NCBI RefSeq assembly: GCF_000240225.1
Contig: NZ_AGUD01000210.1
Location: 1 to 41,027, forward strand
Length of the DNA: 41,027 nt
Direction: 5' to 3'
Source of the DNA: Patulibacter medicamentivorans
GTDB lineage: Bacteria > Actinomycetota > Thermoleophilia > Solirubrobacterales > Solirubrobacteraceae
A program made the position numbers and the translations under genes. The notes beneath the pieces are model-generated. The model saw only the letters and a list, made by a program, of their open reading frames with translations, was not told the origin of the DNA and made no database searches. Shown piece by piece: positions 1 to 41,027 of the stretch. Position 1 is the stretch's first letter. Every line of letters begins with the position of its first letter.

Positions 1-1128
1 GCCGCGCTGGTCGGCTCCAGCGGCGCGCTGGTCGGCGGCGGCCTGGCGCTGGCCGTCGCCGCGGTCGCCGCGACCGAGCTGCTGCGGTTCGCCTGGCGCG
101 ACCGGGCGGCGGCCGGCGTGGCGGTCCTGCTGCTGGCGCTGGCGCCGCTGCTGGTGCTGCTGTCGGCTCACGGCGGGTACGGCCAGCGCCGGGACGACGT
201 CCTCGACGTTGCCTGCGGCGCGCTCCTGGTCGCGACCGCGATCCTGGTCTTCGCCGGCGTGCGGCGGCTCGCCGTGGCACGCCGCAGCGAGGCGGGCGAC
301 ACCCCGTGGCGGGCCTTCGTCGGCCGCGACCGCGCGGTCGGCGGGCGACGGCCGGCCGGAGTCGGCCACGTCGCGTCCGGCCTCGCGCTGCTCTCGATCG
401 CGCTGATCCGGCTCGGCGACCAGGCGATCGGCTACCGCAGCGGGGTGCCCGCCGTGGCCGGCGCGCTGCTGCCGCCGGTCCTGGCCGCGGTCGTCACCGT
501 CGTCGTCGCTCCGGCGCTGGCCGCCGTCGCGCTCGTCGGCCGTCGCGACCGCGGCGAGCGCGAGCGGGCGCTCCAGCGTCAGGCCGTCGCGGCCCACCTG
601 CACGACTCGGTCCTGCAGACCTTCGCGCTGGTCCAGCGGCGGCTCGACGATCCCGACGAGGTCCGGCGCCTGATCCGGCGCCAGGAGCGTGAGCTGCGCG
701 ACTGGCTGGCCGGCCGCGAGCCGGTCCGCGCCGGCACCCTCGCTGGGGCGCTGCAGCAGATCGCGGACGAGGTCGAGGCCGAGCTGGGACCGGCGATCGA
801 GTTGGAGATGCTCGGCGATCGCCCGACCGACGAGCGGCTCGGCCAACTGCTCGACGCGACCCGCGAGGCGCTCCGCAACGCGGCGCGCCACGCCCGCGGC
901 GCCGCGATCCGCGTCGTCTGCGACGCCGAGGGGCCCACGATCGCCGTCTACGTGCGCGACGAGGGCCCGGGCTTCGCGATCGACGCCGTCCCACCCGAGC
1001 GGCGGGGCATCCGCGATGCGATCATCGCCCGGATGGAGGCCGCCGGGGGGAGCGCGGTGATCGACACCGCGCCGGGTGCGGGGACCGAGGTCGTCCTGCG
1101 GCTGCCGGCGGCGGGGGCTGATCGATGA
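1..1128 (+). CDS. Sensor histidine kinase, NarL/DegS type (5' end missing)
   Basis: The reading frame is open from base 1, so the gene starts left of the window; 375 residues are visible. The N-terminal third is a run of hydrophobic segments, probably 4 or more membrane helices. A HisKA_3 dimerisation/phosphoacceptor box follows, with the motif HLHDSVLQT (predicted phospho-His encoded at 601-603). Then comes an HATPase domain with an N-box (ATREALRNAARHA), a G1 box (RDEGPGFAID) and a G2-like GAGTEVVLRLP. This is the layout of kinases that autophosphorylate on His and pass the phosphate to a LuxR-type regulator. The stop codon overlaps the regulator start by ATGA, so the two are translationally coupled. 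The stimulus cannot be read from what is visible. Confidence 0.88.
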   Translation, partial: AALVGSSGALVGGGLALAVAAVAATELLRFAWRDRAAAGVAVLLLALAPLLVLLSAHGGYGQRRDDVLDVACGALLVATAILVFAGVRRLAVARRSEAGDTPWRAFVGRDRAVGGRRPAGVGHVASGLALLSIALIRLGDQAIGYRSGVPAVAGALLPPVLAAVVTVVVAPALAAVALVGRRDRGERERALQRQAVAAHLHDSVLQTFALVQRRLDDPDEVRRLIRRQERELRDWLAGREPVRAGTLAGALQQIADEVEAELGPAIELEMLGDRPTDERLGQLLDATREALRNAARHARGAAIRVVCDAEGPTIAVYVRDEGPGFAIDAVPPERRGIRDAIIARMEAAGGSAVIDTAPGAGTEVVLRLPAAGADR

Positions 1129-1784
1129 GCGCCTATCGCGCCCGTGTCGTGATCGTCGACGACCACGCGATCTTCCGCGCTGGCGTGCGCGCCGAGCTGG
1201 CCGCCGCCTGCGAGGTGGTCGGCGAGGCCGGCGACGTCGGCGAGGCGCTGGCCGTCATCCGCCGGACCGAGCCCGATGTCGTGCTGCTCGACGTCCACCT
1301 GCCCGGCGGCGGAGGCGTCGCCGTCCTCGAGGGCCTGCCGGGCCTCGACCGCCGGCCATCGGTGCTGGCGCTGTCGGTCTCCGACGCGGCCGAGGACGTG
1401 GTCGCGGTGATCCGCGCCGGCGCGCTCGGCTACGTCACCAAGACGATCGTCGGCGACGCCCTCGTGGCGGCGATCGACCGCACCCGCGAGGGCGAGCCGG
1501 TCTTCGGCCCGCGGCTCGCCGGCTTCGTGCTGCAGGCCTTCAGCGGCGCCGGCGACGCCGAGCAGGAGGACGACCTCGATCGCCTGACCCCGCGCGAGCG
1601 CGAGGTGCTCCTGCACCTGGCCCGCGGCTACGCCTACAAGGCGATCGCGCTGCGGATGGAGATCAGCCCGCGGACGGTCGAGTCCCACGTCGGGGCCGTC
1701 CTGCGGAAGCTGCAGCTCACGAGTCGCCACGAGGTCAGCCACTGGGCGGCGCGGCGCGGGATGCTCGACGGCGAGGACGAGTAG
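1125..1784 (+). CDS. LuxR/NarL-family response regulator
   Basis: A 219-aa two-domain regulator. The N-terminal receiver has the acidic pair in VIVDDHAIF, the phospho-acceptor Asp in VVLLDVHLPGG, the conserved Ser in LALSVSD and the Lys in GYVTKTI. The C-terminal LuxR helix-turn-helix reads LTPREREVLLHLARGYAYK followed by ISPRTVESHVGAVLRKLQ. ATG is taken as the start because it overlaps the kinase stop (ATGA). It is the cognate partner of the upstream kinase. The targets are unknown; nothing in the window shows an obvious site for it. Confidence 0.93.
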   Translation: MSAYRARVVIVDDHAIFRAGVRAELAAACEVVGEAGDVGEALAVIRRTEPDVVLLDVHLPGGGGVAVLEGLPGLDRRPSVLALSVSDAAEDVVAVIRAGALGYVTKTIVGDALVAAIDRTREGEPVFGPRLAGFVLQAFSGAGDAEQEDDLDRLTPREREVLLHLARGYAYKAIALRMEISPRTVESHVGAVLRKLQLTSRHEVSHWAARRGMLDGEDE

Positions 1785-1816
1785 TCCCGGCGCCCGGCCG
1801 TGGTCGGGCGGGTCGG

Positions 1817-1822
1817 TACCCT
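1817..1822 (+). promoter_or_regulatory. -10 box of a leaderless promoter (TACCCT)
   Basis: TACCCT lies 7 nt before the ATG at 1830, so transcription should begin at or next to the start codon. It matches the arrangement seen before eight other genes in this window. No convincing -35 is seen. Confidence 0.5.
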
Positions 1823-1829
1823 CGCCCGC

Positions 1830-2321
1830 ATGCTTGCGGTGATCACGGCCTACACGGTCGCCAAGGCGATCCACATCCTCGGCGTCGTCTTCGCCTTCGG
1901 CGCCACGATCGTGGTCCCGCCGATCGGCGCCTACCTGCAGCGGCACCAGCCGCAGGCGCTGGGCGCCTTCCACGGCGCGGTCGCGCAGCTCGGCCGGACG
2001 GTCGTCACGCCGGCGATGACGATCGTGCTGATCGCCGGGCTCTACATGGCCGCCGACGCGTCGCTGTTCTCGAAGGCCTGGGTCTCGGCCTCGCTGCTGA
2101 TCCTGTTCGTGCTCTTCGGCCTCTACGGCGCGCTGATCATCCCGCGCTCGGAGGAGCTGTCCAAGCGCGCCGAGGCGATCGCGGCCGGGGACGCCGGGGC
2201 CGACCCGACGACCGACGGCCAGTACTCGACGATCGCGGCGCTCGTCGCGCGGCTGCACCTGGCTGCGATCGGGCTGGTGATCGTCGCCGTGCTGGTGATG
2301 ACGCTGAAGCCCGGCAACTGA
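1830..2321 (+). CDS. Small integral membrane protein, DUF2269-like
   Basis: A 163-aa protein with four hydrophobic segments. The N-terminus (MLAVITAYTVAKAIHILGVV) carries a His in the first helix, typical of DUF2269-like proteins. Further helices follow at about residues 57-75, 84-103 and 140-160, with a charged loop between the last two. ATG 1830 is preferred over a GTG at 1800, because the -10 box at 1817-1822 sits between them and would make the GTG untranscribed. The function of the family is not established; a conserved His in a membrane helix has suggested haem or redox roles, but that is only an inference here. Confidence 0.7.
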   Translation: MLAVITAYTVAKAIHILGVVFAFGATIVVPPIGAYLQRHQPQALGAFHGAVAQLGRTVVTPAMTIVLIAGLYMAADASLFSKAWVSASLLILFVLFGLYGALIIPRSEELSKRAEAIAAGDAGADPTTDGQYSTIAALVARLHLAAIGLVIVAVLVMTLKPGN

Positions 2322-2407
2322 GCGCGCTCGGCGCCGCGGACCGGCCGGACGCCGCCAGCCGGGTCGCGGTCTGGCCGGCGCCCCCGGAGGGCGGGGCGTC
2401 CCACGGC

Positions 2408-2448
2408 CGCTTGGGGATCGTTGCCATCGTGGCAACGATCCCCAAGCG
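2408..2448. terminator. Perfect 19-bp-arm palindrome between convergent genes
   Basis: Two perfect 19-nt arms (2408-2426 and 2430-2448) are separated by TCG. They lie between the stop of the DUF2269-like gene (2321) and the stop of the opposing glycosidase gene (2466). The position and symmetry suit a bidirectional terminator, although there is no T-tract. The decamer GGCAACGATC in the arm recurs at 6700-6709, in the leader of the glycosidase gene. Confidence 0.65.
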
Positions 2449-2465
2449 CGTCCGCGGAGCGGTCG

Positions 2466-5400
2466 CTAGCGGACGCTCGTCGTCCGCCCGGCGCCGCTGG
2501 CCTTGACCGTCAGCGTCCGGCTGGCGCTGCCGATCCGCGCGGTGAAGCGGATCGGGGTCGTGGCGCTGAGCCGTCGCTTGGCGTGGGTGGTGAACGCGAA
2601 CGAGCGGCTGCTGCGGGTGATGGTGCGCGAGCGCCCCGCCACCCGGACGGTCGCCCGGACCTTCGCCTTCGAGCTGCTGCGGACCGCGCAGCGGACCGAG
2701 CGGCGCCCGTTCACGAGCCGGCAGGAGACGGTGATCCGCGGCGTCGCCCCGGCAGCGCCCTTCGCGCCCTTGTCACCCTTGTCGCCCTTCGGCCCGGCGG
2801 GACCCGTGCTGCCGCCCGGGCCCTGCGGCCCGCCGGCGCCGTCCTGGCCCTTCGGCCCCTGCGGGCCGCTCGGCCCGGCGGCGCCGTCGTCGCCCGGCTC
2901 GCCCTTCGGCAGGCCGCTGCTGGTCCCCGTCAGCGCGACCGCGTGCTCGCGGTCGGCCGTGTTGGTGTCGAACTCGAGCGTCGCGTTGGACGTCGCGTCC
3001 TTGCGGCTGGGCGCGAACCGGACCAGCACGCGGCAGGTCGCGTCGGGCGCGACCTCGGCGTTCGCGCACGAGTCGGACGAGGCGAGGAAGTCGCCCTCCG
3101 AGCCCGCGTCGGCGGCCTTCACGCGCACGCTCCCGATCTTCAGCGGCTGGTCGCCCGTGTTGCGGACGGTCACCCACTGGCCGGCGCTGATCGTGCCCTG
3201 CGGCTGGAGCGTGAACACCGGCACGTCGGCCGAGAACCGCGGGCCCTGGCCGGCGTAGGGCACGACCTGGATCCGCTTCTCGGTCGTGACCGGCGCCAGC
3301 GACGCCGCGTCGCTGAACTCGCGCATCGAGTCGTTGGTCACCGAGACGTCGATCGTGCCGGCCCGCAGGCCGGTCAGCTCGCGCGTCTGCGGATCGAGGA
3401 TCGCGACCTTGCCGGCGCGACGGGCCGCGTCGGCGGCGTCCTGCCCGCGACCGATCGCCAGCGCGTCCGAGCCGCCCCAGTGGACCGACATCGGGTAGCG
3501 CAGCGGCACGATCCGCGTCCCGCTCTGCACGCCCGAGGGCTGGACGATGCTGCCCGACAGGGTCGCGCTGGTCGAGACCTCGAGCGTCTCCGGGGCCTGC
3601 AGGTCGATCGACTGCGCGAACGCCCGCACGTCGGCGGTCAGCCACTGCTGGTCGGCGCCGGCGTCACGGTCGACCGACCACTTCAGCCAGCCGGTGAAGC
3701 CGCCGCGATCGGGCGTCCCGTAGGGCGACTTGCCCGACGAGGGCAGGACCGTGTACGGCACCCCCTCGACGCGGTGGACGTCGGCGATCTGGGCGTGGCT
3801 GCCGGTCATCGTCGCGCCCTTGCCCGACGCCTCGCGGAAGTCGGTCAGGAGCTTCTCGATCAGCTGCACCTCGGTCCGGTCGCCGAGCTGGCTCTGCTTC
3901 GTCGCCGCCGGATCGTCGACCGGGTGGTGGGCGAAGACGGCCACGTTCTTGACCGCGTTGTCGCCCTCGGCGCTCTTCAGCGCCTGCTGGAGCATCGCCA
4001 GCTGGCCGAAGTCCGAGCCGCGCAGCGACCCCAGCGCGCTGTTGAGCAGGATGAACCGCGTGCCCTTGTGGTCGAACGTCCCCGACGTCGGCCCGAACTC
4101 CGCGGTGAACGGCGCCAGGTCGCCCTGGCCGGCTGCCCGGTAGGACTCGTGGTTGCCGGGCACGTAGTAGCAGGGCGTCTTGTCGGCGGACGGCGCCGGC
4201 GTGTCGTCACGCCCGATCTCGCTGCTGAGCGGGATCAGCTGGCAGCCGCCGGCCTCGAGCGTCTGGCGGGCGAGCGTCAGGTCCTCGGCCGCGCCGAGGT
4301 CGGTGATGTCGCCGTTGAGCACGATCAGGTCGGGGTGCTGCTGGCGGATCCGCTGCAGCGCCGCGACGCCGACCTTGGCCAGCTCCGGGTTGGCGGCCGT
4401 GAACTGGACGTCCGAGAGGGTCGCGAACGACCAGTCGTCCTTGCCGTTGGTCCGCCCGTCGGGCGAGAACAGCGGGTCGGGCCGCAGCGGCTCCTGCTCG
4501 GGGATCTCGACCGGCGCCGCGTTGTCGGCCTCGATCTTCTGGAAGATCACGTAGCCGTTGCGCTGCTTGGCGGTCGCGGTCTGGATCGCCTGCAGCTGCG
4601 TGACCTTGATCGGGAACTTCGTGTCCGCCGGCAGGGTCCACTCGATGTTCGTCCAGCCGGCGCTCTTCGGGCCCGCGGTCAGCAGGTTCTTCGACGCCCC
4701 GCTGGCATCGATCCAGTAGAGCGATCCGAACTCGAACTCGCCGTCGGAGTACAGGCGCACCCGCACCCGCAGCGGCTGGCCGGGAACGTCCGGACGGGTC
4801 TCGATCGGGGTCTTCGTGATCCCCATGTTGCGCCCGGGCGCGTAGGTCAGGCGCAGGCCCTCGGGATCGTTGGAGAGCGTCTTGGCGACGCCGCTGGTGC
4901 CGTTGGTCGTCCAGCGCGAGGCCTCGTCGGCGGCGTCGAAGGTGTAGACGTGGTCGGTCGAGACGCCGACGCTGGTCGGCAGCTTCGCCTGCTGGCCCCC
5001 GGCCTTGACGGTGATCACGGTGCCGCCGTCGGCGACGGCCGCGACCTTCAGGGCCGATCCGGACGGGGTGATCTTGACGACCCTGCGGTCGTAGTCCAGC
5101 TCCAGGTCGGTCGCCTCGATCGGGGCCGTGAAGCCCTGGGCGTCGCGGCCGACGACGCGCAGCGTGGTCGACTTGGTGGCGTCGGCGAACGACAGCCGCT
5201 CGCTCGACAGCTCGAGCGTGCGCAGCGGCCCGAGCACCCGCACCGGGGTGTCGGCCTGGGCGCCGTCGGTCGTCGCGCGGACGCGGATCGAGCCGCTCGC
5301 GTCGGCCGGGGCGCGCAGCACGCCGTCCGACGCCGAGCCCTCGTCGGCGCTCCAGCGGACGTCGCCGCGACCGATCGCGACCGGCGTCTGGTGGGAGTCC

Positions 5401-6662
5401 ACGGCGGTCGCGGTCAGCGTCCGGTGGAGGCCCGGGAAGACCTTCGCGTCCTCGCCGTCGGGCGTCACGACCAGATCGCGGACGGCGCCGTCACCGCGGG
5501 TCACGAAGACGCCGACGCCGTTGGGGTCGCTGCGCTCGTTGCCGTCGGAGGGCACGTTGCGGACGCTCACCTGCTCGTCGCCGAGCTTGCGGCCGACCAT
5601 CGTGGTCGAGCCGCCGCCGTCGAGGTTGACCGCGGTCTCGGCGTGCAGGTCGGCCATCATCCGCGCGACCTGGGGCAGCGTCGCGCCGCCCTTGCCGGTC
5701 CCACCGGGGCCGTCGACGGTCAGCAGGATCATCGTCTTGCCGCCGTCCTTGAACCCGATCGCGGTGCGCGGGGCGATCGAGTTGCCGGACGCTCCCGCGC
5801 CGGACTCGGAGTCGGGAACCTGCTCGCCGTTGCGGACGAGCTGGGCGTCGGTCCCGAGCGCGAAGCGGAACTGGCCCGCGATCTCGGGGCTGACGCCGTA
5901 GGAGACGGTCACCGGGTCGCCGACCTGGAGCGTCCGCAGCGCGTCGGCGCCGGCGTCGCGACCGACCAGCGCCGAGGTGCCGTCGGGCAGCTGGCCGGCG
6001 CCCGGGGCGGCGGCCGCGCGGGTGACCTTGCCGTCGGCCACGAGGACCTCGGCGGTGTTGCCGTTGCCGGCCTGGACGGCGCGGCTCGACGCGCCCCACT
6101 CGTCGCTGTAGACGCCGATCTTGCCGGCGGCGACGCCGACCTGGTTGAGGCCGCTGACCGGGTGGTCCTGGCCGCCGAAGGTCGCCTTCGCGTCGAGCGC
6201 CAGGTTGGCGAGCGCGCCGACCCGGTCGTTGGTGACGCCGATCGTCTGGCCGTTGTTGCGGGTGCCGGTCTTGCGCAGGCGGCCTCCCTGGTATTCGAAG
6301 CCGAGAGCGGCGTTCGAGTTGCCGATGTCGAAGAAGTCGCCGTTGACGCCGGCGACGGCCCCGGCGCGGTTGGCCTGCTCGCTCAGCGGCGAGCCCTGGG
6401 CGACCTTCTCGGCGTGCAGCAGGTCGGTGCCGACGGCCGGATCGGCGAGGTCGACGGTCAGCACCTGGCGGTCGACCCAGCCGGTCGACTCGAGGTACTT
6501 CTGGTGCTGGAGGACGATCCCCGGGCCGAGCGGCTCGCGGTCGTCGATCAGGGACAGGGGGTCGGCCGCGGCGGCCGCGCCGGGCAGGGCCAGCGCGATC
6601 GCCACGGTCGCGAATGGGACGCGCCAATGGCGGCGGCGCGCAGCACTTGATGACTCGGTCAC
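2466..6662 (-). CDS. Secreted phosphodiester glycosidase / metallophosphoesterase / collagen-like fusion
   Basis: A 1398-aa exported protein. The GTG at 6662 is chosen because AAGGAG lies 5 nt before it and a signal peptide (residues 1 to about 32, ending PGAAAAA) follows directly. Domains in order: a NAGPA/phosphodiester-glycosidase domain at about 95-385 (VNGDFFD near 106; LDGGGSTTM near 347); Ig-like and carbohydrate-binding-like beta segments to about 740; a calcineurin-like phosphoesterase at about 745-985; an Ig-like segment and a HYDIN/choice-of-anchor-D type domain to about 1250; 18 Gly-X-Y triplets (1254-1307); and a basic C-terminal domain with two Cys. The phosphoesterase keeps GDITD, GNHE and AHHP, but reads DVQ (751-753) for DxH and SHAQ (955-958) for GHxH. 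The pairing suggests phosphodiester cleavage followed by phosphate removal from a cell-surface or environmental glycopolymer; that is inferred. Confidence 0.9.
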   Translation of the reverse strand: MTESSSAARRRHWRVPFATVAIALALPGAAAAADPLSLIDDREPLGPGIVLQHQKYLESTGWVDRQVLTVDLADPAVGTDLLHAEKVAQGSPLSEQANRAGAVAGVNGDFFDIGNSNAALGFEYQGGRLRKTGTRNNGQTIGVTNDRVGALANLALDAKATFGGQDHPVSGLNQVGVAAGKIGVYSDEWGASSRAVQAGNGNTAEVLVADGKVTRAAAAPGAGQLPDGTSALVGRDAGADALRTLQVGDPVTVSYGVSPEIAGQFRFALGTDAQLVRNGEQVPDSESGAGASGNSIAPRTAIGFKDGGKTMILLTVDGPGGTGKGGATLPQVARMMADLHAETAVNLDGGGSTTMVGRKLGDEQVSVRNVPSDGNERSDPNGVGVFVTRGDGAVRDLVVTPDGEDAKVFPGLHRTLTATAVDSHQTPVAIGRGDVRWSADEGSASDGVLRAPADASGSIRVRATTDGAQADTPVRVLGPLRTLELSSERLSFADATKSTTLRVVGRDAQGFTAPIEATDLELDYDRRVVKITPSGSALKVAAVADGGTVITVKAGGQQAKLPTSVGVSTDHVYTFDAADEASRWTTNGTSGVAKTLSNDPEGLRLTYAPGRNMGITKTPIETRPDVPGQPLRVRVRLYSDGEFEFGSLYWIDASGASKNLLTAGPKSAGWTNIEWTLPADTKFPIKVTQLQAIQTATAKQRNGYVIFQKIEADNAAPVEIPEQEPLRPDPLFSPDGRTNGKDDWSFATLSDVQFTAANPELAKVGVAALQRIRQQHPDLIVLNGDITDLGAAEDLTLARQTLEAGGCQLIPLSSEIGRDDTPAPSADKTPCYYVPGNHESYRAAGQGDLAPFTAEFGPTSGTFDHKGTRFILLNSALGSLRGSDFGQLAMLQQALKSAEGDNAVKNVAVFAHHPVDDPAATKQSQLGDRTEVQLIEKLLTDFREASGKGATMTGSHAQIADVHRVEGVPYTVLPSSGKSPYGTPDRGGFTGWLKWSVDRDAGADQQWLTADVRAFAQSIDLQAPETLEVSTSATLSGSIVQPSGVQSGTRIVPLRYPMSVHWGGSDALAIGRGQDAADAARRAGKVAILDPQTRELTGLRAGTIDVSVTNDSMREFSDAASLAPVTTEKRIQVVPYAGQGPRFSADVPVFTLQPQGTISAGQWVTVRNTGDQPLKIGSVRVKAADAGSEGDFLASSDSCANAEVAPDATCRVLVRFAPSRKDATSNATLEFDTNTADREHAVALTGTSSGLPKGEPGDDGAAGPSGPQGPKGQDGAGGPQGPGGSTGPAGPKGDKGDKGAKGAAGATPRITVSCRLVNGRRSVRCAVRSSSKAKVRATVRVAGRSRTITRSSRSFAFTTHAKRRLSATTPIRFTARIGSASRTLTVKASGAGRTTSVR
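2742..2903 (-). repeat. Collagen-like Gly-X-Y tract (18 triplets)
   Basis: This stretch of the glycosidase gene encodes 18 uninterrupted G-X-Y triplets rich in GPQ, GPK, GDK and GPA. It joins the globular part to a basic C-terminal domain and could trimerise the protein or act as a surface stalk. Confidence 0.9.
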
Positions 6663-6664
6663 CC

Positions 6665-6730
6665 GAGCTCCTTCGTTGCGAGGGGGGGGAAACGTTTTCG
6701 GCAACGATCGGCCGGAGCCGACGTCGTTGC
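6665..6730 (-). promoter_or_regulatory. Structured leader of the glycosidase gene with LacI-like palindrome and C8 run
   Basis: The leader holds the Shine-Dalgarno AAGGAG, a homopolymer of 8 bases (G on plus, 6682-6689), and an imperfect palindrome centred on CG (GGAAACGTTTTC, 6688-6699) resembling LacI-family operators. It also holds CGTTGC/GCAACG arms (6674-6679 and 6701-6706) that could fold the transcript just before the Shine-Dalgarno. A further CGTTGC is at 6725-6730. No clear promoter is seen; CTAGGAG on minus near 6737-6743 is a weak -10 candidate. Confidence 0.4.
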
Positions 6731-6927
6731 CGAGATCTCCTAGCCTGAAGCCGCGTACGGAGCCGACTTGTGACGGGTCGGTGCAGTTCCTGTGAACAAC
6801 CGGGGCCTGCGCCGGCGTCGGCGCACCGCCGCGCGCCACGCGCCGCACAGCGGCCCCTCGCCGGCCTCGTGCCGCCCCGTCGGGGGGTCGCCGGGCGAGC
6901 GGTCAGCGGCGAAGGCGGGTGCGGGGA

Positions 6928-6933
6928 TAGCAT
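6928..6933 (+). promoter_or_regulatory. -10 box (TAGCAT) of the carboxylase beta gene
   Basis: TAGCAT ends 10 nt before the ATG at 6944, leaving at most a few nucleotides of 5' untranslated RNA and no Shine-Dalgarno. It is consistent with near-leaderless expression. Confidence 0.5.
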
Positions 6934-6943
6934 CTCCCGCCTC

Positions 6944-8518
<1,575 letters not shown>

Positions 8519-8560
8519 GGCACCGCCGGCCCCGGCCTGCGCCGCTCGTCGCCCCGCAGG

Positions 8561-8578
8561 ATCGGGGGCACCCCCGAT
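8561..8578 (+). terminator. Short GC-rich hairpin after the carboxylase beta gene
   Basis: ATCGGGGG-CA-CCCCCGAT, 8-nt arms, lies 43 bp past the stop codon. It is a plausible terminator without a T-tract. A possible upstream ATG for the next gene (8577) lies inside it, which argues against that start. Confidence 0.5.
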
Positions 8579-8666
8579 GCGTCCCCCGGCCCGGCCGGCC
8601 AGGGTTCGCGGCATGCCGCCGCACGGGTCGCGAGCGGCGTCGCGCAATCGTCGAACGGGGTGCAGC

Positions 8667-9812
8667 ATGTCGGTGTCGGAGGACCTCACGGTCCCGTACT
8701 ACCAGCAGGAGACCAGCTACTACTGCGGCGCGGCCTGCGCCAAGATGGTCCTGGAGGAGATCGGCGCCGGCGCGCTCGATCAGGACGACCTCTACAACGA
8801 CAACCACAGCCACAGCACGGCCGAGTCCGGGTGGTACAGCGGGCCGGACGGCGTGAACTGGACGATGAACGCCCGCAAGCCGGCGACGTTCAACAACTTC
8901 TTCGTCCTCTTCGACCAGTCGACCGAGGACTCGATCTCGCGCAAGATCGCCTGGACGATCCACCATTACCAGGTGGCGCCGATCGCGATGGTCTACGGCT
9001 CCGCCCACTGGATCGTCGTCCGCGGCTACCAGGCGGACAAGGCGCCGACGAGCAGCTCGGACACCAGCTACGCGCTGACCGGCCTGTTCATCAACAACCC
9101 GTGGCCGCCGACCGGGTCGTCGACGTCGGGCATCGCCGACGAGCACATCTCCTACACCAGCTGGCAGGGCACCTACATGACGGGCGTGCCCGGCGGCCAC
9201 TGGGCCGGGAGCTTCCTCGCGGTCTGCGACCCGGAGCCGGCGGCCAAGGAGGTCGGCCGTCAGGTGCTGGAGCCCGGCGAGCGGCGGCGGACGATCCTCG
9301 ATCCGCGCGAGGCGATCGAGGCCGGCCTGGCGGGCGTCGAGCGGCACGGCCTGCTCGACCACGACTCGTTCGCGCCGGCCTTCCGCGGCGCCGAGCCCGG
9401 CGAACCGCGCCTGGTCCAGCGCCTCGACCGCAGCGACAGCTTCTACTACGTGGTGCCCGTGCGGCAGCGCGACCGGACCAGCGGGATCGTCTCGGTCGGC
9501 GGGCTCGACGCGCGCTACCACCAGGCCGCGGCGCTGCCCGAGGACTCCGACTGGGATCTCGACTCGCTCGCGCGCGACGCGATCCGCGAGCGGTTCGTCG
9601 GCTCGCGGATCCTCGTCGAGGGATCGCGCGTCCGGGTGCCGATCCGGCCCGAGGCGGTCTGCGTCTACCCGACCCTGGTCTGGCGGCCGTGCCGCGAGTC
9701 GTTGTCGCCGAGCTACCCGTTCGCGATGATCACCGTCGGTGACCAGCGCTTCTACGTGCGATCCGACGGCCAGGTCTTCTCGCGGCTGCACACCGCCGAC
9801 CGCGGCATCTAG
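8667..9812 (+). CDS. C39-peptidase-like protein with a novel C-terminal domain
   Basis: A 381-aa protein without a signal peptide. Residues 8-190 look like a papain-fold C39-like domain. A Gln-Gln pair precedes Cys20 in YYCGAAC, His114 lies in SAHWIVVRGY, and FINNPWP supplies an Asn where C39 peptidases use Asp or Asn. Proteolytic activity is therefore possible but unproven. The C-terminal half (about 215-381) is not a domain I recognise. It resembles the next gene along its length: REAIEAG versus REAIARA, PTLVWRPC versus AELVWWPS, and a closing strand pair VGDQRFYVRSDGQVF versus VGDHDSWVALDGTVL. ATG 8667 is preferred over ATGs at 8577 and 8613, which begin in the terminator and in non-conserved, Arg-rich sequence. 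It could be a peptidase, a peptide-processing enzyme or a degenerate relative. Confidence 0.8.
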   Translation: MSVSEDLTVPYYQQETSYYCGAACAKMVLEEIGAGALDQDDLYNDNHSHSTAESGWYSGPDGVNWTMNARKPATFNNFFVLFDQSTEDSISRKIAWTIHHYQVAPIAMVYGSAHWIVVRGYQADKAPTSSSDTSYALTGLFINNPWPPTGSSTSGIADEHISYTSWQGTYMTGVPGGHWAGSFLAVCDPEPAAKEVGRQVLEPGERRRTILDPREAIEAGLAGVERHGLLDHDSFAPAFRGAEPGEPRLVQRLDRSDSFYYVVPVRQRDRTSGIVSVGGLDARYHQAAALPEDSDWDLDSLARDAIRERFVGSRILVEGSRVRVPIRPEAVCVYPTLVWRPCRESLSPSYPFAMITVGDQRFYVRSDGQVFSRLHTADRGI

Positions 9813-9834
9813 CCCGCGCCGCGGGTGACGGGCG

Positions 9835-10251
9835 ATGACCGAGCGGGAGGCCATCGCCCGGGCCCGCGCCGAGGCCGCCGTGCCGACCGACGGCGCGCCG
9901 ATCGCGCGCCGGGTCGGGCACGGCGGTCCCGCCGGCCCGTACTGGCTGGTGACGCTGGAGGGCGCGAACCGGACGCTGGCCGTGGTGGCGATCGGCGACG
10001 ACGGCAGCATCGTCGGCGCCGGGCGCCCGGCTCGCGCGACGCGCCACGTCGCGGTCGACGCCGGCCGCGCGCGAGAGCTGGCGGGCGCCGCGCCCGGCGC
10101 GACCGCCGAGCTGGTCTGGTGGCCGTCGACCGCCAGCCGCTCGCCGCTGTTCCCGCTCTGGCAGGTGCGGGTCGGCGACCACGACAGCTGGGTCGCGCTC
10201 GACGGGACCGTCCTGCGGGAACGCCCCGGCGCCGCGGCTCGGGCGGGGTGA
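9835..10251 (+). CDS. Small protein paralogous to the C-terminal half of its upstream neighbour
   Basis: A 138-aa cytosolic-looking protein with no known family that I can name. It begins 22 bp after the C39-like gene and probably shares its transcript. It contains YWLVTLEG, then VVAIGDDGSIVGAG, then VWWPSTASRSPLFPLWQVRVGD and SWVALDGTVL. The order and spacing of these blocks match the C-terminal domain of the preceding protein, so the pair looks like a duplicated domain, one copy fused to a peptidase-like fold and one free. Such a layout would suit a partner, inhibitor or substrate-mimic role, but nothing in the sequence shows which. Confidence 0.72.
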   Translation: MTEREAIARARAEAAVPTDGAPIARRVGHGGPAGPYWLVTLEGANRTLAVVAIGDDGSIVGAGRPARATRHVAVDAGRARELAGAAPGATAELVWWPSTASRSPLFPLWQVRVGDHDSWVALDGTVLRERPGAAARAG

Positions 10252-10276
10252 GGCGGCGACGCCCAGGCGCTAATGG

Positions 10277-10306
10277 ATGAAAGCCGATCGGGAATCTGTA
10301 TATAGT
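10277..10306 (+). promoter_or_regulatory. Promoter of the OsmC-like gene
   Basis: The region 10270-10306 is AT-rich against the GC-rich background. TATAGT (10301-10306) is a good -10. The hexamer at the right distance upstream (ATGAAA, 10277-10282) is a poor -35. A short leader then carries GGAG (10326-10329) six bases before the ATG, so this gene has a normal ribosome binding site. Confidence 0.5.
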
Positions 10307-10335
10307 GACGGGCCCACCGAGCCCCGGAGCCCGCC

Positions 10336-10848
10336 ATGTCCTTCTCCGCCCTGATCGACGAGTACGACCGCGCCACCACCGCCGAGCCGGCGCGGGCGAC
10401 CGTGGTCTTCTCGACCCGCGGCAGCCTGACCGGCCCGACCCGCGTCGAGCTGACCAGCCGCGACCACGCGATCGTCGTCGACGAGCCGCCGACGCTCGGC
10501 GGCGAGGACCAGGGCGCCAACCCGGTCGAGCACGCGCTGGTCGCGCTCGCCAGCTGCCAGGCGATCAGCTATCGCTTCTGGGCCGCGAAGCTCGGGGTCG
10601 AGTTGGACTCGGTCGAGATCGAGGCCGAGGGCGATCTGGACGTGCGCGGGTTCTTCGGGTTCGACGACGAGGTCCGCGCGGGCTACACCGGCGTCCGCCT
10701 GCGCGTCACCCCGCGCGGCCCCGAGAGCGAGCAGCGCTACCGCGAGCTGGCCGACGCGGTCGACGCCCACTGCCCGGTCCTCGACCTCTTCCGCAACCCG
10801 ACGCCGGTCGCGCGCGAGCTGCTCGCGCCGACCGCCGCGGCGGCGTGA
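10336..10848 (+). CDS. OsmC/Ohr-family peroxide-reducing protein
   Basis: A 170-aa OsmC-fold protein. The family reduces organic or sulfur-linked peroxides through two cysteines. Both candidates are visible: one in [11 protein letters not shown], at the start of the central helix, and one in [10 protein letters not shown]. The start is fixed by a GGAG six bases upstream and by the promoter before it. It lies just upstream of the homocysteine synthase gene, where OsmC-like proteins acting on persulfides or sulfur oxidants would make sense; that functional link is inferred. Confidence 0.9.
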
Positions 10849-10904
10849 GCGACGCCACTCCCGGCGGCCTCCTCGCCCGCCTGCGCCGCGCCCTGGGCGG
10901 CGGC

Positions 10905-10985
10905 TACGCTCCGAAGATCGCGCCAGGACGAACCTCTGCCCCCGCCGCCGGCGAGGGCCCCGACACCCCGAACGAAAGCAGCCCC
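10905..10985 (+). promoter_or_regulatory. Possible metY promoter and leader
   Basis: TACGCT (10905-10910) fits the TANNNT -10 pattern and would leave a leader of about 70 nt before the GTG at 10986. The leader has a GC hairpin with one mismatch near 10940-10960 and GAAAG shortly before the start. It does not show the conserved core of any SAM riboswitch that I can recall. Confidence 0.3.
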
Positions 10986-12299
10986 GTGTCAGACGACCCG
11001 CAGCCCCAGCACCGCCCCGAGACCGTCGTCCTGCACGGCGGCCAGTCGCCCGACAGCGCCACCAACGCCCGCGCGGTGCCGATCTACCAGACGACGTCGT
11101 TCACCTTCGACGACACCGACCACGCGGCCGACCTGTTCGCGCTCAAGGTCCCCGGCAACATCTACTCGCGGATCAACAACCCGACGTGGGACGTGCTGGA
11201 GCAGCGGATCGCCGCGCTCGAGGGCGGCGTCGGCGCGCTGGTGACGGCGTCGGGCCAGGCGGCGGTGACCTACGCGGTCCTCAACATCGCCCGCGCCGGC
11301 GACAACATCATCAGCGTCTCGCAGCTCTACGGCGGGACCTACAACCTCTTCGCCCACACGCTGCCGCAGTACGGGATCGAGGTCCGCTGGGCCGACGCCG
11401 ACGATCCGGGAGCGGTCGCCCGGCTGGCCGACGAGAACACCAAGCTCGTCTTCGGCGAGACGATCGGCAACCCGCGCCTGAACGTCCTCGACGTGCCGGC
11501 CTGGGCCGAGGCGGCGCATGCCCACGGCCTGCCGCTGATCGTCGACAACACCGTCGCGACCCCGATCGGCGCCCGGATCTTCGAGCAGGGAGCCGACGTC
11601 GCCGTCCACTCGCTGACCAAGTTCATCGGCGGCCACGGGACGTCGATCGGCGGGGCGATCGTCGACAGCGGCAACTTCGACTGGGACGCCCAGGCCGACC
11701 GCTTCCCCGGCCTGACCAAGCCCGATCCCTCCTACCACGGGGTCGTCTGGCGCGAGGCGCTCGGCCCGGCCGCCTACATCGGCCGCGCGCGGGTGGTGCT
11801 GCTGCGCAACACCGGCGCGGCGCTCTCGCCGTTCAACGCCTTCCTCTTCCTGCAGGGGATCGAGACGCTGCCGTTGCGGCTCGAGCGCCACAACCAGAAC
11901 GCGCTCGCGGTCGCCCGGCACCTCGAGGCGCACGACGCGGTCGACTGGGTCGCCTACCCCGGCCTCGAGTCCAGCCCCTACCACGAGGTCGCCCAGCGGG
12001 TCCTCCGCGGCGGCGCCAGCGCGCTGGTCACCTTCGGGGTCAAGGGCGGGCAGGAGGCCGGCCGCAAGCTGATCGAGTCACTGGAGCTGTTCAGCCACCT
12101 GGTCAACATCGGCGACGCCAAGTCGCTGGCCGTGCACAACGCCTCGACCACCCACGCCCAGCTCAACGAGGAGGAGCTGGCGGCCGCGGGCGTCACCCCC
12201 GACACCGTCCGGCTCTCGGTCGGTATCGAGCACATCGACGACATCCTGGCCGACCTCGACCAGGCGCTGGCCAAGGCCGCCGCCGCGGTCGCGGCCTGA
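10986..12299 (+). CDS. metY: O-acetylhomoserine sulfhydrylase (homocysteine synthase)
   Basis: A 437-aa PLP enzyme of the Cys/Met metabolism family that condenses O-acetylhomoserine with sulfide to make homocysteine. It has the YSRINNPT segment, the TASGQAA cofactor loop, VDNTVATP and the Schiff-base Lys212 in SLTKFIGG. The long MetY form (with the GGTYNLF segment) separates it from cystathionine gamma-synthases. GTG 10986 gives the family length; a GTG at 10845 overlapping the OsmC stop would add 47 low-complexity residues and is less likely. MetX, the source of its substrate, lies downstream, and the sulfide-producing operons are 10 kb away. Confidence 0.95.
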
Positions 12300-12323
12300 C
12301 CACGCCGAGTCCGGGAACCGTGG

Positions 12324-12353
12324 CCCGGGGCGAGCGTCGGCGCTCGCCCCGGG
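12324..12353 (+). terminator. Hairpin after metY (13-bp stem, TCGG loop)
   Basis: CCCGGGGCGAGCG pairs perfectly with CGCTCGCCCCGGG across TCGG, 24 bp after the metY stop. It separates metY from metX, which has its own -10 box. Confidence 0.7.
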
Positions 12354-12381
12354 GCGGAACCCGCCGACCGCGCCGGCACCG

Positions 12382-12387
12382 TAGGTT
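12382..12387 (+). promoter_or_regulatory. -10 box (TAGGTT) of leaderless metX
   Basis: TAGGTT ends 6 nt before the metX ATG, with no Shine-Dalgarno between, which predicts a leaderless mRNA. Confidence 0.55.
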
Positions 12388-12393
12388 CGACCG

Positions 12394-13584
12394 ATGACGC
12401 ACCAGACGCTCGAGTCCGGCGATCGGCCGGCGGGCGCCCCCGCCGCCGATCGCGGACTCGGACGGGTGGCCACCCAGCGGGTCGTGCTCTTCCCCGAGGG
12501 CGATCCGCTGCGGCTGGACAACGGCGCCCTGCTGGCGCCGGTCGAGGTCGCCTACGAGACCTACGGCACGCTCAACGCGGCCGGCACCAACGCCGTCGTC
12601 GTCTGCCACGCGCTGACCGGCGACGCCCACGCGGCCGGCCATCACGGCGACCCCGAGCGGCGCGGCTGGTGGGACGTCCTGATCGGCCCGGGTCGCGCGG
12701 TCGACACGGACCGCTGGTTCGTGATCGCGTCGAACCTGCTCGGCGGGTGCCGCGGCACGACCGGTCCCTCGTCGATCGATCCCCGCCGCGGGGAGCCCTA
12801 CGGGCTCGACTTCCCGGCGTTGACGATCGCCGACCTGGTGCGCGTCCAGCGGGCGCTCGTCGAGCGGCTCGGCGTCCGCCGGATCCACGCGCTGGTCGGC
12901 GGCTCGCTCGGCGGGATGCAGGTCCTCGAATGGCTGCTGCAGGCGCCCGAGCAGATCGACCGGGCGCTGATCGTCGCGGCCACGGCCCGGCTGAGCGCGC
13001 AGAACATCGCGCTCTCGACGGCCGCTCGCGAGGCGATCCTGCGCGACCCGGGCTTCGACGACGGCCGCTACGTCGGTCGCGGCCCGGGACCGCGGGCGGG
13101 GCTCGCGGCGGCCAGGATGCTGGGCCACGTGACCTATGTCTCCGAGCAGGCGCTGGAGACGAAGTTCGACCGCCGTCGACGAGATCCGGACGCCCCTCCG
13201 CCGCGCGACGGACACGACTGGTTCGCGCCCGACTTCGAGGTCGAGCACTACCTGCACCACCAGGCGGACAGCTTCCTGCAGCGGTTCGACGCGCTCAGCT
13301 ACCTGTACCTGACGCGGGTGATGGACGCCTTCGCGCCGTTCGAGCGCGACGACGCGGCCGAGCGGCTGGCGGCGCTGGCGGGTGCCGGCACCGAGGTGCT
13401 CGTCGGCAGCTTCAGCAGCGACTGGCGGTTCGGGCCCGAGCACAGCGACCGGCTGGCCGCGGCGCTGGAGGCCGCGGGGGCGAGCGTCCGACGGCGAGCG
13501 TTCAGCTCACCGTGGGGCCACGACTCGTTCCTGCTCCCGATCGACCCGTACCTGCGCGAAGTCGCGGCCCTGCTCGAAGCCTGA
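12394..13584 (+). CDS. metX: Homoserine O-acetyltransferase
   Basis: A 396-aa alpha/beta hydrolase that acetylates homoserine with acetyl-CoA, giving the substrate of MetY. The nucleophile Ser171 sits in GGSLGGMQVLEW, the acid is Asp343 (SSDWRFGPE) and the base is His376 (PWGHDSF). CHALTGDAH and the GPSSIDP segment are typical of MetX. It is separated from metY by a terminator and has its own leaderless promoter, so the two may be regulated apart. The final 83 bases overlap the end of a convergent small gene. An acetyl versus succinyl donor cannot be settled by inspection. Confidence 0.95.
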   Translation: MTHQTLESGDRPAGAPAADRGLGRVATQRVVLFPEGDPLRLDNGALLAPVEVAYETYGTLNAAGTNAVVVCHALTGDAHAAGHHGDPERRGWWDVLIGPGRAVDTDRWFVIASNLLGGCRGTTGPSSIDPRRGEPYGLDFPALTIADLVRVQRALVERLGVRRIHALVGGSLGGMQVLEWLLQAPEQIDRALIVAATARLSAQNIALSTAAREAILRDPGFDDGRYVGRGPGPRAGLAAARMLGHVTYVSEQALETKFDRRRRDPDAPPPRDGHDWFAPDFEVEHYLHHQADSFLQRFDALSYLYLTRVMDAFAPFERDDAAERLAALAGAGTEVLVGSFSSDWRFGPEHSDRLAAALEAAGASVRRRAFSSPWGHDSFLLPIDPYLREVAALLEA

Positions 13585-13837
13585 GGTCCAGGCCGGCACC
13601 GCCGTCCTGCTGCCGGGCGATGCCGGCGAGGAGGACGACGGTGCCGATCCCGAGCGATGCGAGCAGCCAAGCGGCGACGATCCCGAGGGCGACCGGCAGG
13701 GTTCCGACCAGCGCCGCGCAGGCGGCGAAGGTGGCGACGATGCCGGAGGCGACGGCGACGTCGAGACGGTGCGCCCAGAGGGCATCGATGGCCAGGATGG
13801 CCGACACGACCGCCAGGAGGACGGCGAGCGACAACAT
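13502..13837 (-). CDS. Small hydrophobic membrane protein
   Basis: A 111-aa product whose first 74 residues form two or three membrane helices (MLSLAVLLAVVSAILAIDAL; then about 28-45 and 48-72). An Arg/Gly-rich tail encoded inside the 3' end of metX on the other strand follows. An AAGG lies 7 nt before the ATG. The hydrophobic pattern is much stronger than expected of a chance frame, but the overlap with metX and the low-complexity tail mean that the 3' part may be unimportant. I do not recognise a family. Confidence 0.5.
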   Translation of the reverse strand: MLSLAVLLAVVSAILAIDALWAHRLDVAVASGIVATFAACAALVGTLPVALGIVAAWLLASLGIGTVVLLAGIARQQDGGAGLDLRLRAGPRLRAGTGRSGAGTSRGPTVS

Positions 13838-13934
13838 TGGGGGACCTTGTGGATGGGGGTTGGGGGAAGGTGCCGAGGCACCTGAGACCGGATGGGGACG
13901 GTCACGGCCCGTGCGGGGCCGATAGCACATCATC

Positions 13935-14007
13935 CCCGATTCGCCCAGCGGAAGGCAACGCGTTTTGCCCGATTCGCTCGCTTTCGGCGGTCGATGTCCC
14001 CGATTCA
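13935..14007 (-). promoter_or_regulatory. Three phased GAATCGGG repeats
   Basis: CCCGATTC occurs at 13935, 13968 and 13999 (plus strand), 33 and 31 bp apart, about three helical turns each. They precede the small membrane-protein gene. The remainder of 13838-14070 has only a 7-bp hairpin at 13868-13883 and no convincing gene. Confidence 0.4.
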
Positions 14008-14070
14008 CACGTGACGGCGGGACAGATCCGACCGAAGTGCAACTGCGTACGGCGTTGGGCGCAGCGGCGA

Positions 14071-15024
14071 TCAGATCATCACCTGCGGCGCCGTCACACG
14101 GCCCGCCTCCCAGGCCCGCAGCGCGGCGAGCGCGATCGCCAGATCCTGGATCGCCAGGCCGGTCGAGTCGAACAGCGTCACCGCGTCGTCGGAGGAGCGT
14201 CCGCCGGCGTCGCCCGCCAGCACGGCCCCGAGGTCCCGCACGTCGTCGCGCCCGACCGCCCCGGCATCGACGGCCGCCGTCAGCTCGCCGCCGTGGCTGG
14301 CCTGCGCCCACTCGTCGCAGAACAGCTCGCAGGCGGCGACCGCGTCGATCGCCGCCTCCTGCTTGCCGGGCCCGTCGGCGCCGAGCATGTTCAGGTGCAG
14401 GCCGGGCCGCAGGTCGGCGAGCTCGACCACCGGCGTCGCCCCGGGGGTCACGCAGCAGACGACGTCCTGGCCGAGCGCCTCGTCGCGCGTCCCGGCGCGC
14501 CAGCCGTCGCCCAGCTCGGCCGCCAACTCGGCCGCCGCCTCGTGGCGGGGATCGCTGGCGACGCCGGGGCCGTAGCCGGCGGCGGCCAGGCAGCGGGCGG
14601 CCCAGCGCCCGTGGAGCCCGGCGCCGATCACCCCGACGGTGCTGGCAGCCGCCGGGGCCAGCGCGCGGGCCGCGACGGCGGCGACCGCGCCGGTCCGCAG
14701 GGCGGTGACGGCGCGGGCGTCGAGCAGCGCGCGCGGCTCCGACGTCTCGGCGTCGGAGAGCACCACGATCCCCTGGACCGTGGCCAGGCCCCGCTGCGGG
14801 TTGCCCGGGAACGACGAGATCCACTTCAGCATCGCGAAGCCGTCGCCGATCGCCGGCATCGCGCGGAAGTCGCCGAACGGCGGGCTCTCGAGGTAGACCT
14901 TGGACGGCATCCGCCAGGCGCCCTCGTGGTGGCGCAGGAACGCCTCGCGCGTGTGGGCCACCGCGTCGGCGGGCGAGACCGCGGCGAGGACGGCGTCGTG
15001 GTCGAGGACCGGGACCGTGGGCAT
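14071..15024 (-). CDS. Ornithine cyclodeaminase / mu-crystallin family enzyme
   Basis: A 317-aa NAD(P)-dependent protein. A Rossmann motif VGVIGAGLHGRWAARCLA sits near residues 128-145. The N-terminal part has the family's RMPSK (substrate carboxylate region), the AMLKW Lys and the RTGAVAAVAA helix. The DSTGLAIQD segment near the C-terminus is also typical. Members deaminate ornithine, reduce imino acids or oxidise amino acids such as alanine, and the substrate here is open. The ATG at 15024 is supported by a -10 box 6 nt upstream. It is divergent from the small carboxylase epsilon-like gene. Confidence 0.92.
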   Translation of the reverse strand: MPTVPVLDHDAVLAAVSPADAVAHTREAFLRHHEGAWRMPSKVYLESPPFGDFRAMPAIGDGFAMLKWISSFPGNPQRGLATVQGIVVLSDAETSEPRALLDARAVTALRTGAVAAVAARALAPAAASTVGVIGAGLHGRWAARCLAAAGYGPGVASDPRHEAAAELAAELGDGWRAGTRDEALGQDVVCCVTPGATPVVELADLRPGLHLNMLGADGPGKQEAAIDAVAACELFCDEWAQASHGGELTAAVDAGAVGRDDVRDLGAVLAGDAGGRSSDDAVTLFDSTGLAIQDLAIALAALRAWEAGRVTAPQVMI

Positions 15025-15030
15025 CGGGCG

Positions 15031-15036
15031 AGCCTA
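15031..15036 (-). promoter_or_regulatory. -10 box (TAGGCT) of the cyclodeaminase-family gene
   Basis: On the minus strand TAGGCT ends 6 nt before the ATG at 15024, predicting a leaderless transcript. Confidence 0.55.
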
Positions 15037-15086
15037 GATGGGTTCTCGCTGAGCGCGCCGGGCGCCGGCCACCCGCGGTCCGCCGC

Positions 15087-15092
15087 TACCCT
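15087..15092 (+). promoter_or_regulatory. -10 box (TACCCT) of the epsilon-like gene
   Basis: TACCCT ends 8 nt before the ATG at 15101. It shares a 76-bp intergenic region with the opposing -10 box at 15031-15036. Confidence 0.5.
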
Positions 15093-15100
15093 TCCCGACC

Positions 15101-15307
15101 ATGGCTGGCGACCCGGATCCCGTCCGCATCGACGTCCCGGCGTCGGCGTCGCCCGAGGAGGCCGCGGCGCTGGTGGCGGCGGTCGAGCAGTTCCTGCGGG
15201 ACACCGCGGTCGCCGTCGGCGGCGAGCCGCGGCTGGACCCGTGGACCCGGGCCGCCCGCCTCGAGGGCGTCCGTCGCGCCCCCGACGCCCATCCGTGGGC
15301 CGTCTGA
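15101..15307 (+). CDS. Acyl-CoA carboxylase epsilon subunit-like protein
   Basis: A 68-aa protein. The segment SASPEEAAALVAAVEQFL matches the single helix by which actinobacterial AccE/PccE proteins bind the beta subunit, and the tail has the usual short WTRAARLEGVRR plus a Trp near the end. In other actinobacteria this small subunit raises the activity of the alpha-beta complex. Here it is unlinked to the beta (6944) and alpha (31401) genes. The call rests on pattern and size only, because the family is too short and variable for certainty. Confidence 0.6.
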   Translation: MAGDPDPVRIDVPASASPEEAAALVAAVEQFLRDTAVAVGGEPRLDPWTRAARLEGVRRAPDAHPWAV

Positions 15308-15308
15308 G

Positions 15309-16205
15309 TTGACGCTCCCCCGCGAGGTGGCGGTGCCGCCGGCGCCGCGCGTGCGACCGCTGCGGACCCTCGTCCGCTCGCGCGTGCTGCGGTTGGCGAC
15401 GCGCGTTCCGAGCGAGCGGATGCAGCGCTGGCGCACGGCGCGGACCGGCATCGGGCCGACGCTGCTCGACGTGGCCGAGGCGATCGTCCGCTCGGGTCCG
15501 ATCCAGGTCGCGGCCGGGCCCGGCGTCGGCTCGATCCTCCCGACCGGCCTGCTGACGGTCGACCACGCCCAGGCCGGCCTGCTGGTCCGCGGCTCGGTCG
15601 AGCCGCCGTTCGCCGAGGCGCTGCGCCGCCACCTGCCGGCCGCCGGCGCGTTCTGGGACGTCGGCGCCAACCTCGGCTACTTCGCCCTGCTCGGGGCCCG
15701 GATCGGCGGCCCGGGAACGCAGGTCGTCGCGGTCGACCCGGTCCCGGCCCATGCCCGCTCGGTGGCCGAGATCGTCGCGCTCAACCGGCTCGAGGACGTC
15801 CACGTCCTGCAGTTGGCGGCCTGGCGGGAGCCCGGCGAGGTCGAGCTGGTGCTGCCCTCCGACGGCGCCTGGGCCCACCTGGCCGCGACCGTCGCCGGTC
15901 GCGCTCCCGGCGACCGCCTGACCGTCGACGCGATCCCGCTGGACGCGCTGCTGGAGCCGGGCTCCGGCCTGCGGCCCCCGGACGTGATCAAGATCGACGT
16001 CGAGGGCGCCGAGCTGGGCGTCCTCGACGGGCTCGCGCGGACCGTCGCCGAGCACCATCCGGTGCTGCTGGTCGAGACCCACGACACCGCCGACCCGGTC
16101 AGCGCCTGGGCGGCCGCCCACGGCTATCGGGTCGAGAACCTGGAGCGGCCACAGCCGATCGCCGGCCTCGGCGGCCAGCTGGCCGCGCTGGTCCCGGCGT
16201 CATAG
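15309..16205 (+). CDS. FkbM-family SAM-dependent methyltransferase
   Basis: A 298-aa protein. An Arg-rich N-terminus is followed by motif I at about 116-125 (WDVGANLGYF) and an acidic AVDP after the next strand. The FkbM hallmark IKIDVEGAELGVLDGL follows, and a late strand reads HPVLLVETHD. These enzymes O-methylate sugars or natural products. The start is TTG at 15309, one base past the preceding stop; GTG 15327 is an alternative that loses six residues. Being next to sulfation and desulfation genes, it may act on the same glycan or lipid, which is inferred. Confidence 0.88.
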   Translation: MTLPREVAVPPAPRVRPLRTLVRSRVLRLATRVPSERMQRWRTARTGIGPTLLDVAEAIVRSGPIQVAAGPGVGSILPTGLLTVDHAQAGLLVRGSVEPPFAEALRRHLPAAGAFWDVGANLGYFALLGARIGGPGTQVVAVDPVPAHARSVAEIVALNRLEDVHVLQLAAWREPGEVELVLPSDGAWAHLAATVAGRAPGDRLTVDAIPLDALLEPGSGLRPPDVIKIDVEGAELGVLDGLARTVAEHHPVLLVETHDTADPVSAWAAAHGYRVENLERPQPIAGLGGQLAALVPAS

Positions 16206-16215
16206 CGCCGTCGCG

Positions 16216-16221
16216 TAGCCT
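16216..16221 (+). promoter_or_regulatory. -10 box (TAGCCT) of the formylglycine-generating enzyme gene
   Basis: TAGCCT ends 7 nt before the GTG at 16229. It supports that start and a leaderless transcript. Confidence 0.5.
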
Positions 16222-16228
16222 CGGGTCG

Positions 16229-17179
16229 GTGGACGGCCCGATCGACAGGCCCTGCTGCGCGCCGCGTCGTCCCGCGGCGGACGCGGCGCCGCGTGCGGTC
16301 GCCGCGGCCGGCCCGTCGCGCCCGGTCGGCGCCGGCGGTCCGGGCGACCCCGGCGCCCGCCTGATCGCGCTGTCCGGCGGTCGCGTCCGGGTCGGCAACG
16401 AGGACGATCGCGCGATCCCCGGCGACGGCGAGGGACCGGTCCGGACGGTCGAGGTCGCGCCGTTCCGGATCGACGCCCACGCGGTCAGCAACCGGCGCTT
16501 CGCGGCCTTCGCCGCGGCGACCGGCCACCGCACGCTGGCCGAGCGCGAGGGCTGGTCGTTCGTCTTCGCCGGCCACCTGCCGGAGGACTTCCCGCCGACC
16601 CGGGCGATCGCCGCGACCCCGTGGTGGCGGCAGGTCCACGGCGCGTCGTGGCGCGCGCCGGAGGGCCCGGGATCGACGATCGACGGCCGGCTCGACCATC
16701 CGGTCGTCCACGTCACGCGCGACGACGCGCTGGCGTTCTGCGCCTGGGCCGGCCTGCGGCTGCCGACCGAGGTCGAGTGGGAGCACGCCGCCCGCGGCGG
16801 GCTCGACGGCGCCCGCTACCCGTGGGGCGACGAGCTGGAGCCCGGCGGCGAGCACCGCTGCAACGTCTGGCAGGGCGCGTTCCCGGGCGAGGACCGCGGC
16901 GAGGACGGCTTCCGGGGGACCTGCCCGGTCGACGCCTTCCCGGCCAACGGCTTCGGCCTCCACGAGGTCAGCGGCAACGTCTGGGAGTGGACCGCCGACC
17001 CGTGGGCGCGCCCCGGTGCCGTCCTGCGTCCGGCGCCGGACGGGTGGGTCGCGATCCGGGGCGGCTCGCACCTCTGCCACCGCTCCTACTGCGAGCGCTA
17101 CCGGGTCGCCGCCCGCACCGCCGCCGATCCCGCCAGCACCACCGGCCACCAGGGCTTCCGCTGCGCGGCCGACGCCTGA
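16229..17179 (+). CDS. Formylglycine-generating enzyme (sulfatase maturase)
   Basis: A 316-aa SUMF1/FGE-type protein that oxidises the sulfatase active-site Cys to formylglycine. The two catalytic Cys are present in GGSHLCHRSYCERYRVAAR (Cys283 and Cys288). This is the CxxxxC pair of true FGEs, not the ergothioneine-type or other FGE-fold relatives that lack it. Other family blocks are LPTEVEWEHAARGG, YPWGDE, NGFGLHEVSGNVWEW and the final GFRCA. The first 43 residues are low-complexity and Ala/Pro-rich; there is no signal peptide. The likely client, a Cys-type sulfatase, is encoded 0.9 kb downstream on the other strand. Confidence 0.95.
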   Translation: MDGPIDRPCCAPRRPAADAAPRAVAAAGPSRPVGAGGPGDPGARLIALSGGRVRVGNEDDRAIPGDGEGPVRTVEVAPFRIDAHAVSNRRFAAFAAATGHRTLAEREGWSFVFAGHLPEDFPPTRAIAATPWWRQVHGASWRAPEGPGSTIDGRLDHPVVHVTRDDALAFCAWAGLRLPTEVEWEHAARGGLDGARYPWGDELEPGGEHRCNVWQGAFPGEDRGEDGFRGTCPVDAFPANGFGLHEVSGNVWEWTADPWARPGAVLRPAPDGWVAIRGGSHLCHRSYCERYRVAARTAADPASTTGHQGFRCAADA

Positions 17180-17211
17180 GACCGGAATCGGGCGATGGCG
17201 GACGTCACCCG

Positions 17212-18093
17212 TCAGGCACCCGCCGCGATCGGCCCCAGCCGCGGCGTCAGGCCGTGCAGGTCGAACGCCCGGAAGCGCGAGAAGCTGGGGTGCCGCGGGC
17301 CGTGGAAGTCGGCCGAGCCGGTCGTCAGCAGCCCCAGCCGCTCGGCCTCGGCGACCAGCATCCGGGTCTGCTCGGCCGAGAACGTCACGTAGAACGCCTC
17401 GACCCCGTCCAGGCCCAGGGCCGCGAACCGCTCCAGCGTCTCGCGCACGCCCGCCGGGTCCTCGATGTCCCAGTACGGGTGCGCCCAGACCGCGACCCCG
17501 CCGGCGGCGTGGATCACCTCGATCGCCTCGGCGACGGTTGGCCGCGTCCGCTCGCGGTAGGCCGGCGCTCCCGGGATCAGGTAGGCGACGAGCAGGTCGG
17601 TCGCGGTCGCCAGGCCCTCGCTCCGCACCCGTGCCGCGTTGTCGGGATGGTCGAAGGCCGCCGCCGCGACGTGCGGGCGCCCGATCGTCCCACCGGCCGC
17701 CCGCCGCTCCGCCAGCGGCCGCTCGTCGACCGCCCAGCCCAGCTCGCGCAGCGCCGCGACCATCCGATCGCCGCGACCGGCCCGGTCGGCGCGCCACTCC
17801 TCGAGCACCCGCAGCAGCGGTGGCGACCGGTGGTCGATCCCGTAGCCGCAGACGTGCAGGTCGGAGCGGTCGCCGTCGATCGCCGAGACCTCGATCCCCG
17901 GCACGACCTCGATCCCGTCCAGGCCCGCCGCGGTCTCGAGCGCCTCCTGGACGCCCGCGACCGAGTCGTGGTCGGTCAGCGACAGCAGCCGGACGCCGGC
18001 GGCATGGGCGGCGCGGACCACCTCGGCCGCGGACAGCGCGCCGTCGCTGGCCGTCGAGTGCGCCTGCAGGTCGAAGGTCGGTCGCTCGCCCAT
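17212..18093 (-). CDS. PHP-domain phosphoesterase
   Basis: A 293-aa protein of the TrpH/YciV-like PHP group, metal-dependent phosphoesterases that include RNase AM and nucleotide 3',5'-bisphosphate phosphatases. Metal-site blocks are DLQAHSTASDG, LTDHDS, VPGIEVSA, IGRPHVA, VWAHPY and GSADFHG. The first block has Gln where many PHP proteins have His (HxH). The ATG overlaps the sulfatase stop by one base (TGATG), so the two are translationally coupled. The family can hydrolyse 3'-phosphoadenosine 5'-phosphate (PAP) in some organisms. PAP is the by-product of the nearby sulfotransferase, so PAP recycling is an attractive but untested role. Confidence 0.9.
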   Translation of the reverse strand: MGERPTFDLQAHSTASDGALSAAEVVRAAHAAGVRLLSLTDHDSVAGVQEALETAAGLDGIEVVPGIEVSAIDGDRSDLHVCGYGIDHRSPPLLRVLEEWRADRAGRGDRMVAALRELGWAVDERPLAERRAAGGTIGRPHVAAAAFDHPDNAARVRSEGLATATDLLVAYLIPGAPAYRERTRPTVAEAIEVIHAAGGVAVWAHPYWDIEDPAGVRETLERFAALGLDGVEAFYVTFSAEQTRMLVAEAERLGLLTTGSADFHGPRHPSFSRFRAFDLHGLTPRLGPIAAGA

Positions 18094-19421
18094 CAGATCC
18101 CCGCCCCACCCTCGAAGAGGAACGTCGGCTCGCGCGGGGAGCGCTGGTGGCGGGCGTTGATCGACGCCCCGTCCGGCGGCAGCACGTGGCCGTGGCGGAG
18201 CGGGTCGTCGGTCTCCTCCATCCAGCGGTCGAGCCGGTCGCGCAGCTCCCGCAGGACCGTGGCGTAGGCCGGGTCGGGGACTCGGTTGACGCTCTCGGCG
18301 GGATCGAAGTGCAGGTCGTAGAGCTGCTCGGGCGGGATCGCGCGCTCGACCCAGTCCGCTTCCACCAGGACGTCCTTCGACGGACCGTCGTCGACGTTCG
18401 GCAGCACCGGTCCGACGTGCTCGTCGTCGTAGCGGCGGATGTACTTGAAGCGCGAGGTCCGGACCGCCCGCTGCGGCTCGTAGGCGGCGTGGAAGGTCAT
18501 CTCGGCGAAGACCGCGTCGTTGACCTCGTCGACCGCCCCGGCCGCCAGCGGCAGCAGCGACCGGCCCTGCAGCCACTCCGGGGGCTCGATGCCGAGCAGG
18601 TCGCAGATCGTCGGGAAGAGGTCGATGTGGGAGACCAGCGCGTCGCTGACCCGGCCGTCCGCGAAGCCGCCCGGCCCGCGGACGATCAGCAGCACCCCGA
18701 TCCCGCGGTCGGTCAGCGTCGCCTTGGCGCCCGGGAACGGCAGTCCGTGGTCGGTGGTCAGGATCACCAGCGTGTCGTCGGCGATGCCCAGCTCGTCGAT
18801 CGTCCCCAGCACCGTCGCGACGCCATCGTCGAGGGCCCGGGCGCTCTGCTTGAAGGCGGCCATGTCGGCCCGCGTCCGCGGCGTGTCGGGCAGGTTCGCC
18901 GGCGGCAGGGCGTAGCGCTCGTCGCCCGGCTCGGCGGGCCGGAACTCGCGGTGGGTCTCGAAGAAGCCGACCGAGAGGAAGAACGGCTGCTCGCCGTCGG
19001 CCCGCTCGCGCAGGAACCCGGCCGCGGTCGGGGCGACGTGCTCCTGGGTCGTGTCGGGCACGCTCAGGACATCGTCGTAGCCGAGCACGTGGGGATCGGC
19101 GGAGAGGTGCTGCTCGCCGACCAGCGCCGTCCGGTAGCCGGCCCCGGCGAGCGTGTGCAGCAGGTGGTGCTCGTAGTCCAGCAGGCTCCAGCCACGATGG
19201 GCCAGGCCCATCATGCCGCCGGTGTGGCTCCACTCCCCCGTCAGCAGCGCCGCGCGGCTGGCCGAGCAGATCGGCGCAGCCGAGAACGCCTTGCGGAACA
19301 GCAGCCCCTGCTCGGCGAACGCCTGGATCGCGGGCGTGGGGACCTGATGGCCGTACGGTTGGACGTAGCGGCCGGTGTCGTGCGAGTGCAGGTAGACGAT
19401 GTTGGGATGACGCGCGCGCAC
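18093..19421 (-). CDS. Cys-type sulfatase (S1 family)
   Basis: A 442-aa alkaline-phosphatase-fold sulfatase. The formylglycine motif is C52-S-A-S-R followed by AALLTG; it is the CxAxR variant of the usual CxPxR, still an FGE substrate pattern. Metal residues are visible in HSHDTG near residue 14 and in TTDHGLPFPG later. There is no signal peptide, so it probably acts in the cytosol. That is consistent with aerobic FGE maturation before folding. GTG 19421 is used because the -10 box TAGTAT ends 7 nt before it. It lies upstream of and coupled to the PHP gene and divergent from a sulfotransferase. The sulfate ester substrate is unknown; the HDTG form resembles sulfoglucosamine sulfohydrolase and choline-sulfatase relatives. 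Confidence 0.94.
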   Translation of the reverse strand: MRARHPNIVYLHSHDTGRYVQPYGHQVPTPAIQAFAEQGLLFRKAFSAAPICSASRAALLTGEWSHTGGMMGLAHRGWSLLDYEHHLLHTLAGAGYRTALVGEQHLSADPHVLGYDDVLSVPDTTQEHVAPTAAGFLRERADGEQPFFLSVGFFETHREFRPAEPGDERYALPPANLPDTPRTRADMAAFKQSARALDDGVATVLGTIDELGIADDTLVILTTDHGLPFPGAKATLTDRGIGVLLIVRGPGGFADGRVSDALVSHIDLFPTICDLLGIEPPEWLQGRSLLPLAAGAVDEVNDAVFAEMTFHAAYEPQRAVRTSRFKYIRRYDDEHVGPVLPNVDDGPSKDVLVEADWVERAIPPEQLYDLHFDPAESVNRVPDPAYATVLRELRDRLDRWMEETDDPLRHGHVLPPDGASINARHQRSPREPTFLFEGGAGI

Positions 19422-19428
19422 TGAGCGA

Positions 19429-19435
19429 ATACTAT
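19429..19435. promoter_or_regulatory. Shared bidirectional -10 box for sulfatase and sulfotransferase
   Basis: The seven bases ATACTAT contain TACTAT on the plus strand (19430-19435), 8 nt before the ATG at 19444. They also contain TAGTAT on the minus strand (19429-19434), 7 nt before the GTG at 19421. The two start codons are separated by only 22 bp, so RNA polymerase cannot occupy both orientations at once. Confidence 0.6.
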
Positions 19436-19443
19436 GAATTCCG

Positions 19444-20310
19444 ATGGGCGTTCTTCCTAATTCACCGGAGCGGGCCTACGTCGTGGCGGCGACGCCCCGG
19501 AGCGGGAGCACGCTCCTCTGCGAGACCCTACGGGCCAGCGGGGTCGCGGGCCGGCCGGAGGAGCCGTTCCAGCGGCTCCGGGACAGCGGCCTGTCGCATC
19601 AGCCGCGCGACTACTTCCGCGGCGTCGACGACCCCGAGCTGCTGGCGCTGCTGCCGGAGCGGCGACCCGGCGCGCCGATCGACGCCGACGACGCGCGCGA
19701 GCGGCTGACCCGGGCCCTCGCCGAGGACACGACCGCCAACGGCGTCTTCGCGACCAAGCTGATGTGGGGCTACCTGCCCGACTTCCTCGCCGGGATCCGG
19801 GCGATCACCGGCGACGACGGCGACGACCTGGCGACGCTGCGGTCCGCGTTCGGCCGCGACCTGCGGTTCGTCCAGGTCCGGCGGCGCGACAAGGTCGCCC
19901 AGGCGGTGTCGCTGTGGCGGGCGATCCAGACCCAGCAGTGGCGGGACGAGGGCTCCACCCGTCCCGCCCGCGTCCCGGGGCCGGACTCGGCCTTCCGCGA
20001 CGCCGCCCCGACCGAGGCCGAGCCGGTCTACCACCACGGCGCGATCGCCCACCTGCGCGACCTGCTGGCCGCCGGCGAGGCGGCCTGGACGGCCTGGTTC
20101 GCCGACCACGGGATCGCCCCGGTCCGCGTGGTCGTCTACGAGCAGCTGGTCCCCGCGCTCGGGCCGACCGTCCGCGAGCTGCTGGGCGAGCTGGGGATCG
20201 ACGACCCGCCCGCCGAGGGCTTCGACCGGCCGCGGATGCAGCGGCAGTCGAACGGCACCTCGGCCGCCTGGCGCGAGCGGTTCCTGGCCGAGGAGGCCGC
20301 GGGCGGATGA
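19444..20310 (+). CDS. Stf0-type sulfotransferase
   Basis: A 288-aa PAPS-dependent sulfotransferase. The 5'-phosphosulfate loop is at residues 17-24 (TPRSGSTLL), followed by CETLRASGVAGRPEE, the Stf0/trehalose 2-sulfotransferase signature. The 3'-phosphate-binding part is RRRDKVAQAVSLWRAIQTQQW. In mycobacteria Stf0 sulfates trehalose for sulfolipid. Whether this one uses trehalose, another sugar or a lipid is open. Its stop overlaps the ATG of the APS kinase that makes its donor PAPS. The leaderless start and the shared -10 box with the sulfatase are notable. Confidence 0.93.
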   Translation: MGVLPNSPERAYVVAATPRSGSTLLCETLRASGVAGRPEEPFQRLRDSGLSHQPRDYFRGVDDPELLALLPERRPGAPIDADDARERLTRALAEDTTANGVFATKLMWGYLPDFLAGIRAITGDDGDDLATLRSAFGRDLRFVQVRRRDKVAQAVSLWRAIQTQQWRDEGSTRPARVPGPDSAFRDAAPTEAEPVYHHGAIAHLRDLLAAGEAAWTAWFADHGIAPVRVVVYEQLVPALGPTVRELLGELGIDDPPAEGFDRPRMQRQSNGTSAAWRERFLAEEAAGG

Positions 20311-20972
20311 GCGACCACGCCGATCCGCTGCGCAGCGCCGAGCAGCACAGCGGCGAGCGCCGCAGCCCCCACGTCAAGTGGCACGACGGGCAGCTCCCGC
20401 GCGAGGAGCGCTGGCGGATCCTCGGGCAGCGCGGGGCGACGGTCTGGCTCACCGGCCTGCCCGCCTCCGGCAAGTCGACGATCGCCGCCGAGCTCGAGCG
20501 GGCGCTGGTCGACGACGGCCGGGTCGCCTACCTGCTGGACGGCGACAACGTCCGCCACGGGCTCTCCGGCGACCTCGGCTTCGACCGTCAGGGCCGCAGC
20601 GAGAACGTCCGTCGCGTCGGCCACGTGGCGCGGTTCTTCGCCGACGCCGGAGCGGTCGCGGTCGTCTCGCTGGTCTCGCCGTTCCGCGACGACCGCTGGT
20701 GGGTGCGGGCCCTGCACGACGCGGCCGAGCTGCCGTTCGTCGAGGTCTACGTCGACACCCCGCTCCAGGAGTGCGTCCGTCGCGACCCGAAGGGCCTCTA
20801 CGCCCGCTCGCAGGCCGGCAGCCTGCCGGACATGACGGGGGACGGCTCGCCGTACGAGCCGCCGCTGCAGCCCGAGCTGCGGATCCGGACGGCCGAGCAG
20901 TCGGTCGCGGATGCCGTCGCCCGCCTGCGGGAGCTGCTCGACGGGCCCGGCGCGGCCGCGCCGACGGCCTGA
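20307..20972 (+). CDS. cysC: Adenylylsulfate (APS) kinase
   Basis: A 221-aa P-loop kinase that phosphorylates APS to PAPS. Walker A is GLPASGKST at 50-58, followed by DGDNVRHGLSGDLGFD, SENVRRVGHVARFFADAG and VDTPLQECVRRDPKGLY, all CysC blocks. The N-terminal 25 residues are a charged extension. The ATGA overlap with the sulfotransferase gene couples them, so the PAPS produced is most likely for sulfation. CysN in this window has no fused kinase domain, so this is the only PAPS source seen here. A weak 6-bp hairpin (20979-20997) follows. Confidence 0.96.
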   Translation: MSDHADPLRSAEQHSGERRSPHVKWHDGQLPREERWRILGQRGATVWLTGLPASGKSTIAAELERALVDDGRVAYLLDGDNVRHGLSGDLGFDRQGRSENVRRVGHVARFFADAGAVAVVSLVSPFRDDRWWVRALHDAAELPFVEVYVDTPLQECVRRDPKGLYARSQAGSLPDMTGDGSPYEPPLQPELRIRTAEQSVADAVARLRELLDGPGAAAPTA

Positions 20973-21018
20973 TCGCGGCGCCGCCCCGGGCGCGGCGGGC
21001 ACGCCGTCGCGGTCTTCG

Positions 21019-21054
21019 ATTCCTGATTGGAATAGGGAAATGCTGCATCGGAAT
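21019..21054 (+). promoter_or_regulatory. Tandem operator upstream of cysJI
   Basis: ATTCC-N5-GGAAT is perfect at 21019-21033. A second, degenerate copy with GGAAT at 21050-21054 (ATGCT-N5-GGAAT, then GCC) is centred 21 bp further on. The same arrangement and spacing occurs before cysH at 24920-24955. Two helical turns between centres suggests two dimers on one face. The regulator is unknown; the half-site resembles those of Rrf2-type repressors such as CymR, which is inference. Confidence 0.65.
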
Positions 21055-21077
21055 GCCGATACGGGTGCCGTAGCCCC

Positions 21078-21202
21078 GTTCCGGCCGTAAACTCCGGAAC
21101 TCGTATCCTCTTTTTCCCTCTTCGCGCCGCCGCCTCGCGGGCCGCTGGCCCGCGAATCCCGCTCCGCGCCTGACGGCCGCCACGACCCTCGCTCTCGACG
21201 AC
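21078..21202 (+). promoter_or_regulatory. cysJ leader with inverted repeats
   Basis: GTTCCGG-N9-CCGGAAC (21078-21100) is followed by TATCCT (21104-21109), a -10 candidate. A perfect hairpin CGCGGGCC-GCT-GGCCCGCG (21136-21154) comes next, and then CU-rich sequence up to the GTG at 21203. There is no Shine-Dalgarno. TAAACT at 21088-21093, in the loop of the first repeat, is an alternative -10. Confidence 0.4.
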
Positions 21203-23062
21203 GTGTCCTCCCCTCTTCCGACCCTCACGACCGATCAGCAGGAGCACGTCCAGCGTCTGGCGGCGGCGCTCGACCGCGACCAGGCGATCTGGGTCAGCGG
21301 CTACTTCGCCGGCCTCGCCGCGCAGGGAGCGTCGGCGTCCGCCGCCACGATCGCGAGCGATGGCGCCGGCGTCGCCCAGCCGACCGCGGTCGCGCCCCCG
21401 GTCGCGCCGTCGACGCGGCTGCTGACCGTCCTCTTCGGCACCGACACCGGCAACAGCAAGGAGCTGGCCGGCCAGCTCGCCGATGCCGTCCGCCCGCACG
21501 GCATCGAGGCCAAGGTCGTCGACATGGCCGACTACAAGCCGCGCGCGCTGAAGGATGAGCAGGACCTGGTCGTCGTCACCGCGACGCACGGCGAGGGCGA
21601 CCCGCCCCCGAACGCGATCGGCTTCTTCGAGTTCCTCGGGGGCCGCAAGGCGCCCAAGCTGCCCGGGGTCCGGTTCGCGGTCCTGGCGCTCGGCGACTCG
21701 ACGTACGAGCACTACTGCTCCGCCGGCCGCCAGGTCGACGAGCGGCTCGAGGAGCTCGGGGCCGAGCGGCTGGCCGACCGCGTCGAGTGCGACGTCGACT
21801 ACGAGGACGACGCCGCGGCCTGGATCGCCGACGTCGCCGGTCGGCTCGCGCCGACCGAGGCGCCGGCGGGAGCCGGCGCGCCCGCGCCGAACGGCACCGG
21901 CCCGGCGCTGAACGGCAGCGCGGCCGGGTCCGGCAGCGAGGTCGCGCACGGCAAGAAGCACCCGTTCACGGCGCCGATCCTCGACAACGTCGTCCTCACC
22001 GGGCGCGGTTCGACCAAGGAGACCCGCCACGTCGAGCTGTCGCTGGAGGGCTCCGGCCTGACCTACGAGCCGGGCGACGCGCTCGGCATCGTGCCCGGCA
22101 ACGACCCGGCGCTCGTCGAGCGGCTGCTCGACCGCCTGTCGCTGCCGGCCGACGCGCCGGTGACGACGAAGCAGGGCCCGGTCCCGCTCGTCGACGCCCT
22201 GACCGCGACCTTCGAGATCACCGCGGCGACCCCGCGCTTCCTCGGGCAGTGGGCGGAGCTCAGCGGCGCCGAGGAGCTGGCGGCGCTCCGCGACGGCGAC
22301 GCCAAGGCCCGCACGGCCTACTTCCACGAGCACCACGTGCTCGACATCGTCGAGCGGTTCCCGGTGCCGGGGCTCCAGGCCGAGCAGCTCGTCGCCGGCC
22401 TGCGCCCGCTCCAGCCGCGGCTGTACTCGATCGCCTCGAGCCTGGCGGCGGCGCCGGACGAGGCCCATCTGACGGTCAGCACCGTCCAATACGACCTGCA
22501 CGGCCTGGGCCGGACGGGCGTCGCCTCGGGCCACCTCGCCCGCCTCGGCGGCGACGAGGACGCGGTCGTCCCGGTCTACGTGCAGGCCAACGAGCACTTC
22601 CGCCTGCCGGGCGACGACGTGCCGATCATCATGGTCGGGGCCGGCACCGGCGTGGCGCCGTACCGCGCGTTCATGCAGGAGCGCGAGGCGCGGGGCGCCG
22701 AGGGCCGCTCGTGGCTGTTCTTCGGCGAGCGCAACTTCCGCAGCGACTTCCTCTACCAGGTCGAGTGGCAGCAGCTGCTGAAGGACGGGGTCCTGAGCCG
22801 CCTGGATCTGGCGTTCTCGCGCGATGCCGGCCCCAAGGCCTACGTCCAGGACCGGATCCGCCGAGCCGGCCGCGACGTCTACGCGTGGCTCGAGGAGGGC
22901 GCGCGGATCTACGTCTGCGGCGACGCGACCAACATGGCTCCCGACGTCGACGCCACCCTGGCGGAGATCGTCACCGAGCACGGCGGCGTCGACCACGAGG
23001 GCGCCCAGGAGTACCTCTCCGCGCTGAAGCGCGACCACCGCTACCTGCTCGACGTCTACTAG
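21203..23062 (+). CDS. cysJ: NADPH-sulfite reductase flavoprotein subunit
   Basis: A 619-aa diflavin reductase that passes electrons from NADPH through FAD and FMN to the haem subunit CysI. A 70-aa N-terminal helix region is followed by a flavodoxin domain at about 72-215 (FGTDTGNSKELA, TATHGEGDPPPNA, ALGDSTYEHY). A short Ala/Gly-rich linker follows. The FAD/NADPH module begins about residue 250 (RLYSIASSL, GVASGHLA, MVGAGTGVAPYRAFMQEREARG, FFGERN, YVCGDATNM), and the C-terminus ends in Tyr. GTG is the start; no ribosome site is seen. CysI follows 41 bp later. Confidence 0.95.
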   Translation: MSSPLPTLTTDQQEHVQRLAAALDRDQAIWVSGYFAGLAAQGASASAATIASDGAGVAQPTAVAPPVAPSTRLLTVLFGTDTGNSKELAGQLADAVRPHGIEAKVVDMADYKPRALKDEQDLVVVTATHGEGDPPPNAIGFFEFLGGRKAPKLPGVRFAVLALGDSTYEHYCSAGRQVDERLEELGAERLADRVECDVDYEDDAAAWIADVAGRLAPTEAPAGAGAPAPNGTGPALNGSAAGSGSEVAHGKKHPFTAPILDNVVLTGRGSTKETRHVELSLEGSGLTYEPGDALGIVPGNDPALVERLLDRLSLPADAPVTTKQGPVPLVDALTATFEITAATPRFLGQWAELSGAEELAALRDGDAKARTAYFHEHHVLDIVERFPVPGLQAEQLVAGLRPLQPRLYSIASSLAAAPDEAHLTVSTVQYDLHGLGRTGVASGHLARLGGDEDAVVPVYVQANEHFRLPGDDVPIIMVGAGTGVAPYRAFMQEREARGAEGRSWLFFGERNFRSDFLYQVEWQQLLKDGVLSRLDLAFSRDAGPKAYVQDRIRRAGRDVYAWLEEGARIYVCGDATNMAPDVDATLAEIVTEHGGVDHEGAQEYLSALKRDHRYLLDVY

Positions 23063-23103
23063 ATGCCGCCCGCCCGCCCCCCTGCCCGGCCGAGGTGACC
23101 GCC

Positions 23104-24855
23104 ATGACCCCGAAGACGACGACCACCCCCGACGTCGACCGCAGCCGCGACCTCTCGCAGCCGCTGGAGAAGCTCGCGCCCGAGGAGCGGCTGAAGGCCG
23201 GCAGCGACTACCTCGCCGGCACGATCGCCGACGACCTCATCGACGAGATCACCCTCGCCGTCGACGAGAACAACAACAAGCTCATGAAGTTCCATGGGAT
23301 CTACCAGCAGGACGACCGCGACCTCCGCGACGAGCGGCGCCGTCAGAAGCTGGAGCCCTTCTTCACCTTCATGCTGCGCGGTCGGATGCCCGGCGGCGTC
23401 TGCACGCCCGAGCAGTGGCTGAAGATCGACGAGCTCGGGCGCACCCACGGCAACGACCAGTTCCGGCTGACGACGCGCCAGACCTTCCAGTTCCACTACC
23501 TGGTGCGGACCGCCCTGCGCGAGGTGATGGTCGGGCTGCGCGACGTCGGGCTCGACGGGAAGGCCGCCTGCGGCGACGTCGCCCGGACCGTGATGAGCGG
23601 CGTGCACCCGGGGCTCTCCAAGCTCCACAAGCAGGTCTACGAGCAGGCCCGGATCGCGAGCGACCACGTGATCCACAAGACCAGCGCCTACGAGGAGGTC
23701 TGGTTCGGCGAGAAGCCGAAGCAGCCGCGCGGCGAGGACGAGGAGCCCTTCTACGGCAAGCAGTACATGCCGCGGAAGTTCAAGATCGGCTTCGCGGTCC
23801 CGCCGAGCAACGACATCGACATCTACAGCCAGGACCTCGGCTTCGTCGCGATCGCCAGCCGCGGCAAGCTCAAGGGCTTCAACGTCGTGATCGGCGGCGG
23901 CATGGGCCGCACCGACCGCGCCCCGGAGACCTACCCGCGCCTCGGCGACGTCATCGGCTACATCGAGGCCAAGGACCTGATCCCGACGCTCGACGCCGTG
24001 ATGGGCGTCCAGCGCGACTACGGCGATCGCGTCACCCGCGCCCACGCGCGCTTCAAGTACACGATCGACGACAAGGGCCTCGACTTCGTCAAGGGCGAGA
24101 TCGAGCGGCGCCTCGGCTTCGAGCTGGCGCCGGCCAAGCGGTTCGCGTTCACGTCCAACGGCGACCAGCTCGGCTGGACCACCGGCGACGACGGCCTGGA
24201 GCACTTCACGCTCTTCATCGAGAGCGGCCGCGTGATCAACCGCGGCGACCGGCGGCTGATGGACGGCCTGCGCGCGATCGCGCAGACCGGCACGTGCGTC
24301 TTCCGGCTGACGCCGAACCAGAGCGTGATCCTCTCGGACATCCAGCCGGAGGATCGCCCCGCGATCGAGGCGCTGCTGGCCGAGCACGGCATCGACAACA
24401 CGCCGACGAAGGGCCGCAGCGCGCTGCGGCTCAACTCGATGGCATGCGTGGCGATGCCGACCTGCGGGCTGGCGATGGCCGAGGCCGAGCGCTACCTGCC
24501 GGACCTGATCACCAAGATCGAGGGCCTGCTGGAGCAGAACGGCCTGATGGAGGAGCCGATCACGATCCGGATGACCGGCTGCCCGAACGGCTGCGCCCGG
24601 CCGTACATCGCCGAGATCGCCCTCACCGGCCGCGCCCCGGGCAAGTACAACCTGTACCTCGGCGCCGGCTTCCACGGCCAGCGGCTGAACAAGATGGTGC
24701 GCGAGAACGTCGGCGAGGACGTGATCCTCGAGGTCCTCGGCGAGGCGCTCGGCCGCTACGCGCAGGAGCGCGAGGACGGCGAGCGGTTCGGCGACTTCGC
24801 GATCCGCGCGGGGATCGTCCCCGAGGTCACCGAGGGGCGCTTCTTCAACGACTGA
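23104..24855 (+). CDS. cysI: Sulfite reductase hemoprotein (NADPH-dependent type)
   Basis: A 583-aa sirohaem/4Fe-4S protein that makes the six-electron reduction of sulfite to sulfide. The cluster and sirohaem Cys are C448 and C454 (ACVAMPTCGLAMAE) and C493 and C497 (TGCPNGCARPY). The substrate-binding Arg/Lys blocks include FRLTTRQTFQFH and the duplicated ferredoxin-like halves, plus VIGGGMGR. Length and the KFHGIYQQD-type N-terminus fit CysI rather than the ferredoxin-dependent NirA/Sir form common in actinobacteria, and cysJ beside it agrees. GAGGTG six bases before the ATG is a clear ribosome site. A strong hairpin follows the stop. Confidence 0.96.
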   Translation: MTPKTTTTPDVDRSRDLSQPLEKLAPEERLKAGSDYLAGTIADDLIDEITLAVDENNNKLMKFHGIYQQDDRDLRDERRRQKLEPFFTFMLRGRMPGGVCTPEQWLKIDELGRTHGNDQFRLTTRQTFQFHYLVRTALREVMVGLRDVGLDGKAACGDVARTVMSGVHPGLSKLHKQVYEQARIASDHVIHKTSAYEEVWFGEKPKQPRGEDEEPFYGKQYMPRKFKIGFAVPPSNDIDIYSQDLGFVAIASRGKLKGFNVVIGGGMGRTDRAPETYPRLGDVIGYIEAKDLIPTLDAVMGVQRDYGDRVTRAHARFKYTIDDKGLDFVKGEIERRLGFELAPAKRFAFTSNGDQLGWTTGDDGLEHFTLFIESGRVINRGDRRLMDGLRAIAQTGTCVFRLTPNQSVILSDIQPEDRPAIEALLAEHGIDNTPTKGRSALRLNSMACVAMPTCGLAMAEAERYLPDLITKIEGLLEQNGLMEEPITIRMTGCPNGCARPYIAEIALTGRAPGKYNLYLGAGFHGQRLNKMVRENVGEDVILEVLGEALGRYAQEREDGERFGDFAIRAGIVPEVTEGRFFND

Positions 24856-24890
24856 CGCCCGGCGGCGCGACGGCGCGCCGGGTCGGGCGC

Positions 24891-24916
24891 CCGCAAGCGC
24901 CGCGTCGCGCTTGCGG
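24891..24916 (+). terminator. Hairpin after cysI
   Basis: CCGCAAGCGC and GCGCTTGCGG pair perfectly around a 6-nt loop, 35 bp after the stop. A weaker GC hairpin precedes it. The cysH operator begins 4 bp beyond. Confidence 0.75.
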
Positions 24917-24919
24917 TGA

Positions 24920-24955
24920 ATTCCAGTCAGGAATGAAACGATGCCGCATTGGAAT
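24920..24955 (+). promoter_or_regulatory. Tandem operator upstream of cysH operon
   Basis: ATTCC-N5-GGAAT is perfect at 24920-24934. A near-copy, ATGCC-N5-GGAAT, is at 24941-24955, again 21 bp centre to centre as before cysJ. A possible -10, TACTTT (24981-24986), lies downstream, so the second site would overlap the -35 region and a bound protein would probably repress. Confidence 0.65.
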
Positions 24956-24988
24956 GCCCGGAAATCGGGTAGTGCTTTGCTACTTTTG

Positions 24989-25057
24989 ATGGTCCGTTCG
25001 CCGTCGCGGCTCCCTCTCGCGGCGGCACTCTCCCTCTCGGACCGAACGCCGTCATGA
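24989..25057 (+). CDS. Leader peptide ORF overlapping cysH
   Basis: A 22-codon frame starts at ATG 24989 and ends with TGA at 25055-25057, sharing ATGA with the cysH start. The peptide is rich in Ser (5) and Leu (4). cysH itself has no good Shine-Dalgarno, so coupling to this frame would explain its translation. It spans the hairpins described next, an arrangement used by ribosome-mediated attenuators. It is unproven: the frame is short and its own start has only a -10-like box nearby. Confidence 0.35.
   Translation: MVRSPSRLPLAAALSLSDRTPS
24991..25043 (+). promoter_or_regulatory. cysH leader RNA structure
   Basis: GGTCCG (24991-24996) pairs with CGGACC (25038-25043). Inside it GCCGTCGCG (25000-25008) pairs with CGCGGCGGC (25018-25026) with one G-U pair. 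The decamer CTCCCTCTCG occurs twice, 20 nt apart (25010 and 25030), once in each loop region. Confidence 0.4.
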
Positions 25058-25755
25058 GCCTCATCTCCGACAACCCGGCGACCGCCGCCCCGGCCGACCT
25101 CGTGCTTCCCGACCTCGAGGCCGCGTCGGCCGCCGAGGTCGTGGCCTGGGCGCTGGACGAGTTCCACCCGGGGATCGCGCTCGCCTGCTCGTTCCAGAAG
25201 GAGGAGGCGGTGCTGCTGGACCTGGTCTTCGAGGCTCGTCCGGACGCGCGGGTCTTCGCGCTCGACACCGGCCTGCTGTTCGACCAGACCTACGACCTCT
25301 GGAAGCAGGTCGAGGAGCGCTACTCGACCACGATCGAGCGCTGGCAGGGGCCGACGCTGGCCGAGCAGGCCGCTCGCCACGGCGACAAGCTGTGGGCGAC
25401 GAACCCGTCGCAGTGCTGCGGGATCCGCAAGGTCGAGCCGCTGCGCCGCGGCCTCTCGACGCTCGACGCCTGGGTCACCGGCATCCGCCGCGACCAGTCG
25501 CCGGCCCGCGCCGGCGCCGCCAAGGTCGAGTGGGACGACCAGTTCGGCCTGGTCAAGGTCAACCCGCTGGCCGACTGGAGCGACAAGGACGTCTGGCGCG
25601 AGATCGCCAAGCGCGACCTGCCCTACAACCCGCTCCACGACCAGGGCTACGCGTCGATCGGCTGCGTCCCGTGCACGCGCCCCGGCGAGGGTCGCGAGGG
25701 CCGCTGGGCCGGCAGCGACAAGGTCGAGTGCGGGCTGCACCAAGAGGACGCCTAG
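25054..25755 (+). CDS. cysH: Assimilatory APS reductase, 4Fe-4S type
   Basis: A 233-aa reductase that converts activated sulfate to sulfite. It has the CSFQKEE loop, DTGLLFDQTY, and both Cys pairs that bind the 4Fe-4S cluster: C121-C122 (SQCCGIRK) and C204/C207 (CVPC). The catalytic Cys226 lies in the C-terminal VECGLH. Cluster-bearing CysH proteins generally use APS, whereas those without it use PAPS, so sulfate reduction here likely bypasses PAPS. It heads the operon cysH-TSUP-cysD-cysN and lies behind the tandem operator. Confidence 0.95.
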   Translation: MSLISDNPATAAPADLVLPDLEAASAAEVVAWALDEFHPGIALACSFQKEEAVLLDLVFEARPDARVFALDTGLLFDQTYDLWKQVEERYSTTIERWQGPTLAEQAARHGDKLWATNPSQCCGIRKVEPLRRGLSTLDAWVTGIRRDQSPARAGAAKVEWDDQFGLVKVNPLADWSDKDVWREIAKRDLPYNPLHDQGYASIGCVPCTRPGEGREGRWAGSDKVECGLHQEDA

Positions 25756-25785
25756 TGCGCGTCGGCGAGCGTTCGGGGCGCTGAC

Positions 25786-26673
25786 GTGGAGCCGCAGTAC
25801 ATCGGCTTCGGCCTGCTGGTCGGGGTCCTGGTCGGCCTGACCGGGATCGGCGGCGGGTCGCTGATGACGCCGCTGCTGATCCTCGGCGGCGGGGTGCCGC
25901 CGGCGATGGCGATCGGCACCGACCTGGCCTACGGCGCGATCACCAAGACCGTCGGCGGCTGGCGCCACCTGAAGATCGGGACCGTCGACCTGGGCGTCTC
26001 GAAGTGGCTGGCCTTCGGCTCGGTCCCGGGATCGCTGGTCGGCGTCTGGCTGACCCACCAGCTCCAGGGCTGGGTCGGCGCGCGGTTCGACGACGTGCTG
26101 CTGGTCGGCGTCGCGGTCGCGCTGTCGATCGTCGCCGCGGCGATCCTCTACCGGGTGCTGTTCATGCCGGGCGCCGCCGACCGCGAGCGGCACACCGTGA
26201 CGCTGTCGCGCCGGGTCAAGGTCCAGGCGGTCACGATCGGGGCCGTGATGGGCGCGATCCTCGGCATGACCTCGGTCGGCTCCGGGGCGCTGATCGGGCT
26301 GGCCCTGATCCTCGTCTTCCGGCTGACGCCCCACCGGGTCGTCGGCACCGACGTCTTCCACGCCGCGATCCTGCTCTGGACCGCGGCCCTCGCCCACGGC
26401 GTCGCCGGCAACGTCGACCTGGTCCTGACCGGGACGTTGCTGCTCGGCTCGATCCCCGGGGTCTGGATCGGCACCTGGCTGCTGCCGCGGGTCCCGGCGG
26501 CGGGCCTGCGCCCGGCGCTGGCGTGCGTGCTGCTGGCCAGCGCGCTGGCCGTGCTGTCGAAGGCCGGCGCCGAGATCCCGCCGTGGGTCATCATCAGCGC
26601 CCCCATGGCCGCCGGCTGCACCGCCGCGATCGTCCACCGTCGTCGCACCCGCCTGGAGGCGGTTCCCGCATGA
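25786..26673 (+). CDS. TSUP (TauE/SafE) family membrane transporter
   Basis: A 295-aa protein with about seven or eight membrane helices. The glycine-rich family motif GLTGIGGGSLMTPLL lies near residues 18-32, and its internal repeat is near 165-180 (GMTSVGSGALIG). Family members move sulfite, sulfate, thiosulfate or organosulfonates. Sitting between cysH and cysD, it may import sulfate or export surplus sulfite; direction cannot be told. GTG 25786 is the start, 30 bp after cysH. Its stop overlaps the cysD ATG (ATGA). No CysTWA or SulP sulfate importer is seen in the window. Confidence 0.9.
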   Translation: MEPQYIGFGLLVGVLVGLTGIGGGSLMTPLLILGGGVPPAMAIGTDLAYGAITKTVGGWRHLKIGTVDLGVSKWLAFGSVPGSLVGVWLTHQLQGWVGARFDDVLLVGVAVALSIVAAAILYRVLFMPGAADRERHTVTLSRRVKVQAVTIGAVMGAILGMTSVGSGALIGLALILVFRLTPHRVVGTDVFHAAILLWTAALAHGVAGNVDLVLTGTLLLGSIPGVWIGTWLLPRVPAAGLRPALACVLLASALAVLSKAGAEIPPWVIISAPMAAGCTAAIVHRRRTRLEAVPA

Positions 26674-27611
26674 GCACCTCGTCCGCATCCGCCACCGGCG
26701 GGCTCTCCAAGATCCGCGCCCTCGAGGCCGAGGCGATCCACGTGATGCGCGAGGTCGCCGCGGAGTTCGAGCGCCCGGCGCTGCTGTTCTCCGGCGGCAA
26801 GGACTCGATCGTGCTGCTGCGGCTGGCGGAGAAGGCCTTCCGCCCCGGTCGCTTCCCGTTCCCGCTGGTCCACGTCGACACCGGGCACAACTTCCCCGAG
26901 GTGATCGAGTTCCGCGACCGGCGGGTCGCCGAGCTCGGCGAGCGGCTGATCGTCGCCCACGTCCAGGACACGATCGACGCCGGCCGGGTCGCCGACGGCT
27001 TCGACACCGACCAGCTGAAGGGCTCCCGCAACCAGCAGCAGACGCAGACGCTGCTGGACTGCATCGAGGAGCACCGCTTCGACGCCTGCTTCGGCGGGGC
27101 CCGCCGCGACGAGGAGCGGGCGCGGGCGAAGGAGCGGATCATGAGCTTCCGCGACGACTTCGGCGGCTGGGACCCGAAGAACCAGCGACCCGAGCTGTGG
27201 AACCTGTTCAACACCCGGCTGCGGCAGGGCGAGAACGTGCGCGTGTTCCCGATCTCGAACTGGACCGAGCTCGACGTCTGGCAGTACATCGCGGAGGAGC
27301 AGCTGGAGCTGCCGCCGATCTACTTCGCCCACGAGCGCGACGTCGTCCGCCGCGACGGGATGCTCTACGCGATCAGCGAGTTCCTGCAGCCGCGCGAGGG
27401 CGAGGGCGAGGTTGCCGAGCGCCTCAGCGTCCGCTACCGGACCGTCGGCGACCTGACGATCACCGGCGCGGTCGAGTCGACCGCGACCACGCTCGAGCAC
27501 GTGGTCGCCGAGATCGCCGCGACCCGGGTGACCGAGCGGGGCGAGACCCGCGCCGACGACCGCGCCTCCGAGGCCGCGATGGAGGACCGCAAGGTCCAGG
27601 GGTACTTCTAG
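26670..27611 (+). CDS. cysD: Sulfate adenylyltransferase small subunit
   Basis: A 313-aa PP-loop ATP pyrophosphatase that adenylates sulfate to APS. The nucleotide loop LLFSGGKDSIVLL is at about 43-55. HVDTGHNFPEVIEFRD, FGGARRDEERARAKER, WNLFNTR and FPISNWTELDVW are standard CysD blocks, and the protein ends with DRKVQGYF. The start overlaps the transporter stop and its own stop overlaps the cysN start, so the three are translated as a chain. CysN supplies the GTPase that drives the reaction. Confidence 0.97.
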   Translation: MSTSSASATGGLSKIRALEAEAIHVMREVAAEFERPALLFSGGKDSIVLLRLAEKAFRPGRFPFPLVHVDTGHNFPEVIEFRDRRVAELGERLIVAHVQDTIDAGRVADGFDTDQLKGSRNQQQTQTLLDCIEEHRFDACFGGARRDEERARAKERIMSFRDDFGGWDPKNQRPELWNLFNTRLRQGENVRVFPISNWTELDVWQYIAEEQLELPPIYFAHERDVVRRDGMLYAISEFLQPREGEGEVAERLSVRYRTVGDLTITGAVESTATTLEHVVAEIAATRVTERGETRADDRASEAAMEDRKVQGYF

Positions 27612-28966
27612 TGTCCGACCTGTACGCCGACGTCACCCGCGACGAGCGCCCCGCCGACCTGCTGCGCGTCGCCACCGCCGGCTCCGTCGACGACGGCAAG
27701 TCGACGCTGATCGGGCGCCTGCTCTACGACACCAAGCAGGTCCTGGCCGACCAGCTGGCCCAGGTCGAGGCGGCCTCGGTCCGCCGTCACGGCGAGGGCG
27801 TCGTCGACCTCTCGCTGCTGACCGACGGCCTGCGCGCCGAGCGCGAGCAGGGGATCACGATCGACGTCGCCTACCGCTACTTCACGACCGGCGACCGCAG
27901 CTTCATCCTGGCCGACACCCCCGGCCACCTGCAGTACACGCGCAACATGGTCACCGGCGCCTCGACCGCCGACCTGGCGATCGTGCTCGTCGACGCCCGC
28001 AACGGCGTGGTCGAGCAGACCCGGCGGCACACCTTCATCTCGGCGCTGCTCGGGCTACGGCACGTGACCTTCGCCGTCAACAAGATGGACCTCGTCGACT
28101 GGGACGAGCAGCGCTTCCGCGAGATCGAGGCCGAGACGACGCGGATGTCCGCGCAGCTCGGGATCCCCGACATCCACGTGATCCCGATCAGCGCGCTGGA
28201 GGGGACCAACGTCGTCGATCGCGGCGCCTCGCCCGACTGGTACCGCGCCGACGGCGAGCACCCGACGCTGCTGGAGCACCTGCAGACCGTCGAGGTCGCC
28301 AGCGACCGCAACCTCACCGACCTGCGGTTCCCGGTCCAGTGGGTGATCCGGCCCGGTGGCGGGAGTGGCGGCGGGGACGCCATCGCGGCGGCGAGCCACG
28401 ACCTGCACGACTACCGCGGCTACGCCGGCCAGGTCGCCGGCGGGGTCCTCCGCCCCGGCGACGCGGTCCAGGTCCTGCCCTCGGGCGCCCGCTCGACGAT
28501 CGCGCGGATCGAGACGCTCGACGGCGACCTCGACGAGGCCGCTCCGCCGCTGTCGGTGACGGTCCACCTGGCCGACGACGTCGACGTCAGCCGCGGCGAC
28601 GTGATCGCCGGGATCGGGGACGAGGCCACGGGCGGCACGCCGCCGCAGGTCCTGCGCGAGCTCGAGGCCGACGTCTGCTGGATGAGCGACCGGCCGCTGC
28701 GTCCCGGCGCCCGGCTGCTGATCAAGCACACGACGACGACCACCGCCGCGCGCGTCGAGGCGCTGCTGGATCACGTCGACCTGCACACGCTGGAGCGCCA
28801 CGCCGACGCCCCGGCCGAGCTGGGCCTGAACGAGATCGGGCGCATCCGGCTGCGCGTCAAGCGCCCGCTGATCGCCGATCCCTACGACCGCGACCGCCAG
28901 ACCGGGGCCTTCATCCTGATCGACGAGGGCACGAACGACACGGTCGCCGGCGGCATGATCCGCTGA
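27611..28966 (+). CDS. cysN: Sulfate adenylyltransferase large subunit (GTPase)
   Basis: A 451-aa translational GTPase relative. G1 is TAGSVDDGKST near residue 24, G3 is ADTPGHLQYTRNMVTGAS and G4 is NKMDLVDW. Two EF-Tu-like beta domains follow. It ends without a fused APS kinase, unlike the CysNC form of some bacteria; CysC is a separate gene at 20307. GTG overlaps the cysD stop by one base (TAGTG). Within the G-domain to domain-2 boundary, a short Gly/Ser insertion (GGGSGGG) is present. Confidence 0.96.
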   Translation: MSDLYADVTRDERPADLLRVATAGSVDDGKSTLIGRLLYDTKQVLADQLAQVEAASVRRHGEGVVDLSLLTDGLRAEREQGITIDVAYRYFTTGDRSFILADTPGHLQYTRNMVTGASTADLAIVLVDARNGVVEQTRRHTFISALLGLRHVTFAVNKMDLVDWDEQRFREIEAETTRMSAQLGIPDIHVIPISALEGTNVVDRGASPDWYRADGEHPTLLEHLQTVEVASDRNLTDLRFPVQWVIRPGGGSGGGDAIAAASHDLHDYRGYAGQVAGGVLRPGDAVQVLPSGARSTIARIETLDGDLDEAAPPLSVTVHLADDVDVSRGDVIAGIGDEATGGTPPQVLRELEADVCWMSDRPLRPGARLLIKHTTTTTAARVEALLDHVDLHTLERHADAPAELGLNEIGRIRLRVKRPLIADPYDRDRQTGAFILIDEGTNDTVAGGMIR

Positions 28967-28970
28967 GCGG

Positions 28971-31232
28971 CTAGTCGTCGTCGGTCCCGCGCGCCGCCCG
29001 CTCGATGCCGAGACGGTCGCTGATCGTCTCGGCATCGGCCGGGCGCGCCAGCGCGTGGCCCTGGCCGACCTCGACGCCGAGCTCCAGCAGTGCGGTGATC
29101 GTCGTCTCGCGCTCGATCCCCTCGGCGGTGACGCTGGCCCGCAGCTCGGTCGCGACCTGGACCACGGCGCGGACGATCGCGCGGTCGGTGTCGGACTCCG
29201 CCACCCGCTCGACCAGGTCGCCGTCGAGCTTGATGTGGTCCAGGCGGACGTTGCGCAGGTGGGCGAGGCTGGAGAAGCGGGCGCCGAAGTCGTCGAGCGC
29301 CAGCCGCACGCCCGCGTCCTGCAGCCGCCGCAGGGTGTCGATCGCGTCGGCGTCGTGCTCGAGCATCGTCGCCTCCGAGATCTCGAGCTCGAGCGCCGCG
29401 GGCGGCAGGCCGTGGTGCTCCAGCCGCTGCAGCACCAGCGTCGCGTAGTCGAGCGACCGCAGCTCCTCGGCGCTGACGTTGACCGCCGCCGGCGCCAGCG
29501 TGCCCGCGGCGCGCCAGGTCGCGGTCTGCCGCAGCGTCTGGTCGAGCACCACCCGTCCCAGCTCCGAGATCGACCCGGTCGCGGCCGCCACCGGCACGAA
29601 GTCCGACGGCGCCACCGGTCCGAGGTCGTCGTCGACCCAGCGGGCGAGCGTCTCGATCCCGACCACGGTCCGGGTCACGAGGTGCACCAGCGGCTGGTAG
29701 ACCACCTGCAGCCGGCCGTCGGCCAGCGCTCGCGGCAGCCGTTCCTCGATCGCCATCCGGACCCGCGCCCGGTCGGCCAGCGGCGGCGAGAAGACCTCGC
29801 TGCCGGAGCGCCGGTCCTTGGCCGCCAGCATCGCCAGGTCGGCCGCGCGAACCAGGTCGTCGACCGTCTGGCCGTCGCGCGGCGCGACGGCGATCCCGGT
29901 GTTGGTGCGGACGCTGACCCGGTGGTCGTCGAGCGGCACCGGCTGCGCCAGCGCCCCGTCGATGTCGCCCAGCAGCAGCCGGGCCGCGCGCTCGTCGGCG
30001 CCCGGCAGGACCAGGACGAAGTCGTCGCCGCCGTAGCGGAACGCGGCCGGCCCGTCGGGCGGCGCCGCGGCCCCGAGGGTCGCGCGCAGGCGCTCGCCGA
30101 TCTCGCTCAGCAGCCGGTCGCCGGCCTGGTGGCCGAGCGCGTCGTTGATCCGCTTGAAGGCGTCCAGGTCCAGGAAGACCACGGCGACCTGCCCGCCGGT
30201 CGCCGCCAGCGCGCCCTCGAGATGCTCCGTCATCGCGGCCCGGTTGCCGAGGCCGGTGACCGCGTCGCGGTACGCCAGGCGGTGCATCGAGGCGGCGGTC
30301 TCGTGCCGCTCGCTGACGTCGCGGAACAGCCCCTGGAGGACGCGCCGCCCGTCGTGCTCGACGATCCCGGCCGTGATCTCGACCGGGATCCGGCGGCCGT
30401 CGCGGTGCAGGACCGTCCCCGACGTCGGGGCCCCGGTCCGTCCCCGCGCGCGCTTGGTGAACGCGGCCGCCCGCGCCGGCTGGTCGTCGTCGGGGTGGAG
30501 GTCGAGGAACGGCCGGCCGACGATCTGGGCGCGGCTGCTGCCGATCAGCTCCTCGCCGGCGGCGTTGACGTCGACGATCACCCCGCTGCCCGGGTCGGCC
30601 AGAAAGATCGCGTCGCGTGCGTGGTGGAAGAGCGCCTGGTGCCAGCGGTGGCTCTCGGTTGCCGCCTCGAGCGCGCGGGCGTACGAGTAGGCCGCGGCCG
30701 CGATCCGCCCGGCGGCCTCCAGCACGGTCAGCTCCTCCGCCGCCCAGTGGCGGACCTCGCGGGTCGCGTCGACGGCCAGCCCGCTGTGGATCGACAGCCG
30801 CCGCTCGGGGCCCGGCGCGTCGGCGGTCCGGCCGAGCGGCACCAGCACGCAGGAGCGGACGTCGGCCGCTTCCAGCAGCTCGCGCTCGCGCGCCGCCGCG
30901 TCCGGCAGCGCGGAGACGTCGTCGATCGCGACCGAGTCCCCGGCCTCGAAGCGGGCGTCGCGCCAGGGCAGCCGCTCGCGGATCGCGCGCGGGCCCTCGG
31001 GCATCCGCGGCGCCACCCCGTCGGCGGTCCACTCGACCAGCACCGCGCGCGACTCCTCGGCGAGCGCCAGGTAGAGGATCACGCGATCGACGCCGAGCCC
31101 GGCCCCGAGCTCGGCGGCGGCCTCGCGGGCAGCGTCGGCGAAGGCCCCGGGACCCGCCTCGGAGAAGCGGATCGCCCAGGCCGCGACCAACTCGGCCTCG
31201 CGAGCGGTCCGTGGCGCGGCACCGCCATCCAT
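28971..31232 (-). CDS. GAF-PAS-GGDEF-EAL cyclic-di-GMP protein
   Basis: A 753-aa soluble signalling protein. A GAF-like domain (about 20-185) is followed by a PAS domain (about 195-310, ALFHHARDAIFLADP to VLQGLFRDVSERHE). The GGDEF domain (about 315-480) has the active-site form GGDDF at 401-405, and the EAL domain runs from about 495 to 745. The EAL motif reads E527-T-L. The other metal and catalytic positions are present: NVSAEEL, LEISEA, LDDFGARFSSL, IKLDGDLV and TAEGIE. Both diguanylate cyclase and phosphodiesterase activity are therefore possible. ATG 31232 is preceded by a TAGAAC -10-like box. It has no link to the convergent sulfate operon apart from abutting it. Confidence 0.94.
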   Translation of the reverse strand: MDGGAAPRTAREAELVAAWAIRFSEAGPGAFADAAREAAAELGAGLGVDRVILYLALAEESRAVLVEWTADGVAPRMPEGPRAIRERLPWRDARFEAGDSVAIDDVSALPDAAARERELLEAADVRSCVLVPLGRTADAPGPERRLSIHSGLAVDATREVRHWAAEELTVLEAAGRIAAAAYSYARALEAATESHRWHQALFHHARDAIFLADPGSGVIVDVNAAGEELIGSSRAQIVGRPFLDLHPDDDQPARAAAFTKRARGRTGAPTSGTVLHRDGRRIPVEITAGIVEHDGRRVLQGLFRDVSERHETAASMHRLAYRDAVTGLGNRAAMTEHLEGALAATGGQVAVVFLDLDAFKRINDALGHQAGDRLLSEIGERLRATLGAAAPPDGPAAFRYGGDDFVLVLPGADERAARLLLGDIDGALAQPVPLDDHRVSVRTNTGIAVAPRDGQTVDDLVRAADLAMLAAKDRRSGSEVFSPPLADRARVRMAIEERLPRALADGRLQVVYQPLVHLVTRTVVGIETLARWVDDDLGPVAPSDFVPVAAATGSISELGRVVLDQTLRQTATWRAAGTLAPAAVNVSAEELRSLDYATLVLQRLEHHGLPPAALELEISEATMLEHDADAIDTLRRLQDAGVRLALDDFGARFSSLAHLRNVRLDHIKLDGDLVERVAESDTDRAIVRAVVQVATELRASVTAEGIERETTITALLELGVEVGQGHALARPADAETISDRLGIERAARGTDDD
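29004..29036. terminator. Perfect 12-bp inverted repeat just past cysN, inside the opposing gene
   Basis: GATGCCGAGACG and CGTCTCGGCATC flank a 9-nt loop, 38 bp after the cysN stop. They lie within the last codons of the convergent GGDEF-EAL gene. With only 4 bp between the two stop codons, this is the best candidate terminator for the sulfate operon. Confidence 0.5.
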
Positions 31233-31249
31233 GCAGGAGTTCTACTGCA
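31232..31249 (-). promoter_or_regulatory. -10-like box and short inverted repeat before the GGDEF-EAL gene
   Basis: On minus, TAGAAC (31239-31244) ends 6 nt before the ATG. It lies within TGCAG-N8-CTGCA, a short dyad (31232-31249) that could be an operator at the start site. Confidence 0.35.
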
Positions 31250-31384
31250 CTCGACGATCTGCCCGAGCGGGCGGGGTCCGCGAGGCGGCTGCATGCCCCG
31301 TCCTGGCGTCGCGTCGAGCGGCCGGCCCCCCGCCGACCGGTGGGGACCCCACCGTCCGCGCGGCCTCGACGGACGGGGATCGAA

Positions 31385-31390
31385 TAGCCT
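31385..31390 (+). promoter_or_regulatory. -10 box (TAGCCT) of the carboxylase alpha gene
   Basis: TAGCCT ends 10 nt before the ATG at 31401, the same spacing as at the beta-subunit gene, suggesting that both have near-leaderless messages. Confidence 0.5.
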
Positions 31391-31400
31391 TGCCGCGCTC

Positions 31401-33194
31401 ATGTTCGGGAAGATCCTGGTCGCCAATCGTGGCGAGATCGCCATCCGCGTCATCCGCGCCTGTGAGGAGTTGGGGATCAAGACGGTCGCCGTCTACTCCG
31501 AGCTCGATCGCGATGCGCTGCACGTCCAGCGCGCCGATGAGGCGTACCTGCTGGGCCCGGCGGAGGCGTCCGCCAGCTACCTGAACGTCGACCGGATCAT
31601 CGAGGTGGTCAAGGAGTCCGGCGCCGAGGCGGTCCACCCCGGCTACGGCTTCCTGGCCGAGAACGCGCCGTTCGCGCAGCGGCTGGCGGACGAGGGGATC
31701 GTCTTCATCGGTCCGCCCGCGTCGGCGATCGACGCGATGGGCTCGAAGACCAAGGCCCGCGAGCTGATGCAGAAGGCCGGCGTGCCGATCGTGCCGGGGA
31801 CGACCGACTCGGTCGACACCTACGAGGACGCGCTGCGGATCGCCAGGGACGAGATCGGCTACCCGGTCGCGGTCAAGGCGGCGTCGGGCGGCGGTGGCAA
31901 GGGCTTCCGGGTCGCGCTGACCGAGGACAAGCTGAAGGACGCCTACGAGGGCGCCAGCCGCGAGGGCGAGAAGTTCTTCTCCGACGGCACGGTCTACCTG
32001 GAGCGGTACCTGCCGAACCCGCGCCACGTCGAGGTCCAGATCATCGCCGACACCCACGGCAACGTGATCCACCTGGGCGAGCGCGACTGCTCGATCCAGC
32101 GCCGCCACCAGAAGCTGATCGAGGAGGCCCCGGCGCCGCCGTGGGTCGTCGACGAGGCGCTGCGCCAGAAGATCGGCGAGATCGGCATCAACGCCGCCAA
32201 GGCCGTCGACTACGTCGGCGCGGGCACGATCGAGGGGATGCTCCAGGACGGGGAGTACTTCTTCCTCGAGATGAACACCCGCGTGCAGGTCGAGCACTGC
32301 GTGACCGAGATGGTCACCGGCATCGACATCGTCAAGCAGGGCATCAAGGCCGCCGCCGGCCTGCCGCTGGACTACGCGCAGGAGGACGTGGTCCTGCGCG
32401 GCCACGCGATCGAGGCCCGGATCAACGCCGAGTCGGCGCCGATGAACTTCGCCCCGACCCCGGGCGCGATCGGCCGCTACCTGGAGCCGTCCGGCCCCGG
32501 CGTCCGCGTCGACTCCGGCGTCGGCGCCGGCGGCGTCGTCTCGCCCCAGTACGACCCGATGGTCGCCAAGCTGATCGTCTGGGACGAGGATCGCGAGCAG
32601 GCCACGAAGCGGATGCTGCGCGCGCTCTCGGAGTACGAGATCGAGGGCCTCACGACCCTGCTCCCGTTCCACCAGGCGATCTTCGCGACCGACAACTGGG
32701 CCAAGGCCTCGACCTGCTCCGAGCTGCTCGAGGACAAGGACTGGCTGAAGTCGACCGCACCCGCCGAGCCGGTCGTCCCGATCGACCTCGAGGACGACGA
32801 GACGGTCAGCCACGACTACGTCGTCGAGGTCTCCGGCCGCAAGTTCGACGTCAAGGTCCACGGCGCGGCCTTCGGTCCGGTCGCCTCGGCCAACGGCAGC
32901 GCGGCCGCCGCGCCGGGCAAGAAGGCCAAGCGCAGCGAGCGCAAGAAGTCCGCCGGCGGTGGCGCCGACGACCTGCCCTCCCCGATCCAGGGCAACATGT
33001 GGAAGGTCGTCGCCAAGGAGGGGCAGGAGGTCGCCGAGGGCGATCTGATCTGCATCATCGAGGCGATGAAGATGGAGAACGAGATCACCGCCCACAAGGC
33101 CGGCACGATCACGACGCTCGCCGCCAAGGAGGGCGAGCCCATCAACACCGGCGACCTGATCGCGACGATCAAGAGCGCCGAGGCGGCCGAGTAG
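31401..33194 (+). CDS. Acyl-CoA carboxylase alpha subunit (biotin carboxylase plus biotin carrier)
   Basis: A 597-aa protein of the AccA3/PccA type. A biotin carboxylase domain covers about 1-445 (KILVANRGEIAIRVIRA, HPGYGFLAEN, the ATP-grasp loop KAASGGGGKGF, ERDCSIQRRHQK, FLEMNTRVQVEH). A linker rich in Lys and Ala follows, then a biotinyl domain with the biotin Lys557 in EAMKMENE. It uses ATP and bicarbonate to carboxylate biotin for the beta subunit, for which 6944-8518 is the candidate in this window. It is a single gene with its own -10 box and a strong terminator. Confidence 0.96.
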   Translation: MFGKILVANRGEIAIRVIRACEELGIKTVAVYSELDRDALHVQRADEAYLLGPAEASASYLNVDRIIEVVKESGAEAVHPGYGFLAENAPFAQRLADEGIVFIGPPASAIDAMGSKTKARELMQKAGVPIVPGTTDSVDTYEDALRIARDEIGYPVAVKAASGGGGKGFRVALTEDKLKDAYEGASREGEKFFSDGTVYLERYLPNPRHVEVQIIADTHGNVIHLGERDCSIQRRHQKLIEEAPAPPWVVDEALRQKIGEIGINAAKAVDYVGAGTIEGMLQDGEYFFLEMNTRVQVEHCVTEMVTGIDIVKQGIKAAAGLPLDYAQEDVVLRGHAIEARINAESAPMNFAPTPGAIGRYLEPSGPGVRVDSGVGAGGVVSPQYDPMVAKLIVWDEDREQATKRMLRALSEYEIEGLTTLLPFHQAIFATDNWAKASTCSELLEDKDWLKSTAPAEPVVPIDLEDDETVSHDYVVEVSGRKFDVKVHGAAFGPVASANGSAAAAPGKKAKRSERKKSAGGGADDLPSPIQGNMWKVVAKEGQEVAEGDLICIIEAMKMENEITAHKAGTITTLAAKEGEPINTGDLIATIKSAEAAE

Positions 33195-33235
33195 CGGCAG
33201 CGCAGCTTCGACGGCGGTCGACGGCCGCCAGCCCA

Positions 33236-33275
33236 CGCAGGTTCGAACGGCGTCCCGACGGGCGCCGTTCCTGCG
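33236..33275 (+). terminator. Hairpin after the carboxylase alpha gene
   Basis: GAACGGCG and CGCCGTTC pair around TCCCGACGGG, which can close further. Outer CGCAG/CTGCG arms extend the stem past a 4-nt bulge. The hairpin lies 42 bp after the stop. Confidence 0.65.
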
Positions 33276-33289
33276 TTCCGGGCGGTCCC

Positions 33290-33317
33290 TTGACGAACCC
33301 GTTGATCGGAGTAATGT
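33290..33317 (+). promoter_or_regulatory. Sigma70-type promoter of the VOC dioxygenase-like gene
   Basis: TTGACG (33290-33295), a 16-bp spacer and TAATGT (33312-33317) form the clearest -35/-10 pair in the window. A start near 33324 leaves a leader of about 37 nt with GGGGA ahead of the ATG. Confidence 0.75.
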
Positions 33318-33330
33318 TGCCTACGCAACA
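33315..33330 (+). promoter_or_regulatory. MarR-like operator
   Basis: TGTTGC-CTAC-GCAACA, a perfect 6-bp-arm dyad, overlaps the end of the -10 and the predicted start site. The TTGC-N4-GCAA core is typical of MarR-family repressors that sense phenolic or quinone compounds. No MarR gene is in the window. Confidence 0.6.
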
Positions 33331-33360
33331 ACTTCTCCTCCGAATCGAACCGGGGACACC

Positions 33361-34308
33361 ATGCAGATCGACGGCATCCACCACATCTCCACCATGACGG
33401 CCGACGGCCGGGCGGCGACGGAGTTCGCCACCGGGGTCCTCGGTCTGCGCCTGGCGGCCAAGACGGTCAACCAGGACGCGCCGGACATGTACCACCTGTT
33501 CTTCACGGACGAGGACGCCGAGCCGGGCTCCGACCTGACGATGTTCGAGATGCGCGGCCTCCCGAAGGGCCGCGCGGGGGCGGGCCAGGTGCACCGGATC
33601 GTCTACCGCGTCGCCGACGCCACCGCGATCGACTTCTGGGCCGCGCGGCTGACGAGGCACGGCCTGCCCAACCGCCGCGACGGCGAGCGGCTGCTGTTCG
33701 AGGATCCCGAGGGCCTGGGCTTCGAGCTGGTCGTCGACGACAGCGGCGACGCGCCGCTGCGCGCCCGCCACCCGCAGATCCCCGAGGAGGTCGCGCTGCG
33801 CGGCTTCGGCGGCGTCCGGATCTACAGCCGCGCGCCCGAGCGCTCGGCGGCGGTCCTGACCGGGGTCCTCGGGGCGACCGAGCTCGACGCCGAGCGCTAC
33901 GAGCTGCGGAGCGACCGGCGGGGCGGCATCGTCACCCTCGACGCCGCGCCGGCCGAGCGCGGGCTGCAGGGCGCCGGCACCGTCCACCACGTCGCCTTCG
34001 GCATCCGCGAGGCGGACTACACGGCGTGGGATCCGCACGTGGCGCAGTCGGGGCTCCACACCTCGGGCCTGGTCGACCGCTACTACTTCCACTCGATCTA
34101 CTTCCGCGAGCCGGGCGGCGTGCTCTACGAGCTGGCGACCGACGAGCCGGGCTTCGAGGCCCGCAACCCGAAGGACGAGTGGGGCCGCAAGATCATCCTG
34201 CCGCCGTGGCTGGAGTCGCAGCGGGCCCAGGTCGAGGCCGGCCTGCAGGTGATCCCCGACCCGCGCGAGGAGTGGGACCCGGCCTTCCTGGCCGGCACGG
34301 CCGCCTAG
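33361..34308 (+). CDS. VOC-family ring-cleaving dioxygenase-like protein
   Basis: A 315-aa protein with two vicinal-oxygen-chelate modules. Metal-ligand candidates are His7 or His8 (GIHHIST) and the Glu in GFELVV in the first module, and His in TVHHVAFG and Glu in YELATDEPGF in the second. The length, the MYHLFFTDE segment and the C-terminal LPPWLE place it with MhqO/LinE-like ring-cleaving dioxygenases, which open hydroquinone-type rings. Some relatives act as glyoxalases. GGGGA lies before the ATG. The promoter and MarR-like operator suggest induction by an aromatic compound or quinone stress, which is inferred. Confidence 0.9.
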   Translation: MQIDGIHHISTMTADGRAATEFATGVLGLRLAAKTVNQDAPDMYHLFFTDEDAEPGSDLTMFEMRGLPKGRAGAGQVHRIVYRVADATAIDFWAARLTRHGLPNRRDGERLLFEDPEGLGFELVVDDSGDAPLRARHPQIPEEVALRGFGGVRIYSRAPERSAAVLTGVLGATELDAERYELRSDRRGGIVTLDAAPAERGLQGAGTVHHVAFGIREADYTAWDPHVAQSGLHTSGLVDRYYFHSIYFREPGGVLYELATDEPGFEARNPKDEWGRKIILPPWLESQRAQVEAGLQVIPDPREEWDPAFLAGTAA

Positions 34309-34324
34309 GACGTCCCGGAGACGA

Positions 34325-34359
34325 CCACCGGCCGGCCCCTCGCGGGTGCCGGCCGGTGG
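34325..34359. terminator. 12-bp-stem hairpin between convergent genes
   Basis: CCACCGGCCGGC and GCCGGCCGGTGG flank an 11-nt loop, between the VOC gene stop (34308) and the opposing stop at 34384. It could serve both directions. Confidence 0.7.
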
Positions 34360-34383
34360 CCTTGCGCTGTCCTGTCGCCCCGG

Positions 34384-37300
34384 TCAGTAGCAGACGTCCC
34401 CGAGCACCGCCTCGGCCGCGGGCAGGACGTCGGTGGTTCCCAGCACCGGCAGCTGGACGGTGGCGACGACGTCGCCCTGCTCGCAGCTGAGCTGGCCCTC
34501 GCGGAACTCCGTGTTCGGGATCCCGCTCAGGTCGGCGAGCCAGCGGAAGACCGCGCCGGGGCTCTTGGTCCGCAGCGACGGGCCGCGGCGGACGTAGACG
34601 CCATCGCCGTTCTTGCCCCAGCCGGCGCGGATGATGTTGAGCTTGCCCGCGGTCGTGTTGCGGATCACGATGCTCCTGGCGAGCACCCCGAACGCGTCGG
34701 TCCGCAGGTGGACCTTCAGCAGCTCGTCCTCCTCCGGCCCGTCGCCGTCGTCGTTGCGCTCGACCGTGTCGCCGGAGTAGACGGCGAACGTCGTGTCCAT
34801 CAGCTCGACCTGGTCCAGCTCGACCCGGTTGCGGGCGGAATGGTCCAGGCAGCTGCCGTAGACGTCGCCGTTGCGGTCGCCGTCCTTGTTCGTCGGCGGC
34901 AGGCAGATCCAGCCGCCGATGTGGAGCGTCCCGTTGGCGGCGGTCTGGATCGACGCGTCGGTCGGGACGGTCACCTGCTTGCCGTTGACCTTGAACCCGC
35001 GCCGCACGTCGGTCGAGCACTGCTGGTCGCCACCGACGCAGATCGAGGCGTTCGACGGCAGATCGGGGATGTCGAGGTTGGTCCCGACGTCCTTGCCGGC
35101 GACCTTCAGCTGCACGTCGGTGCCCGGCTGGGCGGCCCGCCAGTCGACCCGCAGGCCGGTCCAGTCGAGCAGCTCGAACTCCTGCGAGGTCTTCAGCTCG
35201 CTGGCGTTCAGCTCGACGTCGCTGGGCTCGTCCGACGTCCCGCCGTGGAGCGTGACGTCGAGCGGCGCGGGATCGGCCGCGAAGCCGGTCTTGACCGCCG
35301 TCTTGTCGCCCGGGCCGCCGCTGCCGGCGGGCAGGGTCAGCTTGGCGTGGGTGAGCCCCGCCAGCAGGCGGCCCTGGACGTGCAGGACGCCGTCGCGCTT
35401 GTCGAGGTCGACCTTGTTGCGGCCGTCCTCGGGCAGCGCGGGCCGTGCGTCGCCGCTGTCCCAGATCTCGAAGTCGATCCGGCCGAGCGGCGCGTCGGGC
35501 GTCACCTCGACGTCCTTCAGGTCGACCACGAAGTGCGCGGGCACGTCGCGGACGGTCGCCTTGACGTTCTGCGGCTTGCCCTTCAGGTCCTGGCCGGGCG
35601 TGCCCTGCGGCAGGTTGCGGGCATCGATGTCGAGCCGCGGGATCGTCGACGACGCGGTGTAGTCGAGCTTCGCGGCGTCGAGCTTCAGGTCGAGGTCGTT
35701 GGGGATGTCCTCGATCCGGCCGGTCATCGTCAGCGGCGCGGCGACGGCGTCGTCCGGCGTGTCGGCCTGGATGTCGAGGTCGACGTCCTGGCGCGACCCG
35801 TCCGGCAGCGGGTCCAGGTGCAGCTGGCCGCTGATCCGCTTCGCGGTCTCGGTCGGCTTGGTCGCGTCGGGCACGTAGGTCGTCAGGCCGAACCTGCCGC
35901 CCTTGACCTCGAACAGCTGCGCCGCGACCGCGAACTGGCCCGGGAACCTGCGCATCGCGACCTTCGACTGGCCGTCGGCCAGGTCGGGGGCCGGGGTGGT
36001 GCCGTCCGTCACCTTCGCCTTGACCATCCCGACCTTGTCGTCGGTGGTCACGTCGATGCCGTCGGACCCGTCGGCCGGCTTGAACCCGATGGTGACCGTC
36101 TTCGGCAGCCGGTCGATCCGGGCGTCGATCCGCTTGGCGTCGCCGAACAGCGGCGTGGTCGCGTCGACCTTCGCGCCGATGCTGCCGATCGGGGCGCTGC
36201 CGTCGTAGGTCAGCGCGCCGGCCGTCTTGTCGAAGACCAGGTGGACGCTGTCGGGGATCGTGCTGAGGTCGGCGTCGACGGCGATCCCGTCGCCCGCGTA
36301 GCGGACGACGATCGGCTGGGCCGCCAGCTTCAGGCCGCCGTCGAGCTTCTTCATCGCCGGCTTGGTGCTGCCGTCCGGCTGCTGCTCCGGGCCCTTGGTG
36401 ATCCCGACCCGCGCCTCGCGCAGGCCCTTGACGCGCGCGTGGGCGACGAAGCTCGCCGGCGTGTCGACGATGTCGGCGCCGGTCTCGTCGGGTTGCAGCC
36501 CGCCGTCGGGGCCGCTGGAGAGCAGCGCCTCGACCTGGCCGATCGGGGCGTCGGCCTGCAGCTCGATCCCGGAGCCGCCGGGGGTGACGGTGATATCGGC
36601 CTTCGGCGGCAGTCCGCGGATCTCGCCCTCGACCCGCTTCGCGCGGTCGATGAGCGGCTTGCTGGAGCTGGCCTCGACCGCGATCCGCTGGACCGTCTCG
36701 CCGAACGCGTCGTAGGAGATCGCGCCGGTGGTGGGGGCGAAGCCGACGAGGATGTGCCGCGGCAGGTCCTCGATCGTCGCGCTCGCGCGCAGGTCGTCGT
36801 CGCCGGAGTAGCGCAGGACGACCGGCTGCGTGGCGAGCCGCAGGTCGCCCCGGAAGCCGCTGAACGCGCCCTGGGCGTCCTTGTCGATCGCGACCTTCGC
36901 CGCCTGCAGGCCCTTGACGCGGGCATGGGCGACGAAGCGGTCCTTGGTGTCGACGATGTCGGCGCCCAGCTCGCCCGGCTTCAGCCCGCCGTCGGGGCCG
37001 CTGGAGAGCAGCGCCTCGACCTGGCCGACCGGTGCCGTCGTGCCGAGGTCGATCCCCGAGCCGCCGGGCGTGAGGGTGATGTCGGCCTTCGGCGGCAGGC
37101 CGGTGATCTGGCCCTCGACGCGGGTCGCGCGGCCGACCAGCGGCTTCGGCGACGTGGCCTTGGCGGCGATCTTCTGGATCGTCTCGCCGAACGCGTCGTA
37201 GTCGATGGTGCCGGTCGCGGGCGCGAACCGGAGGCCGACGTGGCGCGGCAGGTCGGAGACCGTCGCGTCGACGTCGAGGTCGGGCGTGTCGACCACGGCG

Positions 37301-38628
37301 TGCAGCGGCTTGCGCGGCCCGGTGCCGAGCTGCAGGTCGGCGACGATCCCGTCGGCGGCGTCGAAGCTGGCGCTGCGCAGGTCGTCGATGCGGCCGGCGA
37401 ACGACTCCACCGCGCCGCCGGTCCGGACGTTGACGTAGGGGTGGTCCTCGGTCAGCAGCTGCGGGTCGCCGTTGGCGAAGCCGGCCTCGATCGATCCGAG
37501 GGTGCCGCCGGTGGCGGCGAACGTGCCGCTCCTGGCGCTGGTCTGCTCGACGGTCATCCCGGTCGGCAGGTCGCGGGCTCTGGCCACGACCTTGGTGGCG
37601 ACCTTGCCGCCCGTGCTGTCGACGTAGGTGGCCGCGACGTCCTTGACCGGTGCGCTGGCCCGGTAGTCGATCTTGCGCTTGTCCGGGCCCAGGTCGTCGA
37701 AGGCGACCTGCAGCGACTCGGGCAGCGGCCCGACCGTGACGCCGATGTCCTTGCGAGTGGCGCCGTCGACCAGCTCTGCCTGGGCCTCGAGCGTGGTCGG
37801 GGTGCCCGAGCCGGCGCGCACGACGGTCCGCGTCTGGCCGATGCTGAGGCCCATCCGCGACAGCGAGGGCGCGGGCGCGTACTTCAGCCGTGCGCCCATC
37901 GGGGAGGTGCGGTGGTCGGCGGTGCCGTCGTAGAGCCCGCCGAGCGTGGTCAGCTCGGGACCGGCGCCGGTCTGGGTGACGCGGACGTCGATGTCGGTGG
38001 TGCCGGCGGCGGTCTTGGGCAGCTCGGCGGTCGCCGTCCAGCGCTGCGGGGCGCGCGATCCGCGAGCGTCGTAGCCGACGTTGATGTGGTCGCGGGGGAT
38101 GCCGCCGTTGAGGGGATCGTCGATCAGCGCCTCGATCTGCAGCGGCAGCTCGGACTTCTCGCCGGGGAGCCGCTCGATCCGGATCTCGAACTTCTCGAGG
38201 CTGATGACGCTGATCGTGCCGACGACGTCGGGCTCGGGATCGGCATCGACGTTGAGCTTGGTCGGCACCGCGACGAGCGCCAGCTGCTTGCGGACGATCT
38301 CACCGGTCGGCGTCTTGAGCTTGGTGGCGAACTGGTAGTCGACCGCGTTGTCGCCGCAGCCGATCGTCTCGAGCGTGCCGATCGAGCCGCCGAGCACGGG
38401 CTTCAGCGCGTCGACCAGACCCTGCGTCAGCGGGCAGGTGACGGTCTTGACCTCGTCGAACGGCTGCTTCCTGCCGGTCAGGATCCCGCCCAGATCGAGC
38501 CGGGTGAGCGCCGTCAGCGTCTCCGTGAGCCCGAGCGGCGACCGTGGCCGCGCCTCCGCTCCCGCCGGCAGCGCGAGCGCGCCGGCGATCACCGCGGCCG
38601 TGGCCGCGGTCCATTTCCTGCCTGGCAT
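34384..38628 (-). CDS. Giant secreted repeat protein, unknown function (copy 1)
   Basis: A 1414-aa protein with a signal peptide (MPGRKWTAATAAVIAGALAL, cut near AEA at about residue 26) and no other membrane helix. The bulk is predicted beta-rich, built of repeats of about 160 aa. Two are very alike (each with LPRH, DAFGET, GLPPKADIT, TPGGSGI, EALLSSGPDGGL, GADIVDT and FVAHARVKGL) and a third is degenerate. The C-terminal 300 residues carry paired Cys (ICVGGDQQC, GWICLPP, GSCLDH, LSC, and VCY at the end) and NIIRAGWG. An AGGGG with 6-nt spacing fixes the ATG. It is paralogous to the gene upstream. I do not recognise a family; a cell-surface, lipid-binding or tubular role are all possible. Confidence 0.85.
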   Translation of the reverse strand: MPGRKWTAATAAVIAGALALPAGAEARPRSPLGLTETLTALTRLDLGGILTGRKQPFDEVKTVTCPLTQGLVDALKPVLGGSIGTLETIGCGDNAVDYQFATKLKTPTGEIVRKQLALVAVPTKLNVDADPEPDVVGTISVISLEKFEIRIERLPGEKSELPLQIEALIDDPLNGGIPRDHINVGYDARGSRAPQRWTATAELPKTAAGTTDIDVRVTQTGAGPELTTLGGLYDGTADHRTSPMGARLKYAPAPSLSRMGLSIGQTRTVVRAGSGTPTTLEAQAELVDGATRKDIGVTVGPLPESLQVAFDDLGPDKRKIDYRASAPVKDVAATYVDSTGGKVATKVVARARDLPTGMTVEQTSARSGTFAATGGTLGSIEAGFANGDPQLLTEDHPYVNVRTGGAVESFAGRIDDLRSASFDAADGIVADLQLGTGPRKPLHAVVDTPDLDVDATVSDLPRHVGLRFAPATGTIDYDAFGETIQKIAAKATSPKPLVGRATRVEGQITGLPPKADITLTPGGSGIDLGTTAPVGQVEALLSSGPDGGLKPGELGADIVDTKDRFVAHARVKGLQAAKVAIDKDAQGAFSGFRGDLRLATQPVVLRYSGDDDLRASATIEDLPRHILVGFAPTTGAISYDAFGETVQRIAVEASSSKPLIDRAKRVEGEIRGLPPKADITVTPGGSGIELQADAPIGQVEALLSSGPDGGLQPDETGADIVDTPASFVAHARVKGLREARVGITKGPEQQPDGSTKPAMKKLDGGLKLAAQPIVVRYAGDGIAVDADLSTIPDSVHLVFDKTAGALTYDGSAPIGSIGAKVDATTPLFGDAKRIDARIDRLPKTVTIGFKPADGSDGIDVTTDDKVGMVKAKVTDGTTPAPDLADGQSKVAMRRFPGQFAVAAQLFEVKGGRFGLTTYVPDATKPTETAKRISGQLHLDPLPDGSRQDVDLDIQADTPDDAVAAPLTMTGRIEDIPNDLDLKLDAAKLDYTASSTIPRLDIDARNLPQGTPGQDLKGKPQNVKATVRDVPAHFVVDLKDVEVTPDAPLGRIDFEIWDSGDARPALPEDGRNKVDLDKRDGVLHVQGRLLAGLTHAKLTLPAGSGGPGDKTAVKTGFAADPAPLDVTLHGGTSDEPSDVELNASELKTSQEFELLDWTGLRVDWRAAQPGTDVQLKVAGKDVGTNLDIPDLPSNASICVGGDQQCSTDVRRGFKVNGKQVTVPTDASIQTAANGTLHIGGWICLPPTNKDGDRNGDVYGSCLDHSARNRVELDQVELMDTTFAVYSGDTVERNDDGDGPEEDELLKVHLRTDAFGVLARSIVIRNTTAGKLNIIRAGWGKNGDGVYVRRGPSLRTKSPGAVFRWLADLSGIPNTEFREGQLSCEQGDVVATVQLPVLGTTDVLPAAEAVLGDVCY
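36290..37270 (-). repeat. Two adjacent repeats of about 160 aa in copy 1
   Basis: The region from about 36790 to 37270 and the region from about 36290 to 36790 encode units sharing long identical blocks (DAFGET, GLPPKADIT, EALLSSGPDGGL, ADIVDT). Their DNA is also close, for example the stretch around 36480-36540 versus 36960-37025. Confidence 0.85.
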
Positions 38629-38658
38629 GAGGTCCCCCTGTTCGCTTGACCGCGGCGC

Positions 38659-38664
38659 AGGCTA
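38659..38664 (-). promoter_or_regulatory. -10 box (TAGCCT) of repeat-protein copy 1
   Basis: On the minus strand TAGCCT lies 30 nt before the ATG at 38628. It would give a leader of about 24 nt that contains the AGGGG ribosome site, so this gene is not leaderless. The rest of 38629-38834 holds only this and a terminator. Confidence 0.45.
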
Positions 38665-38776
38665 GCCGGCGGCGGGGAGGCGCGGAACGGTGAGGCTCCC
38701 CAAGGCGTACCCCGAGGTTTGCGGCCCGCCGGCACTGCTCGAGGCGCTGGCCGGCGAGCGCGTCCGCTGCGGGGGA

Positions 38777-38816
38777 CGGTCGACGGCCGGCTCCCGGGGA
38801 AGCCGGCCGTCGACCG
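38777..38816 (-). terminator. 15-bp-stem hairpin after repeat-protein copy 2
   Basis: CGGTCGACGGCCGGC pairs perfectly with GCCGGCCGTCGACCG across 10 nt, 18 bp past the stop of the upstream minus-strand gene. Confidence 0.75.
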
Positions 38817-38834
38817 CGCCAGGGCGGTGGGGCG

Positions 38835-41027
38835 CTAGTCGCAGACCCCCGTCAGCCATCCTGCGGCGGGGAAGATGTTGGTCGTCCCCAGCAGCGGCAG
38901 CTCGACCGTCGTCACGAGGTGCGCCGCGCCGCAGTTGAGCGTGCCGCTGGAGTCCTCCTTGTTCGGCGGGAGGTCCAGGTCGGCCAGCATCGTGAACTGC
39001 GCGGGCAGGCCCGGCGCCCGCGGGATCGCGAACAGCGGCTGACCCTCGCGGACGTAGTTCGGGTGCTTTCCGGTGTAGCCGGCGCGGATGATGTTGAGCT
39101 TCTCCGCGACCGTGTTGCGGATGTTGATGTTCCGCGCCCGCAGTCCGGTGCCGTCGGTGCGCAGGTGCAGCAGCAGGAGGTTGTCCTCCTCGGGGCCGTT
39201 GCCGCTCGAGTTGCGGTCGACCGTCTCGCCGGTGTGGACCCCGAACGTCATGCTCTGGACCTCGAGCCGATCGAGCTCGACGCGGTTGGACGCGGTCCGG
39301 TTGATGCAGGAGTCGTAGACCGCCCCGCTCGGCGTTCCGTGGGTCGTGGTCGGAGTCAGGCAGATCCACCCGCTGACCACCACCGGGCCGCTGGCGACGG
39401 TCCGGATCGACGTGCCGACCGGCACCTCGACGAGCTTGCCGTTGACGGGGAACCGCCCCAGCACGTAGCGGTCGAAGCAGTCGTCGTTGCCGACCACGCA
39501 GACGAAGGCCTGCGTCGGCAGGTCCTCGATGTCGACGTCCGTCCCCACCTCCTTGGCGGAGACTCCGAGGTGCAGGTCGGTGCCGACCTCGTTGCTGCGC
39601 CAGTCGACCCGCAGGCCGTTGCGGTCGATGAACTCGAACTCCTGCTCGGTCTTCAGCTCGCTCGCGGTCAACTCGATCCGCGAGCGGTCCTCACCACCCA
39701 TCCCGCTCCACATCACCAGGTCGAGCGGCTCCGGGTTCGCGGCGAACTGCGTCTTGACCTTCAGCTTGCCGGTCTCCGCGCCGGTGCCGCTCGGCAGGGT
39801 CAGCCGGGCGAACCGCAGGCCCGGCAACAGCCGGCCCTGGATGTGCAGGTTGCCGCTGCGCTTGTCGAACTGCAGCTTGTTGCGGTTGTCGACCGGCAGC
39901 GCGGCCCGCGGGCTGCCGACGTCCCAGAGCTCGAAGTCGACCAGGCCCAGCGCCTCGCCCTCCTTCGGCGTGACGACCAGGTTCTGCAGGTCGACGTCCA
40001 GCTCGGTCGGGATGTCCGTGATCGTCGCCTTGACATTCTGCGGCTTGCCCTTCAGGTCGTCGCCGGCCTTGCCCTGGGGCAGGTTCCGCGCGTCGACCGT
40101 GACCTTCGGGATCCTCGTCGAAGCGGTGTACCGCAGCTTCTGCGCGTCGAGGCCGAGCGTCATGTCGTCGGGGATGTCCTCGATCCGGCCGGTCATCGCC
40201 ATCGGCTCGGGAACGGCGTCGTTGGGGTTGTCGGTCCGGACGTCGAGGTCGATGTCCTGGCGCGAGCCATCGGGGAGCGGGCCGAGGTGCAGCTCGGCGG
40301 CGATCCGCGTCGACTTCTCCTCCGGCTTCGCCGGATCGGGGGCGTAGCCGACCAGCCCGATCGTGCCGCCGGCGATCTCGTACAGCTGCGCGGCGATCGC
40401 GAACTGGCCCGGGAGCTTGCGCAACGCGACCTTGGCCTGGCCGTCGACGAGTTCCGGCGCCTCGGTCGTGCCGTCGGTGATCTTGGCCTTGATCCGCCCG
40501 ACCCGCTGGTCGGTCGTCACGTCGACGCCGTCGTCGTAGCCCTCGGCCGGCCGGAATCCGACCGTCACCCGCTGCGGCAGCCGGTCGATTCGCGCGTCGA
40601 GCTTCTTGGCGTCGCCGAACAGCGCCGTCGCCGAGTCGACGCGCGCTCCGAGGCTCGCGATCGGGGCGCTGGCGTCGTAGGTGATCGCGCCGGTCGGTCG
40701 GTCGAACGTCACGTGGACGTCGTCCGGGACGGGGGACAGGTCGCCGTCGAAGCAGAGCCCGTCGGTCGGACGCGTCGCCGGGTCCTGGTCGGCGCACCGC
40801 GGGTCCGCGGTGTACCGGACCGCGATCGGCTGGGTCGCGATTCGCAGCTGCGCGTCGAGCCGCTGCAGCTCCTGCTTGATCGTGCCGTCATCCTGCCGCA
40901 CCGGGCCCTTGACGATGTCCACGTGCGCCTGGCGCAGGCCCTTGATGCGGGCGTGGGCGACGAAGCTCGCCGGCGTGTCGACGATGTCGGCGCCGGTCTC
41001 GTCGGGCTTCAGCCCGCCGTCGGGGCC
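38835..41027 (-). CDS. Giant secreted repeat protein, unknown function (copy 2, cut by window edge)
   Basis: The frame is open to the right edge; 730 residues of the C-terminal part are visible and the N-terminus lies beyond the window. It aligns with copy 1 throughout: the repeat end (GPDGGLKPDETGADIVDT), the DPxPDGSRQD block, LPQGxxGxDLKGKPQNVKAT, ASELKTxQEFE, RNRVELD-like SNRVELD, NGPEED and KLNIIRAG. It ends in a Cys two residues from the terminus, like copy 1. The last 80 bases at the window edge are almost identical in DNA to 36421-36517 of copy 1. Both copies share the Cys pattern, so they probably fold alike. Function is unknown. Confidence 0.85.
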   Translation of the reverse strand, partial: GPDGGLKPDETGADIVDTPASFVAHARIKGLRQAHVDIVKGPVRQDDGTIKQELQRLDAQLRIATQPIAVRYTADPRCADQDPATRPTDGLCFDGDLSPVPDDVHVTFDRPTGAITYDASAPIASLGARVDSATALFGDAKKLDARIDRLPQRVTVGFRPAEGYDDGVDVTTDQRVGRIKAKITDGTTEAPELVDGQAKVALRKLPGQFAIAAQLYEIAGGTIGLVGYAPDPAKPEEKSTRIAAELHLGPLPDGSRQDIDLDVRTDNPNDAVPEPMAMTGRIEDIPDDMTLGLDAQKLRYTASTRIPKVTVDARNLPQGKAGDDLKGKPQNVKATITDIPTELDVDLQNLVVTPKEGEALGLVDFELWDVGSPRAALPVDNRNKLQFDKRSGNLHIQGRLLPGLRFARLTLPSGTGAETGKLKVKTQFAANPEPLDLVMWSGMGGEDRSRIELTASELKTEQEFEFIDRNGLRVDWRSNEVGTDLHLGVSAKEVGTDVDIEDLPTQAFVCVVGNDDCFDRYVLGRFPVNGKLVEVPVGTSIRTVASGPVVVSGWICLTPTTTHGTPSGAVYDSCINRTASNRVELDRLEVQSMTFGVHTGETVDRNSSGNGPEEDNLLLLHLRTDGTGLRARNINIRNTVAEKLNIIRAGYTGKHPNYVREGQPLFAIPRAPGLPAQFTMLADLDLPPNKEDSSGTLNCGAAHLVTTVELPLLGTTNIFPAAGWLTGVCD

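What the first reader, a model, noticed from the sequence alone, without database searches (positions are those of the whole stretch)
21019..24955. Same tandem operator controls two sulfur-assimilation operons
ATTCC-N5-GGAAT, followed exactly 21 bp later (centre to centre) by a degenerate copy ending GGAATGCC, occurs before cysJI (21019-21054) and before cysH-TSUP-cysD-cysN (24920-24955). Flanking bases are also conserved (ATGCYGCATYGGAATGCC). Two sites on one DNA face before two operons of the same pathway is strong evidence of a dedicated sulfur regulon. No regulator is encoded nearby. The half-site resembles that of CymR-like Rrf2 proteins, but that assignment is a guess.
Basis: partly seen in the sequence, partly recalled or inferred. 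Interest (0 to 1): 0.8.

Follow-up and report, generated by a model that had tools for sequence, protein, structure and literature searches.

The report
Sulfur operons share LysR-type operators
An actinobacterium marks two sulfur-assimilation operons with the same paired DNA site, and comparison with its relatives points to one likely controller, a distant cousin of the sulfite sensors YeiE and FinR, which has yet to be tested at the bench.

Summary
In detail: ATTCC-N5-GGAAT followed exactly 21 bp on by a degenerate copy precedes cysJI and cysH-TSUP-cysD-cysN. In the 8 held genomes of the genus (Patulibacter) 25 of 30 exact ATTCCN5GGMAT places lie within 300 bp upstream of a LysR-type regulator gene, cysH, cysJ, a SLAC1/TDT exporter, pntA, a sulfate-binding protein or a ferredoxin (set partly drawn up after seeing the hits). 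A 21-bp pair precedes cysH in 6 of 8 genomes, but cysJ only here.

The guessed regulator (CymR-like Rrf2) is not supported. The dyad is a T-N11-A LysR box. It lies just upstream of one LysR-type gene in 7 of 7 genomes of the genus that have it (0-2 mismatches), and perfectly in 10 of 13 orthologues outside it. G004, without an orthologue, has Rrf2 proteins but no exact site. The protein's best structural match is the LysR regulator 8sbf, and it keeps the pocket Glu of YeiE, though it is below the YeiE family cut-off.

Best reading: a YeiE/FinR-like LysR regulon, possibly sulfite-responsive. Binding, direction and signal are untested.

The parts
21019..21033 (+). upstream operator of cysJI, ATTCCTGATTGGAAT (perfect dyad, T-N11-A)
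21040..21054 (+). promoter-proximal degenerate operator of cysJI, ATGCTGCATCGGAAT
21088..21093 (+). possible -10 (TAAACT) of cysJI; a guess by eye
   Evidence: one search found no consensus promoter
21203..23062 (+). cysJ, sulfite reductase flavoprotein (TIGR01931, over cut-off)
23104..24855 (+). cysI, sulfite reductase haemoprotein
24920..24934 (+). upstream operator of the cysH operon, ATTCCAGTCAGGAAT
24941..24955 (+). promoter-proximal operator of the cysH operon, ATGCCGCATTGGAAT
24981..24986 (+). likely -10 (TACTTT) inside TTTGCTACTTTTG, which recurs with small changes before cysH in 8 of 8 genomes of the genus; inferred
   Evidence: one search found no consensus promoter
25054..25755 (+). 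cysH, PAPS/APS reductase
25786..26673 (+). TauE/TSUP permease (PF01925)
26673..27611 (+). cysD (start inferred from the matched part of the longer ORF 26004-27611)
27611..28966 (+). cysN (start inferred from the matched part of the longer ORF 27197-28966)

Best explanation
The four sites are operators of one LysR-type regulator encoded elsewhere in the genome (G000 contig C45, 4450-5382, minus strand), a distant relative of YeiE and FinR, that holds a sulfur regulon. At cysH (and cysJI in this genome) two sites lie 21 bp apart, centred near -66 and -45 if the -10 guess is right: the layout of a LysR recognition site plus activation site, so that the protein should activate there. At its own gene one site abuts a TAnnnT hexamer in 5 of 7 genomes, which should repress. 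The likely signal is sulfite, made through CysH and used by CysJI. Shown: the sites, their spacing, their distribution, their tie to the LysR gene, the conserved Glu. Inferred: binding, direction of control, transcription starts and ligand.
For: Sites. Distribution: 25 of 30 exact ATTCCN5GGMAT places in 8 genomes are upstream of regulon genes. Pair at 21 bp before cysH in 6 of 8 genomes, with the first half-site 45 or 46 bp before a conserved TTTGCTA-like element in all 6; in 2000 first-order Markov resamplings no spacing from 15 to 60 was shared by more than 1 of 8. Site upstream of the LysR gene in 7 of 7 genomes of the genus that have it, 6 at 0-1 mismatch and 1 at 2, against 0 at 0-1 and 16 at 2 among 6000 overlapping control windows of 306 bp from 20 loci. 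Perfect site upstream of 10 of 13 orthologues (46% identity or more) outside the genus; no perfect site in 14 loci of more distant LysR paralogues. SLAC1 genes over 250 bits: 6 of 6 have a site at 0-1 mismatch; the SLAC1 gene of G004, which lacks the LysR orthologue, has none. G004 has no exact site in its genome. Divergent neighbours of LysR orthologues: 1 YeiH family and 4 SLAC1 of 8 examined. Structure: 8sbf is first in phmmer and Foldseek; YeiE domains are 2nd to 4th in phmmer. Glu154 aligns with the residue changed in 7fdf ('E145S mutant ... YeiE, a sulfite sensing' regulator); it is invariant in 21 orthologue rows, 10 of 10 orthologues and 0 of 13 paralogues. Relatives: YeiE represses its own gene, responds to sulfite, and regulates cysJI and yeiH (PMC12880088: abstract and passages).
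Against: No binding or expression data. 32% identity to E. coli YeiE. NCBIfam ranks the selenium-associated LysR family first (158.6 bits, cut-off 250) and YeiE second (137.9, cut-off 480): neither cut-off is met. In Foldseek the YeiE domains rank 36 and 44 of the 50 shown, behind CcmR, CbnR, OxyR and others. The E. coli yeiE-yeiH region lacks the motif (best 4 mismatches), and the FinR box TATCCATATTCTGGATA differs (PMC5302815 passages). G005 has the LysR gene but no site before cysH or cysJ; G002 none before cysJ. Outside the genus 0 of 8 cysH upstreams printed have a site at 0-1 mismatch. The window's own genome has no SLAC1 gene and no site at 0-1 mismatch before its sulfate-binding protein. 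The ferredoxin site is in 1 of 6 readable genomes. Layouts are not uniform: G000's own LysR promoter has two sites 24 bp apart, SLAC1 genes have a second GGAAT at 17 bp in 4 of 6 and no clear -10 at the site. In Salmonella the yeiE mutant grows normally on sulfate and YeiE acts in sulfite stress (PMC12880088 passages). Sulfite switching on cysH would be positive feedback. Consensus scans found no promoter.
Confidence: 0.78

Rival explanations
1. The sites are operators of a CymR-like Rrf2 repressor that senses cysteine status.
For: Rrf2 proteins are present in 8 of 8 genomes of the genus.
Against: No site at 0-1 mismatch in the 19 loci, 17 of them over the Rrf2 cut-off (of 18 such genes; one had no locus). 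G004 has Rrf2 proteins over the cut-off but no exact site. The sites track the LysR gene. The dyad is a T-N11-A box.
Confidence: 0.05
2. Another LysR-type protein of this genome (a CysB/Cbl-like one, or the second LysR gene beside the candidate) binds the sites, and the candidate gene is only one of its targets.
For: The loose first look listed 69 candidates in G000; a second LysR gene lies next to the candidate.
Against: Orthologues outside the genus keep the site before this LysR gene although their neighbours differ. The nearest solved relatives are 8sbf and YeiE; CysB is far weaker (31.2 against 90.5 bits).
Confidence: 0.12
3. The regulator is this LysR protein but the signal is another sulfur metabolite (O-acetylserine, thiosulfate, APS, PAPS) or a selenium compound, so that control is ordinary feedback of assimilation.
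For: Genes that make sulfite (cysH, cysD, cysN) are in the regulon. The protein is distant from YeiE (32%), and its first NCBIfam match is the selenium-associated LysR family.
Against: The pocket Glu and neighbouring motifs of YeiE are kept. SLAC1/TDT and YeiH-family transporters, of which YeiH gives sulfite resistance in Salmonella (PMC12880088), are near or under the site in relatives.
Confidence: 0.35

Closest known systems
YeiE (Escherichia, Salmonella, Cronobacter), sulfite-sensing LysR regulator
   Same: LysR domains, among the nearest solved relatives by sequence, second in NCBIfam, pocket Glu kept, site before its own gene, cysJI in the regulon, YeiH-family neighbour in one relative (PMC12880088 passages).
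   Different: 32% identity, below the YeiE cut-off, different residues in the recognition helix, different operator, regulon extended to cysH-TSUP-cysDN, pntA and (in congeners) SLAC1/TDT genes.
FinR (Pseudomonas aeruginosa)
   Same: Called a YeiE homologue in PMC12880088; two adjacent dyads; controls itself and a gene of electron supply, fprA (PMC5302815 passages).
   Different: Box TATCC-N7-GGATA with overlapping dyads. That 8sbf (A. baylyi ACIAD0746) is FinR is recalled, not shown by a call.
CysL (Bacillus subtilis), LysR activator of cysJI
   Same: LysR activator of sulfite reductase genes (PMC5322559 passages).
   Different: Neither sequence nor operator compared here.
CymR (Firmicutes), Rrf2 repressor of cysteine metabolism
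   Same: Cysteine regulon under one operator type (PMC3519770 passages; its box is recalled).
   Different: Other protein family; sites here do not track Rrf2 genes.

Membership tests
LysR-type regulon | Regulator with LysR HTH and LysR substrate domain | tested here: met
   PF00126 and PF03466 over cut-off
LysR-type regulon | T-N11-A dyad operator | tested here: met
   ATTCC-N5-GGAAT contains T-N11-A; read directly
LysR-type regulon | Operator at the regulator's own promoter | tested here: met
   7 of 7 genomes of the genus with the gene, 10 of 13 orthologues outside it
YeiE/FinR family | Nearest solved relatives are FinR/YeiE | tested here: met
   8sbf first in phmmer and Foldseek; YeiE entries 2nd to 4th in phmmer, but 36th and 44th in Foldseek. 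That 8sbf is FinR is recalled
YeiE/FinR family | Pocket Glu (E145 in the title of 7fdf) | tested here: met
   invariant in 21 rows; 10 of 10 orthologues, 0 of 13 paralogues
YeiE/FinR family | NCBIfam YeiE equivalog cut-off | tested here: not met
   137.9 bits against 480: not filed as YeiE itself
YeiE/FinR family | Adjacent yeiH or sulfite exporter | tested here: inconclusive
   of 8 divergent neighbours examined, 1 YeiH family, 4 SLAC1, 3 neither; in the window's genome the neighbour is another LysR gene
YeiE/FinR family | Binds sulfite | not testable with these tools
   needs protein
YeiE/FinR family | Same operator as FinR or the E. coli yeiE-yeiH region | tested here: not met
   FinR TATCC-N7-GGATA; E. 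coli region best 4 mismatches
CymR/Rrf2 | Rrf2 regulator present | tested here: met
   8 of 8 genomes
CymR/Rrf2 | Operator tracks the Rrf2 gene | tested here: not met
   no site at 0-1 mismatch in 19 loci; G004 has Rrf2 and no exact site
CysB/Cbl | Nearest sequence relative | tested here: not met
   CysB 1al3 at 31.2 bits against 90.5 for 8sbf; CysB not among the 25 NCBIfam rows shown of 51
Selenium-associated LysR (NF040786) | NCBIfam cut-off | tested here: not met
   158.6 bits against 250, the best of all NCBIfam scores for this protein
CysL | Orthology to B. subtilis CysL | not tested
   sequence not fetched

The most novel reading that the evidence does not exclude
One sulfite-reading LysR protein governs sulfate assimilation in Patulibacter from PAPS/APS reduction to sulfite reduction, together with exporters and the NADPH-making transhydrogenase, and uses the number and spacing of its operators (single at its own gene, 21 bp at cysH, 17 bp at most SLAC1 genes) to set different outputs. 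Sulfite, and not a cysteine precursor, would then be the set-point signal of the pathway in these actinobacteria, with an operator code distinct from those of YeiE and FinR.
Probability: 0.35. Interest if true: 0.6.

Novelty: new variant of a known kind. Interest (0 to 1): 0.45.

Why it matters
I know of no described regulator of sulfate assimilation in Patulibacter or its order; three searches of the held open-licence library (listings only) showed none, which is weak evidence of absence. The finding names one regulator gene, one operator and a target list, so that the regulon can be tested directly. It would extend YeiE/FinR-type control from sulfite stress to an assimilation pathway, and it poses a clear question: why would a sulfite-type sensor govern the enzyme that makes sulfite?

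Tried and rejected
Rrf2/CymR: tested and set aside. Strict tandem pattern over 61 genomes: only the window's own. Counts of perfect sites do not by themselves separate genomes: of the 41, 8 of 11 with the LysR orthologue (over 200 bits) and 14 of 30 without it have at least one. Of the perfect-site loci outside the genus I read seven away from the LysR gene and recognised no sulfur gene by eye; the others were not read. The built-in reversed control (TAAGG-N5-CCTTA) is probably rarer in GC-rich genes than the motif, so I rest on the windows; these overlap and are mostly coding. The control was biased (it held loci fetched for the motif) and was replaced. The set of regulon genes was partly drawn up after seeing the hits: without the window's genome and the single sulfate-binding-protein place, 17 of 22 places in the other genomes remain upstream of the LysR gene, cysH, cysJ, SLAC1 or pntA. 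The six genomes with the cysH pair are close relatives, not six independent events; the same holds for L028 and L029. Ferredoxin: 1 of 6 readable. Sulfate-binding protein: 1 of 6 readable. pntA: 3 of 5 genomes with a close orthologue at 0-1 mismatch, 2 mismatches in G006, none in G004; the 43-44% homologues of G001, G003 and G007 were not counted. Two weak SLAC1 genes (82 and 87 bits) have no site. Rows dropped: L179, L180 and L194 (contig ends cut the flank, the windows printed are misplaced); cysJ of G006 (partial) and G003 (not found); L075, L081 and L103 (cut flanks); L038 left out because it holds a stop. Five of the 30 places are unexplained: G003 C28 (two), G003 C401, G002 C1:1488625, G006 C184. 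The YeiE structure paper (PMC8931317) is not held, so the pocket residue rests on the title of 7fdf and the alignments. PMC9068703 (passages) gives no YeiE motif.
Full report
What is there. The window (41,027 bases, 73% G+C) holds a Stf0 sulfotransferase gene and cysC, then cysJI, then cysH-TSUP-cysD-cysN. Before cysJI lie ATTCCTGATTGGAAT (21019-21033) and ATGCTGCATCGGAAT (21040-21054); before cysH lie ATTCCAGTCAGGAAT (24920-24934) and ATGCCGCATTGGAAT (24941-24955). The step is 21 bp in both. In the whole genome 13 places match ATTCCN5GGAAT with up to one mismatch, 5 of them perfectly, against 2 for the reversed control.

Whose genome. The LysR gene discussed below brought in named records of Patulibacter at 73-78% identity, and of Conexibacter arvalis and other Solirubrobacterales at 47-53%, and several of these contigs have the same lengths as those of genomes labelled g1. 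So g1 is Patulibacter. The window's own record is unnamed.

Where else the site lies. In the window's genome the other perfect sites are upstream of a LysR-type regulator gene (contig C45), upstream of pntA, and between a ferredoxin gene and a divergent gene. In the 8 genomes of the genus the exact pattern ATTCCN5GGMAT has 30 distinct places, the control none. Of these, 25 lie 13 to 276 bp upstream of the matched part of a gene of one set: the LysR gene, cysH, cysJ, SLAC1/TDT exporter, pntA, sulfate-binding protein, ferredoxin. Five are unexplained. The set was partly drawn up after seeing the hits; leaving out the window's genome and the single sulfate-binding-protein place, 17 of 22 remain.

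The pair. Before cysH a GGAAT-type half-site is followed by GGAAT exactly 21 bp on in 6 of 8 genomes, the first lying 45 or 46 bp before a TTTGCTA-like element in all 6. In 2000 first-order Markov resamplings no spacing was shared by more than 1 of 8. The exceptions are G004, which has no orthologue of the LysR gene (best match 37% identical), and G005, which has one. If TACTTT (24981-24986) is the -10, the site centres fall near -66 and -45, where LysR proteins place recognition and activation sites (general knowledge). Before cysJ the pair was seen only in this genome; G001 and G007 have a single site, G002, G004 and G005 none. A 21-bp step also occurs before pntA in G002 and, with a degenerate first copy, before the sulfate-binding protein in G005.

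The regulator. The site stands just upstream of the LysR gene in 7 of 7 genomes of the genus that have it, abutting a TAnnnT hexamer in 5 of 7; the window's own genome has two sites there, 24 bp apart. Outside the genus it is perfect upstream of 10 of 13 orthologues of 46% identity or more; L024, L026 and L110 lack it, as do the 40-42% homologues L114-L116. Fourteen loci of more distant LysR paralogues hold no perfect site. Among 6000 control windows from loci picked without regard to the motif, 0 reach 0-1 mismatch and 16 reach 2. SLAC1 genes over 250 bits have the site in 6 of 6 cases, with a further GGAAT at 17 bp in 4; the SLAC1 gene of G004 and two weak ones have none. The window's genome has no SLAC1 gene.

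What the regulator is. It has the LysR HTH and substrate domains. Its predicted structure (mean pLDDT 89.3) matches 8sbf best; Cronobacter YeiE domains come 36th and 44th of the 50 shown, at 28-29% identity, but 2nd and 3rd by sequence, E. coli YeiE 4th. It is 32% identical to E. coli YeiE. Entry 7fdf is titled the E145S mutant of the sulfite-sensing YeiE domain; the aligned Glu154 is invariant in 21 orthologue rows and absent at that column from 13 of 13 paralogues. Of 8 divergent neighbours of orthologues outside the genus, one is YeiH family (L023), four are SLAC1 (L025, L027, L030, L044) and three neither. In Salmonella YeiE represses its own gene without sulfite and activates the divergent yeiH with it, and YeiE is said to control cysJI in E. 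coli and Cronobacter; but the Salmonella mutant grows normally on sulfate (PMC12880088: abstract and passages). The protein here is below the cut-offs of both its best NCBIfam matches, the selenium-associated LysR family and YeiE, and its box differs from FinR's (PMC5302815 passages) and from the E. coli yeiE-yeiH region. I call it YeiE/FinR-like, not YeiE.

How it may work. Bound at its own -10 the protein keeps itself low. At cysH, and here at cysJI, two dimers bind on one face 21 bp apart and can touch polymerase. A sulfur compound, sulfite being the best guess, changes the bound form. Reduction of sulfite, export in the congeners with SLAC1, and NADPH through PntA then fit one response. 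That cysH and cysDN belong to it is the weak point for sulfite as inducer: either sulfite lowers activation there, or the signal is another compound. Binding, direction and ligand are inference.

Rivals. Rrf2/CymR: Rrf2 proteins exist in 8 of 8 genomes, but the site does not track them, and G004 has them without any exact site. Another LysR protein: possible, less likely. Another ligand: open.

Known or new. LysR control of sulfite reductase genes is known (YeiE; CysL as cited in PMC5322559 passages). New here, as far as I could see, are the operator, the phased pair, the wider regulon and the lineage. Library searches on Patulibacter with sulfate assimilation or LysR, and on LysR with sulfate assimilation in Actinobacteria, listed no relevant paper (listings only).

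Noticed in passing
L193 (G000 contig C294) and L189-L192, L195: Sulfate-binding-protein promoters share a CCTAATATGC-like element in most and, just after it, a dyad such as AAACTCGATCAGGGTTT (GAATCCCGATC...GATCGGGATTC in the window's genome): a candidate operator of a second sulfate-transport regulator.
   Followed up: no
window 19444-20310 and 20391-20972: A Stf0 sulfotransferase gene followed by cysC directly before the cysJI operator, suggesting that PAPS may also be spent on a sulfated product.
   Followed up: no
L196-L198, L202: SLAC1 promoters carry a second GGAAT exactly 17 bp after the site, not 21 (4 of 6).
   Followed up: partly
L023, L025, L027, L028, L029, L030, L044: A CGACTGG/CCAGTCG-like element (shorter in L027) lies near the operator in the intergenic regions of LysR orthologues outside the genus; role unknown.
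   Followed up: no
L127 and L132 (G003 contig C28, 4650 and 4707): Two near-identical copies of a stretch with the exact site, 57 bp apart, with no sulfur gene recognised beside them: probably an unrelated repeat.
   Followed up: no
L001 1842-2780: A second LysR-type gene lies upstream of the candidate regulator gene in the window's genome.
   Followed up: partly
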